Positions 1-51,794 of a stretch of DNA of 51,794 nucleotides are shown in pieces (the first letter of the stretch is position 1; every line of letters starts with the position of its first letter). The notes under the pieces were generated by a model. That model did not search any database, was not told where the DNA came from, and was given only the letters and a program-made list of their open reading frames with translations. Both the position numbers and the translations under genes were made by a program. The stretch covers positions 1 to 51,794 of the forward strand of contig CANEFX010000019.1 in assembly GCA_947426945.1 (NCBI GenBank), given 5' to 3'. This DNA is from an uncultured Bacillota bacterium (GTDB lineage Bacteria > Bacillota > Clostridia > Oscillospirales > Oscillospiraceae).

Positions 1-5
1 TCTTT

Positions 6-42
6 GCGGCCTGTCTGGATCTTCTCCAAACAGGCCGCTTTT
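6..42 (+). terminator. Rho-independent terminator of a gene left of the window
   Basis: Nine-base-pair perfect stem (GCGGCCTGT at 6-14 with ACAGGCCGC at 30-38) followed by TTTT at 39-42. The T-run lies on the right, so it terminates plus-strand transcription entering from outside the window, convergent with the HAD gene. Confidence 0.7.
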
Positions 43-52
43 CGACAGGCTG

Positions 53-78
53 AGGCCACCCGTTTATACGGGTGGCCT
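53..78. repeat. Perfect 10-bp hairpin in the convergent intergenic region
   Basis: AGGCCACCCG (53-62) pairs with CGGGTGGCCT (69-78) around a TTTATA loop. Neither side has a T-run. It lies downstream of the HAD gene and may act as a weak terminator or 3'-end stabiliser for that minus-strand transcript. Confidence 0.5.
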
Positions 79-141
79 GTATTCGTCCTGCAAGGATGCG
101 ATATTACCCACGCCTGAAAGCATGGTGAAAGAGGAGAAGCA

Positions 142-768
142 TCAAAGGCAGTCCAGCACGTCCATCAGACGGGAGATCACTCCGTTGGCCTGGGACTGAT
201 CCAACCGCTCCCCATGGCGGGGCCGCAGCGCCAGGACGGTCAGCCCTGCCCGCTTGGCAGACAGAATGCCGGTGGGGGAGTCCTCCACGGCAAAGGCCTC
301 ATCCGCCTCCAGTTCCAGGGCCTCCAGCGACCGGAGATAAATCTCCGGGTCCGGCTTATGGGCTCTGCACAGCTCCCCGCTGAGCTGGACATCCACCAAG
401 TCCTCCACGCCCGCTGTCCGCACCAGTCCGGCGATGGCCTTGGGGTCGGAGGAGGAAGCGATGCCGATTTTCAGCCCCCGTCTCTTCAACGCCCGGAACA
501 GCAATGGGACCTGGGGGTCCAGCACCTCCTGAAAAGGGAGGGGATGGAGCTTTCGATAGGCCCGGTAGCCCATAAGCAGCTCCTGCCGCAGCTCCGGGTC
601 GTCAGGCACCATGGTCTCCCACAGAGCTTTCTCGTTGGAGCCTGTGAAGTCGGTGTCCTCCCGCCGCCGGTAGCCCATCAGGTGCAGATACTCGTCCCTG
701 CGGCGGGTGTAGTAACCCTCGGTGTCTGCCAGAACGCCATCCATATCAAAAATGATTCCCTTGCGCAC
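142..768 (-). CDS. HAD-superfamily sugar-phosphate phosphatase/phosphoglucomutase-like protein
   Basis: This 208-residue HAD hydrolase has the nucleophile motif DMDGVLADTE near residue 8, a second motif (ASSSD) near 105 and the acidic motif VEDSPTG near 160. The size, alpha-helical cap and DGVLADTE form match the beta-phosphoglucomutase/GPH-like subfamily, which handles small sugar phosphates. It begins with GTG at 768 behind AAAGGCAGGG. It is the last gene of the minus-strand PTS operon, 62 bp after the SIS gene and behind a GC-rich hairpin, so it is probably expressed at a lower level. An inferred role is dephosphorylating or isomerising the imported sugar phosphate or a toxic side product. 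The exact substrate cannot be read from sequence. Confidence 0.85.
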   Translation of the reverse strand: MRKGIIFDMDGVLADTEGYYTRRRDEYLHLMGYRRREDTDFTGSNEKALWETMVPDDPELRQELLMGYRAYRKLHPLPFQEVLDPQVPLLFRALKRRGLKIGIASSSDPKAIAGLVRTAGVEDLVDVQLSGELCRAHKPDPEIYLRSLEALELEADEAFAVEDSPTGILSAKRAGLTVLALRPRHGERLDQSQANGVISRLMDVLDCL

Positions 769-791
769 GGTAATCCCTGCCTTTCTTTATG

Positions 792-819
792 AAAAGGGGG
801 AGGGGACGCGCCCCTCCCC
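792..819 (-). terminator. Intergenic GC hairpin with T-run between SIS and HAD genes
   Basis: GGGGAGGGG (797-805) pairs with CCCCTCCCC (811-819). On the minus strand the stem is followed by CTTTT. It probably stops part of the PTS operon transcript before the HAD gene. Confidence 0.6.
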
Positions 820-830
820 TCTGTTTGGTT

Positions 831-1814
831 TTAATACTCGATCTTCCACATATAGCGGCGTTTGGTCAGGGGGTGCTGACGGATAAAGGACAGCTCCTCG
901 GCAAAAACGCGGAACACGGCGGTGTGCATCAGGGGGTTGAAGTAGGTGATCACACCGCCGGAGGCGGCGTTGGCCAGGCCGTAGTCCTTGGCGTCCACCA
1001 CAGTGGTGAGGGCGTCGAAGCGCTGGAGGAAATCCAAGGCACGGCTGTCAATGGGACGGGTCTTACCGTCGTTCATCAGCAGGATGAAGGGGACGTCCTT
1101 CTCCACAATCTCAAAGGGACCATGGAAAAATTCGCCGGCGTGGAAGGAGCCGGAGTTGATCCACTGCATCTCCATCATCAGGCAGATGGAGGAGGAGTAA
1201 GCCACTTCAGCGCTGGCGCCGCTGCTCATCACATAAACCACAGGGGCGTCCTTGTACTGCTCGGCAAACTTCTTGGCGGCCTTCCGGGCAGACCGGGCGG
1301 CGTTCTCACAGACCTCAAAGATCTTGTCAAAGCCGGCAAGCATCTGCTCGTACTTGTCATAGCCCTCTACCTGCTGCACCAGCTCCAGCGCCAGCGCCAT
1401 GGCATAGCCCATTTTCTCCAGCTTGGCGGCATAGTTGGCCTCAAAGCCGTGGATGATGGAATAATGGGCGCTGGTGTCCAGGGCGGAGCCGGCGGAATGG
1501 GTCAGACTGATGACGGCGGCGCCGGCGGCGCTGGCCACGCCGTTGGCTTTCACGGTCTCGGGGGTAGTTCCGCCCAGAGAAGCGGTGATGACCACGGTAT
1601 TGGCCCCCAGCCAGTCGGGGGTATCACAGTTGAACTCGTTGGCGGTGTAGTGGGCCACGCGCAGCTTTTTGCTGGCGTTGGCCAGAAAGTACTTGGCGGG
1701 GTACAGCTCGCTCTTGGAAGCGCCGCAGCCCACAAAGGCCACATTCTCCACGGTGCGGGTCTTCACGATGTCGGCTACGATCTCCTTGACCTTGTTCATA
1801 TCCAGATTATACAT
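831..1814 (-). CDS. SIS-domain sugar isomerase/deglycase, FrlB/GfrE-F-like
   Basis: This 327-residue protein has two SIS domains of the GlmS-isomerase type. The first contains FVGCGASKSELYPAKY and an ITASLGGTTPE phosphate-binding loop. The second contains VMSSGASAEVAYS and GSFHAGEFFHGPFEIVE, the latter typical of fructoselysine-6-phosphate deglycases and related enzymes; the C-terminal RRYMWKIEY also resembles FrlB. It starts at ATG 1814 behind AGGAGGAATTACCC. It directly follows the EIID gene of a mannose-family PTS and lies under a GntR/UTRA regulator. That arrangement resembles gfr/frl operons for Amadori products such as fructoselysine or glucoselysine. A plain aldose-ketose phosphate isomerase, or an amino-sugar deaminase without the C-N bond to lysine, remains possible. 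Family assignment is firm; substrate is inferred. Confidence 0.85.
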   Translation of the reverse strand: MYNLDMNKVKEIVADIVKTRTVENVAFVGCGASKSELYPAKYFLANASKKLRVAHYTANEFNCDTPDWLGANTVVITASLGGTTPETVKANGVASAAGAAVISLTHSAGSALDTSAHYSIIHGFEANYAAKLEKMGYAMALALELVQQVEGYDKYEQMLAGFDKIFEVCENAARSARKAAKKFAEQYKDAPVVYVMSSGASAEVAYSSSICLMMEMQWINSGSFHAGEFFHGPFEIVEKDVPFILLMNDGKTRPIDSRALDFLQRFDALTTVVDAKDYGLANAASGGVITYFNPLMHTAVFRVFAEELSFIRQHPLTKRRYMWKIEY

Positions 1815-1886
1815 GGGTAATTCCTCCTAAAAATTTATTGTATGAGTGGTCTGCTTCGTTAGGAACCGGGGAATATGTTGATTGGC

Positions 1887-2705
1887 TTATGCCAGAATGC
1901 CCAGGGCGTTAAAGATGACGCCGCCCACAATGCAGATGACCAGGAGCCAGGTGGTGGAAATATTCTTCTTGATCAGGGTATACAGGCCCAGCGCCGCGGC
2001 CAGATTCAGCATACCGGGCAGAATGGTGTCCAAAATATCCTGAAGGACCAGGCCGGAACTGGCAAACTGGATGGGGGTCACCAATCCGATCATGTTGGCT
2101 GCCATGCCTCCCACCACCATCAGACCCACAATACCGCAGACAAACATGACCTGATCCATCAGCCCGCCCTGGAGCTTGTTCAGATATTTGCTGCCCATGG
2201 TGTAGCCCAGCTTACCGGCAAACCAGGTAATAATGGCGGAGGGGAAGAAGGAGATAAGCATGGCCAGGATGGGACCCAGAACGCTGCCCTGCTGAGCCAG
2301 GGACACACCCAGCCCGAAGGCGATTACCTTGATGGTGCCCTGGAAGAAGGAGTCGCCCACGCCGGACAGGGGACCCATAAGGGACGTTTTTACCGCGTTG
2401 ATGGAGTCGGGGTTAAAGGTGTCCCGGTTGGCGGCATACTCCTCCTCCATGGAGGCGGCCAGACCCAGGGTGAAAGCGCTGGTCTGAGGGGTGCAGTTGT
2501 AGAAGGCCATGTGCCGGTTGTAGGCCTCCTTCTTATAGGCCACCTGCAGGGGATCGTTGTTGTCCGGGTAGATGCGGTCCAGGGTGGGGACAATCCCGTA
2601 CAGGAAGCCCATATTCATCTGGCGCTCGTAGTTCCAGGACGCCTGAATGGCCCAGGACCTCCAGAAGAACTGCCAGAACTTTTTGAAATTGGATTCATTT
2701 TTCAT
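1887..2705 (-). CDS. PTS mannose/fructose/sorbose-family EIID component
   Basis: This 272-residue membrane subunit forms the sugar channel together with EIIC. The soluble N-terminal half has the EIID hallmarks ASWNYERQMNMGFLYG, where most EIID proteins have a QxGxxY element, and a conserved MGPLSGVGDSFFQGT segment. Several hydrophobic helices follow in the C-terminal half. I start it at ATG 2705 because AAAGGAGGG lies 6 bases upstream; an in-frame start at 2726 would sit at the EIIC stop without such spacing. It is 17 bp after EIIC and part of the four-subunit PTS operon. Confidence 0.93.
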   Translation of the reverse strand: MKNESNFKKFWQFFWRSWAIQASWNYERQMNMGFLYGIVPTLDRIYPDNNDPLQVAYKKEAYNRHMAFYNCTPQTSAFTLGLAASMEEEYAANRDTFNPDSINAVKTSLMGPLSGVGDSFFQGTIKVIAFGLGVSLAQQGSVLGPILAMLISFFPSAIITWFAGKLGYTMGSKYLNKLQGGLMDQVMFVCGIVGLMVVGGMAANMIGLVTPIQFASSGLVLQDILDTILPGMLNLAAALGLYTLIKKNISTTWLLVICIVGGVIFNALGILA

Positions 2706-2722
2706 ATCGTTCCCTCCTTTGC

Positions 2723-3520
2723 TCACAGGTCGTCGTCTTCCAGCGGGTCGTAGTCGTCCGCCGGGGCAGGTCCGTCGGCAGCGGCGGCGCCCTTTTTAAA
2801 CTTCACGCTGTTCAGGATCAGGGCCAGGATACAGGCAAAGATAGCGATGGCAGTGATGTCCAGGCCCAGATAGACCACCAGGAAGAAACCCAGGAAGAAG
2901 TAGATGGTCAGGTCCCGGGTAAGCATAACGGACAGCAGCAGCGCAAGACCGTAAGCGGTAAGGAACTTGGTGGCCAGATTCAGGCCGGCGGTGAGCCAGG
3001 CAGGGATCACGTTCACAATGGCTTCCACCGCGTCGGTGCCGATGTAAATCGCCAGGAAGATGGGAACAAAATAGAGCAGCGCGTAGATAATCGTACCCCA
3101 GACGATGTGCATGCTGTATGCCTTTTTGAAGTTGCCCTGCTCAATGGCCCGGTCAGCCACGTGAGTCAGAGTACCCAAAACAGTCCGGCCGATGACGCCG
3201 ATGAACTGACCCAGCACAGCAATAGGCATGGCGATGGCCAGGGCGGTCTCAATGGTGGCGCTGGTGGTGATGGCGAAAGCGGATGTAATGATAGCGGCCA
3301 TATTCATGTCGGGAGGCACCGCGCCGCCGATGTTTACCAGGCCCATGCTGATCAGCTCCATGGACGCGCCCACCGCAAGTCCGGTTTTCAGATCGCCCAG
3401 CGCCAGGCCCACCAGCGTACAGGTGATAAGGGGGCGCTCGAAGTTCAGCCGGCCCAGCAGCCGGGAGTCCATAATGCAGAACACGCCGATAAGACCCAGC
3501 ACAATGGATTGCACTAACAT
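2723..3520 (-). CDS. PTS mannose/fructose/sorbose-family EIIC component
   Basis: This 265-residue polytopic membrane protein carries the EIIC-Man signature: an N-terminal helix (SIVLGLIGVFCIMDSRLLG), the motif RPLITCTLVGLALGDLKTGL and ASMELISMGLVNIGGAVPPD. It ends in an acidic cytoplasmic tail (YDPLEDDDL). ATG 3520 is preferred because AAGGAGAGGAAATAAAC precedes it. An upstream in-frame ATG at 3592 would add 24 arginine- and glutamate-rich residues not expected in the family. It transports the sugar phosphorylated by EIIB. Sugar specificity cannot be read from EIIC alone; the downstream SIS gene suggests an Amadori or amino sugar. Confidence 0.93.
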   Translation of the reverse strand: MLVQSIVLGLIGVFCIMDSRLLGRLNFERPLITCTLVGLALGDLKTGLAVGASMELISMGLVNIGGAVPPDMNMAAIITSAFAITTSATIETALAIAMPIAVLGQFIGVIGRTVLGTLTHVADRAIEQGNFKKAYSMHIVWGTIIYALLYFVPIFLAIYIGTDAVEAIVNVIPAWLTAGLNLATKFLTAYGLALLLSVMLTRDLTIYFFLGFFLVVYLGLDITAIAIFACILALILNSVKFKKGAAAADGPAPADDYDPLEDDDL

Positions 3521-3607
3521 GTTTATTTCCTCTCCTTTTTCTTGTTTTTCCGCCAATTCCGCACCCCGCTCCCGGCGGGGGCGGGCAGTCAAAGGGGCGC
3601 GGAGCCT

Positions 3608-4075
3608 TTACACGCGGATAAGATTTTCCCGTTTGTGTCCGGGGGTCTGCTGCATGTAGATCTTCACGCCCAGGTCCAGCAGCTTCTGGGTGTCCGCCTG
3701 TTCCTCCGCATTGAGGAACACCGCCCCGGCATACTGCCTGGAGTTCTCCTTGTTGGCAATTCCGCCGTAGTTGACCTCCCTGCACTTGGGATAGGCCTCA
3801 CAAAATTGGCGCAGGGTAGCGGTGTTGCCAAAGATCATCATGATATTTTCGTTCAAGGTCTCCACCTTGGGCATTTTTTCCAGGGTCTTGGCCAGAGTAA
3901 AGATGTTTAGCCGGACGCCGGCGGGCTTGCTCAGATTCAGCGCGGTCTTTTTCAACTCGTCGTTGGCCGCCTCGTCGTCCACAACGATAATGCGCTGGGC
4001 CCCCACGTTCTGGGTCCAGGAGAACACCACCTGTCCATGGAGCAGACGGTAGTCCAGTCTTACCAGCTTGATCAT
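3608..4075 (-). CDS. PTS mannose/fructose/sorbose-family EIIB component
   Basis: This 155-residue cytosolic phosphotransfer protein carries phosphate on His13 in the motif RLDYRLLHGQV, the canonical EIIB-Man active site near the N terminus. The remainder (IIVVDDEAAND, VNYGGIANKE) follows the EIIB-Man/Sor fold, and the length is normal for the family. It starts at ATG 4075 behind GAGGAGGATGACCT and overlaps the EIIA stop by 4 bp (ATGA), which implies translational coupling. It passes phosphate from EIIA to the sugar carried by EIIC/EIID. Confidence 0.93.
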   Translation of the reverse strand: MIKLVRLDYRLLHGQVVFSWTQNVGAQRIIVVDDEAANDELKKTALNLSKPAGVRLNIFTLAKTLEKMPKVETLNENIMMIFGNTATLRQFCEAYPKCREVNYGGIANKENSRQYAGAVFLNAEEQADTQKLLDLGVKIYMQQTPGHKRENLIRV

Positions 4076-4509
4076 AGGTCATCCTCCTCATCTGTGTTGC
4101 TGTTCATAGCCTCTCTCAGCTGCTGGGTGCAGTCCAGCAGCTGTCCCTGGGCCTGGCCCAGGATATCATTCAGCTCCTCCCGGGTCAGCGGTTCCTCCGC
4201 ATCCGCGATACTCAGCACCAGGCAGGCGTTCATGCCGCAGATCACCGTGATATCCGGGTATTTGGCCACCAGGGAGAGCATGTCGTTATTGACGCTGCCG
4301 TTGAGTACATCCGTCAGGATGTAGACGGCATCCCCGGCCGGGAAGCTGTCCAGCAGGCGGCCGGTCTTCTGCGCAATGCTCTCCGTCTCATCCCGGGTGG
4401 TGGCCACAGCGCAGACATTGGGCAGGTCGCCCATGATCATCTGCACGGTGTCCAGCATACCTGCCGAAAGACCTCCGTGGGACGCTAATATGACTCTGTT
4501 CATGTGCAT
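4072..4509 (-). CDS. PTS mannose-family EIIA component
   Basis: This 145-residue EIIA has the phospho-acceptor histidine in VILASHGGLSAGM (His11 from the chosen start), an ILTDVLNGSVNND segment and an INDILGQAQ-like C-terminal helix. ATG 4509 is chosen because AAAGGAATCGGTG precedes it; ATG 4503 is a close alternative. An open frame continues upstream to 4719 but runs across the promoter and is not coding. The gene is first in the PTS transcript. The 4509-4636 leader carries the likely operator. Confidence 0.92.
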   Translation of the reverse strand: MHMNRVILASHGGLSAGMLDTVQMIMGDLPNVCAVATTRDETESIAQKTGRLLDSFPAGDAVYILTDVLNGSVNNDMLSLVAKYPDITVICGMNACLVLSIADAEEPLTREELNDILGQAQGQLLDCTQQLREAMNSNTDEEDDL

Positions 4510-4615
4510 CACCGATTCCTTTCCGTTTCCTTTATTTTCAGCGTGAGGCCACGCTTGAATACCTGCTGCCGTCCTTTTGGTATCCCACATTTCCCTTGTC
4601 GTCTCTGTCGTCATA

Positions 4616-4634
4616 AACGTTATAATCGTTATAT
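4616..4634. promoter_or_regulatory. Probable GntR operator at the PTS operon start site
   Basis: AACGTTATAATCGTT (4616-4630) is close to an inverted repeat (AACG-N7-CGTT). It also contains CGTTATA twice, 9 bp apart (4618 and 4627). It sits immediately downstream of the -10 element, over the expected start site. TCGTTATAT (4626-4634) recurs at 5744-5752 in the leader of the adjacent GntR gene, as expected for an autoregulating repressor. Binding itself is inferred. Confidence 0.55.
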
Positions 4635-4636
4635 AC

Positions 4637-4664
4637 ATAATAGCGCATTTTTTAAGTCTGTCAA
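4637..4664 (-). promoter_or_regulatory. Sigma-A promoter of the PTS/SIS/HAD operon
   Basis: On the minus strand TTGACA (4664-4659) is followed after 16 bp by TATTAT (4642-4637). The -35 box is perfect and the -10 near-perfect. Transcription would begin near 4630, about 120 bases before EIIA. Confidence 0.8.
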
Positions 4665-4780
4665 GAGATTTTCTTAAAAAAACGCGATTCTGTATAAATG
4701 CATAATTTTCAAGCGCCACTTTTGTGAAAATCTGCCAGTATTCAAACCTTATCTAAAAAATGACGGCCTGCTCCGGACAT

Positions 4781-4820
4781 AAAAACCCGCTGGACTACCG
4801 GCCCGGTAATCCAGCGGGTT
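4781..4820 (-). terminator. Terminator of the GntR gene
   Basis: An 18-bp stem with a single mismatch (4784-4801 with 4803-4820, AACCCGCTGGA at its base) is followed on the minus strand by TTTTT at 4785-4781. It separates the GntR transcript from the PTS promoter. The remaining non-coding sequence from 4821 to 4996 shows no gene. Confidence 0.85.
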
Positions 4821-4996
4821 CTGCGTATTTCATTAAGGAACCACTGAATAAATCGCCGCACATATCTTCACACCATAAGTTCCCGCTGAACTGCGTCAGA
4901 AAAACTTGAAATCCGTCAGGATTCCTGCGTTTTTCTTCCTTGTCAGCGGAAAATTTCTGGTGCAAATCTGCACACGTTGATTTAATCAGCGCTTCC

Positions 4997-5719
4997 TTAA
5001 ATCTCAAACATATAGCGGCTGCCAATATAGTACTGCCGGCCGATACAGTTAGGCCGCCCCCCCTCGTCCAGAAAATAGACGTTGAGGAACAGCATAGGTT
5101 CCCCCAGCGGGATCGCCAGCTGCTGGGCCTGCTCCGGAGACGCCCTGGTGATCTCCACCGTCCGGTGGTCAATGTCAGCCGGCCTGTGGCCGGACACCTG
5201 GCCGATGGCCTCAAACATGGAGGTGTTGTTCAGGTCCATAGACATCAGGGCCTTGTACTCCTCATAGGGCAGAAAGAGGTTTTCCATAAAGATGGGCTGA
5301 CCATCCGCCGTACGCACCCGTTCCACATAGAGGAGCAGCGCGTCCGCTTTCAGGCCGAAGAACTCCTGTTCATCCCGGCGGGAAGGGACTATCCGACAGT
5401 CCACTACCCGGGCTCCCGGTGTAAGTCCCAGCTTGTAGCAGGTCTGGGAAAAGCCCTCTACCTTATTGCCCCCGGTAAACTTCCGGTTAATGCGGGGGGT
5501 ATTTACAAAGGTCCCCCTGCCCTGCATCTTGGTCAGATACCCTTCGCTGCAAAGCTCCTCCACCGCCCGGCGGACCGTGATCCTGCTGACAGAATACTCC
5601 TCACTCAGTGCCGGCTCCGGGGGAATCTTCTCCTTTGGCTGATATTTTCCGCTCTGAATCGCAGCCTTGATGTCCTCTTTAATCTGCTGATACAGGGGAA
5701 CACTTACCATCTCAGCCAT
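4997..5719 (-). CDS. GntR-family (HutC/FrlR-type) regulator with UTRA domain
   Basis: This 240-residue regulator has an N-terminal winged helix-turn-helix (residues about 5-72: PLYQQIKEDIKAAIQSG, SEEYSVSRITVRRAVEEL, GYLTKMQGRGTFV). A C-terminal UTRA ligand-binding domain follows (about 95-235, ending IGRQYYIGSRYMFEI). It starts at ATG 5719, 8 bases after AGGAGG. It lies just upstream of, and in the same direction as, the mannose-family PTS operon, with its own promoter and terminator. UTRA regulators typically sense a sugar phosphate or a related metabolite, so it probably represses the PTS operon until the phosphorylated substrate appears. A shared word at both promoters supports this and suggests autoregulation. 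Confidence 0.9.
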   Translation of the reverse strand: MAEMVSVPLYQQIKEDIKAAIQSGKYQPKEKIPPEPALSEEYSVSRITVRRAVEELCSEGYLTKMQGRGTFVNTPRINRKFTGGNKVEGFSQTCYKLGLTPGARVVDCRIVPSRRDEQEFFGLKADALLLYVERVRTADGQPIFMENLFLPYEEYKALMSMDLNNTSMFEAIGQVSGHRPADIDHRTVEITRASPEQAQQLAIPLGEPMLFLNVYFLDEGGRPNCIGRQYYIGSRYMFEI

Positions 5720-5743
5720 TAAAACACCTCCTATTCCTCCAAT

Positions 5744-5752
5744 TCGTTATAT
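5744..5752. promoter_or_regulatory. Copy of the GntR operator word in the gntR leader
   Basis: TCGTTATAT lies between the -10 box (5777-5782) and the start codon, and is identical to 4626-4634 at the PTS promoter. The flanks also share A/T-rich sequence. Consistent with autoregulation; inferred. Confidence 0.4.
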
Positions 5753-5776
5753 TCATCATAGGACTTCAATATGTTT

Positions 5777-5805
5777 ATTGTAGCCTACCGGATCGGATGT
5801 GTCAA
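5777..5805 (-). promoter_or_regulatory. Sigma-A promoter of the GntR gene
   Basis: Minus-strand TTGACA (5805-5800), a 17-bp spacer and TACAAT (5782-5777). Start expected near 5770, about 50 bases before the ATG. Confidence 0.8.
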
Positions 5806-5869
5806 GTTTTTTCCCGGGGGGAGGCAAAACCCGGTTTTCGTGGGAGTAAAAGGGAACATTGATGCTGGC

Positions 5870-6742
5870 TCACATCTCCAGCGCAGCCAAAACCCGGCCG
5901 ATGTCACCGTCTATGCAGATCGACCGGGATCGAAGCTCCTGCGGACAAAAGGCCTGGCCAAAATTGACGCAGACATAGACAGATTCGGGGTTTTGGGCAG
6001 TCATTTTCCAGAAGGGGTATTTGATGATGCCCGGGGTGTTGTTCCCCACGCCCAGCTCCAGAAAGACCACCCGCATCCCCTCATGCCGCCGGAGAAAATC
6101 CCGATACCGCCCTCTGGCCTGATACCAGCCTTTATCCTGGACAAAAGCGTCATCTGAGCGCAGGTTCATGGCTACAGGCCCGCCGCAGACAGGACAGCGG
6201 GGCACCAGCCCCGAGGGCACCCGCATGTCCCGCTGTTCCGTAAACATCCGGCGCACAGCGGCCTCATTATCATAAGTCTCCTGGTGGCAGGGCCGGGCGC
6301 ACTGCCACAGCCCGTAATCCCCTTGCGTGTAAAACAGCCGCTTCTTGTCAAATCCCGCCAGCTGAAACTGGTGATCCACATTGGTAGTCAGCACAAAATA
6401 GTCTCTGCCCTCCACCAATTTCAGCAGGTCGTCATAGACCGGCCCGGGAGCGCGCTGATAGCGGTTCACCATGATATGGCGGCTCCACCACGCCCAGTAT
6501 TCCTCCAGAGACGGGAAGGGGTAGAAGCCCCCGGAGTACATGTCCTGAATGCCGTATTTTTCTTTAAAATCTCTGAAATGCTCTTCAAAACGCGCTCCGG
6601 CGTAGGTCAGCCCCGCCGAGGCGGAAAGCCCCGCTCCCGCACCGATCACCACGGCGTCAGCGCGATCCAGCGCCTGCCTCAGCCCCTTGATCTTCGCCGA
6701 GTATGCGGCGGTATATTGCTCTGTCGATATCCTTAAAGACAT
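5870..6742 (-). CDS. SirTM-class sirtuin, probable protein ADP-ribosyltransferase
   Basis: This 290-residue Sir2-fold protein has the NAD loop VVIGAGAGLSASAGL (31-45), TTNVDHQFQLAG (119-130) and a zinc site (Cys148, Cys152, Cys183, Cys186). The catalytic histidine of deacetylase sirtuins is replaced by Gln140 in YTQGDYG. Asn121, Gln140 and Arg195 (MNLRSDDAFVQD) match the residues I recall for the SirTM ADP-ribosyltransferases (Asn118, Gln137 and Arg192 in the streptococcal enzyme). It is therefore predicted to attach ADP-ribose to a protein rather than deacetylate. The ATG at 6742 has AAAGGTG upstream and lies 86 bp inside the macrodomain gene in another frame. SirTM is normally paired with a macrodomain and a lipoylated GcvH-like target; the macrodomain is present but no GcvH-like gene is in the window. 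Confidence 0.88.
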   Translation of the reverse strand: MSLRISTEQYTAAYSAKIKGLRQALDRADAVVIGAGAGLSASAGLTYAGARFEEHFRDFKEKYGIQDMYSGGFYPFPSLEEYWAWWSRHIMVNRYQRAPGPVYDDLLKLVEGRDYFVLTTNVDHQFQLAGFDKKRLFYTQGDYGLWQCARPCHQETYDNEAAVRRMFTEQRDMRVPSGLVPRCPVCGGPVAMNLRSDDAFVQDKGWYQARGRYRDFLRRHEGMRVVFLELGVGNNTPGIIKYPFWKMTAQNPESVYVCVNFGQAFCPQELRSRSICIDGDIGRVLAALEM

Positions 6743-7478
6743 TAAAAATCACCTTTCTGACACACATCTCCTGCCGGAAAAAGTCTGTAACTGTTTTCAC
6801 GGCAATTTCGGCGGCCTCCTGGTTGGGAAAGTGAAATTCCCCGGTAGAGATACAGCAGAAGGCCACGCTCTCCAATCCGTGCTCCGCCGCCAATGTCAGA
6901 CAGGCACGGTAGCAGGACGCCAGTTCCTCTCTGTCCCGCGCGGTAACGCCTCCCCGGACGATGGGGCCGACGGTGTGGAGGACATACTTGGCCGGAAGAT
7001 TATACCCCTTGGTCAGTTTTGCCCTGCCGTTGGGCTCCGGGCGGCCCTGGACCTGCATCATCTGATTGCACTCGTCCCGAAGCTGGAGACCCGCCGCCGA
7101 GTGGATGGCATTGTCAATGCAGCCGTGGCAGGGGTGGAAGCAGCCCAGCAGGGCGGAGTTGGCGGCGTTGACAATGGCGTCCACCCTCAGCCGTGTGATG
7201 TCCCCTTTCCAAACGGTGATCTTCGGATGGCCGCTGACAGCGGGCAGAGCCGCCCCGTCCACAATACCTTTATTCTCCCGCTCGGCGGACAAAAGATTAT
7301 CCTGTATCGCCAGAAAATCATCCTGTAGCGGCATAGGCGGGCGGACATTCATCAGGCTGCGGAGCAGCCGCCGCTGACTGGCTTCGTCCTGCGGAAATTC
7401 CCGCGCCTGGGGTTGGTATTCGGGCATTTCTGCCAGCAGAATTTCATTCAAGGTGCGAATTGCGGTCAGATGTTCCAT
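6657..7478 (-). CDS. Zinc-dependent macrodomain protein, ADP-ribosyl hydrolase
   Basis: This 273-residue protein has an N-terminal helical extension (1-85) and a macrodomain: ITVWKGDITRLRVDAIVNAANSALLGC, HTVGPIVRGG and FCCISTGEFHFPNQEAAEIA. The segment CFHPCHGC (113-120) holds the Cys/His cluster of the zinc-containing macrodomains linked to SirTM sirtuins, which remove ADP-ribose from the sirtuin's target. ATG 7478 is chosen because AGGAGG is 7 bases upstream; a frame starting at 7532 would read through the hairpin at 7499-7528. It overlaps the sirtuin gene by 86 bp. The pair forms a writer/eraser cassette. Confidence 0.9.
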   Translation of the reverse strand: MEHLTAIRTLNEILLAEMPEYQPQAREFPQDEASQRRLLRSLMNVRPPMPLQDDFLAIQDNLLSAERENKGIVDGAALPAVSGHPKITVWKGDITRLRVDAIVNAANSALLGCFHPCHGCIDNAIHSAAGLQLRDECNQMMQVQGRPEPNGRAKLTKGYNLPAKYVLHTVGPIVRGGVTARDREELASCYRACLTLAAEHGLESVAFCCISTGEFHFPNQEAAEIAVKTVTDFFRQEMCVRKVIFNVFKDIDRAIYRRILGEDQGAEAGAGSR

Positions 7479-7498
7479 TTTAATTCCTCCTACGGCAA

Positions 7499-7528
7499 GC
7501 CTCCCTCCGGACTGTGCCGGAGGGAGGC
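7499..7528. repeat. 12-bp hairpin between MBL-like and macrodomain genes
   Basis: GCCTCCCTCCGG (7499-7510) pairs perfectly with CCGGAGGGAGGC (7517-7528). No T-run follows in either direction, so it may be a processing or stability element inside the operon rather than a strong terminator. Confidence 0.5.
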
Positions 7529-7534
7529 GCAAAA

Positions 7535-8326
7535 TCAGCTGAAGAAAAATCCGGCGGTCATATCCAGGTAATTTTCCCCGCTGTAGGCCGGATACCGCGC
7601 TTGGACCGCGGCCTTGAAGGACGCTCTGTCGCCACAGGAGGAAGCGATGGACTTCAGCTCCTCCAGGTAGAGAATCTTAGTCTCCGCATCTTTCAGATCC
7701 TCCGGGGTGTAGTGGGAGGTGAGAATCAGGTCATAGCCGTTCCGGATATAACCCCGCAGCTGGGCGATCATGGCGTCGGCGTGACCGGACCCGGCCACGA
7801 TGGAGTGGCAGTCATGTCCCAGCATGTGAGTGTAGACCGCGTTAATCTCGGGAATCTCCACGTCAAAAGCCTCCGCCGTCTGATGGATGACGAACCGAAT
7901 ACCGCCAATGGTGACCTCCCCCTCGGAAAGGGTGTGGGTAATAGGATGGATGGAGCCGTCAAAGTCACTGCCAAAGGCTGTAGTAAACTGGTCGATCAGG
8001 GCCTTGCCGCCTCCCTGACGGGTGTACTCCTCGGCGTTGGCGGTGGCGTACTTGGGAGCGTCCGGCAGGAAGGAGCCGCCTGCGCCGTGATAGGCCACCA
8101 GCACGCCGGCTGCCTCCCGACCCGCCAGATACTCGTTCAGCGCGGCCACGCTGGCGGTGAAGCATGGAGACTCAATAGCTACGAACCTCCCCGCCTTTTC
8201 CACCAGAAATACCTCATCCGCCAGCGGGTCGCCGGTCTGATAGGCGTGGAGCTTCACGCCGCCGAAATCATAGACATGCATTTCGCCTTGGGCCAGCCGG
8301 ACAGTGGTAAAATTTTTCTTGTTCAT
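7535..8326 (-). CDS. Metallo-beta-lactamase-fold-like protein with degenerate metal site
   Basis: This 263-residue protein follows the general order of an MBL fold: an N-terminal beta part (VHVYDFGG-like, GDPLADEVFLVEKAGRFVAIESPCF), VAYHGAGGSFLPDAP where HxHxDH would be expected, then YTHMLGHDCHSIVAGSG and an ILTSHYTP segment near 215. The canonical HxHxDH motif is absent, so ordinary two-metal hydrolase activity is doubtful; a few His/Asp residues could still hold one metal. The assignment rests on overall pattern and is moderate. It starts at ATG 8326 behind GGAGGTACTCATA. It is first in the macrodomain/SirTM operon and divergent from an HxlR regulator, with paired operators between them. 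It might process the metabolite that triggers the system or be the modified target. No signal peptide is visible. Confidence 0.6.
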   Translation of the reverse strand: MNKKNFTTVRLAQGEMHVYDFGGVKLHAYQTGDPLADEVFLVEKAGRFVAIESPCFTASVAALNEYLAGREAAGVLVAYHGAGGSFLPDAPKYATANAEEYTRQGGGKALIDQFTTAFGSDFDGSIHPITHTLSEGEVTIGGIRFVIHQTAEAFDVEIPEINAVYTHMLGHDCHSIVAGSGHADAMIAQLRGYIRNGYDLILTSHYTPEDLKDAETKILYLEELKSIASSCGDRASFKAAVQARYPAYSGENYLDMTAGFFFS

Positions 8327-8385
8327 TATGAGTACCTCCGTTGAAGTGTTTTTACAGCGGGAATGTCTCCCGTCACTGTGTCTGC

Positions 8386-8414
8386 ATCATACATCAGCAG
8401 AGGTCACTTGAAAA
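8386..8414 (-). promoter_or_regulatory. Possible promoter of the MBL-macrodomain-SirTM operon
   Basis: Minus-strand TTTTCA (8414-8409), 17-bp spacer, TATGAT (8391-8386). The weak -35 would fit a promoter that needs an activator bound at the adjacent repeats 8437-8477. Confidence 0.4.
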
Positions 8415-8436
8415 GTACGCACAATTTTGTGGTATA

Positions 8437-8477
8437 GTTACCAGAATGTAACGATTGGACCGTTACCAAAAGGAAAC
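8437..8477. promoter_or_regulatory. Tandem HxlR-type operators
   Basis: GTTACCAGAATGTAAC (8437-8452) and GTTACCAAAAGGAAAC (8462-8477) are two 16-bp inverted repeats (GTTAC-N6-G[TA]AAC) spaced 25 bp start to start. They lie between the divergent HxlR and MBL-like genes, just upstream of the weak -35 of the latter. This geometry suits a dimeric winged-helix activator bound at two sites. Confidence 0.6.
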
Positions 8478-8537
8478 GATTGTGTGATTTCAAAGGGTTT
8501 CGGCTTTTTGGCGGGAGGAAAAAAATTTTTTTGCGCC

Positions 8538-8567
8538 TTGACCCCGGCAGGGAAGATACGGTAAAAT
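8538..8567 (+). promoter_or_regulatory. Promoter of the HxlR gene
   Basis: TTGACC (8538-8543), 18-bp spacer, TAAAAT (8562-8567), giving a start near 8574 and a leader of about 40 bases before the GTG start codon. Confidence 0.6.
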
Positions 8568-8613
8568 TGGGCTGTACAGCATTTTAGAAACTAATAGACA
8601 GGAGGATACAACC

Positions 8614-8931
8614 GTGGAGACCAAAACTTTGCCCGCCTGCCCGGTGGAAACCACACTGACGCTCATCAGCGACAAATGGAAGGTACTCATTATTCGGGAT
8701 CTGCTGCCGGGAACAAAGCGCTTCGGAGAATTGAAAAAATCCATCGGCGGCGTAAGCCAAAAAGTGCTGACCGCCCAACTCCGGCAGATGGAGGAGAGCG
8801 GTCTGCTGACAAGGAAGGTTTACCCGGAAGTACCGCCGCGGGTGGAATACACCTTAACGCAGCTGGGCTGCAGCCTGAAGCCGGTTTTAGACGCCATGCA
8901 GGCCTGGGGCGAAGCATACCGAAACGGCTGA
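8614..8931 (+). CDS. HxlR-family (DUF24) winged-helix regulator
   Basis: This 105-residue protein matches the HxlR family throughout: CPVETTLTLISDKWKVLIIRDL, then GTKRFGELKKSIGGVSQKVLTAQLRQMEESGLLTRKVYPEVPP read as recognition helix plus wing, and VEYTLTQLGCSLKPVLDAM. Cys10 occupies the usual N-terminal position of the redox- or electrophile-sensing cysteine in several family members (the YodB/HypR type). The start is GTG 8614, 8 bases after AGGAGG. It is divergent from the MBL/macrodomain/SirTM operon and the likely regulator of it through the two repeats at 8437-8477. A second cysteine is present in the C-terminal half. Confidence 0.9.
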   Translation: METKTLPACPVETTLTLISDKWKVLIIRDLLPGTKRFGELKKSIGGVSQKVLTAQLRQMEESGLLTRKVYPEVPPRVEYTLTQLGCSLKPVLDAMQAWGEAYRNG

Positions 8932-8955
8932 CACCCTCATACAGCCGGGTGTCAG
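8928..8955. repeat. Hairpin between convergent HxlR and EAL genes
   Basis: CTGACACCC (8928-8936) pairs with GGGTGTCAG (8947-8955). It overlaps the HxlR stop region and has no T-run, so at best it is a weak bidirectional terminator. Confidence 0.4.
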
Positions 8956-8962
8956 GGCCCAC

Positions 8963-11935
8963 TCAGCTATAAAATTTGTTGGTGTTCAGCAGCTTTTCCT
9001 TTTGAACTGAGGTAATTGTATCCGTGATGTCCTTGATAAACACATAAAACAGACGGTGCTCCTCGCCCCACTTGGAGTTTTCCAGATGTCCGTAGTCATC
9101 CACCCAGCGGATCTCGCCGTCCCGGCGGATAATCCGGTAGCGGACGTAATCCATATTGCTTTCGGAATTGCGGATCTGATGCTGAATGGCCCACTCGACT
9201 CTGGCCAAGTCCTCCGGATGGACCATACCCCGGAAGGAGTACTGGACCAGCTCCATCAGCTCGGTCATGGTCTCACAGCCGAAGATTTCCATTACCGCCG
9301 GGTTGGCGTACAGGATCCGTTCGTCCTCTATGGCACGGTAAATAAAGAAAGCGTCGGACATATTGGCCAGGGATTCCGCCATGCGCTCCTGCTGCCGTTC
9401 CTCCTCTTCCCGCATGATCTTTTCAATGCTCTGAACAGTGATGACGGCAGTTTTCGGCTTTTCGTTCTCCCGCTCGCTGATAGTCACGCTGGTCAAACAC
9501 CACTCGTCCGGACATTCCCTGCTGCTCCGGCGGTAGCGATAATCCACCGAGTTCTGGGTCTCCAAAGCGCTGCGCAGATGTTCCAGGGACAGGAATTTCC
9601 GGATATTCTGCTCGTCGTACTTCAAGATCCTGCCGGTACCGAAGTGGCGCTCCACCATAGCCGCATAGTTGCCCCGCTCCGTCACGCTGGCCTGGTCCGG
9701 ATAGATCATCCGGCAGTAGTTGTCCTGGAGATGGAGGTAGTAGACCTCCCGGTAAGCCAGCACCATGCTGTTGAAAGCGCCCTCATAAAGCTGCCTGTGA
9801 GTCACGTCCCGCAGCAGGCACGCGGCGTAGCCGTAATCATATTGGAACAGCGTCATCTGAAGATAGTGTCCGGATACGAAGCTGTAGGCAAAATGCTCCA
9901 ACGTCTCCCCCAGAAAGGCAGCCTGGTACGCCTTTCGCAGCAGGCGGCGGGAGTCGTCCTTGAACGCTTTGAGAATCAGGCTGCGGATATAGTTGAAGTC
10001 GCTACCGCACATCCGCTCCATTTCCCGGTTGATGTATACGATCTCATAGTCGATCGGTTCCCCCAGCTTATCCAGCACGATCCTGGACAGGCCAAACCCG
10101 CAGGGCAGCATCCCATAATACTGCTCCAGACGGTGCTGTTCCTCACCGTCCAGCTTTGCCGCGGGCGCCTCCGCCAGCGCGACGGCCTGCCGCTGTTCCC
10201 GAAGGGCGGTGATATCCTCTGTGCTGACAAAATAGATCCGGTGTCCCTCCTTCTCCCGGAGGAAAAACACCTTGACGTGGAGCCAGAGCACCCTTTCATC
10301 CACCCGCAGATAGTGGATGTTCCCCTCCGCGCCGGCCGGCCGCTCGTCAAACGCCCGCTCGAACAGGGACAGCAGCACAGGCCGATCGTCGTCCCGGACG
10401 TTGTCCCAGACCTTGCGGCTCATATCCTTGTTGTCCGACACATCCAGGCCGGCCATCTGGTAATACTGCTCGTTGACCCGGGTAATCTCCATCTTCTGCT
10501 CAAACACGTCGTAGATGGCGGCGGGCCCCAGAACATGGTTAATCATCGTATCGGTAAACAGGTTCCCGTCTATGAGCTCCCGCATGTGAAAACCTTCCAC
10601 CTGCTTGCAGTGCAGGCCGGTGAAGTCCAGCCGCCGCTCATCTGCCAGAATGGACTCAAACTGGTCGATGGGCAGGGGGCGGTAATAATAGTAGCCCTGG
10701 GTGTACCGGCAGCCCATGCTGCGCAAAATACTCTCCTGCTGGGGCGTCTCCACTCCCTCCACGATAATGGGCAGACTCAGCAGCCGCGCCATGTTGACGA
10801 TGGACTCCAGGATACCGATGCCCTTCTGCTCGTTCTCCTCCGTAATTTCCAGAAAACGCATGTCGATCTTCAGCACGTCCACGGGGATGCTCTTCAGCAT
10901 GTTCAGAGAGGAGTAGCCGCTGCCGAAATCATCCATCATGACCAGAAATCCGGCCTGCCGCAGGCGTTCGACCGTATCGTTGATGGAGGAGTCCTCCTGG
11001 GTGTAGGCGCTTTCGGTAATTTCCGCCTTGATATATTTGACTGGCAGATCATATTTTTCCAGCAGCTGCTTCAAATAAGCGGGCACATCCATAGCCATGA
11101 TGTCGATGCGGGAGATGTTGATGGAGATGGGCACCGGCTCATAGCCCCTGTCGATCCAGCTGCGCAGCCAGCGGCACACCTTCTCCCAAACCTGCTGGTC
11201 CAGCAGATAGACCGCGCCGCAGCGCTCCAGGGCAGGGATAAATTTTCCAGGGGGAATCAGGCCCTCAGTCCTGTGCCTCCAGCGCACCAGAGACTCCGCA
11301 CCCACCACCTTGCCGGAGGTAATATCACACTGGGGCTGGGCAAAAAAGGTGAATTCGTCCCGCGTCAGTGCGCCGGTGACCTCTGACAGCAGGTTTATCT
11401 CCTCTTCCAGGTTCTCCTCCATTTCAGGACGGTAGCAGACAATCGGCCTGTGGGCGGTGGACTGCTTCAGGGCGAGGGCGGCTCGGTCATAATAAATATC
11501 CGGGGAAAGCCGCAAATCGTCGATGGGGCTGACGCCGAACACAGGAATGACGCCGATGGCCTCTCCGGCCTGAAAGATATCCTTCGATATCCTGTCCCGC
11601 AGCTGCTCCACCAATTCCATCCGCCAGGGCATGACAATGCAGAAGTCATCCCGCTGAAGATACCCGGTCACACCACCGTGTTCCCCGCGCATGGCCTCAA
11701 GATGGCCTGCAATCTGCCGCAGAAGGCGGTCGCCCGCGTCCCTTCCGTAAAGCTTGTTGAACATCCGGAAGTGCAGGATGTCGATGGCAACGATACAATA
11801 AACGTTGTGTTCGGCCTGAGCAATGAACCGCCCCGCTTCCTCCATAAAATCCTGCGGGAAAAGCAGCCCTGTGAGCGCGCTTTTTCTCAAGTCCTCCCGG
11901 CCATGGGACCCGGCTACTGTTCTTTCCTTTTCCAC
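8963..11935 (-). CDS. c-di-GMP phosphodiesterase: degenerate GGDEF, EAL, C-terminal PAS domains
   Basis: This 990-residue protein has an N-terminal GGDEF-like domain (about 40-150) whose active loop reads YLQRDDF, so cyclase activity is unlikely. An EAL domain follows (about 190-440) with AESLVRW, SINISR, AEITES, DDFGSGYSSLN, LKIDMRF, VEGVET and QGYYYYRP. The metal and catalytic acidic residues are retained, so it should hydrolyse c-di-GMP. PAS or PAS-like domains follow near 455-575, 610-720 and 855-980; the last has a clear PAC tail (RRDGEIRWVDDYG). Sensors at the C terminus are the reverse of the commoner order. There are no membrane helices, so it is cytosolic. The start is GTG 11935 behind GGGGGG; the nearby ATG is out of frame. 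It is monocistronic with its own promoter. Confidence 0.9.
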   Translation of the reverse strand: MEKERTVAGSHGREDLRKSALTGLLFPQDFMEEAGRFIAQAEHNVYCIVAIDILHFRMFNKLYGRDAGDRLLRQIAGHLEAMRGEHGGVTGYLQRDDFCIVMPWRMELVEQLRDRISKDIFQAGEAIGVIPVFGVSPIDDLRLSPDIYYDRAALALKQSTAHRPIVCYRPEMEENLEEEINLLSEVTGALTRDEFTFFAQPQCDITSGKVVGAESLVRWRHRTEGLIPPGKFIPALERCGAVYLLDQQVWEKVCRWLRSWIDRGYEPVPISINISRIDIMAMDVPAYLKQLLEKYDLPVKYIKAEITESAYTQEDSSINDTVERLRQAGFLVMMDDFGSGYSSLNMLKSIPVDVLKIDMRFLEITEENEQKGIGILESIVNMARLLSLPIIVEGVETPQQESILRSMGCRYTQGYYYYRPLPIDQFESILADERRLDFTGLHCKQVEGFHMRELIDGNLFTDTMINHVLGPAAIYDVFEQKMEITRVNEQYYQMAGLDVSDNKDMSRKVWDNVRDDDRPVLLSLFERAFDERPAGAEGNIHYLRVDERVLWLHVKVFFLREKEGHRIYFVSTEDITALREQRQAVALAEAPAAKLDGEEQHRLEQYYGMLPCGFGLSRIVLDKLGEPIDYEIVYINREMERMCGSDFNYIRSLILKAFKDDSRRLLRKAYQAAFLGETLEHFAYSFVSGHYLQMTLFQYDYGYAACLLRDVTHRQLYEGAFNSMVLAYREVYYLHLQDNYCRMIYPDQASVTERGNYAAMVERHFGTGRILKYDEQNIRKFLSLEHLRSALETQNSVDYRYRRSSRECPDEWCLTSVTISERENEKPKTAVITVQSIEKIMREEEERQQERMAESLANMSDAFFIYRAIEDERILYANPAVMEIFGCETMTELMELVQYSFRGMVHPEDLARVEWAIQHQIRNSESNMDYVRYRIIRRDGEIRWVDDYGHLENSKWGEEHRLFYVFIKDITDTITSVQKEKLLNTNKFYS

Positions 11936-12010
11936 AATCCATTCCCCCCTGCGCCTTTATGGAGTTTATCTGGTCCGGCGGGCTCGTGTCGGCCCATCCC
12001 TTTTGTATAA

Positions 12011-12039
12011 ATTGTACTCTTCCTTTCTTTATTTGTCAA
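12011..12039 (-). promoter_or_regulatory. Consensus promoter of the EAL gene
   Basis: Minus-strand TTGACA (12039-12034), 17-bp spacer, TACAAT (12016-12011). The start is near 12004, about 70 bases before the GTG codon. The rest of 12040-12277 holds A/T-rich then GC-rich sequence with no gene I can support. Confidence 0.85.
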
Positions 12040-12277
12040 TCTTTTTCTATTTTTCTTATAAATTTCTGCGTTCTCACAGCGATGTTTTCTGTATTTTAGG
12101 TTTACACGCTCCGGATCAGGACGCCGTCGCAACGGCCAGGCATCCGGTATGGACGCCCCCCTCTCAATTCCCTGGAGACAGGCGGAAAGAACGGCCAGGC
12201 TTTTCACCGCATACAAGCATAAAATCAGAAGGACTTCCGCACGCCTCCATACCTTCTTTAATGCTACAGAATAAGGG

Positions 12278-12301
12278 CAGGAGGGGCATACGCCCCTCCT
12301 G
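12278..12301 (-). terminator. Hairpin after the radical SAM gene
   Basis: CAGGAGGGGC (12278-12287) pairs with GCCCCTCCTG (12292-12301). On the minus strand it is followed by CCCTTATT, a weak U-tract. Likely terminator of the DUF308/radical SAM operon. Confidence 0.5.
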
Positions 12302-12316
12302 TTTCCTTCCTATGGG

Positions 12317-13666
12317 TCAACCAGCCGCATTTCTCTCGGCTGTCCACAGCGATTCCGCCGCCGCCGCCCACTGCGCGGCGTAGCGGTCGCACTTGGCGCA
12401 GAGATGTTCCGCGCTCTCCGGAGACATGGGATCGGTAGAGCGCGCTCCGCTTTCGGACACCATCCGCCGCAGCTTTTCCGGATTCTCCAGCATGGGACAG
12501 GGGCGGAGCATATTGTCGTTGAAGGGCTGGTTCCGATGATAGGCCATAAAAATGGGGCTTTTCAGCGCCTCCAGCAGGCTCATGTCCCGGATATTGGCAT
12601 TGGAATAGTGGATGAATACGCAGGGGTCCACATCCCCGTTGGCGTTGATGTGCAGATAGCGGCGTCCACCCGCGATGCACCCGCCCACATATTCGGCGTC
12701 GTTCTGGAAATCCATAGCGAACAGCGGCTTTTCCGCCCGCAGGCTGCGAATCCGGCGGCGTATTTCCACGCGCTGCTCCGGAGTCGGCAGCAGCTCCGGA
12801 GCGGCGTCGTTGCCCACCGGCATATAGTGGAAATACCAGATAAAATAGGCGCCCATCTCAATCAGGCTGTCATAGTACTCCTCTGAAGTAATGGACTTCC
12901 AGTTCCGGCTGGTATAGCAGGAGGAGATTCCGTAGGGCAGCCTGCGCTGGCGCAGGAGCTTCATTGCCCTGATTACCTTCTGGTAGGTGCCCTGGCCCCG
13001 GCGGGAATCGGTGTCCTGTTCATTTCCCTCCAGGGAGATGGCGGGAATAAAGTTGCCCACCCGGAGCATGTCATCCGCGAACTGCTCGTCAATGAGGGTG
13101 GCGTTGGTGAAGGAGAGAAACACGCAGTCGTCGTGCCTTTCACAAATGCGGATCAGGTCGTCCCTGCGCACCAAGGGCTCCCCGCCGGTATAAATATACA
13201 TATAGACGCCCAATTCCTTGCCCTGCCGGATGATGCTGTCGAGCTCGTCAAACGTCAGGTTGAGCTTATTCCCGTACTCAGCGGCCCAGCAGCCGGTGCA
13301 GTGGAGATTACAGGCAGAGGTGGGGTCCATGAGGATGGCCCAAGGGATATTGCAGTCATGTTCCACCCGCAGCTTTTCCTGCCTTGGCCAGCCCACCAGC
13401 GCGGAATTGATGAAGAAATTGGTCACAAGGGTCTGCATCACCTTGGGGTCGATCTCGTCGATCATGTGTCGGATAAACGCATAATAAGGGTGGCGGGGGT
13501 CCTGTATGGCCTCCCGGATCACTGCCCGTTGAGAAGGAAACGCGTTGGTCTGATCAAATTTGTCTGCCCAGTCCATCAAGGTAAGCAAATTCTTTTCCGG
13601 GTCACGATAAAGATAGTTGACTGCGTGTTCGATCCCGAGCTTTTGAAGCGTACTGCTGAAGTTCAT
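12317..13666 (-). CDS. Radical SAM enzyme with SPASM-like C-terminal cysteine cluster
   Basis: This 449-residue protein has a helical N-terminal part of about 110 residues (ending EHDCNIPWAILMDPTSA). The radical SAM core follows with the 4Fe-4S motif CNLHCTGC and the SAM-binding YTGGEPLVRRDD. C-terminal cysteines (CIAGG, DPCVFIHY, LRPCPM, CAKCDRY) suggest a SPASM/twitch-type auxiliary cluster. ATG 13666 has AAGGAGAGAATCGT upstream and overlaps the stop of the DUF308 membrane protein by 4 bp (ATGA), so the two are translationally coupled. No precursor peptide gene is seen nearby, so RiPP maturation is not supported. The divergent MMPL transporter makes a lipid or other exported small molecule a reasonable guess only. 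The reaction is unknown. Confidence 0.85.
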   Translation of the reverse strand: MNFSSTLQKLGIEHAVNYLYRDPEKNLLTLMDWADKFDQTNAFPSQRAVIREAIQDPRHPYYAFIRHMIDEIDPKVMQTLVTNFFINSALVGWPRQEKLRVEHDCNIPWAILMDPTSACNLHCTGCWAAEYGNKLNLTFDELDSIIRQGKELGVYMYIYTGGEPLVRRDDLIRICERHDDCVFLSFTNATLIDEQFADDMLRVGNFIPAISLEGNEQDTDSRRGQGTYQKVIRAMKLLRQRRLPYGISSCYTSRNWKSITSEEYYDSLIEMGAYFIWYFHYMPVGNDAAPELLPTPEQRVEIRRRIRSLRAEKPLFAMDFQNDAEYVGGCIAGGRRYLHINANGDVDPCVFIHYSNANIRDMSLLEALKSPIFMAYHRNQPFNDNMLRPCPMLENPEKLRRMVSESGARSTDPMSPESAEHLCAKCDRYAAQWAAAAESLWTAERNAAG

Positions 13667-14253
13667 ACGATTCTCTCCTTATCTTTTTTGTGTGGGGAAC
13701 AGGAACTTGGCTGTTTTACCGCAAACTTGATGACGCAGTGATTCATGACCCCCTCCGCCAAGAGGACCAGCGCCGTCAAAAGCCGGGTGGAATCCGGCCT
13801 TGCGGAGCCTTTAAAAATCAGGACGGTCCCAAGAACTCCTGTAACTGCCGCCGCTGCCGAGATAATGTTCCACTGCTCCAGCCCAAATTTTTTTGCTTCC
13901 TCTGACATCTGGAGCTTCAGGGCGCAGTCCAGCAGGGCGAGCCACCCAATCCCGGAGGGCAGATCAGAAATATCTCCGGAATGCTTGAGCAGAATAATGC
14001 AGCCGATTGCCAGCATAAACAGCCCAAAGGCCAAATCATACCGAAAGGCCAGACAGAACAGATCCTCGGAAAAATAACCGATTATCTTGATAACTCCATA
14101 AGCAATCATGGTTATACCGGCAAACAGGCAGATCGCTGCAGGCGGCAGGTGTGGAAATAACAGGAAGAGCACAGCGGCAAAGTAAAAGAGTATCGATATA
14201 ACGGAATATCCCGCCTGCGCCACCTGAATTCTGTTTCCCATCCCTTTTTTCAA
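13663..14253 (-). CDS. DUF308/HdeD-like membrane protein
   Basis: This 196-residue protein has about six hydrophobic helices arranged in pairs (VISILFYFAAVLFLLFPHL, AAICLFAGITMIAYGVIKII, YDLAFGLFMLAIGCIILL, WNIISAAAAVTGVLGTVLIF, LLTALVLLAEGV), as in the HdeD/DUF308 family. Its charged C-terminal tail ends HKKDKERIV. I start it at TTG 14253 because AGGAGG lies 8 bases upstream; ATG 14241 is the alternative. Longer in-frame extensions cross the divergent promoter region and are not coding. It is coupled to the radical SAM gene by a 4-bp overlap. DUF308 proteins lack a firm biochemical role; coupling suggests it localises or serves the radical SAM enzyme at the membrane. Confidence 0.75.
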   Translation of the reverse strand: MKKGMGNRIQVAQAGYSVISILFYFAAVLFLLFPHLPPAAICLFAGITMIAYGVIKIIGYFSEDLFCLAFRYDLAFGLFMLAIGCIILLKHSGDISDLPSGIGWLALLDCALKLQMSEEAKKFGLEQWNIISAAAAVTGVLGTVLIFKGSARPDSTRLLTALVLLAEGVMNHCVIKFAVKQPSSCSPHKKDKERIV

Positions 14254-14306
14254 AGCGTTCACCTCCTCGACTGCTTTATCATAGAGCCCTCCTCCTTCAG
14301 TATCAA

Positions 14307-14359
14307 TGGGCAAAAAGAGGGCAATGTTCAACACTTCGACATTTATCCCTTTTTGCCCA
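14307..14359. promoter_or_regulatory. 11-bp inverted repeat between divergent DUF308 and MMPL genes
   Basis: TGGGCAAAAAG (14307-14317) and CTTTTTGCCCA (14349-14359) form a perfect inverted repeat with a 31-bp spacer. It could be a two-site operator shared by the divergent units or a leader hairpin of the DUF308 transcript. No regulator gene is adjacent. Confidence 0.45.
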
Positions 14360-14413
14360 AAATCCGAATACCGGCTTTGCACGCACCGTTTCCGCGGCCG
14401 TCCACACCACGTC

Positions 14414-14442
14414 TTGCTTTTTGCTGAAAAAAAGAGTATCAT
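14414..14442 (+). promoter_or_regulatory. Promoter of the MMPL-GLUG operon
   Basis: TTGCTT (14414-14419), 17-bp spacer, TATCAT (14437-14442). Transcription would start near 14449, less than 30 bases before the TTG start codon. Confidence 0.6.
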
Positions 14443-14476
14443 TGTCCATCATAGATTTTGGAAAGGAGTGCTCGGC

Positions 14477-16957
14477 TTGAGCAAGCCTACAGTGGAAGTT
14501 TCTGAAAAGCAAAGCCCAATGGAACGGATCTCGGCCTTTATTGTGGACAAACGTAAAGCCTTTTACCTGATGTACATCGGAATCGCTATCTTCTGTATCT
14601 TTTCCAGCGGATGGGTGGCAGTAAACGACGATCTGACCAGCTACCTGCCCGGCACTACAGAGACCCGCCAAGGCCTGACCATCATGGAGGAGGAGTTCGT
14701 CACCTTTGGCACCAGCCGCATTATGGTGGACAACATCTCCTTTGCCCAGGCAGAACGCCTGGCCCAGCAGGCGCGGGCAATCCCGGGGATAAAGTCCGTG
14801 GAGTTTGACGGCACCCGGGACCACTATGTCAACGGCGCCGCCCTGCTGTCTGTCACCTACGACGGCACCGCAGACGACCCGGTAAGCCTGAAGGGGCTTG
14901 AGGGGATCAAATCCCTGCTGGAGGGATTTGACGTCTATGTCACCGGCGATACCGGCGACTCGGCCTCTGAAAGTCTGGAGGCCGAAATGCAGGTGGTCAT
15001 GGTCATTGCCGTGGTCATTATCCTTCTGGTGCTGCTGTTTACCTCCCACACCTATATGGAAATACCCGTACTGCTCATGACCTTCGGCATGGCAGCCCTG
15101 ATGAACAAGGGCACCAACTTTATGTTTGGGGAGATCTCCTTTGTTTCCGACTCGGTGGCGGTGGTACTCCAGCTGGCCCTGGCCATCGACTACGCCATTA
15201 TCCTCTGCCACCGGTACACCGAGGAGAGGGAGCATCTGGAGGCCCGGGAGGCGGTGGTGGCCGCCCTGAGCAAGGCCATTCCCGAGATTTCCGGCTCCTC
15301 TATGACCACCCTGTCCGGCCTGGGCGCCATGTGTTTCATGCAGTTCAGGATCGGCTACGACCTGGGGCTTGTACTGATGAAGGCTATCATTCTCAGTCTG
15401 CTGGCTGTGTTTACCTTGATGCCCGGACTGCTGCTCAGCTTCAGCGCCCTGATCGACCGCACCCACCACCGCAGCTTTGTCCCCCGGATCACCGCCTGGG
15501 GCCGGCTGGCGGTAAAGACCCGCTTCCTTATGCCGCCCCTGTTCGTTGTCCTGCTGATTGGCGGCTTCATTTTTGCCAACCGGTGCCCCTATGCCTACGG
15601 CCAGACCGATTTGACCACCATCCGGAAAAACGACGCTCAGATCGCCCAGGCCAGGGTAAACGACACCTTTGGCCGGGTGAACACCCTGGCGGTGCTGGTG
15701 CCCCAGGGGGACTACGAGCGGGAGGGAAAGCTGCTCCGGGAGTTGGAGCGGATGCCCGAGACCGACACGACTCTGGGTCTGGCCAATGTAGACGCCATGG
15801 ACGGCTATGTCCTCACCGATAAGCTCACTCCCCGGCAGTTTGCCGAGATGACCGATTTGGACATTGAGGTGGCCCGGCTGCTTTACTCCGCCTACGCCGT
15901 GGACCAGGAGACCTACGGCCAGCTGGTATCCGGGGTGGACAGCTACGGAGTGCCTCTGATTGACATGTTCCTCTTTGTCTACGACCAGATGGAGGCAGGC
16001 TATGTCACCCTGGACGAGGACATGACCGGAACCATTCAGGACCTCCACGCTCAGCTCACCGACGCCCAGCTGCAGCTGAAGGGGGAGAACTACAGCCGTC
16101 TGGTCCTCCAGCTCAACCTGCCCGAGGAGAGCGGGGAAACTTTTACCTTCCTGGACACCCTCCATACCGTGGTAAGGCGGTACTATCCAGAAAATTCCTT
16201 CCTGGTGGGCAACTCTACCAGCGACTTTGACCTGTCCACTTCCTTCGGAAACGACAATCTGCTTATCGGCATCCTCACCATCGTTTTTGTGGTGCTGGTG
16301 CTGGTGTTTACCTTCCAGTCCTCCGGCCTGCCCATCCTGCTGATTCTGGTCATCCAGGGCAGCGTGTGGATCAACTTTTCCTTCCCCTACCTGCAGAATG
16401 AGCCTCTGTTTTTCCTCAGCTATCTGGTGGTCAGCTCCATCCAGATGGGCGCCAACATCGACTATGCCATCGTCATCGCCAACCGTTATGTGGAGCTGAA
16501 GCAGTCCATGTCTCTGAAGGACGCGGTGATTGAATCTCTGAACGAGGCGTTCCCCACCATCGTCACCTCGGGCACCATTCTGGCCTCCGCCGGCATTCTG
16601 ATCGGCTTTTTGTCCTCCAATCCTGCTATCGCCTCTATCGGCGTGTGCCTGGGCCGGGGCACCCTGATCTCCATCTTCCTGGTCATGGGTATCCTGCCCC
16701 AGATCTTGCTGCTGGGAGATATCATCATTGAAAAGACCGCCTTTACCCTCAAGGCCCGGCTGCCCATCCAGACCCGTACCGGCGCCCTGCGGGTGGACGG
16801 ACACGTCCGGGGCTATGTCTCCGGCATCGTGGATGCCGATTTCAACGGCGTGCTCCACGGCACCATCAACGCCTCTGTGGCCGCCGGAGATATCCGGCCT
16901 GAGGAGGGTCCTCCACCGGCCCTCACGGCCGGTAAGGAGGGTGCAACCCATGAATAA
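14477..16957 (+). CDS. MMPL-family RND transporter
   Basis: This 826-residue polytopic protein has two MMPL halves. Each has one helix (first half FYLMYIGIAIFCIFSSGW), an extracellular domain and a bundle of helices, e.g. VMVIAVVIILLVLLFTSHTYMEIPVLLMTFG and VVLQLALAIDYAIILCHRY in the first, and LLIGILTIVFVVLVLVFTF and SYLVVSSIQMGANIDYAIVIANRY in the second. The paired DYAII/DYAIV helices are the MMPL signature of proton-coupled transport. A hydrophilic tail of about 70 residues follows the last helix. The start is TTG 14477, 8 bases after AAAGGAG; there is no ATG at a suitable distance. MMPL proteins export lipids, polyketides or surface components. The last 8 bp overlap the GLUG protein gene, implying a dedicated partnership. 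Confidence 0.92.
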   Translation: MSKPTVEVSEKQSPMERISAFIVDKRKAFYLMYIGIAIFCIFSSGWVAVNDDLTSYLPGTTETRQGLTIMEEEFVTFGTSRIMVDNISFAQAERLAQQARAIPGIKSVEFDGTRDHYVNGAALLSVTYDGTADDPVSLKGLEGIKSLLEGFDVYVTGDTGDSASESLEAEMQVVMVIAVVIILLVLLFTSHTYMEIPVLLMTFGMAALMNKGTNFMFGEISFVSDSVAVVLQLALAIDYAIILCHRYTEEREHLEAREAVVAALSKAIPEISGSSMTTLSGLGAMCFMQFRIGYDLGLVLMKAIILSLLAVFTLMPGLLLSFSALIDRTHHRSFVPRITAWGRLAVKTRFLMPPLFVVLLIGGFIFANRCPYAYGQTDLTTIRKNDAQIAQARVNDTFGRVNTLAVLVPQGDYEREGKLLRELERMPETDTTLGLANVDAMDGYVLTDKLTPRQFAEMTDLDIEVARLLYSAYAVDQETYGQLVSGVDSYGVPLIDMFLFVYDQMEAGYVTLDEDMTGTIQDLHAQLTDAQLQLKGENYSRLVLQLNLPEESGETFTFLDTLHTVVRRYYPENSFLVGNSTSDFDLSTSFGNDNLLIGILTIVFVVLVLVFTFQSSGLPILLILVIQGSVWINFSFPYLQNEPLFFLSYLVVSSIQMGANIDYAIVIANRYVELKQSMSLKDAVIESLNEAFPTIVTSGTILASAGILIGFLSSNPAIASIGVCLGRGTLISIFLVMGILPQILLLGDIIIEKTAFTLKARLPIQTRTGALRVDGHVRGYVSGIVDADFNGVLHGTINASVAAGDIRPEEGPPPALTAGKEGATHE

Positions 16958-19900
16958 ACGTTTCAACAACCGTCTCCTCGCTCTTCTGCTGGCCTGGTGG
17001 CTGATCTCCACCCTGGCCGTTCCTCTGGCCAAAGCGTCGGCTCCGGAGGGGGAGAGAATTGTCATTTCCAGCGTGGAGGACCTGCGCCGGCTTGCCAAAA
17101 ACTGCGCTCTGGATACCTGGTCCCAGAAAAAGACCGTAGTCCTCGCCGCTGATCTGGACCTGGAGGAAGAAGAATTTGTTCCCATTCCCACCTTTGGCGG
17201 CGCCTTCCTGGGTCAGGGACACACCATCTCCGGTCTGCATCTTACCTCTCCCGGCTCCACCCAGGGGCTGTTCCGCCGCATTCAGCCCTCCGGCCTGGTG
17301 CGGGACCTGACTGTCAAAGGAACGGTGGCCCCCGAGGGCACCCGCTCTACTGTAGGCGGCATCGTGGGGGACAACGCAGGCACCCTGGAGAACTGTGCCT
17401 TTCAGGGCACGGTTCAGGGGAAGGCCGGGGTAGGCGGCGTCGCCGGCCGGAACAGCGAGAGCGGACAGCTTATCGGCTGCGCCGCCTCCGGCTCCGTCAC
17501 CGGCGAGAGCGCCACCGGCGGTATTGCGGGCCGCAACCTGGGCCTGCTGCTCAAATGTGATAACAGCGCCGGGGTAAATCTGACTCAGACCGAAACCCCT
17601 GTAGACCTGCTGGAGGCAGATGCCGGAGCCGCTCTGGAGGAGCGGGCCGCCGCCGATGACGAGACCTACCACTTGCTCAGCAGCTGTTCCGACACCGGCG
17701 GTATTGCGGGTTGCTCCAGCGGAATCGTTCAGAGCTGCACCAACCGGGGAGGGGTGGGCTATCCCCATGTGGGCTACAACTCCGGCGGCATTGTCGGACG
17801 GCAGAACGGTTACGTGGCCGGCTGCATCAACTACGGAACGGTCCACGGGCGAAAGGACGTAGGCGGCATTGTCGGGCAGGCCGAGCCCTATCTTGTGGTG
17901 GACCCGGGACAGGACACACTGGAGCTGCTCCAGAAGGAACTGAGCACCCTGGAGCGCCTGATTGATCGTGCTCTGGACGACTCCCGGCGCATCGGGGACG
18001 AGACGGCTGTTCGGCTGGAGGCCATGGGGTCCTTCGCTGGTGACGCCCGGGACAGCTCCAGAGATCTGCTGAACCAGGTCTCAGACTTTACAGATGAAAA
18101 TATCGGCTCGGTCAATACCCTGGCCGCCGACGTTACCAACGCACTGGATAAAATTTCTCCCGCGCTGGACGACCTGTCCAATATGGGGCGGCAGCTGGAG
18201 CGACTGTCCAAACAGCTGAACAGCGCTCTGGACGATCTGGGCGGAGCCGTGGACACCGGAGACCGGGTGATTGGTGACCTCCGAAGCGCCGCTGGCCGGC
18301 TGGAGCAGTCCAAAGGCCAGTTCGGCTCTGCGGTGAACGGCCTGCAACAGGCCCTGGACAGCTTGCAGCACGCGGTATTTCCCGAGGGTGGGGGCGGACC
18401 GGTCCAGCCAGCGCCAGAAGATCTGGCAGCGGCCCTGGACGGGCTGCGCCGCGCCTGTGACGCTTTGATCGGCACTGGGGGCAGCCTGGAAGGCACGCTG
18501 GACGACCTGCAGCGGGCCCTGGACAACGCCAAGCCTCTGCCCGGCCAGCTGGAGAACGCCCTGGATGGTCTTCAGGACGCCTCCGGCACCTCGGCCGCCA
18601 TCGGGCGGCTGATGCGCCGTTCCTTCGACGTCATCGGCCGGGCTGTGGACGGCCTCACCCGGGACGGTCCGGCAGAGTTTACACCCTTGGGAGAGGACTT
18701 CCGTCAATCCAGTGACAGCCTTTTTGACGCCCTGTCCGGTCTGTCCGGTGAGATGGATGGTCTTCAGTCCACCCTTCAAGACGGGGGAGGCGCCCTGAAC
18801 GCCGACCTGCGGGCCATCAACCGTCAGTTTAACGTGGTACTCGATGTGGTGCTGGACGCCATGATCGACCTTAATGACGACATGGAGGAGGGAATCAACG
18901 CGGTTATCCAGGACACCTCTGACGAAGATGTTGCCTCCACCCGGGAGGGCAAGGTGGCCGACTGCCGCAATACCGGCGCTGTGGAGGGTGACCGGAATGT
19001 GGGCGGTGTCATTGGAACGGTGAGTATCGAATTCGATCTGGACCCGGAGGACGATGTTTGGGAACAGCTGTCCTTCGGCGCTGCCTATGAGACCAAGGCA
19101 GTCCTCCTGGGCTGCGTCAATCAAGGCGCGGTCACTGCCAAGAAGGACTGTGTGGGCGGGCTGGTCGGCCGGATGGACCTGGGCACCGCGCTGAATTGCC
19201 AGAGCTATGGCCCGGTCACCAGCACCGCCGGAGACTATGTGGGCGGCGCGGCCGGCTGGGCAGACGCCTCGATTCGGAACTGCTGGGCTAAAAACACTCT
19301 GTCCGGCGGGAACTACGTGGGCGGGATTGCCGGCTGGGCCAGCCGGCTGCAGGGCTGCCGGGCTATCGCCACCGTTGCCGGAGGGGCTGAGTATCTGGGC
19401 GCTGTTGCCGGCAGCGTGGAAACCGGCGGCATCCTTCGGGACAACCGTTTTGTGGATACCGGCTTGGCCGGGGTGGACGGGGTCAGCTATGCCGGACGGG
19501 CAGAACCCATCCCTTTCGACGAGCTGTCCAAAACAGAGGGCGTGCCCCCGGAGTTCACCTCCTTTACCCTTACTCTGCTGGCGGAGGGGGCCGTCGTGGC
19601 TCGGATTCCCTTCCTCTATGGGGAGGACCTGTCTAAAATCGACCTGCCCCCGGTACCGGAACAGGAGGGCAGCTACGGTCTGTGGCCGGAGTTTGACGTT
19701 TCCGGCCTCAGCTCCGATCTCACGGTGGAGGCGGTGTACGCCCCCTGGGTCATGGTAGTGGCCAGCCAGGAGCTCTCCGACAGGCTGTCCCTGGCTCTGG
19801 CGGAGGGGAAGTTCACACAGCAGGCCGCCCTCCATGTAACAGACAGCATGCAGGCCCCGCCCCAGGATGCGGGAGAGGATGCTCTGGTCTGGGACGTCTC

Positions 19901-20234
19901 TCTCACCGGGACCGAGCTGGGCGCGGCAGACGCCGTTCCTCTTCGGCTGCTGAGCCCCGGCGGCAAGGCCGACCTCTGGCAGTTCCGGGACAGCCAGTGG
20001 CAGCAGGTGGAGAGCACCCTGAATGGACAGTACCTGCTGTTGACCATGGAGGGCGTCCAGGGCACCTTCTGCATCCGCCCCCACAGAAGCGCCGCATGGC
20101 TGATCCCGGCCGCCTCCGGAGGGGCGGCGGTACTGGCCGCGCTGCTGATCGGCTCTGCCGCAGGCCGGAAAAAAAAGAAGGCCGCGGCAGCGGCCAGGGC
20201 TCAGAAGGAAAAAGAAGAGGCGGCCCCGAAGTGA
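16950..20234 (+). CDS. Large secreted membrane-anchored protein with GLUG repeats and central coiled coil
   Basis: This 1094-residue protein has a signal peptide (KRFNNRLLALLLAWWLIST, cleavage after about residue 29). A beta-rich GLUG block follows (about 125-315, repeated GGIVG...GTV units such as VGGIVGDNAGTLENC). A predicted helical/coiled-coil region (about 320-660) has recurring ALDDL/ALDGLQ-type heptads and almost no cysteine. A second GLUG block (about 668-840) and a beta domain (845-1040) precede a C-terminal helix (WLIPAASGGAAVLAALLIG) and a lysine/alanine-rich cytoplasmic tail. ATG 16950 has AAGGAGG upstream and overlaps the MMPL stop by 8 bp. There is no LPXTG or SLH anchor. The coiled coil recalls YhgE/Pip-type MMPL partners, but that is only an analogy. 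Its function is unknown; it may be an extracytoplasmic extension or receptor of the transporter. Confidence 0.85.
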   Translation: MNKRFNNRLLALLLAWWLISTLAVPLAKASAPEGERIVISSVEDLRRLAKNCALDTWSQKKTVVLAADLDLEEEEFVPIPTFGGAFLGQGHTISGLHLTSPGSTQGLFRRIQPSGLVRDLTVKGTVAPEGTRSTVGGIVGDNAGTLENCAFQGTVQGKAGVGGVAGRNSESGQLIGCAASGSVTGESATGGIAGRNLGLLLKCDNSAGVNLTQTETPVDLLEADAGAALEERAAADDETYHLLSSCSDTGGIAGCSSGIVQSCTNRGGVGYPHVGYNSGGIVGRQNGYVAGCINYGTVHGRKDVGGIVGQAEPYLVVDPGQDTLELLQKELSTLERLIDRALDDSRRIGDETAVRLEAMGSFAGDARDSSRDLLNQVSDFTDENIGSVNTLAADVTNALDKISPALDDLSNMGRQLERLSKQLNSALDDLGGAVDTGDRVIGDLRSAAGRLEQSKGQFGSAVNGLQQALDSLQHAVFPEGGGGPVQPAPEDLAAALDGLRRACDALIGTGGSLEGTLDDLQRALDNAKPLPGQLENALDGLQDASGTSAAIGRLMRRSFDVIGRAVDGLTRDGPAEFTPLGEDFRQSSDSLFDALSGLSGEMDGLQSTLQDGGGALNADLRAINRQFNVVLDVVLDAMIDLNDDMEEGINAVIQDTSDEDVASTREGKVADCRNTGAVEGDRNVGGVIGTVSIEFDLDPEDDVWEQLSFGAAYETKAVLLGCVNQGAVTAKKDCVGGLVGRMDLGTALNCQSYGPVTSTAGDYVGGAAGWADASIRNCWAKNTLSGGNYVGGIAGWASRLQGCRAIATVAGGAEYLGAVAGSVETGGILRDNRFVDTGLAGVDGVSYAGRAEPIPFDELSKTEGVPPEFTSFTLTLLAEGAVVARIPFLYGEDLSKIDLPPVPEQEGSYGLWPEFDVSGLSSDLTVEAVYAPWVMVVASQELSDRLSLALAEGKFTQQAALHVTDSMQAPPQDAGEDALVWDVSLTGTELGAADAVPLRLLSPGGKADLWQFRDSQWQQVESTLNGQYLLLTMEGVQGTFCIRPHRSAAWLIPAASGGAAVLAALLIGSAAGRKKKKAAAAARAQKEKEEAAPK

Positions 20235-20240
20235 AAATAT

Positions 20241-20283
20241 GCCCCGCCTGCCGGACAGGTATATACTGTCCGGCAGGCGGGGC
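20241..20283. terminator. Strong bidirectional terminator
   Basis: A perfect 18-bp stem (20241-20258 with 20266-20283, GCCCCGCC at its base) with a 7-base loop. The right side is T-rich (GATTTGTTTTAT) and the minus-strand side reads ATATTTTC. It ends the MMPL-GLUG operon and, from the other strand, the SLH operon. Confidence 0.85.
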
Positions 20284-20378
20284 GATTTGTTTTATCAAGG
20301 GCGGAACTCGGCTGCCTTCTGCCGCACGCCGCAGTCCCGCTTCCGGGGCAGGCCAGCCCCCCCGAAAAATTCAACCGC

Positions 20379-22229
20379 TCATTTTGGCGCCGCCACAATG
20401 ATCCGGATACGCCCGCCGGCAGAATACCCCAAATCATCGTACCAGCCGGTGAGTTGATAATCCACACCGTTTACCTGAGACAGATCAGTCAGGTAATAAC
20501 CCTGACTGCCGGTGCCGTCCCGGAGCAGAACCTGGACATCCTCAGCAATCTTATACTCCCTGCCTCCGCCCATGGCGCTGACATCGGACAGGCTGTCCAG
20601 GGCTACTGAGGTCAACTGCCGGATGCTCCTCAGCGCGCCTTTTTCGTAAGCCAGCATGGCCCCGCCGACCTTGACGGCATATCTGCTCCCGCCGCTGATG
20701 CTCCGGACCTGGCCTTCCTGAATATAGGTGTAGCCGACAGAGATGCTCGTCTCACTGGAATTGTCCTCAATTCCGCTGACGTAAATATAGGGCCGGGTAT
20801 CGCCGGTGACATTCCGGAGCACCATGCGATCGATTTCTCCGGCGGCATTCAGGGTGTAGCAGCGCACGTCCTCACCGGACAGCTTGGCCCCCGCCAGACG
20901 GGAGGGATAGACGCGGGCATAGCCTCCGTTGTCATCCGTGTCCAGAATCTGTACTCCGGCGGCAAATTTTTGGCTGCCGATACCGGTTGCGTCCTTGCTC
21001 ACCGTCCCCTCCAGCCTTTTTGTGGACAGTCCGCTCACAGTTGTCCCGGATTGGGTGGTGGATACGGTGACCAGCCGTCCCTCGGACAGCGCCGTCCCAC
21101 TGTGGTAGAAGGTACGCACCACCCCGTCGGTGCAGGCCACCCGGGTGGTCACCTGAGCGGAGGCAATGGCGGAGCCGGTGGTGGTAGCGGTAGAGGAGGC
21201 CTTGCTGCTGGACACCACCAAGCCATAGTAAATCGCCTCATTTTCCAGGGCATCGATGACCCGGACCACCTCGCCGTTCATGCCCAGAAGAAGGGTAACC
21301 ATATCCCCCTCCTGAAAGCTTCCCTGACTGGAGAGCTGGTAAGCGGCCTCAGAGACGCCGATCTGATAGCTCACCCCGGCCACCGTGACGGCGGTGGGGG
21401 CGGCGGCGCTGGGGGACAGACCGGTGAGCGTGCCCGTCACCCGGTCATGATAGATCCACACCGTGGACATATTGGCGTTGTAGTAATAGACGTCATACTG
21501 CCGCACCGCCGACAGGGAGGACGCCGCCCCATTATAGTACACGGTACCAGGCGTAAAGGGCAGAGAGAGGAATGCGTCCTCCGACACATAGGGACCCTTG
21601 GTGCCGGCGGCGACCAGAGCGGAATAGTCCACCTGGCCGTTGGTGACGGAATAGCCCAGGGTGGTTCCGTACACCGTCCCGGCGCTGGTCTTGGCGGTAA
21701 GCAGATTGTAGAACAGATCCACACAGTCCTGCCGGGTCAGCCGGCTTCCCCGCTCTGCGGATACACCGTCCAGCAGGCCGAGGGTGCCTGCCTTGGACAG
21801 CTGGGCGGCGGGGTAAGCTCCCTTCAGCGCGGCGGAATCGTAGCCCAGCGCCTTCAGCAGGGCGGCGCAGCCTTCCTCCAAGGTAACAGCCTGGTCGGGG
21901 CGGAAGGTGCCGTCCACATAGCCGGTCATCCAGCCCTGCTCGATAGCGATACGGACATAACCGCTGGCCCAGTAATCCCCTTTCAGATCCTTAAAGAGGG
22001 AACTGCCATAGCCCTCCGCCGAATCCTTGTAGGGAGAAGCCGCCGTCAGCATCCGGGCAAACTGGGCTCTGGTAACCTGGCTGTCCAGACTGCCGCTGTC
22101 CGTGAGGATGCCCAGGGCCTGAACCGCCTCCTGCTTGGTGCCGGAGCCGGCGGCCTCCGCTCCGGCGCACAGCAGTGAGAAGGAGAGGCATACAATGAGG
22201 GCCGCAGAAATGATATGTCTTGCTTTCAT
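20379..22229 (-). CDS. SLH-domain surface protein
   Basis: This 616-residue protein has a signal peptide (ARHIISAALIVCLSFSLLCAGAEA) and about three SLH repeats in the first 190 residues (TRAQFARMLTAASPY; DYWASGYVRIAIEQGWMTGY with TFRPDQAVTLEEGCAALLKALGY; a third with LTRQDCVDLFYNLL). SLH domains anchor proteins to pyruvylated secondary wall polymers. The remaining 420 residues are beta-rich, serine/threonine-rich and unrecognised, with a short internal linker (SSSKASSTATTTGS). ATG 22229 has AAAGGAAGC upstream. It is the last gene of the MacA/ATPase/permease unit, 51 bp after the permease without an obvious terminator, so it may be a wall-anchored accessory of that exporter. Confidence 0.88.
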   Translation of the reverse strand: MKARHIISAALIVCLSFSLLCAGAEAAGSGTKQEAVQALGILTDSGSLDSQVTRAQFARMLTAASPYKDSAEGYGSSLFKDLKGDYWASGYVRIAIEQGWMTGYVDGTFRPDQAVTLEEGCAALLKALGYDSAALKGAYPAAQLSKAGTLGLLDGVSAERGSRLTRQDCVDLFYNLLTAKTSAGTVYGTTLGYSVTNGQVDYSALVAAGTKGPYVSEDAFLSLPFTPGTVYYNGAASSLSAVRQYDVYYYNANMSTVWIYHDRVTGTLTGLSPSAAAPTAVTVAGVSYQIGVSEAAYQLSSQGSFQEGDMVTLLLGMNGEVVRVIDALENEAIYYGLVVSSSKASSTATTTGSAIASAQVTTRVACTDGVVRTFYHSGTALSEGRLVTVSTTQSGTTVSGLSTKRLEGTVSKDATGIGSQKFAAGVQILDTDDNGGYARVYPSRLAGAKLSGEDVRCYTLNAAGEIDRMVLRNVTGDTRPYIYVSGIEDNSSETSISVGYTYIQEGQVRSISGGSRYAVKVGGAMLAYEKGALRSIRQLTSVALDSLSDVSAMGGGREYKIAEDVQVLLRDGTGSQGYYLTDLSQVNGVDYQLTGWYDDLGYSAGGRIRIIVAAPK

Positions 22230-22280
22230 GATATTGCTTCCTTTCAGATCTGAGATGTAAGAGCGGACCGGTATACGCGG

Positions 22281-23471
22281 TCAGTCATAATGCAGCGCGT
22301 CGATGGGGTTGAGCCGCGCCGCTTTTTTTGCGGGGAGGTAGCCGAAGAGCACTCCGATGCCCGCCGAAATACCGAACGCCATGAGAACGGCGAAGGGAGT
22401 GGGGGCCACGGTAAGGGCTTCCCCCAACAGGCGGGCCACCGCCACGGTGGCCGCCGCCGACAGGAAATAGCCCAGTCCGATTCCGATAAGTCCGCCCAGG
22501 GCGCTGGTGACCGCCGCCTCAATGACAAACTGCTCCATGATGGTCCGCTCCTTGGCCCCCAGGGATTTGCGCACACCGATTTCCCGGGTGCGCTCGGTGA
22601 CCGAGACCAGCATGATGTTCATGATTCCGATTCCTCCGACTACCAGGGAGATGGCGGCAATACCCGCCAGCACACCCACCAGGATATTGATCATCCCGGT
22701 CATGGTGTCCACCAGCTCAGACATGGTGATGATGGTGAAGTAGTCGTCGCTGCCGAAAAATTCAGTCAGCGACCGCTCCAAGGCTGCCTTGCTCTGGTCG
22801 ATCCGGTCCTCATCCGTCATGGTGACCACATAGCTGGACACCCGGCTGCCCCCCAGTCGGGCGGCGGTGGAGTAGGGCAGGTAGAGGCAGTCGTCGCTGC
22901 CCCCCTCGCTCATGGAGTCCTCCCGCTGGGAGAGCACTCCCACGACGGTCAGAGCCTGGCCTCCCACCCGCAGGGTCTGGCCCAGGGCGTTTCCGCCAAA
23001 GTAGGCCTGATTCACATAGGCCCCCACCACGCACACCTTGGCCCGGGTAGCGATGTCGCTGTATTGCAGTCCCCGTCCCCGGGAGATAGTGCAGCTGTAG
23101 ATCCTGTTGTAGTCCTCGCTCACCCCGGAGGCCGAGGTGGAGGTGGTCTCCGTCCCGATCTTCACCCCGCTCATCATGGACACGGTGGGGGAGCACAGCT
23201 CCAGCTCGCCGGGGTGGGCCGCCACGATGGCATACATATCCTCCACCTCCATGGTCCGGGTGGCCCCCCGGGACTGGACGGAGACGGTGAGGGTGTTGGT
23301 GCCCATACTGGAAAAGCTGTCGGCGATGTAGTGCTCCAAACCGCTGCCCAGGCCCACGATGACGATGACTGCCGCCACGCCGATAATGATGCCCAGCATG
23401 GTGAGCAGGGTACGGACCTTGCTGGAGACAATATTTTTCAGGGCCAGGGAGAGGGATTCCGTAATTTTCAT
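22281..23471 (-). CDS. MacB-type ABC transporter permease
   Basis: This 396-residue FtsX/MacB-fold permease has an N-terminal helix (VRTLLTMLGIIIGVAAVIVIVGLG), a large extracytoplasmic MacB periplasmic-core-like domain (about 50-260) and three C-terminal helices. It contains the conserved IGIMNIMLVSVTERTREIGVRKSLGA and AARLNPIDALHYD tail. ATG 23471 overlaps the ATPase stop by 4 bp (ATGA). A longer open frame exists upstream but overlaps the ATPase gene and is a shadow. It works mechanically with the ATPase and the MacA-like adaptor to expel peptides, lipids or antimicrobials from the membrane or cell surface. Confidence 0.9.
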   Translation of the reverse strand: MKITESLSLALKNIVSSKVRTLLTMLGIIIGVAAVIVIVGLGSGLEHYIADSFSSMGTNTLTVSVQSRGATRTMEVEDMYAIVAAHPGELELCSPTVSMMSGVKIGTETTSTSASGVSEDYNRIYSCTISRGRGLQYSDIATRAKVCVVGAYVNQAYFGGNALGQTLRVGGQALTVVGVLSQREDSMSEGGSDDCLYLPYSTAARLGGSRVSSYVVTMTDEDRIDQSKAALERSLTEFFGSDDYFTIITMSELVDTMTGMINILVGVLAGIAAISLVVGGIGIMNIMLVSVTERTREIGVRKSLGAKERTIMEQFVIEAAVTSALGGLIGIGLGYFLSAAATVAVARLLGEALTVAPTPFAVLMAFGISAGIGVLFGYLPAKKAARLNPIDALHYD

Positions 23472-24211
23472 GCGCTGCCGCCCCCTCTCTCGTCTGCGGC
23501 CATGGGTGTGACCACCGCTGACCTGGCGTCGGCGGGTCCGTCGTACACCACCCGGCCGTCCTCCAGACGGATGATGCGTTGGGCCTGGACGGCGATGGAG
23601 TTGTCGTGGGTGATGAGGACCACCGTATGTCCGGCGCTGTGGAGGTCCTGAAGCACAGAGAGCACCTCCCGTCCGGTGCGGGAGTCCAGAGCGCCGGTGG
23701 GCTCGTCGGCCAGAATGACCGAGGGCTTTCCCACCAGGGCCCGGGCAATGGATACCCGCTGCTGCTGTCCCCCGGACAGCTCCATGGGCTTGTGCCGCCA
23801 CTTATCCTCCAGCCCTACCTGTTCCAAAGCGGCCCGGGCCCGCTCCCGGCGCTCTCCCCGGGGAACGCCGGCGTACATCAGGGGAACTTCGACATTTTCC
23901 AACAGATTCAGTTTAGGCAGCAGGTTATACTGCTGAAAGATGAAGCCCAGCATCTCATTCCGAATCTCCGCCAGCTGGTTTTTGTTCATCTGACCCACAT
24001 CCTGTCCGTTGAGGAGGTAGGTCCCCTGAGTCGGCACATCCAGGCAGCCGATAATATTCATGCAGGTGGACTTGCCCGACCCGGAGGAGCCCACAATGGC
24101 GGTAAACTCCCCGGTCCCGATCTCAAAGGAGATGTGGTCGGCGGCTGTGACCGTGCTGTCCCCCATGTGGTAATACTTACATACGTCCTGAAAGGTAATC
24201 AACGCCGCCAT
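23468..24211 (-). CDS. MacB/LolD-type ABC transporter ATPase
   Basis: This 247-residue ATPase has Walker [11 protein letters not shown]-loop FIFQQYNLL, signature [15 protein letters not shown], Walker [13 protein letters not shown] and the H-loop VLITHDN. The [18 protein letters not shown] insert is typical of the lipoprotein/macrolide exporter (MacB/LolD) clade. ATG 24211 is behind GGAGGTTTCTGAT, one base after the adaptor stop, so the three transport genes are translated as a unit. Confidence 0.95.
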
Positions 24212-24212
24212 A

Positions 24213-25922
24213 TCAGAAACCTCCCCGTCCGCCGCCTGGACCTCCGGATGGCATCCCGCCGCCGGGCATGCTCCCGCCCATGCCGCCCGGAACTCCGCCC
24301 GGCATCATCATCTCAAAGCCGCCAGAGCCGGTGGTGGGGATATAAGCCACCGTGTCCCCCTTCTGGAGGCCGGAGACGATCTGGATGTAATTGCTGTCGC
24401 TTGCCCCAATTTCCACCGGGACGGAGTAGTACACCTCCTCGCCGCTCTCCACCGGCGCCCCGCCGGCAGCGCTGGGGGAATCGGCGGTAACCAGAACGGT
24501 GTTCCCCCGGTTCAGCGCCCCTGAGGGAACGGCCAGCACATCGCTGGCGCTCTCCAGGGTGATAGCGGCGTCCACGTTCATACCGGGGAGAAGGCCCTCC
24601 GTCTCGTCGATGCGGACGGTGACCGGATAGGTGGTGGTCCCTCCGGAGGAGGTCCCCGCCACGCTCACCTTGGTGACTACGCCGGTGTAGGTCCTGCCCT
24701 CCACCGCGTCGGCGGTGACGCTCACCTCCTGGCCCACGGCAATGTCGGAGATGTCCAGCTCGTCCACGCTGAGGGTCATGGTAAGATAACTCAAATCGTA
24801 GATGGAGCACAGCACCCGGCCCGCCTCACTGGTCTCGCCGGCCTTGTAGTTCTTGTCGATGACCGTCCCCCGGATGGGGGAGGTAATGGTGTAGTTGTCC
24901 AGCTGATCGTACCGGCTTTCCAGGGACAACTCCGCGTTGCGCAGAGAGTCGGCGGCGCTCCGGACGCTGTCCTCCACGCTGTCGCTGGTCAGGGTGAGGA
25001 TGAGGTCTCCCCTGTTTACCCAGTCCCCCTCCTCGGCCCGGATGGAGTCAACCCGGCCGGAGACCTCCGATGTAATGTTTTCTTCCGCCGCGTATGTAAA
25101 GGCGGCGCTCCCGATGCTGGCACAGCCGTCTACCGCCGCCGAGCCGGTCTGATTGACAGACAGCGCCCCGGGGTTGGAGACCTCAACGGCCACATAGCGG
25201 ACGATCATATTGCCCTCCAGCACCGTGTCCATCCGGTCAATTGCAGAGACGGTCCCCTCCAGCGTCTCAAAGGTGTCCTCCAAGGTAACGGCAGCGCTCT
25301 GGCCTATATAGAACCCTGCCGCTTCGTCGGAGAGGAAGGGGACCTCCAGGGTCATTATGTCCGAGTTTCTCAGGATGGCAATCAACTGCCCTGCGGACAC
25401 CTGGTCCCCTGCTTCCATCTCCAGAGAGAGAATCCGCCCCGCTTTCGGGGCGGCGACCGACAGCTTCTCCAGATCCTTCAGTCGGCTGCTGTAGCTGCGC
25501 TGAGCCTGCTCCAGGGAGATCTGAGCCTGCTCCAGGGTGCTGGACAGGTCGGAGGCGTCGATAGTATACAACACCGTCCCTTCCTCCACCTGGTCCCCCT
25601 CTTCAAAGTCGGCGGTGAGAATGCTCCCCTCCGCCAGTGAGGTGACTGAGTAGGAGTTGGCCGCCTCCAGAGAGCCGCTGCCGGTAATCTGGGCGGTGAT
25701 GTCCCGCCGCTCCACGGCGGCGGTAGTATAGGTCAGATCGACGGCAGAAGCAGTCTGTCCGCCCCCCAGAAAACGCAGTGCCAGCGTCCCGGCCAGCAAA
25801 CAGGCCAGGACCGAAAAAACCACCTTTTTCCCAAGCAGCTTTTTTCCCGGAGCACCGGCCCTTGTCCCGATTTCTGCTTTCTCTCGCGCCGGTTCCTTTT
25901 TTTTCAACACAGGGAGCTTCAT
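24213..25922 (-). CDS. MacA/HlyD-like efflux adaptor protein
   Basis: This 569-residue adaptor has a lysine-rich cytoplasmic N terminus, one membrane helix (VVFSVLACLLAGTLALRFL, about 40-58), a split lipoyl/biotinyl-type domain (about 75-140 and 260-330), helical hairpins (TLEQAQISLEQAQRSY), a beta-barrel (TMTLSVDELDISDIAVGQEVSVTAD) and a membrane-proximal domain. The last about 30 residues form a Gly/Pro/Met tail (GGMGGSMPGGGMPSGGPGG), unusual and probably disordered. ATG 25922 follows AAAGGACGATTTCGGTT. A longer open frame to 26021 lacks a ribosome site and crosses the regulatory repeats. It couples the ABC pump to substrate in the wall space. Three phased repeats upstream suggest control by the adjacent response regulator. 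Confidence 0.88.
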   Translation of the reverse strand: MKLPVLKKKEPAREKAEIGTRAGAPGKKLLGKKVVFSVLACLLAGTLALRFLGGGQTASAVDLTYTTAAVERRDITAQITGSGSLEAANSYSVTSLAEGSILTADFEEGDQVEEGTVLYTIDASDLSSTLEQAQISLEQAQRSYSSRLKDLEKLSVAAPKAGRILSLEMEAGDQVSAGQLIAILRNSDIMTLEVPFLSDEAAGFYIGQSAAVTLEDTFETLEGTVSAIDRMDTVLEGNMIVRYVAVEVSNPGALSVNQTGSAAVDGCASIGSAAFTYAAEENITSEVSGRVDSIRAEEGDWVNRGDLILTLTSDSVEDSVRSAADSLRNAELSLESRYDQLDNYTITSPIRGTVIDKNYKAGETSEAGRVLCSIYDLSYLTMTLSVDELDISDIAVGQEVSVTADAVEGRTYTGVVTKVSVAGTSSGGTTTYPVTVRIDETEGLLPGMNVDAAITLESASDVLAVPSGALNRGNTVLVTADSPSAAGGAPVESGEEVYYSVPVEIGASDSNYIQIVSGLQKGDTVAYIPTTGSGGFEMMMPGGVPGGMGGSMPGGGMPSGGPGGGRGGF

Positions 25923-25997
25923 AACCGAAATCGTCCTTTCTGTTTTAGACTGGTCCCATCCTAACAGGAAATTTTGAACAGCCGGAGGAGCAAATCG

Positions 25998-26025
25998 AAA
26001 CAAAAGATAAACAACCGTCAAACAA
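25998..26025. promoter_or_regulatory. Three 11-bp-spaced direct repeats, likely OmpR-type operator
   Basis: On the minus strand TTGTTT occurs three times with exact 11-bp periodicity (AAACAA on the plus strand at 25998-26003, 26009-26014 and 26020-26025). They lie between the response regulator terminator and the adaptor start. OmpR/PhoB-type regulators bind such helically phased direct repeats, so this is the probable control site of the efflux operon. Confidence 0.6.
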
Positions 26026-26028
26026 TTT

Positions 26029-26070
26029 AAAACGCCGGCAAAGGGGAACAGCCCCCTTTGCCGGCGTTTT
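26029..26070. terminator. Bidirectional terminator after the two-component genes
   Basis: A perfect 18-bp stem (26029-26046 with 26053-26070, base AAAACGCCGG) with a 6-base loop. On the minus strand it ends in GCGTTTTAAATT. It uncouples the HK-RR transcript from the efflux operon, which must therefore have its own promoter near 25930-26025. Confidence 0.85.
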
Positions 26071-26074
26071 GGTT

Positions 26075-26767
26075 CTATGGACGGTTGAGACGATACCCCG
26101 CCCCCCAGACAGTTTCGATGAGCCTGGGATGGGCCGGGTCATCTTCCACCTTGTCCCGGATACGGCCAATGTGGACGGTGACGGTGGCGCTGTCCCCCAC
26201 ATATTCGTAGCCCCAGATAGTCTCAAAGAGCTTTTCCTTGGAGAATACGGTGTTGGGGTGTTCCGCCAGATATTTCAGCAGGGCAAACTCCCGGTTGGGC
26301 ATTTTGATTTCCTGGCCGTCCTTTACCACCTTCCAGCTCTGGGGCAGAATCTGAATACCGCCCAGGTCGATGACCTCCGGCTGCCCCCGGCCGCCGCCGG
26401 TAAGGCGGGCATACCGGCTGAGGTGAGCCTTTACCCGGGCCACCAGCTCCGCCGGGTCGAAAGGCTTGGAAATGTAGTCGTCCGCCCCCAGCCCCAGGCC
26501 CCGGATCTTGTCCACCGACTCAGTGCGGGCGGTAACCATCAGGATGGGCACGTCGATCCTGTCCCGAATCAGGCGGCACACGTCGCAGCCATTACAGACC
26601 GGAAGCATCAGGTCCAGCAGAATCAAGCCGTACTCTCCGTTCAGCGCCTCGGTGACCGCCTGCTGACCGTTGTCCACCACGGACACTTCATAGCCCTCCA
26701 TTTCCAGATAGTCCCGCTCCAGCATGGCAATTTCCGGGTCGTCCTCAGCAATCAGCAGCCTGGTCAT
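26075..26767 (-). CDS. OmpR/PhoB-family response regulator
   Basis: This 230-residue protein has a receiver domain (1-120) with acidic pair ED-D at 8-10, phospho-acceptor Asp52 (LILLDLMLP), switch Thr (MVTAR) and Lys (ISKPFDP). The C-terminal winged-helix DNA-binding domain (about 135-228) contains REFALLKYLAEHPNTVFSKEKLFETIW and VHIGRIRDKVE. ATG 26767 follows GGAGGTGTCGCT and overlaps the kinase stop by 4 bp. Its likely target is the MacAB-like operon directly downstream, through three 11-bp-spaced repeats. Confidence 0.95.
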   Translation of the reverse strand: MTRLLIAEDDPEIAMLERDYLEMEGYEVSVVDNGQQAVTEALNGEYGLILLDLMLPVCNGCDVCRLIRDRIDVPILMVTARTESVDKIRGLGLGADDYISKPFDPAELVARVKAHLSRYARLTGGGRGQPEVIDLGGIQILPQSWKVVKDGQEIKMPNREFALLKYLAEHPNTVFSKEKLFETIWGYEYVGDSATVTVHIGRIRDKVEDDPAHPRLIETVWGAGYRLNRP

Positions 26768-28041
26768 AGCGACACCTCCGAATCAGAAATTTTTTGATGC
26801 TCTCCCTGGGTGGAAATATCCGGATCTGTAAGATGGGGAAGTAAAATTGTAAAAACCAATCCCCCGTTGTTTTCCACCCGGACAGTTCCGCCGTGGGCCT
26901 CCACGACGCGCCTGACGATGTACAGCCCCAGGCCGGTCCCCTCTCCGTTTTTGGCACTCCGGGCCGGGTCCTCCCGCCAGAACTGCTCAAATAGGTGGGG
27001 CAGCGCCTTCTCCGAAACACCCCGGCCGTTGTCGGCAAATCGGATGCACACCCAGCCGTCCCGGTCCTCCACGGCCAGGGAGATTACCAGCGCTCCGGTC
27101 CCGGCATAGCGCAGGGCGTTGTCTTTCAGGTTGCTCAGCACCCGGTACATCTGCTCTGCGTCGGCGGATACAGGATGCGGACCAGGAGAGACGTTCAGCC
27201 GGATCTCTCCCCCCGCCTGTTCCATCTCCGGCCCGGCCTCTGCCGCAAAGCGGGATACAAATTCACCCAGGTCGGCGGGCTGGAAAAAGAGGGGCAGGTT
27301 TCCCGCCTCCAGCCGGGAGAAGTAGAACAGCCGCTGGAGGAGCACATCCATGTCGCAGGCCTTTCGGTAGGCGATGTCCAGATACTGCCTCTGCCGCTCC
27401 GGAGTCTGGGCCACCCCGTCCCGCAGGCCCTTAATATACCCTTTCACACTGGTGAGGGGGGTGCGCAGGTCGTGGGAGATACCTGCCACCAGGTCGGTGC
27501 GGGCCCGCTCATAGGCGGCGTTCTTCTCCTTCTCGGCCAGCAGGTGCTCCTGCATTCGGTTGAAAGCAGCGCACACTGCGGAAAACTCGTCCCGGCCCTG
27601 ATAGCCGACGGACTGAGTAAAATCACCGGCCTCTACCCGCCCGGCGGCCCGTGCCAGAGCGTCCACCGGCTGGAGCAGTTTTTTCACCTGATACCGGGTA
27701 AACAGCGTGTTCAGCAGAAGAATCACCACAATGGCCGTCCCTCCGCTGAGCAGCAGAGAGATCATCATCGCCTCCATCTGAGGCCGGGGGCGGCCGAAAA
27801 ATTCCGGGCGGTGCTGAGGAACCGTACCTACCAGCTCCAGCTCGCCCTCGCTCCGCTCCACCCAGAGGGCGCCCTCTCCGGGACGGCGGTCCGGAGGAAG
27901 TTCCCGGACCATCTCTTCCGCCTGCCTCTGGTAGAACCGGCCAATGGCGTGGGTGGCCGCACCGTTCACCGCCAGCATGGCCACCAGCGCCACCAGCACC
28001 GAGACCGTGTTGTAAAAAAAGAGGTGCCGCCTGATTCTCAT
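26764..28041 (-). CDS. Sensor histidine kinase
   Basis: This 425-residue kinase has two membrane helices (about 8-30 and 92-112) around a short extracytoplasmic sensor of only about 60 residues rich in Arg, Glu and Pro. HAMP (about 113-165), HisKA with phospho-acceptor His in AGISHDLRTPLTSVKGY and HATPase_c with the N box LSNLKDNALRYA, G1 ADNGRGVSE and G2 GEGTGLGLYIV follow. A sensor this small suits detection of membrane or envelope stress, including antimicrobial peptides; that is inference. It starts at ATG 28041 behind GGGGGGAACCTT and is coupled to the response regulator by ATGA overlap. Confidence 0.93.
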   Translation of the reverse strand: MRIRRHLFFYNTVSVLVALVAMLAVNGAATHAIGRFYQRQAEEMVRELPPDRRPGEGALWVERSEGELELVGTVPQHRPEFFGRPRPQMEAMMISLLLSGGTAIVVILLLNTLFTRYQVKKLLQPVDALARAAGRVEAGDFTQSVGYQGRDEFSAVCAAFNRMQEHLLAEKEKNAAYERARTDLVAGISHDLRTPLTSVKGYIKGLRDGVAQTPERQRQYLDIAYRKACDMDVLLQRLFYFSRLEAGNLPLFFQPADLGEFVSRFAAEAGPEMEQAGGEIRLNVSPGPHPVSADAEQMYRVLSNLKDNALRYAGTGALVISLAVEDRDGWVCIRFADNGRGVSEKALPHLFEQFWREDPARSAKNGEGTGLGLYIVRRVVEAHGGTVRVENNGGLVFTILLPHLTDPDISTQGEHQKISDSEVSL

Positions 28042-28073
28042 AAGGTTCCCCCCTGACCGTTCAATGCACTTCT

Positions 28074-28101
28074 ATTGTAACGCTGAATTGTAAATAAACC
28101 A
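28074..28101 (-). promoter_or_regulatory. Probable promoter of the two-component operon
   Basis: Minus-strand TGGTTT (28101-28096), 16-bp spacer, TACAAT (28079-28074), 33 bases before the kinase ATG. The -10 is good and the -35 weak, consistent with an activated promoter. Confidence 0.45.
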
Positions 28102-28105
28102 GCGG

Positions 28106-28119
28106 AAGTTTCTAAACTT
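28106..28119. promoter_or_regulatory. Palindrome adjoining the kinase promoter
   Basis: AAGTTTCTAAACTT is a perfect inverted repeat of 6-bp arms, 5 bp upstream of the weak -35 box. Possible operator; no regulator can be assigned. Confidence 0.4.
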
Positions 28120-28213
28120 TTCACAAATTTTTAGTGGACCTGGACCAGAAACATCTCGGACAGATCGGCGCACGCTCATGCGGCAGCTGAAAAGCCCCTT
28201 ATTGTCTGTCTGT

Positions 28214-28258
28214 TGATTAAAGCAGAGGGCCTCATAGAGAGTATCTCTGCTTTAATCA
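28214..28258. repeat. 14-bp inverted repeat in the HK-EIICBA intergenic region
   Basis: TGATTAAAGCAGAG (28214-28227) and CTCTGCTTTAATCA (28245-28258) pair perfectly around 17 bases. An alternative pairing of GGGCC (28228-28232) with GGCCC (28268-28272) would compete. No gene is seen in 28120-28449; the rest is GC-rich non-coding sequence. Confidence 0.5.
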
Positions 28259-28321
28259 GTCCTTTAGGCCCGGTGCCAGTGTCAAAAATAATTTTATGGC
28301 TTCCGCCGTCTCAGCAGAGCA

Positions 28322-28357
28322 ATGCAGGCGTCCTCTCTTTCGGACGCCTGCATTTTT
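28322..28357 (+). terminator. Plus-strand terminator without an assigned gene
   Basis: ATGCAGGCGTCC (28322-28333) pairs with GGACGCCTGCAT (28342-28353), followed by TTTT up to 28357. The T-run is on the plus strand, although neighbouring genes are all on the minus strand; the stem may also end the EIICBA transcript. It could close a short plus-strand RNA starting near the inverted repeat at 28214, but no promoter was found. Confidence 0.55.
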
Positions 28358-28449
28358 GCCTATCCAATACTTATCTGCCTGGCAGACAGAACACAGTTCG
28401 GCTCTCAGCCCGCCTGCGGCCGCTGTTTTATGCGCGGCCGGCCTTGGGG

Positions 28450-30585
28450 TCAGCCTTTGACCTCCAGCAGGGGTTCACCGGCCTTGACGCCGCCCGCCGC
28501 CGCAGAGGCAATACTCTGGTAATCGTCGGTATTGCAGACGATCATGGGGGTGGTCAACAGGTAGCCTGCCGCCTTGATAGCCTCCATGTCGAAGGAGATC
28601 AGCAGATCGCCCTTCTTCACCCTCTGATCCACTTGAACGTGGGCCTCAAAGTGCTTGCCGCCCAGCTCCACGGTGTTGATGCCAATGTGGAGCAGCAGCT
28701 CCACCCCCTCGTCAGTAACCAGGCCGATGGCATGGTGCGTGTCAAAAAGATTGTCAACGACGGCGTCGGCGGGGGCGTACAGCTTGCCCTCAGAGGGCTC
28801 AATAGCCACGCCCTCCCCCAGCACGCAGGTGGAAAAAGCCTCGTCCTGGACCTCGGTCATGGGGATCACAATCCCGTTCATGTGGGCAGACAGCAGGGCA
28901 TCCTGCTTCTTCTCCGCAGAAGCCCTCTCTGGGGCTGCGCCAGGGGCGGGGGCGGATACCGCATCCAGACAGTCAGACTCGGGGGAGTCCATGAAATCCA
29001 CCAGATTAGATTTGATTACCGCCACCTGGGGTCCATAAACCACCTGTACGCCGTTGCCCTTGTGGATAACGCCCGAGGCCCCGGACTGTTTCAGCAGGGC
29101 GTCGTTTACCTTGTCCGCATTGAGCACAGTCACCCGCAGACGGGTAGCGCAGCAGTCCACGTCGGACAGATTGCCTTTGCCCCCCAGCCCTTTGAGGATC
29201 AGGGCGGAAACAGGGTCGGATATGCCGCCGGCAGGAGCGGAGCCGTCCGGCCCAACGCCGGTCTTAGCTTTAAAATCGGCGCGGGTGAAAAGTTTGGTCT
29301 CCTCCCCTTCATCCTCACGGCCCGGGGTTTTCAGGTTCATTTTGGTAATCATAAGGTAGAAGGTGAAGTAATAGACCACAAAGTATACCGCACCCACAAT
29401 GGGAATCCAGATCCAATGGGTCTTGGCGTTACCCTGCAGGATACCGAAGAGAGTCAGGTCGATAATGCCGCCGGAGAAGGTCATGCCCACTCCCACATTG
29501 AAAATGTGCATCAGCATATAGGCCAGACCGGCGTAGACGCAGTGGACGGCGTACATCAGAGGGGCTACAAAGAGAAATGTGAACTCCAGGGGTTCGGTGA
29601 TGCCGGTGAGCATGGCAGTGAGAGCGGCGGAGATCAGCAGGCCGCCGGCGGCCTTCCGCTTTTCGGGTCTGGCGGTCTTATACATGGCCAGGGCCGCACC
29701 GGGCAGTCCGAAAATCATAAAGGGGAACTTGCCGGCCATAAACCGGGTGGCCTCCACAGAAAAGACCTGGGTGGATTTGGAGGCCAGCTCGGCAAAGAAG
29801 ATATTCTGGGCGCCCTGGATGGTGATGCCATCTATCACGGCCGTGCCTCCCATAGCGGTCTGCCAGAACGGCATATAAAACACATGATGCAGGCCGAAGG
29901 GGATGAGGGCGCGCTCCAGCAGACCGTAGATCCAGGTGCCGGCATAGCCGGACCGGAGGACCAGGTCTCCCAGCGCAGCGATGCCCGCCTGAACCACAGG
30001 CCAGATATAGAACATGGCGATGCCGACCGCTACGAACACCACGGTACACACAATAGGGACAAACCGGGTGCCGCCGAAGAAGGAGAGCACCTGGGGCAGT
30101 TGGGTCTTATAGAACCGGTTGTGAAGGGCAGCCACACCCAGCCCTACGATAATGCCGCCAAACACCCCCATCTGAAGGGTGGTAATGCCCAGGGTAGATG
30201 TGGTGGTGTTGGCCGCCATGGCCTCCACGCCGCCCCGGGCGGTAATCATAGCGGAGATGGCGGTATTCATCACCAGATAGGCGATGGCCCCGGACAAGGC
30301 GGCCACCTCTTTCTCCTTCTTGGCCATACCGATGGCCACGCCCATGGCAAAAAGCAGGGCCAGGTTGTTAAACACGGCGCTGCCGCACTGGTTCATGATG
30401 TCCAGAACGGTGTAGGCAATTCCGCCCTCGTAAATTATGCCGGTAAGGCCGTAGGCCTCCAGCATGGTCTGATTGGTAAATGAACTGCCGACGCCCAGCA
30501 GCAGGCCGGCCACCGGGAGCAGGGCGATGGGCAGCATGAACGAGCGGCCCACCCGCTGTAATACGCCAAAAATTTTGTCCTTCAT
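28450..30585 (-). CDS. Glucose/GlcNAc-type PTS EIICBA transporter
   Basis: This 711-residue fusion has, in order, an EIIC membrane domain (about 1-395; SFMLPIALLPVAGLLLGVG, ERALIPFGLHHVFYMPF, GITEPLEFTFLFVAPLMY), an EIIB domain (about 455-535) with phospho-Cys479 in DCCATRLRV, and an EIIA domain (about 560-711) with phospho-His633 in ELLLHIGINTVEL. The domain order and motifs match PtsG/NagE-type permeases; glucose, N-acetylglucosamine or an alpha-glucoside remain possible. It starts at ATG 30585 after GGTAAGGAGGACGTTTT. The gene upstream encodes a BglG-family antiterminator, and an RNA antiterminator/terminator lies between them, so it is induced by its own substrate. Confidence 0.93.
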   Translation of the reverse strand: MKDKIFGVLQRVGRSFMLPIALLPVAGLLLGVGSSFTNQTMLEAYGLTGIIYEGGIAYTVLDIMNQCGSAVFNNLALLFAMGVAIGMAKKEKEVAALSGAIAYLVMNTAISAMITARGGVEAMAANTTTSTLGITTLQMGVFGGIIVGLGVAALHNRFYKTQLPQVLSFFGGTRFVPIVCTVVFVAVGIAMFYIWPVVQAGIAALGDLVLRSGYAGTWIYGLLERALIPFGLHHVFYMPFWQTAMGGTAVIDGITIQGAQNIFFAELASKSTQVFSVEATRFMAGKFPFMIFGLPGAALAMYKTARPEKRKAAGGLLISAALTAMLTGITEPLEFTFLFVAPLMYAVHCVYAGLAYMLMHIFNVGVGMTFSGGIIDLTLFGILQGNAKTHWIWIPIVGAVYFVVYYFTFYLMITKMNLKTPGREDEGEETKLFTRADFKAKTGVGPDGSAPAGGISDPVSALILKGLGGKGNLSDVDCCATRLRVTVLNADKVNDALLKQSGASGVIHKGNGVQVVYGPQVAVIKSNLVDFMDSPESDCLDAVSAPAPGAAPERASAEKKQDALLSAHMNGIVIPMTEVQDEAFSTCVLGEGVAIEPSEGKLYAPADAVVDNLFDTHHAIGLVTDEGVELLLHIGINTVELGGKHFEAHVQVDQRVKKGDLLISFDMEAIKAAGYLLTTPMIVCNTDDYQSIASAAAGGVKAGEPLLEVKG

Positions 30586-30615
30586 AAAACGTCCTCCTTA
30601 CCTGTAGTCTGGCTG

Positions 30616-30670
30616 AAAATATAAAAGCCCATACCACACGTGCCGGATATGCTGGCACGCGCCGTATGGG
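30616..30670 (-). terminator. Conditional terminator upstream of the EIICBA gene
   Basis: A bipartite stem (CCCATAC 30628-30634 with GTATGGG 30664-30670; inner CGTGCC 30639-30644 with GGCACG 30654-30659) is followed on the minus strand by TTTTATATTTT. Its upstream arm abuts the RAT, so antiterminator binding should prevent folding. Confidence 0.8.
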
Positions 30671-30695
30671 TTTCGCCCGCTTAAGGTCACGATCC
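30668..30695 (-). promoter_or_regulatory. Ribonucleic antiterminator (RAT) of the EIICBA gene
   Basis: The minus-strand 28-mer begins GGATCGTGAC and ends GGGCGAAACCC, matching the BglG-family RAT pattern GGATTGTTAC...GCAGGCAAAACC. It begins 2 bases after the antiterminator stop codon and overlaps the terminator stem by 3 bases, the arrangement used by LicT/GlcT/SacY targets. Confidence 0.75.
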
Positions 30696-30697
30696 CG

Positions 30698-31540
30698 TTA
30701 TTTTTTGCTCAGGTTAATTCGCTTGAGATGAATGGTCAGATAGATTAGTTCCGCGTTTGAGACCTCCTTCTGATAGGCGCTGTGGATGTATTCCCCGATG
30801 TGCTGAGCGCATTTGTAATGCTGTCTGCAGCTGCGAATAATCATCTTCTGAAAATCGTCGTCATACTCGTCCGTCTGCATGGGCGCGGCCTGGAACAGCC
30901 GCTGGGCAAAATACCGCAGATGGACGATAAACCTGTTGAAATCCAGCGACTCCCGGTCAAATTTCTTCTGATAGTAGTACTCCACCACCTCCAGCGTCCC
31001 CTCAATGAGCTTGGTAATATCGTACATCACGCTCATGCTGGTGTTCAGCTCCGCGTTTACGATGTGCATGGTGATAAAAGCCGCTTCGCTGGGGTTCAGC
31101 TTTACCTGGGTCTCCTCCTGAATCACCCGAAGACAGTGCTGACCCAAGTGATATTCCGTGGGATAGTAGCTCATGATGGCCCCCTCCAGGGGGTTCGTAA
31201 ACTCAATCCCGTTTTCCTTCCGCTTGATGGCAAAGCTGATATGGTCAGCCAAGGTAATAAGAAGGGATTCATTCAGCGGGGCGGATATCTGTCCTCTGAT
31301 ATATTCAATCAAATCCTGGGTGAGCTTCAGGTGCTCCGGAGGAATCTGCTCGCACAGCTCCCGCAGCTTGCGCTGCTCCGCCTTGTCCTCCATGTGATAG
31401 GTCTTTTCAAACAGAGCCGGGTCTACTCTCTCGCCAATCTTTCGTTTGAATCCAAGTCCCTTCCCTGTGACAATCATCTCGCTGCCCTTATCATCCACTA
31501 CACAGAGGATATTGTTGTTAATCACTTTTTTAATGCGCAA
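30698..31540 (-). CDS. BglG/LicT-family transcription antiterminator
   Basis: This 280-residue protein has an N-terminal RNA-binding CAT domain (1-55; IKKVINNNILCVVDDKGSE) and two PTS-regulation domains. Conserved histidines lie at 100, 159, 207 and 271, essentially the positions in LicT, allowing control by HPr and the cognate EIIB. The start is TTG 31540 behind GAGGGGGCAGAGGA because homologues begin at MKIxKVINNN; an in-frame ATG at 31636 lies inside the regulatory leader. It should bind the two RAT elements, one in its own leader and one before EIICBA, and switch both genes on when sugar is transported. Confidence 0.92.
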   Translation of the reverse strand: MRIKKVINNNILCVVDDKGSEMIVTGKGLGFKRKIGERVDPALFEKTYHMEDKAEQRKLRELCEQIPPEHLKLTQDLIEYIRGQISAPLNESLLITLADHISFAIKRKENGIEFTNPLEGAIMSYYPTEYHLGQHCLRVIQEETQVKLNPSEAAFITMHIVNAELNTSMSVMYDITKLIEGTLEVVEYYYQKKFDRESLDFNRFIVHLRYFAQRLFQAAPMQTDEYDDDFQKMIIRSCRQHYKCAQHIGEYIHSAYQKEVSNAELIYLTIHLKRINLSKK

Positions 31541-31553
31541 ATCCTCTGCCCCC

Positions 31554-31624
31554 TCAAAAAACAAACCAACCCCGTCTTCAGCATCTGCGCAGGACATACG
31601 CAGGTAAAACCAGACAGAGTTGGT
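31554..31624 (-). terminator. Conditional terminator in the bglG leader
   Basis: ACCAACCCCGTC (31565-31576) pairs with GACAGAGTTGGT (31613-31624), 12 bp including two G-U pairs in RNA. On the minus strand TTGTTTTTTG follows. The upstream arm overlaps the RAT at 31622-31650. Confidence 0.75.
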
Positions 31625-31650
31625 CAAGCCCGGCAAACCGGTAACATTCC
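31622..31650 (-). promoter_or_regulatory. RAT element in the antiterminator gene's own leader
   Basis: The minus-strand 29-mer begins GGAATGTTACCGG and ends GCCGGGCTTGACC. It preserves the GGAxTGTTAC start, central symmetry and terminal ACC of the BglG-type RAT. It is located about 12 bases after the expected transcription start and overlaps the terminator, giving positive autoregulation. Confidence 0.75.
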
Positions 31651-31667
31651 AACACTAATTTATGCCT

Positions 31668-31696
31668 ATGATATCTTTGCGCTGAAAAGAAGTCAA
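31668..31696 (-). promoter_or_regulatory. Promoter of the bglG-EIICBA unit
   Basis: Minus-strand TTGACT (31696-31691), 17-bp spacer, TATCAT (31673-31668). Start near 31661, just upstream of the RAT. Confidence 0.8.
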
Positions 31697-31747
31697 GGGC
31701 GTATCGCGTCTCAGCGCCAGATTCTACTGATTTCACAATTTTCCCGC

Positions 31748-31777
31748 CTTGTTTTTGGATAATTGTCCAAAAACAAG
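31748..31777. repeat. 12-bp inverted repeat upstream of the bglG promoter
   Basis: CTTGTTTTTGGA (31748-31759) and TCCAAAAACAAG (31766-31777) with a 6-base loop. Possible operator or a transcript-end hairpin for the glycerate kinase gene upstream. The rest of 31778-31909 shows nothing recognisable. Confidence 0.45.
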
Positions 31778-31909
31778 CATGGAGCAGATAACCAAAATCT
31801 TTCTCTGGCGGCCGTTCGGGTACCCCTCTATAAAACTGCTCTGACCCTGCATCCAGCCGGCATAATAAAGACTTTTCCAGGTGACAGATGACACAATGCC
31901 GCGTACATT

Positions 31910-33139
31910 CTATCCGCCAATCAGGACTGCCGCCACGTCGTTGACATTTGTTCCGGTGGGACCGGTGACAATCAGGCCGTCCACCCGCTTCAGGGCGTGG
32001 TACGCGTCGTTATCTTCCAGCACCCGGTGAATGGACACTCCCTGCTCCCTCAGCCGGGCGGCTGTCTGTCCGTCCGCCATTCCGCCGGCAGCCTCAGTGG
32101 GGCCGTCGGTACCGTCCGAGCCCAGGGAGAACACCAGCACATCATCCAGTCCGTCGATCCCCTCCGCAGCGGACAGGGCCAGTTCCTGATTGCGTCCTCC
32201 CTTCCCAGCGCCGGTAAGCTTCACCACCGTCTCCCCGCCCGCCAGAAATGCCAGCTTTTTACCCTGGCCATGGTGGGTACGGGCCACAGAGGCCAGAAAG
32301 GACCCGGCCTCCCGGGCCTGACAGCACAGCCTGTCAGTGAGGATTGCCGGCCGGTAGCCCAGCTGCTCCGCCGCCTGGGCGGCGGCCTGGCACAGCTCCC
32401 GGACACTGCCAGTAATCCGGGCCTCCACATTGTCCAGCTCCTTGGGGGTCTCCCTGGTCAGGAGCTCTCTGGCCCGGGTCGTAAGCCGCAAGCCGTATTT
32501 TTCCGCAATAACCTGGGCCTGGTCGCAGGTGGACCGGTCGGCGCAGACGGGACCGGAGGCGATCATGTCCAGAGGATCCCCCAGGATGTCGCTGAGAACA
32601 ACGGCAAACACCCGGGCAGGGGCGCACAGCCGGGCAAACCGCCCACCCTTTACGGCGGAGAGCCGTTTGCGTATGATGTTCATCTCCACGATATTCGCCC
32701 CGCTGGACAGCAGCTGACCGGTCACGTCCCGGAGCTCCTCCCCAGAAACCAGAGGCTTCTCGAACAGGGCGCTTCCTCCACCGGACAGCAGGAATACCAC
32801 TGTGTCCTCCTCTGACAGCCCGGACACCAGGTCCAGCACCGCCTGAGTGCCTTTAAAGGAGTTCTCGTCGGGCACCGGATGGCCTCCCTCATAGCAGATG
32901 CAGCCGGGGATTCTCCCCAGAGCATGCCCGTATTTGGTAACCACCACGCCGGCCTCTATCCGCTCCCCCAGGCAGTCCCTGGCCGCCCTGGCCATCTGCC
33001 AGGCCGCCTTGCCCGCCGCCGCCAGCACCACCCGGCCGGGGAACTCCCGGCCTCGGAGGGCCCGTTCCACCGCTGCGTCAGGCTGAACCGCCCGGATAGA
33101 GGCGGAAATAATAGTCTGTGCGTCTGTGCGCAGGCTCAT
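31910..33139 (-). CDS. Glycerate 2-kinase (MOFRL/DUF4147 family)
   Basis: This 409-residue protein phosphorylates D-glycerate to 2-phosphoglycerate. It has the N-terminal DUF4147 region (VVLAAAGKAAWQMARA, GGHPVPDENS, VVFLLSGGGSALFEKP, IRKRLSAVKGGRFA, SDILGDPLDMIASGP) and the C-terminal MOFRL domain (LAFLAGGETVVKL, GRNQELALSAA, SLGSDGTDGPTEAAGG, LIVTGPTGTNVNDV). Length and motifs are normal. ATG 33139 is behind AAAGGAAGGTCTGCT, 14 bp after a deletion remnant of D-glycerate dehydrogenase and on the same transcript. The pair would originally have run hydroxypyruvate to glycerate to 2-phosphoglycerate. Confidence 0.93.
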   Translation of the reverse strand: MSLRTDAQTIISASIRAVQPDAAVERALRGREFPGRVVLAAAGKAAWQMARAARDCLGERIEAGVVVTKYGHALGRIPGCICYEGGHPVPDENSFKGTQAVLDLVSGLSEEDTVVFLLSGGGSALFEKPLVSGEELRDVTGQLLSSGANIVEMNIIRKRLSAVKGGRFARLCAPARVFAVVLSDILGDPLDMIASGPVCADRSTCDQAQVIAEKYGLRLTTRARELLTRETPKELDNVEARITGSVRELCQAAAQAAEQLGYRPAILTDRLCCQAREAGSFLASVARTHHGQGKKLAFLAGGETVVKLTGAGKGGRNQELALSAAEGIDGLDDVLVFSLGSDGTDGPTEAAGGMADGQTAARLREQGVSIHRVLEDNDAYHALKRVDGLIVTGPTGTNVNDVAAVLIGG

Positions 33140-33153
33140 AGCAGACCTTCCTT

Positions 33154-33279
33154 TCAGTTCACCACGTTGTAGCCGGCGGCCAGCGCACTGATAAACTTCA
33201 CGCCGGGGCAGGCATCCATCCCGGCCCGGCTCAGATCGCCGGGATTTTCAACGTACCCGTCCAGAATTGCAATTTTCAT
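33154..33279 (-). pseudogene. Deletion remnant of D-glycerate/hydroxypyruvate dehydrogenase (HprA-like)
   Basis: A 41-codon open frame translates to MKIAILDGYVENPGDLS, the typical start of HprA-type 2-hydroxyacid dehydrogenases. It then jumps after about residue 26 to VKFISALAAGYNVVN, which in intact enzymes lies near residues 70-83 (IGVLATGYNVVD), and stops at TGA. The rest (Rossmann domain, catalytic Arg/Glu/His) is missing. Promoter (33316-33344), ribosome site GGAAGGAG and ATG are intact. It therefore looks like a gene reduced by in-frame internal and 3' deletions, retained as the leader of glycerate kinase. A functional short peptide is possible but unsupported. Confidence 0.75.
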
Positions 33280-33315
33280 GGCGTTTGCTCCTTCCAATGA
33301 AAATTTGATGTTTTG

Positions 33316-33344
33316 AGTATAGCACACCTAAAGGAACAGGGCAA
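33316..33344 (-). promoter_or_regulatory. Promoter of the hprA remnant-glycerate kinase unit
   Basis: Minus-strand TTGCCC (33344-33339), 17-bp spacer, TATACT (33321-33316), about 30 bases before the remnant's ATG. Between 33345 and 33538 I see no gene. Confidence 0.75.
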
Positions 33345-33538
33345 ACAGATATTCCTCGCAACATTACTCAAAGGGTGCGGCCAAATCCGGCCGCCGGGCC
33401 TATATCGCCTCCTCGGGCAGATCTGGAGCAGTTTGCTCCCGCCGTAATCTCCTACACGGAATTTTCAGCCGCCCCCTGAAAAATGCTCCGCCGCCTCAGC
33501 GCCTGGGGCCTGCGGGCTTCCCGGACGGCCGCTCAGAT

Positions 33539-33567
33539 TTGACAACGGCGCTGCTGTGTGAAATAAT
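33539..33567 (+). promoter_or_regulatory. Probable promoter of the beta-galactosidase gene
   Basis: TTGACA (33539-33544), 17-bp spacer, AATAAT (33562-33567); start near 33574, leader about 95 bases. Confidence 0.6.
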
Positions 33568-33668
33568 AAGAATCTGGAAAATCTGCGGTCTGAATGGCCG
33601 GCGCGGGAGGGAATCTTCTTCTGCCGGCACGGGACCGCCAAACAAAACCCGACGAAGGAGAGTGCAGC

Positions 33669-36449
33669 ATGCAGGCTGACCAAAACTGGCTGACCGAACC
33701 GGCCGTATTTCGGATAAACCGGCTGGACGCCCACTCCGACCACGTGTGCTATGCTTCAGCGGAGGAGGCGGCCCGTGGAGAGACCTCCCTGTGCCAGTCC
33801 CTGGATGGGACATGGAAATTTGCCTGGAGTCCCCGGCCCGCAGACCGGCCCGCAGACTTTTGGCAGGAGGGCTATGACGACTCCGCTTTCGGGACCATTC
33901 AGGTTCCCGGACACATGGAGCTCCAGGGCTATGGGCAGATCCAATATATCAACACCCTATATCCCTGGGACGGTCACGCGGAACTCCGCCCCCCGGAAAT
34001 TGACTGGGAGGACTGTCCGGTAGGCAGCTACATCCGGGAATTCGACCTGCAGCCCGGTCTGAGCGGAAAAAAGGTCTGTATCAGCTTTCAGGGGGTGGAG
34101 CAGGCCTGCTATGTCTGGCTCAACGGCTGCTTTGTGGGCTATGCTGAGGACAGCTTCACCCCCTCTGACTTTGACCTGACCTCTTATATCCGGGAACGGG
34201 ACAACCGGCTCTGCGTGGAAGTCTATAAGCGGTCCAGTGCCGCCTGGATTGAGGGCCAGGACTTCTTCCGATTCAGCGGTATTTTCCGCCCGGTATACCT
34301 GTACGCCAAACCGGCGGTTCACCTGTCCGATCTGTGGCTCCAGGCCGGACTGGAGGCGGACAACACCTCCGGCACCCTGTCAATCCGCCTGCTGCCGGAG
34401 GGAGAAACGGAGGGCGCCTCGGTCCACTGTGCAGTCACCCACCCCGTCCAGGGCACGCTGTTCAGCGGTCCTTTAATATTGACAGCGGAGGAAAAATACC
34501 TGCGCAGCCAGCTCTTCCGCTTTGAGAACATCCGCCCGTGGGACCATGCCCATCCGGAGCTGTACCGGGTAACTCTGACCCTCCGCAAAGCGGACGGCGC
34601 CGTGACAGAAGTGATCCCCTATGACATCGGCTTTCGCCGCTTTGCACTGAGGGACGGCCTGATGCTTCTCAACGGCAAGCGCCTGGTGATTAACGGCGTC
34701 AACCGCCACGAATGGAACCCGACTACCGGCCGGGCCATCGTCCGGACAGACATGGAGGCGGCGATAAAGACCTTCCGCCGAAACCATATCAACGCCGTTC
34801 GCACCTGCCACTACCCCAACCAGACAGCCTGGTATCGTCTCTGTGACCAAAACGGTATTTACGTCATGGACGAGGCCAACCTGGAGAGTCACGGCTCCTG
34901 GCAGAAGCTGGGAAAGATAGAGCCCAGCTGGAATGTGCCGGGCAGCCGCCCGGAGTGGCGGAATTGCGTGTTGGACCGGGCCAGGTCCATGTTTGAACGG
35001 GACAAGAACCACGTGTCCATCCTGTTCTGGTCCTGCGGCAACGAGTCCTATGCCGGGGAGGACATTCTGGCCATGGCGGACTTTTTCCGTGAGCATGACC
35101 CCAGCCGGCTGGTCCACTACGAGGGGGTGTTCCACTGCCGGGAGTTCGACCGCATCTCCGATGTGGAGAGCCGCATGTACGCCCCGCCGGAGGACATTCG
35201 GACCTATCTGGAGAGCGGGCCGGAAAAGCCCCTCCTGCTGTGCGAATATATGCACGACATGGGCAATTCCCTGGGCGGGATGGAGAGCTACATCCGCCTG
35301 GAGGAGGAATTCCCTCAGTTTCAGGGGGGCTTTATCTGGGACTATATGGACCAGGCCCTGTGGCGCACCGACTGCAGCAGCCGGCGGGTGCTGGGCTACG
35401 GCGGGGATTTCGGCGACCGGCAGAGCGACTATGCCTTCAGCGGCAACGGTATTGTCTTTGCCGACGGCACCGAAAAGCCCGCCATGCAGGAGGTACGGTA
35501 CTGGTACGCCTCCCCCAGGGAGCGGGCAGCACATGATGCGGCCAATAAACAGGCGAAAGCAGCCCTGGGCTTCCCCGTCCAAGGAATAAAAAAGTCTCCC
35601 CTCCGGGTCATCCATGGCGACGGAGCCCTGGGGGTGCGGGGGGAAACCTTCGAAATTCTGTTCTCCTGTTCCGAGGGTGGACCGGTCTCCTTGGTGTCCG
35701 GCGGGCGGGAGTGGCTGTGGCGTCCTCCTCGTCCGGCCTATTGGCGGGCCCCTACGGAAAACGACATAGGGAACGGTTTTGCGCTGAAAAGCTCCATCTG
35801 GGCGGCAGCGGACGGCTGGCAGAGGTGCGAAAATATTGAAATATTGGAGGAAGGCCCGGAAAAGGTTTCCCTCCGCTTTACCTACACCGCCCCCGCCCTG
35901 TCCGGCCTGTGTACCGATGTCACCTACACAGTGGAGGACATCGGCTGTATGACTGTGACCATCTATTACCACGGCGGACCGAACCGACCGGAATTGCCCC
36001 TTCTTGGCCTGCGCTTTGCCACCCCGGAGCCACTGGAGCGGGTGGAGTGGCTGGGCCTGTCCGGCGAGACCTATCCCGACCGGAAGAAAGGCGGCCTCTT
36101 TGGCTGGCACAGCGAGGCGCCCCACATCCCCGCCTATCTGGTCCCCCAGGAGTGCGGCTGTCATGTGGACACCCAAGCGGCTGTTCTCCACGGACCGACC
36201 GGGAGTAAGCTGGCCGTGGAGATGACGGACCGCCTCTTTGCCTTCTCCGCTCTCCCCTGCACCCCCCAGCAGCTGGAACAGGCCGCCCATATAGAGGAGC
36301 TGCCCACTCCCGTCCGTACCATTGTGACGGTATGCGGAGCGATGCGCGGCGTGGGAGGGATTGACAGCTGGGGAAGCGACGTGGAGGAGCCCTTTCGGAT
36401 CGACGCGGCAAAGGACCTGGAGTTTTCTGTTCGGGTCATGCTTGTCTGA
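33669..36449 (+). CDS. lacZ: Beta-galactosidase, glycoside hydrolase family 2 (LacZ type)
   Basis: This 926-residue GH2 enzyme has the jelly-roll sugar-binding domain (about 45-210), immunoglobulin-like domains, TIM barrel (about 320-600) and C-terminal beta-galactosidase small-chain domain (about 650-920). Acid/base Glu459 lies in WSCGNESYAG and nucleophile Glu526 in LLCEYMHDMGNS; NRHEWNPTTGR is the conserved LacZ barrel segment. There is no signal peptide, so it is cytosolic and needs imported galactosides. ATG 33669 is 8 bases after AAGGAG; upstream in-frame codons lack a ribosome site. It is monocistronic or weakly linked to the isomerase gene 127 bp downstream, which has its own promoter. 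No lactose permease or regulator is adjacent. Confidence 0.9.
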   Translation: MQADQNWLTEPAVFRINRLDAHSDHVCYASAEEAARGETSLCQSLDGTWKFAWSPRPADRPADFWQEGYDDSAFGTIQVPGHMELQGYGQIQYINTLYPWDGHAELRPPEIDWEDCPVGSYIREFDLQPGLSGKKVCISFQGVEQACYVWLNGCFVGYAEDSFTPSDFDLTSYIRERDNRLCVEVYKRSSAAWIEGQDFFRFSGIFRPVYLYAKPAVHLSDLWLQAGLEADNTSGTLSIRLLPEGETEGASVHCAVTHPVQGTLFSGPLILTAEEKYLRSQLFRFENIRPWDHAHPELYRVTLTLRKADGAVTEVIPYDIGFRRFALRDGLMLLNGKRLVINGVNRHEWNPTTGRAIVRTDMEAAIKTFRRNHINAVRTCHYPNQTAWYRLCDQNGIYVMDEANLESHGSWQKLGKIEPSWNVPGSRPEWRNCVLDRARSMFERDKNHVSILFWSCGNESYAGEDILAMADFFREHDPSRLVHYEGVFHCREFDRISDVESRMYAPPEDIRTYLESGPEKPLLLCEYMHDMGNSLGGMESYIRLEEEFPQFQGGFIWDYMDQALWRTDCSSRRVLGYGGDFGDRQSDYAFSGNGIVFADGTEKPAMQEVRYWYASPRERAAHDAANKQAKAALGFPVQGIKKSPLRVIHGDGALGVRGETFEILFSCSEGGPVSLVSGGREWLWRPPRPAYWRAPTENDIGNGFALKSSIWAAADGWQRCENIEILEEGPEKVSLRFTYTAPALSGLCTDVTYTVEDIGCMTVTIYYHGGPNRPELPLLGLRFATPEPLERVEWLGLSGETYPDRKKGGLFGWHSEAPHIPAYLVPQECGCHVDTQAAVLHGPTGSKLAVEMTDRLFAFSALPCTPQQLEQAAHIEELPTPVRTIVTVCGAMRGVGGIDSWGSDVEEPFRIDAAKDLEFSVRVMLV

Positions 36450-36480
36450 AAAATGTCAGCGCGACAAAAGGGCGTTTTTG

Positions 36481-36509
36481 TTGAATTTATCGGTGAATCA
36501 TGATACAGT
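36481..36509 (+). promoter_or_regulatory. Promoter of the D-lyxose isomerase gene
   Basis: TTGAAT (36481-36486), 17-bp spacer, TACAGT (36504-36509). Start near 36516, about 60 bases before the ATG. Confidence 0.65.
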
Positions 36510-36576
36510 AAAAATCAAAGGAAGATTTCCGTCCGGACGCCGGGCCGGAATCTTAAAATTTGAAAGGGTGCTTCAT

Positions 36577-37263
36577 ATGAAACGGTCTGAAATCAACAAA
36601 GCGCTGAAAGAGCTGGAGGCTATGTGCGCCCGGCACAGCTTCTGCCTGCCCCCCTTCTGCCACTTCACTCCGGAGCAGTGGCTGGAGCTGGGACATGAGT
36701 ACGACGAGGTCCGGGACTGCATGCTGGGCTGGGACATCACCGACTACGGAAAGGGAGACTTCGACCGCTTTGGCTTCTCCCTGATTACCATTCGCAACGG
36801 GAACCGGGCGATGGCGGACAAGTACCCCAAGGTGTACGCTGAAAAGCTGCTGTATCTCAGGGAGGGACAGTACGCCCCCAATCACTTTCACTGGTACAAG
36901 ACGGAGGATATCATTAACCGGGGAGGCGGAAATGTACTTATCCGGGTATACAACTCCCTGCCTGATGAGGAGATTGACCACGTGTCCGACGTCACCGTCC
37001 ACACGGATGGCCGCACCTATACCGTCCCGGCCGGCACCCAGGTGCGGCTGACCCCCGGCGAGAGTATTCACATCCAGCAGCGGCTGTATCATGATTTCTC
37101 GGTGGAGGAAGGGAGCGGTCCCGTTCTGTTGGGCGAGGTGAGCCAGTGCAACGACGACAACACAGACAACCGCTTCAACCCACCCGTGGGCCGGTTTCCC
37201 TCTATTGAAGAGGACGAACCTCCTTACCGGCTGCTGTGCAACGAATATCCCAAAGCACAGTAA
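36577..37263 (+). CDS. D-lyxose/D-mannose ketol-isomerase (cupin)
   Basis: This 228-residue cupin-fold enzyme matches the D-lyxose isomerase family over its length (CHFTPEQWLELGHEYDEVRDCMLGWDITDYG). Metal ligands are His103, His105 and Glu110 in NHFHWYKTEDIINRGGG, with a later histidine (His172 in RLYHDFSVEEG or His165). Such enzymes interconvert D-lyxose and D-xylulose and often D-mannose and D-fructose. ATG 36577 follows GAAAGGGTGCTTCAT. It is downstream of beta-galactosidase with its own promoter, and no mannose transporter or kinase is adjacent, so the physiological substrate is open. Confidence 0.9.
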   Translation: MKRSEINKALKELEAMCARHSFCLPPFCHFTPEQWLELGHEYDEVRDCMLGWDITDYGKGDFDRFGFSLITIRNGNRAMADKYPKVYAEKLLYLREGQYAPNHFHWYKTEDIINRGGGNVLIRVYNSLPDEEIDHVSDVTVHTDGRTYTVPAGTQVRLTPGESIHIQQRLYHDFSVEEGSGPVLLGEVSQCNDDNTDNRFNPPVGRFPSIEEDEPPYRLLCNEYPKAQ

Positions 37264-37295
37264 AAACAGGGCCGCCCATATAAATGGGCGGCTCT
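37262..37295 (-). terminator. Terminator between convergent isomerase and GH13 genes
   Basis: AGGGCCGCCCAT (37268-37279) pairs with ATGGGCGGCTCT (37284-37295) with one G-U pair; minus-strand TTTTT follows (37266-37262). It ends the GH13 transcript and may also act on the plus strand. Confidence 0.75.
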
Positions 37296-37345
37296 GCCTT
37301 ATGATCTGAGTCAACCCCGGCCAATTACCCGGGTGCCCGTAAACG

Positions 37346-39193
37346 CTAGGGTTCCTCCTCCGCGTCCCGCAGCAGCCATGCAAAGCCGTTGGGCCAGAGC
37401 TCAACGGAGCCGATATCGCCGTATTTCGTCCCATACATCAGCTCGGTATAACTTCCCGTCCGGTCCACGCCGGCCCGGACAAACTGCCCGCTGAAATTGA
37501 ACAGGCAGACCAGTTCTCGCTCTCCGGAGCGGCGGCTCAGGGCCAGTACCCTGGAATCCCCGCTGTCCTCCACCTGTACATCGGCACCCCCGTCAAAGCA
37601 GGGCTCTCCGGCCCGGATATCCTCCAGCCGCCGCAGGCCCCGGAACAGCTTGCCCTGATAGGTATCGGGGTCGCCGCGCAGCTCGGCCAGCCCCCACTGG
37701 AACCTTCCCCGGTGGAGGTAGCGGCTGTCCTCCCGTCTGTCCGGGTCGTTGTGATAGGTGTAGTCGTTGAGCTGGCCTACCTCGTCCCCGCTGTAGATCA
37801 CCGGAATGCCGCTCTGAGACAGCATCCAGGCGTGAAGCGTGAGGTCACAGGCCACAGCCTGTTCCAGCTTGAAGGGGTCCCCCTCAAAGTCGGCAGCCTC
37901 CAGTCCGCACAGAGAGGCCGTGGTGCCGCACAGCCGGGCGTCTCCCAGCCGGGGGTCGTCGTTGTACAGCTCGCCCCGGGCGGTGCTGCCCGGCCATCTG
38001 CCGGTAAACCAGTCGTTCAGATACCGCTTGTGAGCCACCTCGTCTGTCCCGAAATTCTGATTGAGCCAGGGGTAGTCCAGTCCCCAGCCGATATCGTCAT
38101 GACAGCGCAGGTAGTTGAGAAACAGAAAGTCCTTGGGCAGGGCGCATATCGTCTCCATCTGCCGCTTCAGCAACGAGACATCCCCGGAGGCCAGGGTATG
38201 CCAGGTGGTGGCCATAGTGGTCACGTTGTAGAGCATGTGGCACTCGGGCTTTTCCGGATTGCCGAAATAGGGGGCCACCTTGGCCGGCTCCATCACCACC
38301 TCGCCCAGCAGCAGCACGCTGGGGCAGACAATCTCGCACACCATGCGCAGCATTCGGGCCAGGGTGTGTACCTGGGGCAGGTTGCGGCAGTCGGTGCCCA
38401 GTTCCTTCCAGATGTAAGGGATGGCGTCCAGCCGGATGACATCGACACCCCGATTGGCCAGAAAGAGCAGATTTTCCGTCATGTCGTTAAAGACCACAGG
38501 GTTGGCGTAGTTCAGGTCCCACTGATAGGGGTAAAAGCTGGTCATGACGATCTGGCCGTCCTCCAGCTGAGTGAAACTGCCCGGTGCGGTGGTGGGGAAC
38601 ACCTGAGGAACAGTCCTTTCAAACTGTTGGGGAATCTCCCAGTTGTCGTAAAAGAAATACCGCGCCCGGCAGTCCGGGTCCCCCGCCCGAGCCTTTTTCG
38701 CCCACTGATGGTCCTCGCTGGTGTGGTTCATTACGAAATCCAGACACAGGCTGACTCCCTGCTTCCGGCAAGCGTCGGCCAGATCTTCCAGGTCCTCCAT
38801 AGCGCCCAGCTCAGGCTGCACAGCCCGGAAGTCGGAGACGGCGTACCCCCCATCGCTGCGGCCCCTGGGGGACTGAAGCAGAGGCATCAGGTGGAGGTAA
38901 TTCACTCCGCACTCCCGGAGGTAGGGCAGTTTCTCCCGAACGCCCTTCAGGTTCCCGGCAAAGGCGTCCACATAGAGCATCATGCCCAGCAGGTCCCGGC
39001 GGCGGTACCAGCCGGGGTCGGCCTCCCGGCTGACGTCTTGGTCACGGAGGGGCTTTTTCCGCCCGTCCCAGCATGCTTGGAGCATACTAATAAAGTAATC
39101 AAAGGCCTGTTCGTCACGGTACAGCTCCATGTAGAGCCATTTCAGCTCGTCCCGATGCCGGGAAAGGCGCACGTCAAATATGGTAGGTTTCAT
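37346..39193 (-). CDS. GH13 amylosucrase-like alpha-glucan/sucrose enzyme
   Basis: This 615-residue protein has an N-terminal helical domain (about 1-65), a GH13 (beta/alpha)8 barrel with YLHLMPLLQSPRGRSDGGYAV, CLDFVMNHTSEDH, nucleophile Asp256 (GVDVIRLDAIPYIW), general acid Glu298 (LLLGEVVMEP) and LRCHDDIGW, then a C-terminal beta domain. The layout and SPRGRSDGGYAV motif point to the amylosucrase/sucrose-hydrolase subfamily, usually acting on sucrose or sucrose-like glucosides. There is no signal peptide, so it is cytosolic. ATG 39193 is preferred (GGAGGG 6-7 bases upstream) over TTG 39196. It follows the sialic-acid-type operon after a 129-bp gap containing a perfect hairpin; its link to that pathway is unclear. 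Confidence 0.85.
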   Translation of the reverse strand: MKPTIFDVRLSRHRDELKWLYMELYRDEQAFDYFISMLQACWDGRKKPLRDQDVSREADPGWYRRRDLLGMMLYVDAFAGNLKGVREKLPYLRECGVNYLHLMPLLQSPRGRSDGGYAVSDFRAVQPELGAMEDLEDLADACRKQGVSLCLDFVMNHTSEDHQWAKKARAGDPDCRARYFFYDNWEIPQQFERTVPQVFPTTAPGSFTQLEDGQIVMTSFYPYQWDLNYANPVVFNDMTENLLFLANRGVDVIRLDAIPYIWKELGTDCRNLPQVHTLARMLRMVCEIVCPSVLLLGEVVMEPAKVAPYFGNPEKPECHMLYNVTTMATTWHTLASGDVSLLKRQMETICALPKDFLFLNYLRCHDDIGWGLDYPWLNQNFGTDEVAHKRYLNDWFTGRWPGSTARGELYNDDPRLGDARLCGTTASLCGLEAADFEGDPFKLEQAVACDLTLHAWMLSQSGIPVIYSGDEVGQLNDYTYHNDPDRREDSRYLHRGRFQWGLAELRGDPDTYQGKLFRGLRRLEDIRAGEPCFDGGADVQVEDSGDSRVLALSRRSGERELVCLFNFSGQFVRAGVDRTGSYTELMYGTKYGDIGSVELWPNGFAWLLRDAEEEP

Positions 39194-39232
39194 CAATATC
39201 CCTCCAACTCGGCTGTTGAGATATCTTTACAT

Positions 39233-39261
39233 ACGTTCAGGCCCGCCTCGGGCCTGAACGT
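39233..39261. repeat. 13-bp hairpin between lyase and GH13 genes
   Basis: ACGTTCAGGCCCG (39233-39245) pairs perfectly with CGGGCCTGAACGT (39249-39261), 3-base loop. No T-run, so probably a stability or attenuation element within the operon. Confidence 0.55.
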
Positions 39262-39324
39262 CAGTCGCAGCATGCTCCAGCGGCGTTATAGCAGCGCCGC
39301 GCCTTCACCAGCCGTTCCAGGCGG

Positions 39325-40230
39325 TCAATACCTTTCGATGGCAGCCTTAATCATTCCATAGGCCTCCATGACAATAGGCTGATCGCTGTCAGCCAGCTCC
39401 AGCAGAGGGGCCCGGACGCTTCCCATATCGGGTCCGCCCTGGAGGCGGATGATCTCCTTGATGACGGCATACATATTGCCCTGGGCGGAGCACATCTTAT
39501 AAATGATGCGGCAGCACTCGTTCTGGACCTCCCGGCCCTTAGCCAGCTCACCGGCATGGAAGCAGCGGAAAATCTCCAGATACAGTTCCGGCATGGCGGC
39601 GTAGGTGCCGCCGATTCCGCCGATGGCTCCGGCAGCCAGACCGGACAGCAGCTGCTCGTCCGGACCGTTGAACACTACCGCGCCCTCGTCACGCCACATC
39701 TGAATATCCTGGACGGGCATGGAGGAGTTCTTTACCCCGATCACCCGGGGATTTTTCATCATCTCCTGGAGCAAAGGGGTCGTAAGGGCCACCCCGGCCA
39801 GCTGGGGGATATTGTAAATCACAAAATCAGTGTTGGGCGCGGCGTCGGAGATGTCGTTCCAATACTTGGCGATGCCCTTGGGGGGCAGGTGGAAGTAGAT
39901 GGGGGGAATAGCGGCGATAGCGTCCACCCCCAGGCGCTCCGCGTGGGCGGCCAGCTCCCGGCTGTCAGCGGTGTTGTTGCAGGCCACGTGGGCAATAACG
40001 GTCAGCTTGCCGCCCACCTCTGCCATGACAGCCTCCAGGGTCTCCTTCCGTTCAGCAACGCTCTGATAAATGCACTCGCCGGAGGAGCCGCCTACATACA
40101 GGCCCTTGACTCCCTTCTCCATCAGGTATTTGGCAAGGGCTCGGACCGCTTGGATGTCTACCCTGCCCGCCTTGTCATAGCAGGCGTAAAAAGCGGGGAA
40201 AATCCCCTGATATTTGGAAAAGTCTTTCAT
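39325..40230 (-). CDS. nanA: N-acetylneuraminate lyase-type DapA-family aldolase
   Basis: This 301-residue class I aldolase has YVGGSSGECIYQS, IAHVACNNTADSRELA, YNIPQLAGV with Tyr139 and the Schiff-base Lys167 in VIGVKNSS, matching the positions in NanA (Tyr137, Lys165 in E. coli). GAIGGIGGTYAAMP near 210 also fits NanA rather than dihydrodipicolinate synthase. It would split N-acetylneuraminate into N-acetylmannosamine and pyruvate. ATG 40230 follows AAGGAGGGATGAC. The neighbouring anomerase-like gene, ABC sugar transporter, 2-epimerase and ROK kinase support a sialic acid pathway. A related 2-keto-3-deoxy sugar aldolase is the alternative. Confidence 0.85.
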   Translation of the reverse strand: MKDFSKYQGIFPAFYACYDKAGRVDIQAVRALAKYLMEKGVKGLYVGGSSGECIYQSVAERKETLEAVMAEVGGKLTVIAHVACNNTADSRELAAHAERLGVDAIAAIPPIYFHLPPKGIAKYWNDISDAAPNTDFVIYNIPQLAGVALTTPLLQEMMKNPRVIGVKNSSMPVQDIQMWRDEGAVVFNGPDEQLLSGLAAGAIGGIGGTYAAMPELYLEIFRCFHAGELAKGREVQNECCRIIYKMCSAQGNMYAVIKEIIRLQGGPDMGSVRAPLLELADSDQPIVMEAYGMIKAAIERY

Positions 40231-40241
40231 GTCATCCCTCC

Positions 40242-40700
40242 TTAATCGTCAGAAATTCGCACCTTGAACACCACTTTGGATACCGTTTCAGGGGCGTTCA
40301 GCTGCATTTTGATGCGGTGGGCGTCGTTGGGAAAAACCACCAGAAAATCTCCGGGCGACAGAGTCAGCCTGTAGTGGGCCGGCCCCCGGTAGGCATAAAA
40401 GTCGTTGGCCTCCGTCCGGTCAAACTCGGTCAGCGCTCCGGGCGGGGCGACCTCCACCCCCTCGGAGCCGTCAACCATGATATGGATGTCCAGATACTTC
40501 CTGTGGGCCTCGAAGAAGCTCTCCTCCTCCGGGACGGTCTCATAGGTGAAGCGGGTGGCGTATACCTCGTCCCCCTTGAGGGACACCCGCTCATAGCCCA
40601 CGCCGTCCAGAAACGCCGGGGTAATGTGCTCCAGCGCCAGATCCAGATTGGGGTGGATACCCCGATAGCTCAGGGCGTCGTTATTCTTTGCATAAATCAT
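40242..40700 (-). CDS. nanQ: YhcH/YjgK/YiaL-family protein, probable sialic acid anomerase (NanQ-like)
   Basis: This 152-residue cupin-like DUF386 protein has the family features FEAHRKYLDIHIMVDGSEGVEV, a central DRTEANDFYAY and LTLSPGDFLVVFPNDAHRIKMQ with conserved histidines. Members such as NanQ accelerate opening or anomerisation of N-acetylneuraminate before lyase cleavage. It begins at ATG 40700 behind AAAGGGGTAAATCC, 4 bp after the permease, and is followed after 11 bp by the lyase gene. Location makes a sialic acid role likely. Confidence 0.82.
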   Translation of the reverse strand: MIYAKNNDALSYRGIHPNLDLALEHITPAFLDGVGYERVSLKGDEVYATRFTYETVPEEESFFEAHRKYLDIHIMVDGSEGVEVAPPGALTEFDRTEANDFYAYRGPAHYRLTLSPGDFLVVFPNDAHRIKMQLNAPETVSKVVFKVRISDD

Positions 40701-40704
40701 GGAT

Positions 40705-41634
40705 TTACCCCTTTACAGCGCCCATGGTGATGCCCTGGGTGAAGTACTTCTGGAAGGCCAGGAACACGATGATGATGGGGATGGCGGCCAGGGCCGCGCC
40801 GGCCATCAGAATGCCCAGATCGATACTCGTCTCCGACTGGAGGGTAGCAATACCCAGAGAAATGGTGTAGTTGCTGCCGCTGCCCAGCATAATCAGCTGG
40901 AGGAAGTAGTCGTTCCAGGAGTTGATAAACGTGAAAATTGCCAGTGCTCCAATGCCCGGCTTTATCATGGGCACGACCACCGTATAGAAGGTGTTCCACT
41001 CGCCGGCTCCGTCGATGCGGGTGGCCTCCAGGATTTCTCCCGGAACGCTCTCCGAAAACTGCTTCATCAGGAACACGCCGAAGGGCCAGCCCACCGTGGG
41101 CACAATGACCGCCCAGAGATTGTCCCACATGAACAGGGCCGAAATTTCCTTAATCAGTGGGATCAGAATGACCTGCTTGGGCAGGGCCATGGCGCACACA
41201 ATCAGGGAGAAGAGCAGCGCGCGGCCCTTAAAACGCTTTTTAGCCAGGGCGTAGCCGGCCATAGAGGCGGTAATGCAGGTGATAATCATGGCGGCCACCG
41301 CCATAAACACCGTATTGATCAGCCACCGGAAAGCGGCGGGGACACTGGGGCCGGAGGAAAAATAGATGGGCTTATGGTCGGCGGAGAACTGGCTGCTGAA
41401 GGGGACCGCCAGGTCCCACAGGTTGGCGGTGCGCTTGGCGAACAGGCGGTCGAAGTTGTTCATGGTAAATTCTTTGGGAAAGAACGAGGGCTCCGGATTG
41501 AGGATCTCGGTCACCGGCTTCAGAGAGCCGGTCACAATCCAATACAGCGGGAACAGGAAAAGCAGGGCGAGAAGCACCAGAACAATGATAGACACGACCC
41601 GATAGGGGGTTGTACGTTTGGCTCCTAATTTCAT
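40705..41634 (-). CDS. Carbohydrate ABC transporter permease, MalG type
   Basis: This 309-residue inner permease has six helices (IIVLVLLALLFLFPLYWIVTG first) and the EAA loop GEILEATRIDGAGEWNTFYTVVVPMIKPG, which docks the ATPase. ATG 41634 follows AAGGAGGTGGGAAT, 12 bp after the partner permease. No ATPase gene is present in the window, so the transporter presumably uses a shared MsmK/MalK-like ATPase encoded elsewhere. Confidence 0.93.
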   Translation of the reverse strand: MKLGAKRTTPYRVVSIIVLVLLALLFLFPLYWIVTGSLKPVTEILNPEPSFFPKEFTMNNFDRLFAKRTANLWDLAVPFSSQFSADHKPIYFSSGPSVPAAFRWLINTVFMAVAAMIITCITASMAGYALAKKRFKGRALLFSLIVCAMALPKQVILIPLIKEISALFMWDNLWAVIVPTVGWPFGVFLMKQFSESVPGEILEATRIDGAGEWNTFYTVVVPMIKPGIGALAIFTFINSWNDYFLQLIMLGSGSNYTISLGIATLQSETSIDLGILMAGAALAAIPIIIVFLAFQKYFTQGITMGAVKG

Positions 41635-41646
41635 ATTCCCACCTCC

Positions 41647-42561
41647 TTACTTTTCTTTTGCCAGTTTGAACTGGACGGCGGACAGGATACCGATGAAGAT
41701 GGCCAGCACCACGCCCATGGCGTTGGCGTAGCCGAAGTGGCCCCGCTGCTCGGTGAGCTTGAAGGCGGTGTAGTAGATATAATACATCACCGTGTTGGTA
41801 CCCGAGCCGCCCTGGGTCAGCAATTGAATCAGCGCGAAACACTGGAAGGAGTTGATGGTGGTAATAACCAGAATGTACAGGGTGGTGGGCATCATCTGGG
41901 CCCACTTTACCTTCCAGAAAACCTGGATATCGGTAGCGCCGTCCACCTGGGCGGCCTCCACCAGGGTCTGGTCCACATTGCCCAGCGCCGAGACATAGAG
42001 CACAATGGGCTGGCCCACCGAGGTGGTAAACAGAATCAGGATAATGCACCACAGAGCAAACCGCTCGTCTCCCAGAAAATTGATATTCTTCTCGATCAGG
42101 CCGGCGCCCTTGAGGACGTAGTTCAAAATACCGGTGTAGTTGTCATACATCCATTTCCACACCACGGTAACGGCCACGGAGCCGGTGACCACAGGGAGAT
42201 AGAAGATGCAGCGGAAGGCGGACAGCACCGGGCCCTTCAGGTGATAAATGGCCGAACCCACCCACAGGGAAAACATGCACACCGCGGGCACGCTGACCAG
42301 CACGATGAGGAAAGTATTTTTCAGCGCCAGCAGGAAAGTCTCATCCTGCCAGAGGGTAATAAAATTATGGAGCCCCACGAAGGTGGTGGCCGCCGTTTTG
42401 GAGTTCATATTCGCATTTGTAAAGCTGTACCCAATACAAATAATCATGGGAGCTACCACAAAGCCGATAAAAAAGATCAGGCTGGGCAGCATGAACAGGT
42501 AGCCTGCAATATTCTCCCGGCGCTGCAGGGCTCTGCTCATCTTGGGCTGGGAATTTGCCAA
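41647..42561 (-). CDS. Carbohydrate ABC transporter permease, MalF type
   Basis: This 304-residue permease has about six helices (IAGYLFMLPSLIFFIGFVVAPMI first) and the EAA loop TLVEAAQVDGATDIQVFWKVKWAQMMP. TTG 42561 is chosen because AAAGGAG lies 8 bases upstream; a GTG at 42579 overlaps that ribosome site and cannot be the start. It is separated from the solute-binding protein gene by a 17-bp hairpin, which should lower permease expression relative to the binding protein. Confidence 0.92.
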   Translation of the reverse strand: MANSQPKMSRALQRRENIAGYLFMLPSLIFFIGFVVAPMIICIGYSFTNANMNSKTAATTFVGLHNFITLWQDETFLLALKNTFLIVLVSVPAVCMFSLWVGSAIYHLKGPVLSAFRCIFYLPVVTGSVAVTVVWKWMYDNYTGILNYVLKGAGLIEKNINFLGDERFALWCIILILFTTSVGQPIVLYVSALGNVDQTLVEAAQVDGATDIQVFWKVKWAQMMPTTLYILVITTINSFQCFALIQLLTQGGSGTNTVMYYIYYTAFKLTEQRGHFGYANAMGVVLAIFIGILSAVQFKLAKEK

Positions 42562-42608
42562 GGGTAACACTCCTTTCACAACAGTGTGATAAAAAGCTCA
42601 TCAATAGA

Positions 42609-42645
42609 CGCGCCCCTCTTCCGCGCTACGCGGAAGAGGGGCGCG
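42609..42645. repeat. 17-bp perfect hairpin between binding protein and permease genes
   Basis: CGCGCCCCTCTTCCGCG (42609-42625) and its complement (42629-42645) with a CTA loop. No T-run follows at once. This position is typical of mRNA-processing/stabilising stems that keep binding-protein mRNA in excess. Confidence 0.7.
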
Positions 42646-42677
42646 AACCCTTAATGAAAGATTACAGGGAGCTTGAA

Positions 42678-44060
42678 TCAGCCCGCAGTAGCGGCGGCGT
42701 TGGCGTTGGCCTCATACTTGGCCACGGTGGCGGCGATGTCGTCGCCCGCACCCACGCGCTGAAGCATGTTCCACCACTCGGTCCGGGCGCCGGCCCAGCC
42801 GTTGGTGATCTGGTAGTACTCACCCATGTAGGGCATCATCTTGCTGTAGTACTCCACCAGCAGGGGGTTGCTGGACTTGATCTCGGTGCCCTCAGCCTTG
42901 GAGCGGCAGGAGAAGAAGTTGGAGATGTCGCCGGCCTGAGCGCAGTTCTCAGAGTCGCACATATACTTGATGAACTGCTTGGCGGCGGCGATACGGGCGG
43001 AGTCGCCGGTATCAAAGGCGCCCAGACCCCAAACGCCGGAGCCCTCCTCGGGGGACTTGCCGGGCTGAGTGGGGAAGGTCATGTACACGATCTCGTCGCC
43101 GGTGAGGGTCTTGCCCTCGCCGGTGCCGGCGGAGTTGGGATCCAGCTGCTGAGCGGCGTTCCAGCAGAAGGCCATCTTCAGCACGCCCTGGTAGAACTTG
43201 GCGATTTCGTCGCCGCCAGCCAGGGAAGCGTCAAACTCGATGCCGGGCAGGTTCTTCAGGTCGGTGAGGGCGTTGATGACCTCGGGGGTGTTCCAGGTGT
43301 AAGCGGTGTGCTCGGCGTTGGTCAGCTTGGTGCCGTAGCGGTTGCGGATCAGCTCACGGGTGCCCTGGTCGCCGCCCTGGCCGGCGCAGTAGACAGCGGC
43401 TACAGTGCCGCCAAACTTGTCGTGCAGAGCCTTCACGGTGGCGTCGAACTGGTCCACAGTCCAGGTGCGGGTGTCCAGGTTGATATTGGCCTCAGCGCCG
43501 GCTTCCTTCACGGCGGTGTAGTTCACGGCCATGCAGTGGGCCACGTTGAACATGGGGTAGAGATAGACCTTACCGTCGGCGGAGGTACCGGCCTCCAGAG
43601 CGGCGGGCAGGATCTCGGCGCGGTCCTCGGCGTCGATCATGTCGCTCAGGTCCACCATGTGGCCGTTGACGCCCCAGTTGGCAACCAGGCGCTCAGGACC
43701 TTCCATGATAACGTCGGGGGCGTTGCCGCCGGTGAGGGCGGAGTTCACCTTGTCGTCGCCGTCGGCATAGGCCAGCCACTCCATGTTGACCTTGATGCCG
43801 GTATCACTGGTAAACTTGTCGATCAGGGGCTTCACCTTGGCCTCATCGCCCCAGCCGCCTACGGGATAGACCCAGACGGTGATGGAGTCGGCTACCTTCT
43901 CGGTGGGGGTGCTGGGGGTCTGGCTGCTGCTCTGGTTGCCGGCGGGGGGATTGCTGCCGGAGGTCTGACCGCCGCTCGGCTTGTCGCCGCCGCCGCAGGC
44001 GACAAGGGACAGGGCCATGGCCATGGCCAGAGCGCCCGCAATAAGTTTCTTCATCTTCAT
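42678..44060 (-). CDS. Extracellular sugar-binding lipoprotein of ABC transporter
   Basis: This 460-residue family 1 solute-binding protein has a lipoprotein signal (MKMKKLIAGALAMAMALSL ending in VAC|GGG), a Ser/Gln/Pro linker (about 22-50) and the binding fold with ITVWVYPVGGWGDEAKVKPL, EWLAYADGDDKVNSALTGG, APDVIMEGPE and FPTQPGKSPEEGSGVWGLG. ATG 44060 follows AAAGGAGGATACACA; upstream in-frame codons precede the ribosome site. It is the first gene of the sialic-acid-type operon, behind a perfect consensus promoter overlapped by inverted repeats. The imported ligand is inferred from the enzymes, most simply N-acetylneuraminate or a sialoside. Confidence 0.92.
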   Translation of the reverse strand: MKMKKLIAGALAMAMALSLVACGGGDKPSGGQTSGSNPPAGNQSSSQTPSTPTEKVADSITVWVYPVGGWGDEAKVKPLIDKFTSDTGIKVNMEWLAYADGDDKVNSALTGGNAPDVIMEGPERLVANWGVNGHMVDLSDMIDAEDRAEILPAALEAGTSADGKVYLYPMFNVAHCMAVNYTAVKEAGAEANINLDTRTWTVDQFDATVKALHDKFGGTVAAVYCAGQGGDQGTRELIRNRYGTKLTNAEHTAYTWNTPEVINALTDLKNLPGIEFDASLAGGDEIAKFYQGVLKMAFCWNAAQQLDPNSAGTGEGKTLTGDEIVYMTFPTQPGKSPEEGSGVWGLGAFDTGDSARIAAAKQFIKYMCDSENCAQAGDISNFFSCRSKAEGTEIKSSNPLLVEYYSKMMPYMGEYYQITNGWAGARTEWWNMLQRVGAGDDIAATVAKYEANANAAATAG

Positions 44061-44119
44061 TGTGTATCCTCCTTTAATATCACAAAAAATGACTTTGCAA
44101 GCCATTGCCTGCTGTATAA

Positions 44120-44148
44120 ATTATACAAGGAAGCTGGCGGTCTGTCAA
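44120..44148 (-). promoter_or_regulatory. Perfect consensus promoter of the ABC/nan operon
   Basis: Minus-strand TTGACA (44148-44143), 17-bp spacer, TATAAT (44125-44120), leaving about 50 bases of leader. One of the strongest promoters in the window. Confidence 0.9.
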
Positions 44149-44253
44149 TCGAAATCAAAATCATTTTCGATAAAACGGGAAATTTAGTGGAATCAACAAA
44201 AATAATTTCGATTTTTGTGCAATTTGTACCCTTTACAGAGAAAAAAATCGAAA
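44148..44253. promoter_or_regulatory. Four ATCGAAA half-sites, probable RpiR operator
   Basis: ATCGAAA at 44148-44154 and 44247-44253, and its complement TTTCGAT at 44165-44171 and 44206-44212. The first two form an inverted repeat (ATCGAAA-N10-TTTCGAT) touching the -35 box of the transporter promoter. The last lies 9 bp before the -35 of the divergent SGNH gene. The RpiR regulator of the same cluster is the natural candidate. Confidence 0.55.
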
Positions 44254-44262
44254 CAGTTTGCC

Positions 44263-44290
44263 TTGACAAACAAAGAAATTCTGTTACCCT
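44263..44290 (+). promoter_or_regulatory. Promoter of the SGNH hydrolase gene
   Basis: TTGACA (44263-44268), 16-bp spacer, TACCCT (44285-44290). The -35 is perfect and the -10 weak; start near 44297. Confidence 0.55.
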
Positions 44291-44348
44291 TACAGTATAT
44301 GAATCCATCTTCCCCCATAAGCCACAAACGGAAAGGATGCGACCGACT

Positions 44349-45002
44349 ATGAAAAAACATATTCTCTGCCTGGGCGACTCCAATACCCACGGCTACTGTG
44401 CCGACCCCGCCGACTGCGCCGACGGCGGCATCCGCTTTAATGAGGACGAACGGTGGACCTGTCTGCTGCAAAAGGCTCTGGGCCCGGACTTTTTGGTAAC
44501 GGAAGAGGGCCTTTCCGGCCGGACTACTGTCTTTCCCGACCCTCTTCATGAGACCATGGATGCGCTGACTGTACTCTATTCCCTGCTGAAAAGCCATGAG
44601 GCGCTGGACCTGCTCATCATCATGCTGGGCACCAACGACACCAAGGAGCGGCTGGGGGCAAACGCCTCCTGCATCGGCATCGGCATGGAACGGCTGGTAC
44701 GCAAGGCCCAGAGTGTGGACTGCTGGGGGGACCACGCCCCCAATATTCTCATTGTCTGTCCTCCTCCCATCCGGCCGGAGATGGAATTGTCGGAGTGCGG
44801 CCAGCCCATGGGGAAGGGCTGCCTGGAGAAGTCCCGGGAGCTGCCCCAATACTACCAAAAAACTGCTCAGCTGGTAGGGGCCCATTACCTGGACGCCGCC
44901 GAATGCGAGTTTAACCAGGTGGACGGTATGCATCTGACCCGGAAGGGTCATTCCCAACTGGCCCAGCTGCTGGCTCGGGCCGTGCCGGGACTGCTCCCCT
45001 AG
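44349..45002 (+). CDS. SGNH/GDSL-family hydrolase (esterase)
   Basis: This 217-residue protein has block I ILCLGDSNTHG (nucleophile Ser11), block II glycine (LSGRTT), block III Asn in IIMLGTNDTKE and block V DGMHLTRKGH (catalytic Asp and His) near the C terminus. It resembles arylesterase/acyl-esterase members and has no signal peptide, so it works in the cytosol. ATG 44349 follows GGAAAGGATGCGACCGACT; an ATG at 44337 is too close to that ribosome site. It is divergent from, and shares operators with, the sialic-acid-type operon, so removing O-acetyl groups from imported sialic acids is plausible. General deacylation is the alternative. Confidence 0.88.
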   Translation: MKKHILCLGDSNTHGYCADPADCADGGIRFNEDERWTCLLQKALGPDFLVTEEGLSGRTTVFPDPLHETMDALTVLYSLLKSHEALDLLIIMLGTNDTKERLGANASCIGIGMERLVRKAQSVDCWGDHAPNILIVCPPPIRPEMELSECGQPMGKGCLEKSRELPQYYQKTAQLVGAHYLDAAECEFNQVDGMHLTRKGHSQLAQLLARAVPGLLP

Positions 45003-45021
45003 TGAGGTCAGGGAGGAACAT

Positions 45022-45870
45022 ATGGGATTTTTTGACCGCTTTAAACGAAAAAAAGAGACTTTCGCCGAAACACCGGAGAACCACGCGCCGGCGTCCGGCT
45101 CTCTTCCCGATGCGGACACCACGGTCTTGATCCTGTTGGGTCAACATGTGGAGTGGACTGCCGTATCCAAAGCGGTAGAGGACCGTTTCGGGTCCCAGGC
45201 GTTGGTCCGTACGGATAACAGCGCCTCCAACGCCCCCGCCATGGCCCTTCGTCTGGAAGGGATAGAGTTCTTTTGCAGCTATCTGGCTATGCCCCACCCG
45301 GCGGAGATCTACGATTTGTCCTCCCTTCAGGAGGGATTGTTTTCCCCCCAGGAGCGGGAGGAAATTTTGGCCCACAGGGCCTTTCTGGTGCTGGCCCAGA
45401 AGGGAGGCGGCATTTCCCTGGTGGAAAAGCGCCGAATCTGCCGTCTGTTTACCCGATTGGCCGGAACGCTGGCCGAACTGGATGAGGCTACGGGTATCTT
45501 TGTTCAAGACGCCGAGCTGCTCATAAGCCGGCGGCTCTACCTTCAGCACGCCGCCGTCTTGGAGAAGAACTGGGCAGACCCGGAGTACTTCCCCGCTCCC
45601 CTCTGGATCAGCATCCGCAGCGGGCAAAAGGGAGAATTTCCCATGGTAGGGACTTGGGGCCTGCGGCAGTTCGGCTTTCTGGAACTGTGGTTCCTGAACG
45701 CCAAGTCCTCCCGGGCGGAGCTTCACGAAAAGCTGTATCTCATGTCCATCTTCCAGATCACCGGGCGGGAGCTGTATCAAAACATGGACACCATCGAGTT
45801 TATACCGGGGAATCCGTCGGTTTTCAAGGAACTGAAAGGCGCCCTGTTCATTGTCGGCGGCGGCGTCTGA
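45022..45870 (+). CDS. DUF4261-like protein of unknown function
   Basis: This 282-residue cytosolic protein has a lysine-rich start (MGFFDRFKRKKETF), a flexible linker (20-35) and a globular body with the DUF4261-like elements VLILLGQHVEW, FFCSYLAMPHPA, WISIRSGQKGEFPMVGTWGLRQFG and ELWFLNAKSS. The family assignment is from memory of its pattern and is moderate. No catalytic motif, membrane helix or signal peptide is visible. ATG 45022 follows GGGAGGAACAT, 20 bp after the SGNH gene, so the two are probably cotranscribed and end at the terminator 45883-45920. Confidence 0.65.
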   Translation: MGFFDRFKRKKETFAETPENHAPASGSLPDADTTVLILLGQHVEWTAVSKAVEDRFGSQALVRTDNSASNAPAMALRLEGIEFFCSYLAMPHPAEIYDLSSLQEGLFSPQEREEILAHRAFLVLAQKGGGISLVEKRRICRLFTRLAGTLAELDEATGIFVQDAELLISRRLYLQHAAVLEKNWADPEYFPAPLWISIRSGQKGEFPMVGTWGLRQFGFLELWFLNAKSSRAELHEKLYLMSIFQITGRELYQNMDTIEFIPGNPSVFKELKGALFIVGGGV

Positions 45871-45882
45871 CCGGTGAAAGGT

Positions 45883-45920
45883 AAAAATCGTGCCTGCCCC
45901 ACGGGGCAGGCATGATTTTT
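45883..45920. terminator. Bidirectional terminator
   Basis: AAAAATCGTGCCTGCCCC (45883-45900) pairs with 45903-45920 (GGGGCAGGCATGATTTTT) with one G-U; T-runs are present on both strands. It ends the SGNH/DUF4261 transcript and the RpiR/DUF624 transcript. Confidence 0.85.
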
Positions 45921-46564
45921 TACTCATCGGACGACGCACCCTCCTCGGGAGCCAGCTCCGGGGCGTATTTTTGAAAAATACGCTCGGTAAACAGGGACAC
46001 CAGCAGCATGGCCGTCGTAGGCATAAACAGCACCGGCCACCAGTACCGGATGCAGAACACGGCAGTCTGAGCCGTCAGCAGCACTACCACTACTGTGCTG
46101 GGCAGGTGAGCGATAGTCAGCTGAAAGGCGGTTTGAAACAGTCCTCCTGCCTTGTAATCAAACCGCCCCAGCAGCGGAGACAGCCAGCACAGCACCCCCG
46201 CCGGCAGGATCAGTGCAAAATATTGGGCAATATACAGGATATAGAGCACACCGCCCACCCGCGTGCCGTACCAGCGGACAATATGGTGCAGCCCCAGCAG
46301 CAGGGCCGCCGCCGGAAGGACAATAAGGGTTGTCCAAAGGCCGGTTTTAAGGTTGTCCCGAAAAGAGCGCAGGTAACAGCCAAAGGCCCCGCTCTCCCGC
46401 TTTCGGACACACTTGACCACCGTATAATACAGCGCCGCCGTGGCCGGACCGGCGGTCACAACCGGCAGACACAGGGCGATCCACAGGAGAGACAGTCCGG
46501 CCACGTCTACCAGAGTGCTCAACCAGGCCCATATCCCCTTTTCCGGGTTAAAAAATTCTCCCAT
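45920..46564 (-). CDS. DUF624/YesL-family membrane protein
   Basis: This 214-residue protein has about five hydrophobic helices (VAGLSLLWIALCLPVVTAGPATAALYY, LWTTLIVLPAAALLLGLHHIV, VLYILYIAQYFALILPAGVL, STVVVVLLTAQTAVF, PVLFMPTTAMLLVSLF). The CLPVVTAGPATAALYY element and FRDNLKTG segment are typical of YesL/DUF624. Such proteins are commonly found with carbohydrate ABC transporters but have no proven biochemical role. ATG 46564 follows GGAGGGCTTTT. It is 52 bp after the RpiR gene with a hairpin (46582-46607) between them. Confidence 0.85.
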   Translation of the reverse strand: MGEFFNPEKGIWAWLSTLVDVAGLSLLWIALCLPVVTAGPATAALYYTVVKCVRKRESGAFGCYLRSFRDNLKTGLWTTLIVLPAAALLLGLHHIVRWYGTRVGGVLYILYIAQYFALILPAGVLCWLSPLLGRFDYKAGGLFQTAFQLTIAHLPSTVVVVLLTAQTAVFCIRYWWPVLFMPTTAMLLVSLFTERIFQKYAPELAPEEGASSDE

Positions 46565-46581
46565 AAAAGCCCTCCAAAAGC

Positions 46582-46607
46582 GTTTCGCCGCCTAAAGGCG
46601 GCGAAAC
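46582..46607. repeat. 11-bp hairpin between RpiR and DUF624 genes
   Basis: GTTTCGCCGCC (46582-46592) pairs with GGCGGCGAAAC (46597-46607). On the minus strand GCTTTT follows; possible partial terminator. Confidence 0.5.
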
Positions 46608-46616
46608 CAGCAAGCC

Positions 46617-47471
46617 TTAAACACACTTCTGCGTCAGCGCCTTGCCTACCGACTGGCGGTTGCGTTCCGCCTGTTCCGGGTCCCTGCGGACAAACTCACT
46701 GAGGAGCACCTCCACCACATAGAGCTGGGCAATGAAGGCAGAGGAGGAGCCAAATTGGAAGGGCTGCTCGTTGGGCCCGCACAGCAAAACGGTGTCGGCG
46801 TAGGCGCTGGCCGGAGAGTTGAGATAGCGGGTCACCAAAACCAGCTTCGCCCCCCGGCCCCGGATAATCTCCGCCGCTTCCAGCACCTCATGGGTGGCGC
46901 CGGAGTGGGAAAAATAGAGGACTACGTCCTCCCTGGACAAAGTGGACAGCACCACTGTCTGCATGTGGGAGTCCTGAATGGTCTTGAATTTAGGGGAGGT
47001 GGTGGAGAACTGCGCCCATGCCGCCAGGGCCACCACTGAGTGATTGCCCTGACCCAGACAGATCACCTGTCCGGCCCCCCGCAGCAGGTCCACCGCCCTG
47101 ATAACGGCGGTCTCGGAGAGCATATGGTAGGCGTTGTTCAGCTCGTCCCGAAGGGCATGGAGCACCTTTCCCATCACTGTGCCCAGCGGGTCTCCCGGGA
47201 GAATCTCCCCGGCCAGCTGGCTCACATTGGAGCCCTCAGGCAGAGCCGCTCGGGCCAGCTCCAGCTTGAAGTCGTTGAAGCCGGCCAGCTTCAGCTTCCG
47301 GCAGAAGAGCGACACTGTGGACACCGCCACCTCGCACTCCGCGCTCAGGTCGGTGATGCTGATATATTGGGTCTCCTTTTGATGCTCCAGCACATAGTCC
47401 ACGATCTTCCGCTCCGATCGGGTAAAGCTGTCGTACTCCTGCAGCATCTGGGCCAGAATATTTTTCTCCAC
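46617..47471 (-). CDS. RpiR/MurR-family regulator with SIS domain
   Basis: This 284-residue regulator has an N-terminal HTH_6 domain (about 1-77; YDSFTRSERKIVDYVLEH, ITDLSAECEVAVSTVSLFCRKLKLAGFNDFKLELARA) and a C-terminal SIS domain (about 125-260; VICLGQGNHSVVALAAW, YFSHSGATHEVLEAAEIIRGRGAKLVLVTRY). SIS domains of this family bind phosphorylated sugars, e.g. ManNAc-6-P or GlcNAc-6-P in NanR/MurR types. The start is GTG 47471 behind GGAGGTGCGCC. It lies between the 2-epimerase and DUF624 genes and likely controls the sialic-acid-type region through the ATCGAAA sites at 44148-44253. Confidence 0.9.
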   Translation of the reverse strand: MEKNILAQMLQEYDSFTRSERKIVDYVLEHQKETQYISITDLSAECEVAVSTVSLFCRKLKLAGFNDFKLELARAALPEGSNVSQLAGEILPGDPLGTVMGKVLHALRDELNNAYHMLSETAVIRAVDLLRGAGQVICLGQGNHSVVALAAWAQFSTTSPKFKTIQDSHMQTVVLSTLSREDVVLYFSHSGATHEVLEAAEIIRGRGAKLVLVTRYLNSPASAYADTVLLCGPNEQPFQFGSSSAFIAQLYVVEVLLSEFVRRDPEQAERNRQSVGKALTQKCV

Positions 47472-47510
47472 GGCGCACCTCCGGCAGAGACCGCCTTCGG
47501 CGGCCCGCTT

Positions 47511-48713
47511 TTATTGGACTAAAATCTCGTCGATCATCTTGTCTACCAGGATCATGCTCCGTGGCATGTGGAAGGGCCCTTTAAAGGTACTGCCCTTGGT
47601 ACTGGGCTGTGTGGGCAGGCCGTCCCGGCGCAGATAGCCGTACCACTCGCCGTATTCGGGGTCAGCAAAGTGTTCTTTGCAGTAGTCCACCGTTCTATAG
47701 AACCAGTCCAGGTACTTCTCCTCCCCGGTGTCCCGGTAGAGCATCATGGAGGCGATCAGAATTTCGTTGTGGGGCCACCACAACTTCATGTCATGCTCAT
47801 AGGCCTCCGGGGGCTTGCCCAGGCAGTCGGTGAAGTAGAGCAGCCCGTCGTACTCATCGTCCCAGCCGGCGTCGATGGCCCAGTCGAACATCTGGGCAGC
47901 CTTGTGTACCAGCTCCTTATCTCCGGTGCGCTGGGCGTGCTCCAGCAGGAACCACACCCCTTCGATATCGTGACCGGGGTTGACGGTGCGTCCCTCGGTG
48001 TAATATAGCCGGGGATTGCCCTCCGGGTCCACATTTTCCAGGGTACATTTCAGCTCTGGCTTCACGTGGTACTTGAAGATGTCGTCCACGCACTTCCGGG
48101 CCCGCTCCTCATAGAGGGCTTTCCGCTCCGGGTCGGTCCGCAGCAGCACGCCGGTAACGTTGAGAATAATCATGGGGGTGCCGAACGCCCGACCGGACCG
48201 GGTCTCCGGAATGGTCTTGGGACCCATCCCCACCGGGTCGGCCTTGCCCTGGCTCAGGTCCCAGTACAGGTCGTAGCACTGGCGGGCCCGCTCCAGACGT
48301 GCCTTGTCTCCGGTGACGCCGTAGTACTCTGCGTTGGCGATGGCGCAGAAGGCCTCGGAGAAGTAGTACCGGCGCTGGCGCAGGGGTCTGCCCTCCGCCG
48401 TGACGGTGAAGTACATCCGGTCGCCGCAGGCGTGGTTGAAGCAGTGGGCCTCCATAAAGTCCAGGCAGCTCCTGGACGCGTCCAGCCACTCCTGCTTTAC
48501 CCCGTAGTTGTGGCACAGAAAGGCGAAAATCCAGCCGCACCGGCCCTGCATCCACACGCTCTTGTCGGTGGAGTAAATTTCACCCTTCCGGTCCAGGCAG
48601 GTGTACACTCCGCCGTGCTCCCTGTCCATGCCGTGGTCCAGCCAGAATTTGGCGGAGCGTTCCAGCTCAGACTTTACCCAGGACTGGGCGTCCTGTAATT
48701 TTTGACGGTCCAT
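47511..48713 (-). CDS. N-acylglucosamine 2-epimerase (AGE family)
   Basis: This 400-residue (alpha/alpha)6-barrel enzyme shows family features: WLDHGMDREHGGVYTCLDRKGE, SVWMQGRCGWIFAFLC, YFSEAFCAIANAEYYG, NPGHDIEGVWFLLEHA and LWWPHNEILIASMMLY, with the paired catalytic His in the last two. It would convert N-acetylmannosamine to N-acetylglucosamine without phosphate, replacing NanE. ATG 48713 follows AAAGAGGTCAATTCT; an earlier in-frame ATG at 48842 overlaps the kinase gene. It is between the ROK kinase and the RpiR regulator. Related members act on free mannose or cellobiose, so context decides the name. Confidence 0.85.
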   Translation of the reverse strand: MDRQKLQDAQSWVKSELERSAKFWLDHGMDREHGGVYTCLDRKGEIYSTDKSVWMQGRCGWIFAFLCHNYGVKQEWLDASRSCLDFMEAHCFNHACGDRMYFTVTAEGRPLRQRRYYFSEAFCAIANAEYYGVTGDKARLERARQCYDLYWDLSQGKADPVGMGPKTIPETRSGRAFGTPMIILNVTGVLLRTDPERKALYEERARKCVDDIFKYHVKPELKCTLENVDPEGNPRLYYTEGRTVNPGHDIEGVWFLLEHAQRTGDKELVHKAAQMFDWAIDAGWDDEYDGLLYFTDCLGKPPEAYEHDMKLWWPHNEILIASMMLYRDTGEEKYLDWFYRTVDYCKEHFADPEYGEWYGYLRRDGLPTQPSTKGSTFKGPFHMPRSMILVDKMIDEILVQ

Positions 48714-48780
48714 AGAATTGACCTCTTTCCTATTTGTTTCATTCCCTCGTCCCCGCCACAGCGGACAAGACGAAAAAGTT

Positions 48781-50160
48781 TTATTTTGTCTCCGGCAGGC
48801 TGGCGGCAGCCATGGACTGCCCCACCCGGCGGAACTTCTCATCGGGCAGCTCGGGGACCATCCTGCCCGATGCCTCTGGGTACTCCTCGGCCAGCACCTT
48901 TTTCGCGGTATCCAGGATCAGGTCGCCGCCCTTGCCGCTCATCACCCGGCCAAGCAGCAGCACATGGCGGCAGCCATAGAGCTCGTAGTAGTAGGCCAGG
49001 GTGTGGCCCAGGTACACGCCGATAGATTCATAGACCTGGGCGGCTCTGGAGTCGTCCTCTGCCATCAGCTTCTGGACCACCTTCAGCTTTTCTGCCGGGC
49101 TGAGGCTCTCGTCAAGCTCAATGCCCGCCCGGGGGGCCAGCTTGATCACGCCGTCCTGAGAGAAGTACTTCACGCCGCAGCCGATATCCCCCGACCACTC
49201 GTCCCGCATGGCGTCTGGCTGGGCATCTACGGGGACAAAGGCCAGCTCGTTGAGCCAGCCGGTAATCCGGCCCTCCTCATCCACGTAGCCCACCGCCTCG
49301 CTGGTGCCCATGGCGATGCCCAGCACGCTGTTGTCGTTCAGGCTCATAGCCCCGGCCAGGGCGGACACGTCGCCGTCGTTAATGACGCAGTATGGCACGT
49401 CTCCAAAGGTGTCCCGGATAGCCCGGATATAGATATCCTTGACCTTCTCGTCATAGATCTCCTTAGGCACCTTGAGGAACAGGGATGCGTTCATAGTGCG
49501 GTTGTTGATGAACACACCGGCGGAGGACACGCCCACTGCGTCCACCCGAGGCATGTGCTCGGCGGCGGATTTGAGGGCAGCTACAATGCCGTCGTAGTGA
49601 TAATCAGGGTCGGAGTTGATCTTGGGGAACCAGACCACCTCCTCGGAGTAAACGGTCTCGCCGTCAATGACAGCGGATACCTTCCGGTCGGAGCCGCCGG
49701 CGTCAAAGCCGATGCGGCAGCCCCCCAGGTGGCCGCCGATAGCCTTGGGCGCATCCTTGGCCTCGGGAATCTCGTCCACCAGCACCACCTCAAAGGGGTG
49801 CTCAAAAACGTTGGCCATATAGTCCCAGTCGAACTCCTGCTGTCCTCCGGCACAGTAGACGGATCTCAGATACTCACAAGTCCCCTCGTCCCCGCTGATA
49901 TAGACCTTAAAGCCGCCCTTCATCCAAAGAATGGTTTTGACGATCCGCTCAATGTAGTAGTGGTCGGCCTCCGCCATCTCGGGGGTCCCGTGGATAAAGG
50001 TATGGCATGCGGCCATCTGGCCGTCTGCCCGTTCCACTGCCACGCCTACAGGCTTTTTCGCTCCCTCCAGGAAAGCGTGGTTAAAGCGCATCAGGGGCAT
50101 AAAGTCCGGGTCTAAAACGGGGATGTGCTTCAGCTCTACGTTGACGCCAAATCTGTTCAT
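48781..50160 (-). CDS. Atypical long ROK-family sugar kinase
   Basis: This 459-residue protein has an N-terminal domain of about 145 residues that I do not recognise, followed by a ROK kinase. Phosphate-1 loop GFDAGGSDRKVSAVIDG is near 150, catalytic Asp is in VINDGDVSALAGA, phosphate-2 loop is GIAMGTSEAVGYV and a C-terminal RVMSGKGGDLIL matches the adenosine region. Typical ROK kinases are near 300 residues and have a zinc CxCGxxGC motif, which is absent here. ATG 50160 follows GAGGAGAGTTATT. By position it should phosphorylate N-acetylmannosamine or N-acetylglucosamine produced by the lyase and epimerase. That substrate is inferred, and a regulatory role for the extra domain is possible. 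Confidence 0.8.
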   Translation of the reverse strand: MNRFGVNVELKHIPVLDPDFMPLMRFNHAFLEGAKKPVGVAVERADGQMAACHTFIHGTPEMAEADHYYIERIVKTILWMKGGFKVYISGDEGTCEYLRSVYCAGGQQEFDWDYMANVFEHPFEVVLVDEIPEAKDAPKAIGGHLGGCRIGFDAGGSDRKVSAVIDGETVYSEEVVWFPKINSDPDYHYDGIVAALKSAAEHMPRVDAVGVSSAGVFINNRTMNASLFLKVPKEIYDEKVKDIYIRAIRDTFGDVPYCVINDGDVSALAGAMSLNDNSVLGIAMGTSEAVGYVDEEGRITGWLNELAFVPVDAQPDAMRDEWSGDIGCGVKYFSQDGVIKLAPRAGIELDESLSPAEKLKVVQKLMAEDDSRAAQVYESIGVYLGHTLAYYYELYGCRHVLLLGRVMSGKGGDLILDTAKKVLAEEYPEASGRMVPELPDEKFRRVGQSMAAASLPETK

Positions 50161-50192
50161 AATAACTCTCCTCTATCCGGTTGGTTTTGTGT

Positions 50193-50203
50193 ATGTGACA
50201 CAT
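50193..50203. promoter_or_regulatory. 11-bp palindrome downstream of the ROK promoter
   Basis: ATGTGACACAT is a perfect palindrome around a central A, lying between the predicted start site and the ATG. It resembles the CACAAACTTGTG palindrome in the promoter spacer. Possible operator. Confidence 0.35.
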
Positions 50204-50215
50204 TATTGCAGTATG

Positions 50216-50244
50216 ATTGTATCACAAACTTGTGCATTATACAA
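50216..50244 (-). promoter_or_regulatory. Promoter of the ROK-epimerase-RpiR-DUF624 operon
   Basis: Minus-strand TTGTAT (50244-50239), 17-bp spacer, TACAAT (50221-50216). The spacer contains the palindrome CACAAACTTGTG (50223-50234), a likely operator. Start near 50209. Confidence 0.65.
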
Positions 50245-50313
50245 TCCCCAGACTGCAATTCCGGCGCCGACAGACCAAATACGGACGATTTTCCTTAATT
50301 TGCGGAGGATACT

Positions 50314-50970
50314 TCAGCTTTCCCGTATGATGTACCTGCCATAGCCCGCCGCAGCCAGCCGCTCACAGGCCGCCCAGACGGAATCCGGCACCTCCACCGG
50401 CTCTTGAAAGCGCCCGGCATAGACCCGCAGCCGCTGCAGATCTCCTACCATCAGCTCCACTGTCGCCGTCACGTCATTTCCCTGGGCGATATAAGCCTCA
50501 AAGCTGATTTTCGGACGGGCGACGCTCCAGCGCACCTCCGGCCACTGCTTTGTCCCTGTGGCCCAGGCCCGCCGGGCCATATAGGGCTTGCAGGCAATAA
50601 TTCCGATTTTGGGAAAAATCCCCCGTTCCTCCAGCATAGCCCTGCTAAACAGAAAATTTTCTCCCGAGTTTGCCGCGCGCCGCTCAATAATCAGGCGGTC
50701 CTCCGGTACGCCCAGCGCCATACATCTCTTCCCATACAGAACCCCTTCCGGCTCATGAAAAAGCTCCGCCGTATCCTTCCCAAGGCCGCCGCTGCATACC
50801 AGCCACTTTATATTCTTTTCCCGGAACGCCCGAGCTGCCGTATCGGCCACTGTCAGGTCCTGACTGCCCATTGCCAGTACGATATCCGCCGCATCCGGCC
50901 CCTCCTCCGCATATGAAAGAAAGGCAAACAGACTGTTCATATCCTCTGACATTTCACTCCAAAGTTTCAT
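50314..50970 (-). CDS. YdcF/DUF218-family protein
   Basis: This 218-residue protein has the DUF218 (SanA/ElyC/YdcF) elements ADIVLAMGSQDLTVADTAARAF, WLVCSGGLGKDTAE, LIIERRAANSGENFLFSRAML and IGIIACKPYMARRAW. There is no membrane anchor, unlike ElyC, so it resembles cytosolic YdcF, a putative SAM-binding protein whose role is unknown. ATG 50970 follows AGAGGAAGGGAAGAA. It has its own likely promoter (51014-51041). No terminator is seen before the ROK promoter. Confidence 0.85.
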   Translation of the reverse strand: MKLWSEMSEDMNSLFAFLSYAEEGPDAADIVLAMGSQDLTVADTAARAFREKNIKWLVCSGGLGKDTAELFHEPEGVLYGKRCMALGVPEDRLIIERRAANSGENFLFSRAMLEERGIFPKIGIIACKPYMARRAWATGTKQWPEVRWSVARPKISFEAYIAQGNDVTATVELMVGDLQRLRVYAGRFQEPVEVPDSVWAACERLAAAGYGRYIIRES

Positions 50971-51013
50971 TTCTTCCCTTCCTCTGTGATCGGTGCATAT
51001 GCTCCGTATTCAA

Positions 51014-51041
51014 AATATACTCTGCCGATAACACAGCACAA
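51014..51041 (-). promoter_or_regulatory. Probable promoter of the YdcF-like gene
   Basis: Minus-strand TTGTGC (51041-51036), 16-bp spacer, TATATT (51019-51014), about 40 bases before the ATG. Confidence 0.5.
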
Positions 51042-51093
51042 ACCGCTCGGCAGGGACAATCCCTGATTTTCCGGGACAGCGGCGGCCCGGTGG

Positions 51094-51128
51094 AAAAAGT
51101 CCCCGGATTTCAAAGAAATCCGGGGACT
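51094..51128 (-). terminator. Terminator of prfB
   Basis: AGTCCCCGGATTTC (51098-51111) pairs perfectly with 51115-51128, AAA loop, and minus-strand TTTTT follows at 51098-51094. Ends the release-factor transcript. 51129-51206 holds nothing recognisable. Confidence 0.9.
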
Positions 51129-51206
51129 CAGCCTGTATCAAGAAGCAACCGTTCCGCATTCCGCGTTTATCAACACTCCCGCGCAGCCCGGCCCTGCGGA
51201 GCGCCG

Positions 51207-51794
51207 TTATTTCGCGGCCCAGTTTCCCGTGGCCTCGGCGGTGAGATAGGCGTTGACAAAGCCGTCCAGATCACCGTCCATCACGCCGCCGATGTTGCTG
51301 GTCTCATAGGCTGTACGGTTATCCTTTACCATCTGGTAGGGCATAAACACGTAGGAGCGGATCTGGCTGCCCCACTCGATTTTCAGCTGGACCCCCTTCA
51401 AATCGGAAATCTTCTCCGCCTTCTCCTGCATCTGCAGCTCCACCAGCTTGGCCCGGAGCATCTTCATACAGTTATCCTTGTTCTGGAACTGAGAGCGCTC
51501 CTGCTGACTTGCCACCACTACGCCGGTAGGTTTGTGGATCAGCCTGACGGCGGAAGAGGTCTTGTTCACGTGCTGGCCGCCGGCGCCGGAGGCCCGGTAG
51601 ACCTGCATCTCAATGTCCTCAGGACGGATCTCCACCTCCACGTCCTCGGGCAGGTCGGGCATGACCTCCACCGAGGCGAAGGAGGTCTGCCGCCTGGCGT
51701 TGGCGTCGAAGGGGGACACCCGCACCAGCCGGTGAACGCCGTGCTCTCCCCGGAGGTAGCCGTAGGCGTTCTCCCCCTCGATCATGATGGTGGC
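51207..51794 (-). CDS. prfB: Peptide chain release factor 2, C-terminal part
   Basis: About 195 C-terminal residues are inside the window; the 5' part, including any programmed frameshift site, continues past 51794. Visible features are domain 2 ([47 protein letters not shown]), the peptidyl-tRNA hydrolysis motif [18 protein letters not shown] and the C-terminal [21 protein letters not shown]. The [10 protein letters not shown] and SFASVEVMP wording is RF2 rather than RF1. The protein releases peptides at UGA and UAA. It is a conserved chromosomal gene, which supports the window being core chromosome. Confidence 0.95.

Follow-up and report, generated by a model that had tools for sequence, protein, structure and literature searches.

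The window, i.e., the whole stretch of 51,794 nucleotides that was analyzed, belongs to a draft genome of an uncultured member of the Oscillospiraceae (91.7% complete, 52 contigs). All four genes that a preliminary description had placed between positions 5870 and 8931 were confirmed there: a SirTM, a Zn-macrodomain, an MBL-fold protein and a divergent HxlR/DUF24 regulator (Table 1). Among the neighboring genes that were scanned, those on one side of the cassette encode GntR-UTRA and PTS proteins, and a GGDEF-EAL-PAS protein is encoded on the other. Its host is a gut bacterium.

Table 1. Genes and predicted regulatory elements of the cassette.
Feature	Position	Strand	Basis
SirTM, class M (macrodomain-linked) sirtuin, predicted protein mono-ADP-ribosyltransferase	5870..6742	-	class residues, PDB 5a3a
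Zn-macrodomain, predicted protein-ADP-ribose hydrolase	6657..7478	-	NF003163, PDB 8rsi, Zn motif
MBL-fold protein, tight family without Pfam/NCBIfam model	7535..8326	-	predicted fold, invariant His/Cys
Promoter of the MBL-macrodomain-SirTM genes, TTTTCA-17-TATGAT	8386..8414	-	-35 and -10 conserved in 55 loci
Operator core GGTAACTATACCACAAAATTGTGCGTACTTTTC, which overlaps the MBL promoter at its -35	8410..8442	-	conserved in relatives
Inverted repeat GTAACG-n7-CGTTAC	8448..8466		just upstream of the operator core, within the conserved aligned block
Promoter-like site for HxlR, TTGACC-18-TAAAAT	8538..8567	+	consensus match only
HxlR/DUF24-family regulator, N-terminal Cys9 in CPV context	8614..8931	+	PF01638

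The sirtuin had been assigned to the SirTM class on the basis of Asn121, Gln140 and Arg195, and all three residues were found, i.e., Gln replaces the catalytic His and is accompanied by its Asn and Arg partners. The cysteines C148/C152/C183/C186 and, at position 231, GVGNNTP, a form of the class motif GVGx[NT]TP (PMC4518038), are also present. The protein aligned with SpySirTM (PDB 5a3a; E 2.5e-75), whose residues N118/Q137/R192 are described as required for activity (PMC4518038). These family residues suggest an ADP-ribosyltransferase acting on NAD+. An RBS-like AAAGGTG precedes the ATG of the gene, and its reading frame overlaps that of the macrodomain by 86 nt (6657-6742). In a survey of 245 genomes of the order, a macrodomain lay near SirTM in 42 of 48 loci.

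The neighboring gene encodes a zinc macrodomain, as had been proposed: NCBIfam model NF003163 (protein-ADP-ribose hydrolase) scored 344 bits against a cut-off of 272, and the motif C113/H118/C120 lies in the eight-residue short zinc loop of a MacroD-type domain, which is predicted to bind zinc. The closest PDB chain was MorMacro (8rsi; E 2.1e-78). Translation probably starts from the ATG at 7478 (RBS AGGAGG) rather than from the TTG at 7532. Judged by its family residues, this protein would remove the ADP-ribose mark. A partner hydrolase and a stress operator fit reversible signaling better than an anti-phage system based on an NAD-consuming sirtuin, which is highly improbable here. Some bacterial SIR2 proteins are defense NADases, and SirTM-like sequences occurred in three phage-collection records, one covering 92% of the query at 41% identity; however, SirTM, macrodomain and MBL-like protein gave no PADLOC match at E 0.01, and the HxlR gave nothing more than a weak match to Csa3 (E 0.0027).

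GcvH-L is given as the only known SirTM target in PMC11490716, which treats the targets of other SirTM/Zn-Macro systems as unknown. The preliminary description noted that GcvH-L and LplA2 are missing from the window. This was confirmed and extended to the draft genome, which, window included, yielded no match to GcvH (PF01597), LplA (PF21948) or LipA (PF16881); as positive controls, these models were found in 13, 13 and 9 of 14 named genomes, respectively. Thus, the sole known SirTM target appears to be absent, and no gcvH-L/lplA2 pair that could serve as the target elsewhere in the genome was detected (0 PF01597 matches in a draft that is 91.7% complete). Since the genome is incomplete and in 52 contigs, the absence is strong but not absolute. 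PF01597 also had no match in any of the seven genomes with an MBL-linked cassette, and a full-length, high-scoring GcvH was present in only 6 of the 48 SirTM genomes of the order.

The view of the cassette as a variant system holds in part: no GcvH-L was found in the genome that carries this SirTM/Zn-macrodomain pair, but the lack of GcvH-L is not new, since pair-only operons of this kind have been described (Rack 2015, PMC4518038; Ariza 2024, PMC11490716). One such minimal operon is that of Methanobrevibacter oralis, the source of MorMacro (PDB 8rsi-8rsk), which is reported to be unable to demodify GcvH-L (PMC11490716). Like these operons, the window pair lacks GcvH-L and LplA; unlike them, it sits behind an MBL-fold gene, a divergent HxlR and a conserved operator. 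The extended operons of S. aureus and S. pyogenes, a type with OYE/LLM oxidoreductases beside it, share SirTM, Zn-macrodomain, oxidoreductase neighbors and a putative link to oxidative stress, whereas the window genome has no detected gcvH-L or lplA2, and the neighbors found repeatedly in its relatives belong to the PNPOx-like, nitroreductase, NAD(P)H-binding or radical-SAM groups. What is new is the HxlR/MBL setting with its operator for a known pair. This arrangement was not found in the literature searched, and the main texts of PMC4518038 and PMC11490716 mention neither HxlR nor lactamase.

Biotin_lipoyl domains share the fold of GcvH. A carrier domain of the BCCP type, biotinyl- or lipoyl-like, might replace GcvH-L as the target in a cell without lipoylation, and the genome contains six Biotin_lipoyl matches, three of them strong (E <1e-19), although it gave no match to the GcvH, LplA and LipA models. 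However, none of the six lies in the cassette, and one (window 24990-25085) belongs to a membrane-fusion (HlyD-type) protein and is no carrier. A carrier-domain target is quite unlikely.

The regulator was correctly named as an HxlR protein (PF01638; E 3.9e-34). Its N-terminal Cys, C9, aligns with C14 of HypR/YybR, the redox cysteine through which the DUF24 regulators HypR, YodB and CatR are described to sense HOCl, quinones and diamide (PMC6943732). Switching by electrophile or redox stress, as had been suggested, is therefore plausible from this alignment. The family does not settle the class of signal, since HxlR of B. subtilis itself is described as answering formaldehyde. The window HxlR resembles the thiol switches HypR/YodB/CatR (MarR/DUF24) in its PF01638 domain, in its Cys at the HypR C14 position and in redox enzymes as putative targets; unlike them, it has a predicted 33-bp operator of its own and a predicted target set including SirTM/macrodomain and the MBL-like protein.

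One operator-promoter of the form GGTAACTAnnnCACAAnAAAGTGCGTACTTTACA-n17-TATnAT lies between HxlR and the MBL-like gene. The site was present in 55 of 62 HxlR-MBL upstream regions, with conserved -35 and -10 elements. The pattern matched once in the own genome and 27 times in the order survey (23 of 245 genomes; no match for the reversed-pattern control). Nineteen of the 27 matches lay within 5 kb of a SirTM, and five of the eight others precede PNPOx-like or NAD(P)H-binding genes. An operator profile trained on MBL loci was scored on 50 loci and on shuffled controls: 22 loci exceeded 19 bits, 16 of them without MBL, while the controls reached at most -12.9 bits. The remaining 28 loci scored below 0 bits, and 26 of the 48 SirTM loci of the order had no HxlR within 5 kb (some on short contigs) against 22 that did. 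Thus, SirTM is not under HxlR control everywhere. This operator form is missing from seven SirTM loci that have HxlR (L053, L056, L064, L069, L072, L083, L089), and L082 is an MBL-bearing cassette with neither. The 22 loci with HxlR near SirTM contrast with the rarity of HxlR genes in the 12 SirTM genomes picked for a count (1-6 per genome); in four of these the HxlR of the cassette was the only one. The correlation of HxlR and SirTM distances (0.326) did not exceed the shuffle maximum of 0.349.

The third gene had been called MBL-like. Neither Pfam nor NCBIfam models matched its product at E 0.001, and an AlphaFold2 model and structure comparison indicated the fold of the metallo-beta-lactamase superfamily. 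The predicted fold is shared over most of the chain with Sfh-I/CphA, PqsE, chlorothalonil dehalogenase and the SdsA1/YjcS alkylsulfatases, at about 8-14% identity in structure alignments. In contrast to that superfamily, the family has a different invariant His/Cys set (C55, H80, H127, H167, H171, C173, H174, H205) and no Pfam model, and the HxHxDH metal motif was found neither in 80 family sequences (one incomplete) nor in that of the window. Therefore, the protein is named MBL-fold rather than a canonical metallo-hydrolase. Most likely, it is an enzyme that uses a metal or a thiol and serves detoxification or repair in the proposed stress response of the cassette. With this cassette, an unclassified family of the MBL fold comes into view, whose His/Cys site is unusual and very conserved.

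The gene order HxlR/MBL-like/macrodomain/SirTM proved strongly conserved and recurrent in relatives. In the order survey, SirTM occurred in 48 genomes and the MBL-like gene in eight, all of them SirTM-positive (hypergeometric 1.3e-6, kinship not corrected for); the two genes were adjacent in seven of the eight. A broad scan confirmed 200 MBL loci, of which 80 were kept. In 56 of the 80, macrodomain and SirTM lay downstream of the MBL-like gene, and a divergent HxlR lay within 1 kb in 61 and was lacking at that distance in 19. On the SirTM tree, the MBL label had to change 20 times, and well-supported branches forced at least six of these changes, so the link was gained or lost repeatedly. The label was nevertheless more clustered than in any of 500 shuffles, with near-copies adding to the clustering.

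The MBL-like protein itself had been put forward as the ADP-ribosylated substrate, and might be switched off by SirTM and on again by the macrodomain. Its adjacency to both genes is consistent with this, as is the fact that GcvH-L, the single substrate known, is likewise encoded in the operon (PMC4518038). Divergence was correlated across 43 loci (macrodomain-MBL r 0.695, SirTM-MBL r 0.477; above the maximum of 500 shuffles), but this is expected of co-inherited neighbors. Moreover, only 7 of the 48 SirTM loci of the order have an MBL gene, and among 15 genomes in which the MBL gene stands apart, 13 have no SirTM; the divergent HxlR and operator are nevertheless retained in 10 of those 13. The 58 SirTM-linked MBLs share 17 conserved acidic columns; in the 12 SirTM-free MBLs, 16 of these columns are conserved throughout and the remaining one in 11. 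Since the protein is separable from SirTM and its acidic residues are conserved independently of it, the proposal was not supported and is unlikely.

The data are probably best explained if a SirTM/Zn-macrodomain pair, lipoyl-free and with a target other than GcvH-L, has been drawn into a stress cassette under the control of HxlR. Under a stress that reacts with thiols, whether from an electrophile, quinone, disulfide, hypohalous acid or aldehyde, Cys9 of HxlR would be modified, and HxlR would act as repressor or activator at the conserved 33-bp operator over the -35. Gene order, spacing and overlap suggest a single operon, so that MBL-like protein, macrodomain and SirTM would be made together from one promoter. 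SirTM may then consume NAD+ and mono-ADP-ribosylate a protein other than GcvH-L, and the mark may be taken off again by the Zn-macrodomain. In relatives, the MBL-like protein shares its place with, or gives it up to, proteins that recur beside SirTM and are of the PNPOx-like flavin, nitroreductase, NAD(P)H-binding or radical-SAM type. A cell protein common to these cassettes is a more likely target than the MBL-like protein.

A partly overlapping explanation is that SirTM/macrodomain and the MBL-like protein merely share one stress promoter and serve unrelated pathways. Operator sites that precede flavin and NAD(P)H enzyme genes at a distance from SirTM, the separability of the MBL gene and its frequent label changes agree with this, whereas the recurrence of the same few families beside SirTM and the clustering of the label on the tree do not. 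Mere co-regulation is possible, with somewhat less than an even chance.

More tentatively, and with considerable doubt, the dedicated HxlR thiol switch and operator might define a lipoyl-free ADP-ribosylation regulon of gut Clostridia in which SirTM and Zn-macrodomain reversibly control a non-lipoyl protein of the same regulon. If so, SirTM would gain its first target besides GcvH-L. The question of SirTM targets becomes testable in a lipoyl-free background, given a probable regulator, an operator that is defined and a few recurrent, co-regulated proteins. Candidates under a same-regulon target are the MBL-fold enzyme, with what would be a new active-site type, or a PNPOx-like/ferredoxin flavoprotein.

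The preliminary description had read the genes at window positions 5870-8931 as a macrodomain-linked, class-M sirtuin (SirTM), a zinc macrodomain, an MBL-like protein and an HxlR regulator. This was confirmed, since residues, class motif and PDB matches agreed. The sirtuin had no match in Pfam and matched the NCBIfam deacylase models only far under their cut-offs. It matched SpySirTM strongly (PDB 5a3a, E 2.5e-75), contained the SirTM class motif GVGNNTP, and its N121, Q140 and R195 corresponded to SpySirTM N118, Q137 and R192, mutants of which show sharply decreased transferase activity according to the available text of PMC4518038. The macrodomain carried an eight-residue Cys-His-Cys loop (C113, H118, C120) resembling the zinc loop that PMC11490716 describes, and its closest PDB chain was MorMacro. 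MorMacro stems from a pair-only operon, and the available text of PMC11490716 reports that GcvH-L demodification was not achieved with it. The macrodomain and SirTM reading frames share 86 nt (window 6657-6742), and overlaps of about 50 nt or longer occur in relatives as well (e.g., loci L046, L052 and L060), which suggests translational coupling of the two genes.

Coordinates of the cassette features in the window and of accessory genes in loci of relatives (L-numbers)
Feature	Sequence	Position	Strand	Remark
MBL-fold protein	window	8326-7535	-	first gene in transcription order; RBS-like sequence present
Zinc macrodomain	window	7478-6657	-	second gene; RBS-like sequence present
Class-M sirtuin (SirTM)	window	6742-5870	-	third gene; RBS-like sequence present
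HxlR/DUF24 regulator	window	8614-8931	+	divergent from the other three; RBS-like sequence present
Putative operator core	window	8410-8442	-	conserved block
-35/-10 of MBL promoter	window	8414-8386	-	promoter scan
Longer PNPOx-like (PNPOx_N/4Fe-4S ferredoxin) family	L045	7217-7858	-	
Longer PNPOx-like (PNPOx_N/4Fe-4S ferredoxin) family	L077	7293-8225	-	
Longer PNPOx-like (PNPOx_N/4Fe-4S ferredoxin) family	L205	1601-2218	+	
Radical-SAM/SPASM protein	L052	7138-8169	-	
Radical-SAM/SPASM protein	L056	2143-3189	+	
Radical-SAM/SPASM protein	L072	1821-2861	+	
Radical-SAM/SPASM protein	L074	8610-9674	-	
Family with DUF5131 member	L051	1753-2466	+	
Family with DUF5131 member	L056	6860-7777	+	
Family with DUF5131 member	L064	6532-7404	+	

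The lack of GcvH-L noted for the window held for the draft genome as assembled. In the window's draft genome (2.41 Mb, 52 contigs, 91.7% complete), no match was obtained to GcvH (PF01597), the LplA/LipB catalytic domain (PF21948) or lipoyl synthase (PF16881), for which 13, 13 and 9 of 14 control genomes, respectively, were positive; these results speak against a lipoyl target elsewhere in the genome. Among the 48 SirTM-bearing genomes found in a survey that sampled 245 genomes of the window's order, PF01597 was matched at E 0.001 or better in 17, with a full-length, high-scoring match in only six (a split read by eye); the remaining matches, partial and weak, may represent related carrier domains. 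At the same threshold, no match was obtained for any of the seven genomes whose cassette is linked to the MBL-like gene. Since GcvH-L is the only known SirTM target according to the available text of PMC11490716, and GcvH was not found, the SirTM target in the window's genome most likely differs from GcvH-L. Neither the SirTM/zinc-macrodomain pair nor its GcvH-L-free form is new in itself: the available text of PMC4518038 and PMC11490716 already describes SirTM operons consisting of the pair alone, as well as the occurrence of SirTM in families of Clostridia.

The gene order HxlR/MBL/macrodomain/SirTM recurs in relatives, as had been anticipated. From a scan for the MBL family with one genome per species, the best 80 loci of 200 confirmed relatives were kept, which lean towards sequences close to the window's. 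Within these best 80 of 200, both macrodomain and SirTM lay downstream of the MBL-like gene in 56 loci and one or both of them in 61. An HxlR gene with the CPV cysteine motif was divergent within 1 kb in 61 (60 of 76 when only loci with 600 nt or more upstream were counted). Neither gene was downstream in 19 of the 80 loci, and in 15 of these the sequence continues for 2.5 kb or more beyond the MBL-like gene on that side. In the order survey, the MBL-like protein was found in eight of 245 genomes, belonging to eight different families, all of which also contained SirTM (hypergeometric 1.3e-6, kinship ignored). The two genes adjoined in seven of the eight and lay on separate contigs in genome G037.

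The proposal that the MBL-like protein itself is the SirTM substrate was not supported. SirTM was found nowhere in 13 of 15 searched genomes with a separated MBL-like gene. Because the divergent HxlR and its putative operator were retained by the MBL-like gene in 10 of these 13 SirTM-free genomes, the MBL-like protein and its HxlR are kept without SirTM. Comparing 58 SirTM-linked MBL-like proteins with 12 of the 13 SirTM-free ones (L120 left out), 17 acidic columns were conserved in the former, and 16 of them persisted in 12/12 and one in 11/12 of the latter. This persistence gives no sign, at the sequence level, of an acceptor site maintained for SirTM, and a role as obligate substrate found no support in either the genome search or this comparison. 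Three non-acidic columns (G22, G142, I147) were at least 95% conserved if SirTM-linked and below 85% if SirTM-free; they were given no weight. Distance correlations were calculated for 43 of the 57 loci with SirTM and macrodomain, namely those in which HxlR was present too and the genes were nearly full-length. The values for macrodomain-MBL (0.695), macrodomain-SirTM (0.554) and SirTM-MBL (0.477) all exceeded the maximum of 500 shuffles, as would be expected of neighbours inherited together; that for HxlR-SirTM (0.326) was not above this maximum. The SirTM tree comprised 97 rows (those below 240 aa left out); it has long branches, and 35 of its 94 forks are open. The MBL label requires 20 changes on it, of which at least six are forced. 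A modular cassette fits better than a fixed enzyme-substrate pair.

The MBL-like family lacks the HxHxDH motif; motifs were counted in 80 locus rows (the shortened L120 among them, the window excluded), and the alignment comprised 80 of 81 rows (79 loci and the window, L120 left out). Pfam at E up to 10 gave nothing for the window's protein and four chance-level families for other members. No convincing PDB sequence relative was found, the best match being an unrelated protein (E 0.022), and two MBL-fold-like matches in a viral structure library (E below 0.001) were uninformative for function. Among 398 genomes of the phylum, five clear members (the window's included) and one weak match (E 5.8e-4) were detected, with no intermediate sequences. 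A plasmid-borne family was disfavoured, as 72,556 plasmid records contained no match.

In B. subtilis HypR/YybR, the residue aligned with Cys9 of the window's HxlR is Cys14, which a second YybR entry (4a5n) shows as Ser, and the CPV motif was present in 65 of 67 HxlR genes of MBL loci. According to the available text of PMC6943732, conserved N-terminal cysteines enable HypR, YodB and CatR to detect HOCl, quinones and diamide, and B. subtilis HxlR controls aldehyde detoxification. On these grounds, thiol or electrophile sensing by the window's HxlR can fairly be inferred by analogy.

The gap between HxlR and the MBL-like gene contains a long conserved block, in which an inverted repeat (GGTAAC/GTTACC) is followed by GGTAACTAnnnCACAAnAAAGTGCGTAC and then by the promoter; GGTAACTAnnnCACAAnAAAGTGCGTAC extends into the -35 element (TTTACA), and the -10 element (TATnAT) lies 17 nt further. 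This putative operator was found in 55 of 62 HxlR-MBL upstream regions (at most 5 mismatches; these 55 were used for analysis), including 12/12 loci with HxlR and MBL in which SirTM was not adjacent, two of these genomes having SirTM elsewhere. When 3 mismatches at most were allowed, the 33-bp pattern occurred once in the window's genome. A slightly looser pattern yielded 27 sites in 23 of the 245 genomes (reversed-pattern control, 0), and 19 of these sites (17 genomes) lay within 5 kb of SirTM by coordinate comparison. The eight SirTM-distant sites preceded a short PNPOx-like gene (two, genomes without SirTM), a longer PNPOx-like gene (one, SirTM elsewhere), an NAD(P)H-binding gene (two, SirTM elsewhere) and a flavodoxin-like gene (one, 3 mismatches); two, with 3 mismatches each, had no clear gene after them. 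A weight matrix derived from MBL loci scored above 19 bits in 22 of 50 order-set loci, 16 of them without MBL; some MBL-positive test loci were training contigs, and only the non-MBL loci are independent. The best score among controls (one mononucleotide shuffle per locus) was -12.9. Counting against such control, scores below zero were obtained for 28 of 50 loci, including seven with HxlR and the MBL-bearing cassette L082. On this evidence, the predicted controlled unit is wider than MBL and SirTM, namely a small regulon of redox enzymes and the MBL-like protein, to which the SirTM/zinc-macrodomain pair appears to belong only in part of the species.

Neighbours of SirTM were counted within 5 kb in 48 of 50 order-set loci, i.e., those with a recognised SirTM frame; L050, the contig that carries MBL in G037, and L090, whose SirTM is broken, were left out, and G139 contributed two loci. 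Present were the macrodomain (42/48), HxlR (22), a longer PNPOx-like protein (15), a short PNPOx-like protein (7), MBL-like (7), radical-SAM/SPASM (5), nitroreductase (4) and NAD(P)H-binding (3), the accessory families being named from one or two scanned members each. Twelve SirTM genomes examined had one to six HxlR genes each (the window's own, two), and the cassette HxlR was the sole one in G178, G088, G160 and G227. Judged from this rarity, the 22/48 should be far above chance expectation. Both scanned members of the longer PNPOx-like family had PNPOx_N fused to 4Fe-4S ferredoxin domains; the family is likely a flavin-ferredoxin redox protein and a candidate alternative SirTM target. In four relatives, a radical-SAM/SPASM protein beside a nitroreductase lay between HxlR and the macrodomain/SirTM genes and might provide a cofactor- or peptide-modifying step of the same response. 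In three order-set loci, SirTM was followed by a protein of a family including a DUF5131 member (L064). Layouts of order-set SirTM loci and MBL loci were derived by simple ORF calling, no gene finder being used.

None of the three proteins SirTM, macrodomain and MBL-like had a match in PADLOC, which argues against a defence system. In open full-text literature (subscription papers and preprints outside the scope), HxlR together with a macrodomain was not found, and HxlR together with a sirtuin only in a T. denticola paper, the available text of which treats them as separate genes (PMC7586716). The proposed HxlR switch, the putative operator and the MBL partner of the pair are undescribed in the open literature searched, which is no proof of absence.

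Loci L083 (4261-7020) and L086 (5236-7046) contained tandem sets of at least two distant SirTM-like proteins, which are a divergent SirTM branch; no recognised macrodomain lay beside them, and an Rrf2-type regulator adjoined. Directly downstream of the window's cassette (2723-5719), sorbose/mannose-type PTS genes (IIC, IIB) and a GntR-UTRA regulator look unrelated to it, and HxlR is followed by a 990-aa GGDEF-EAL-PAS protein of the ordinary cyclic-di-GMP type (8963-11935, minus strand).
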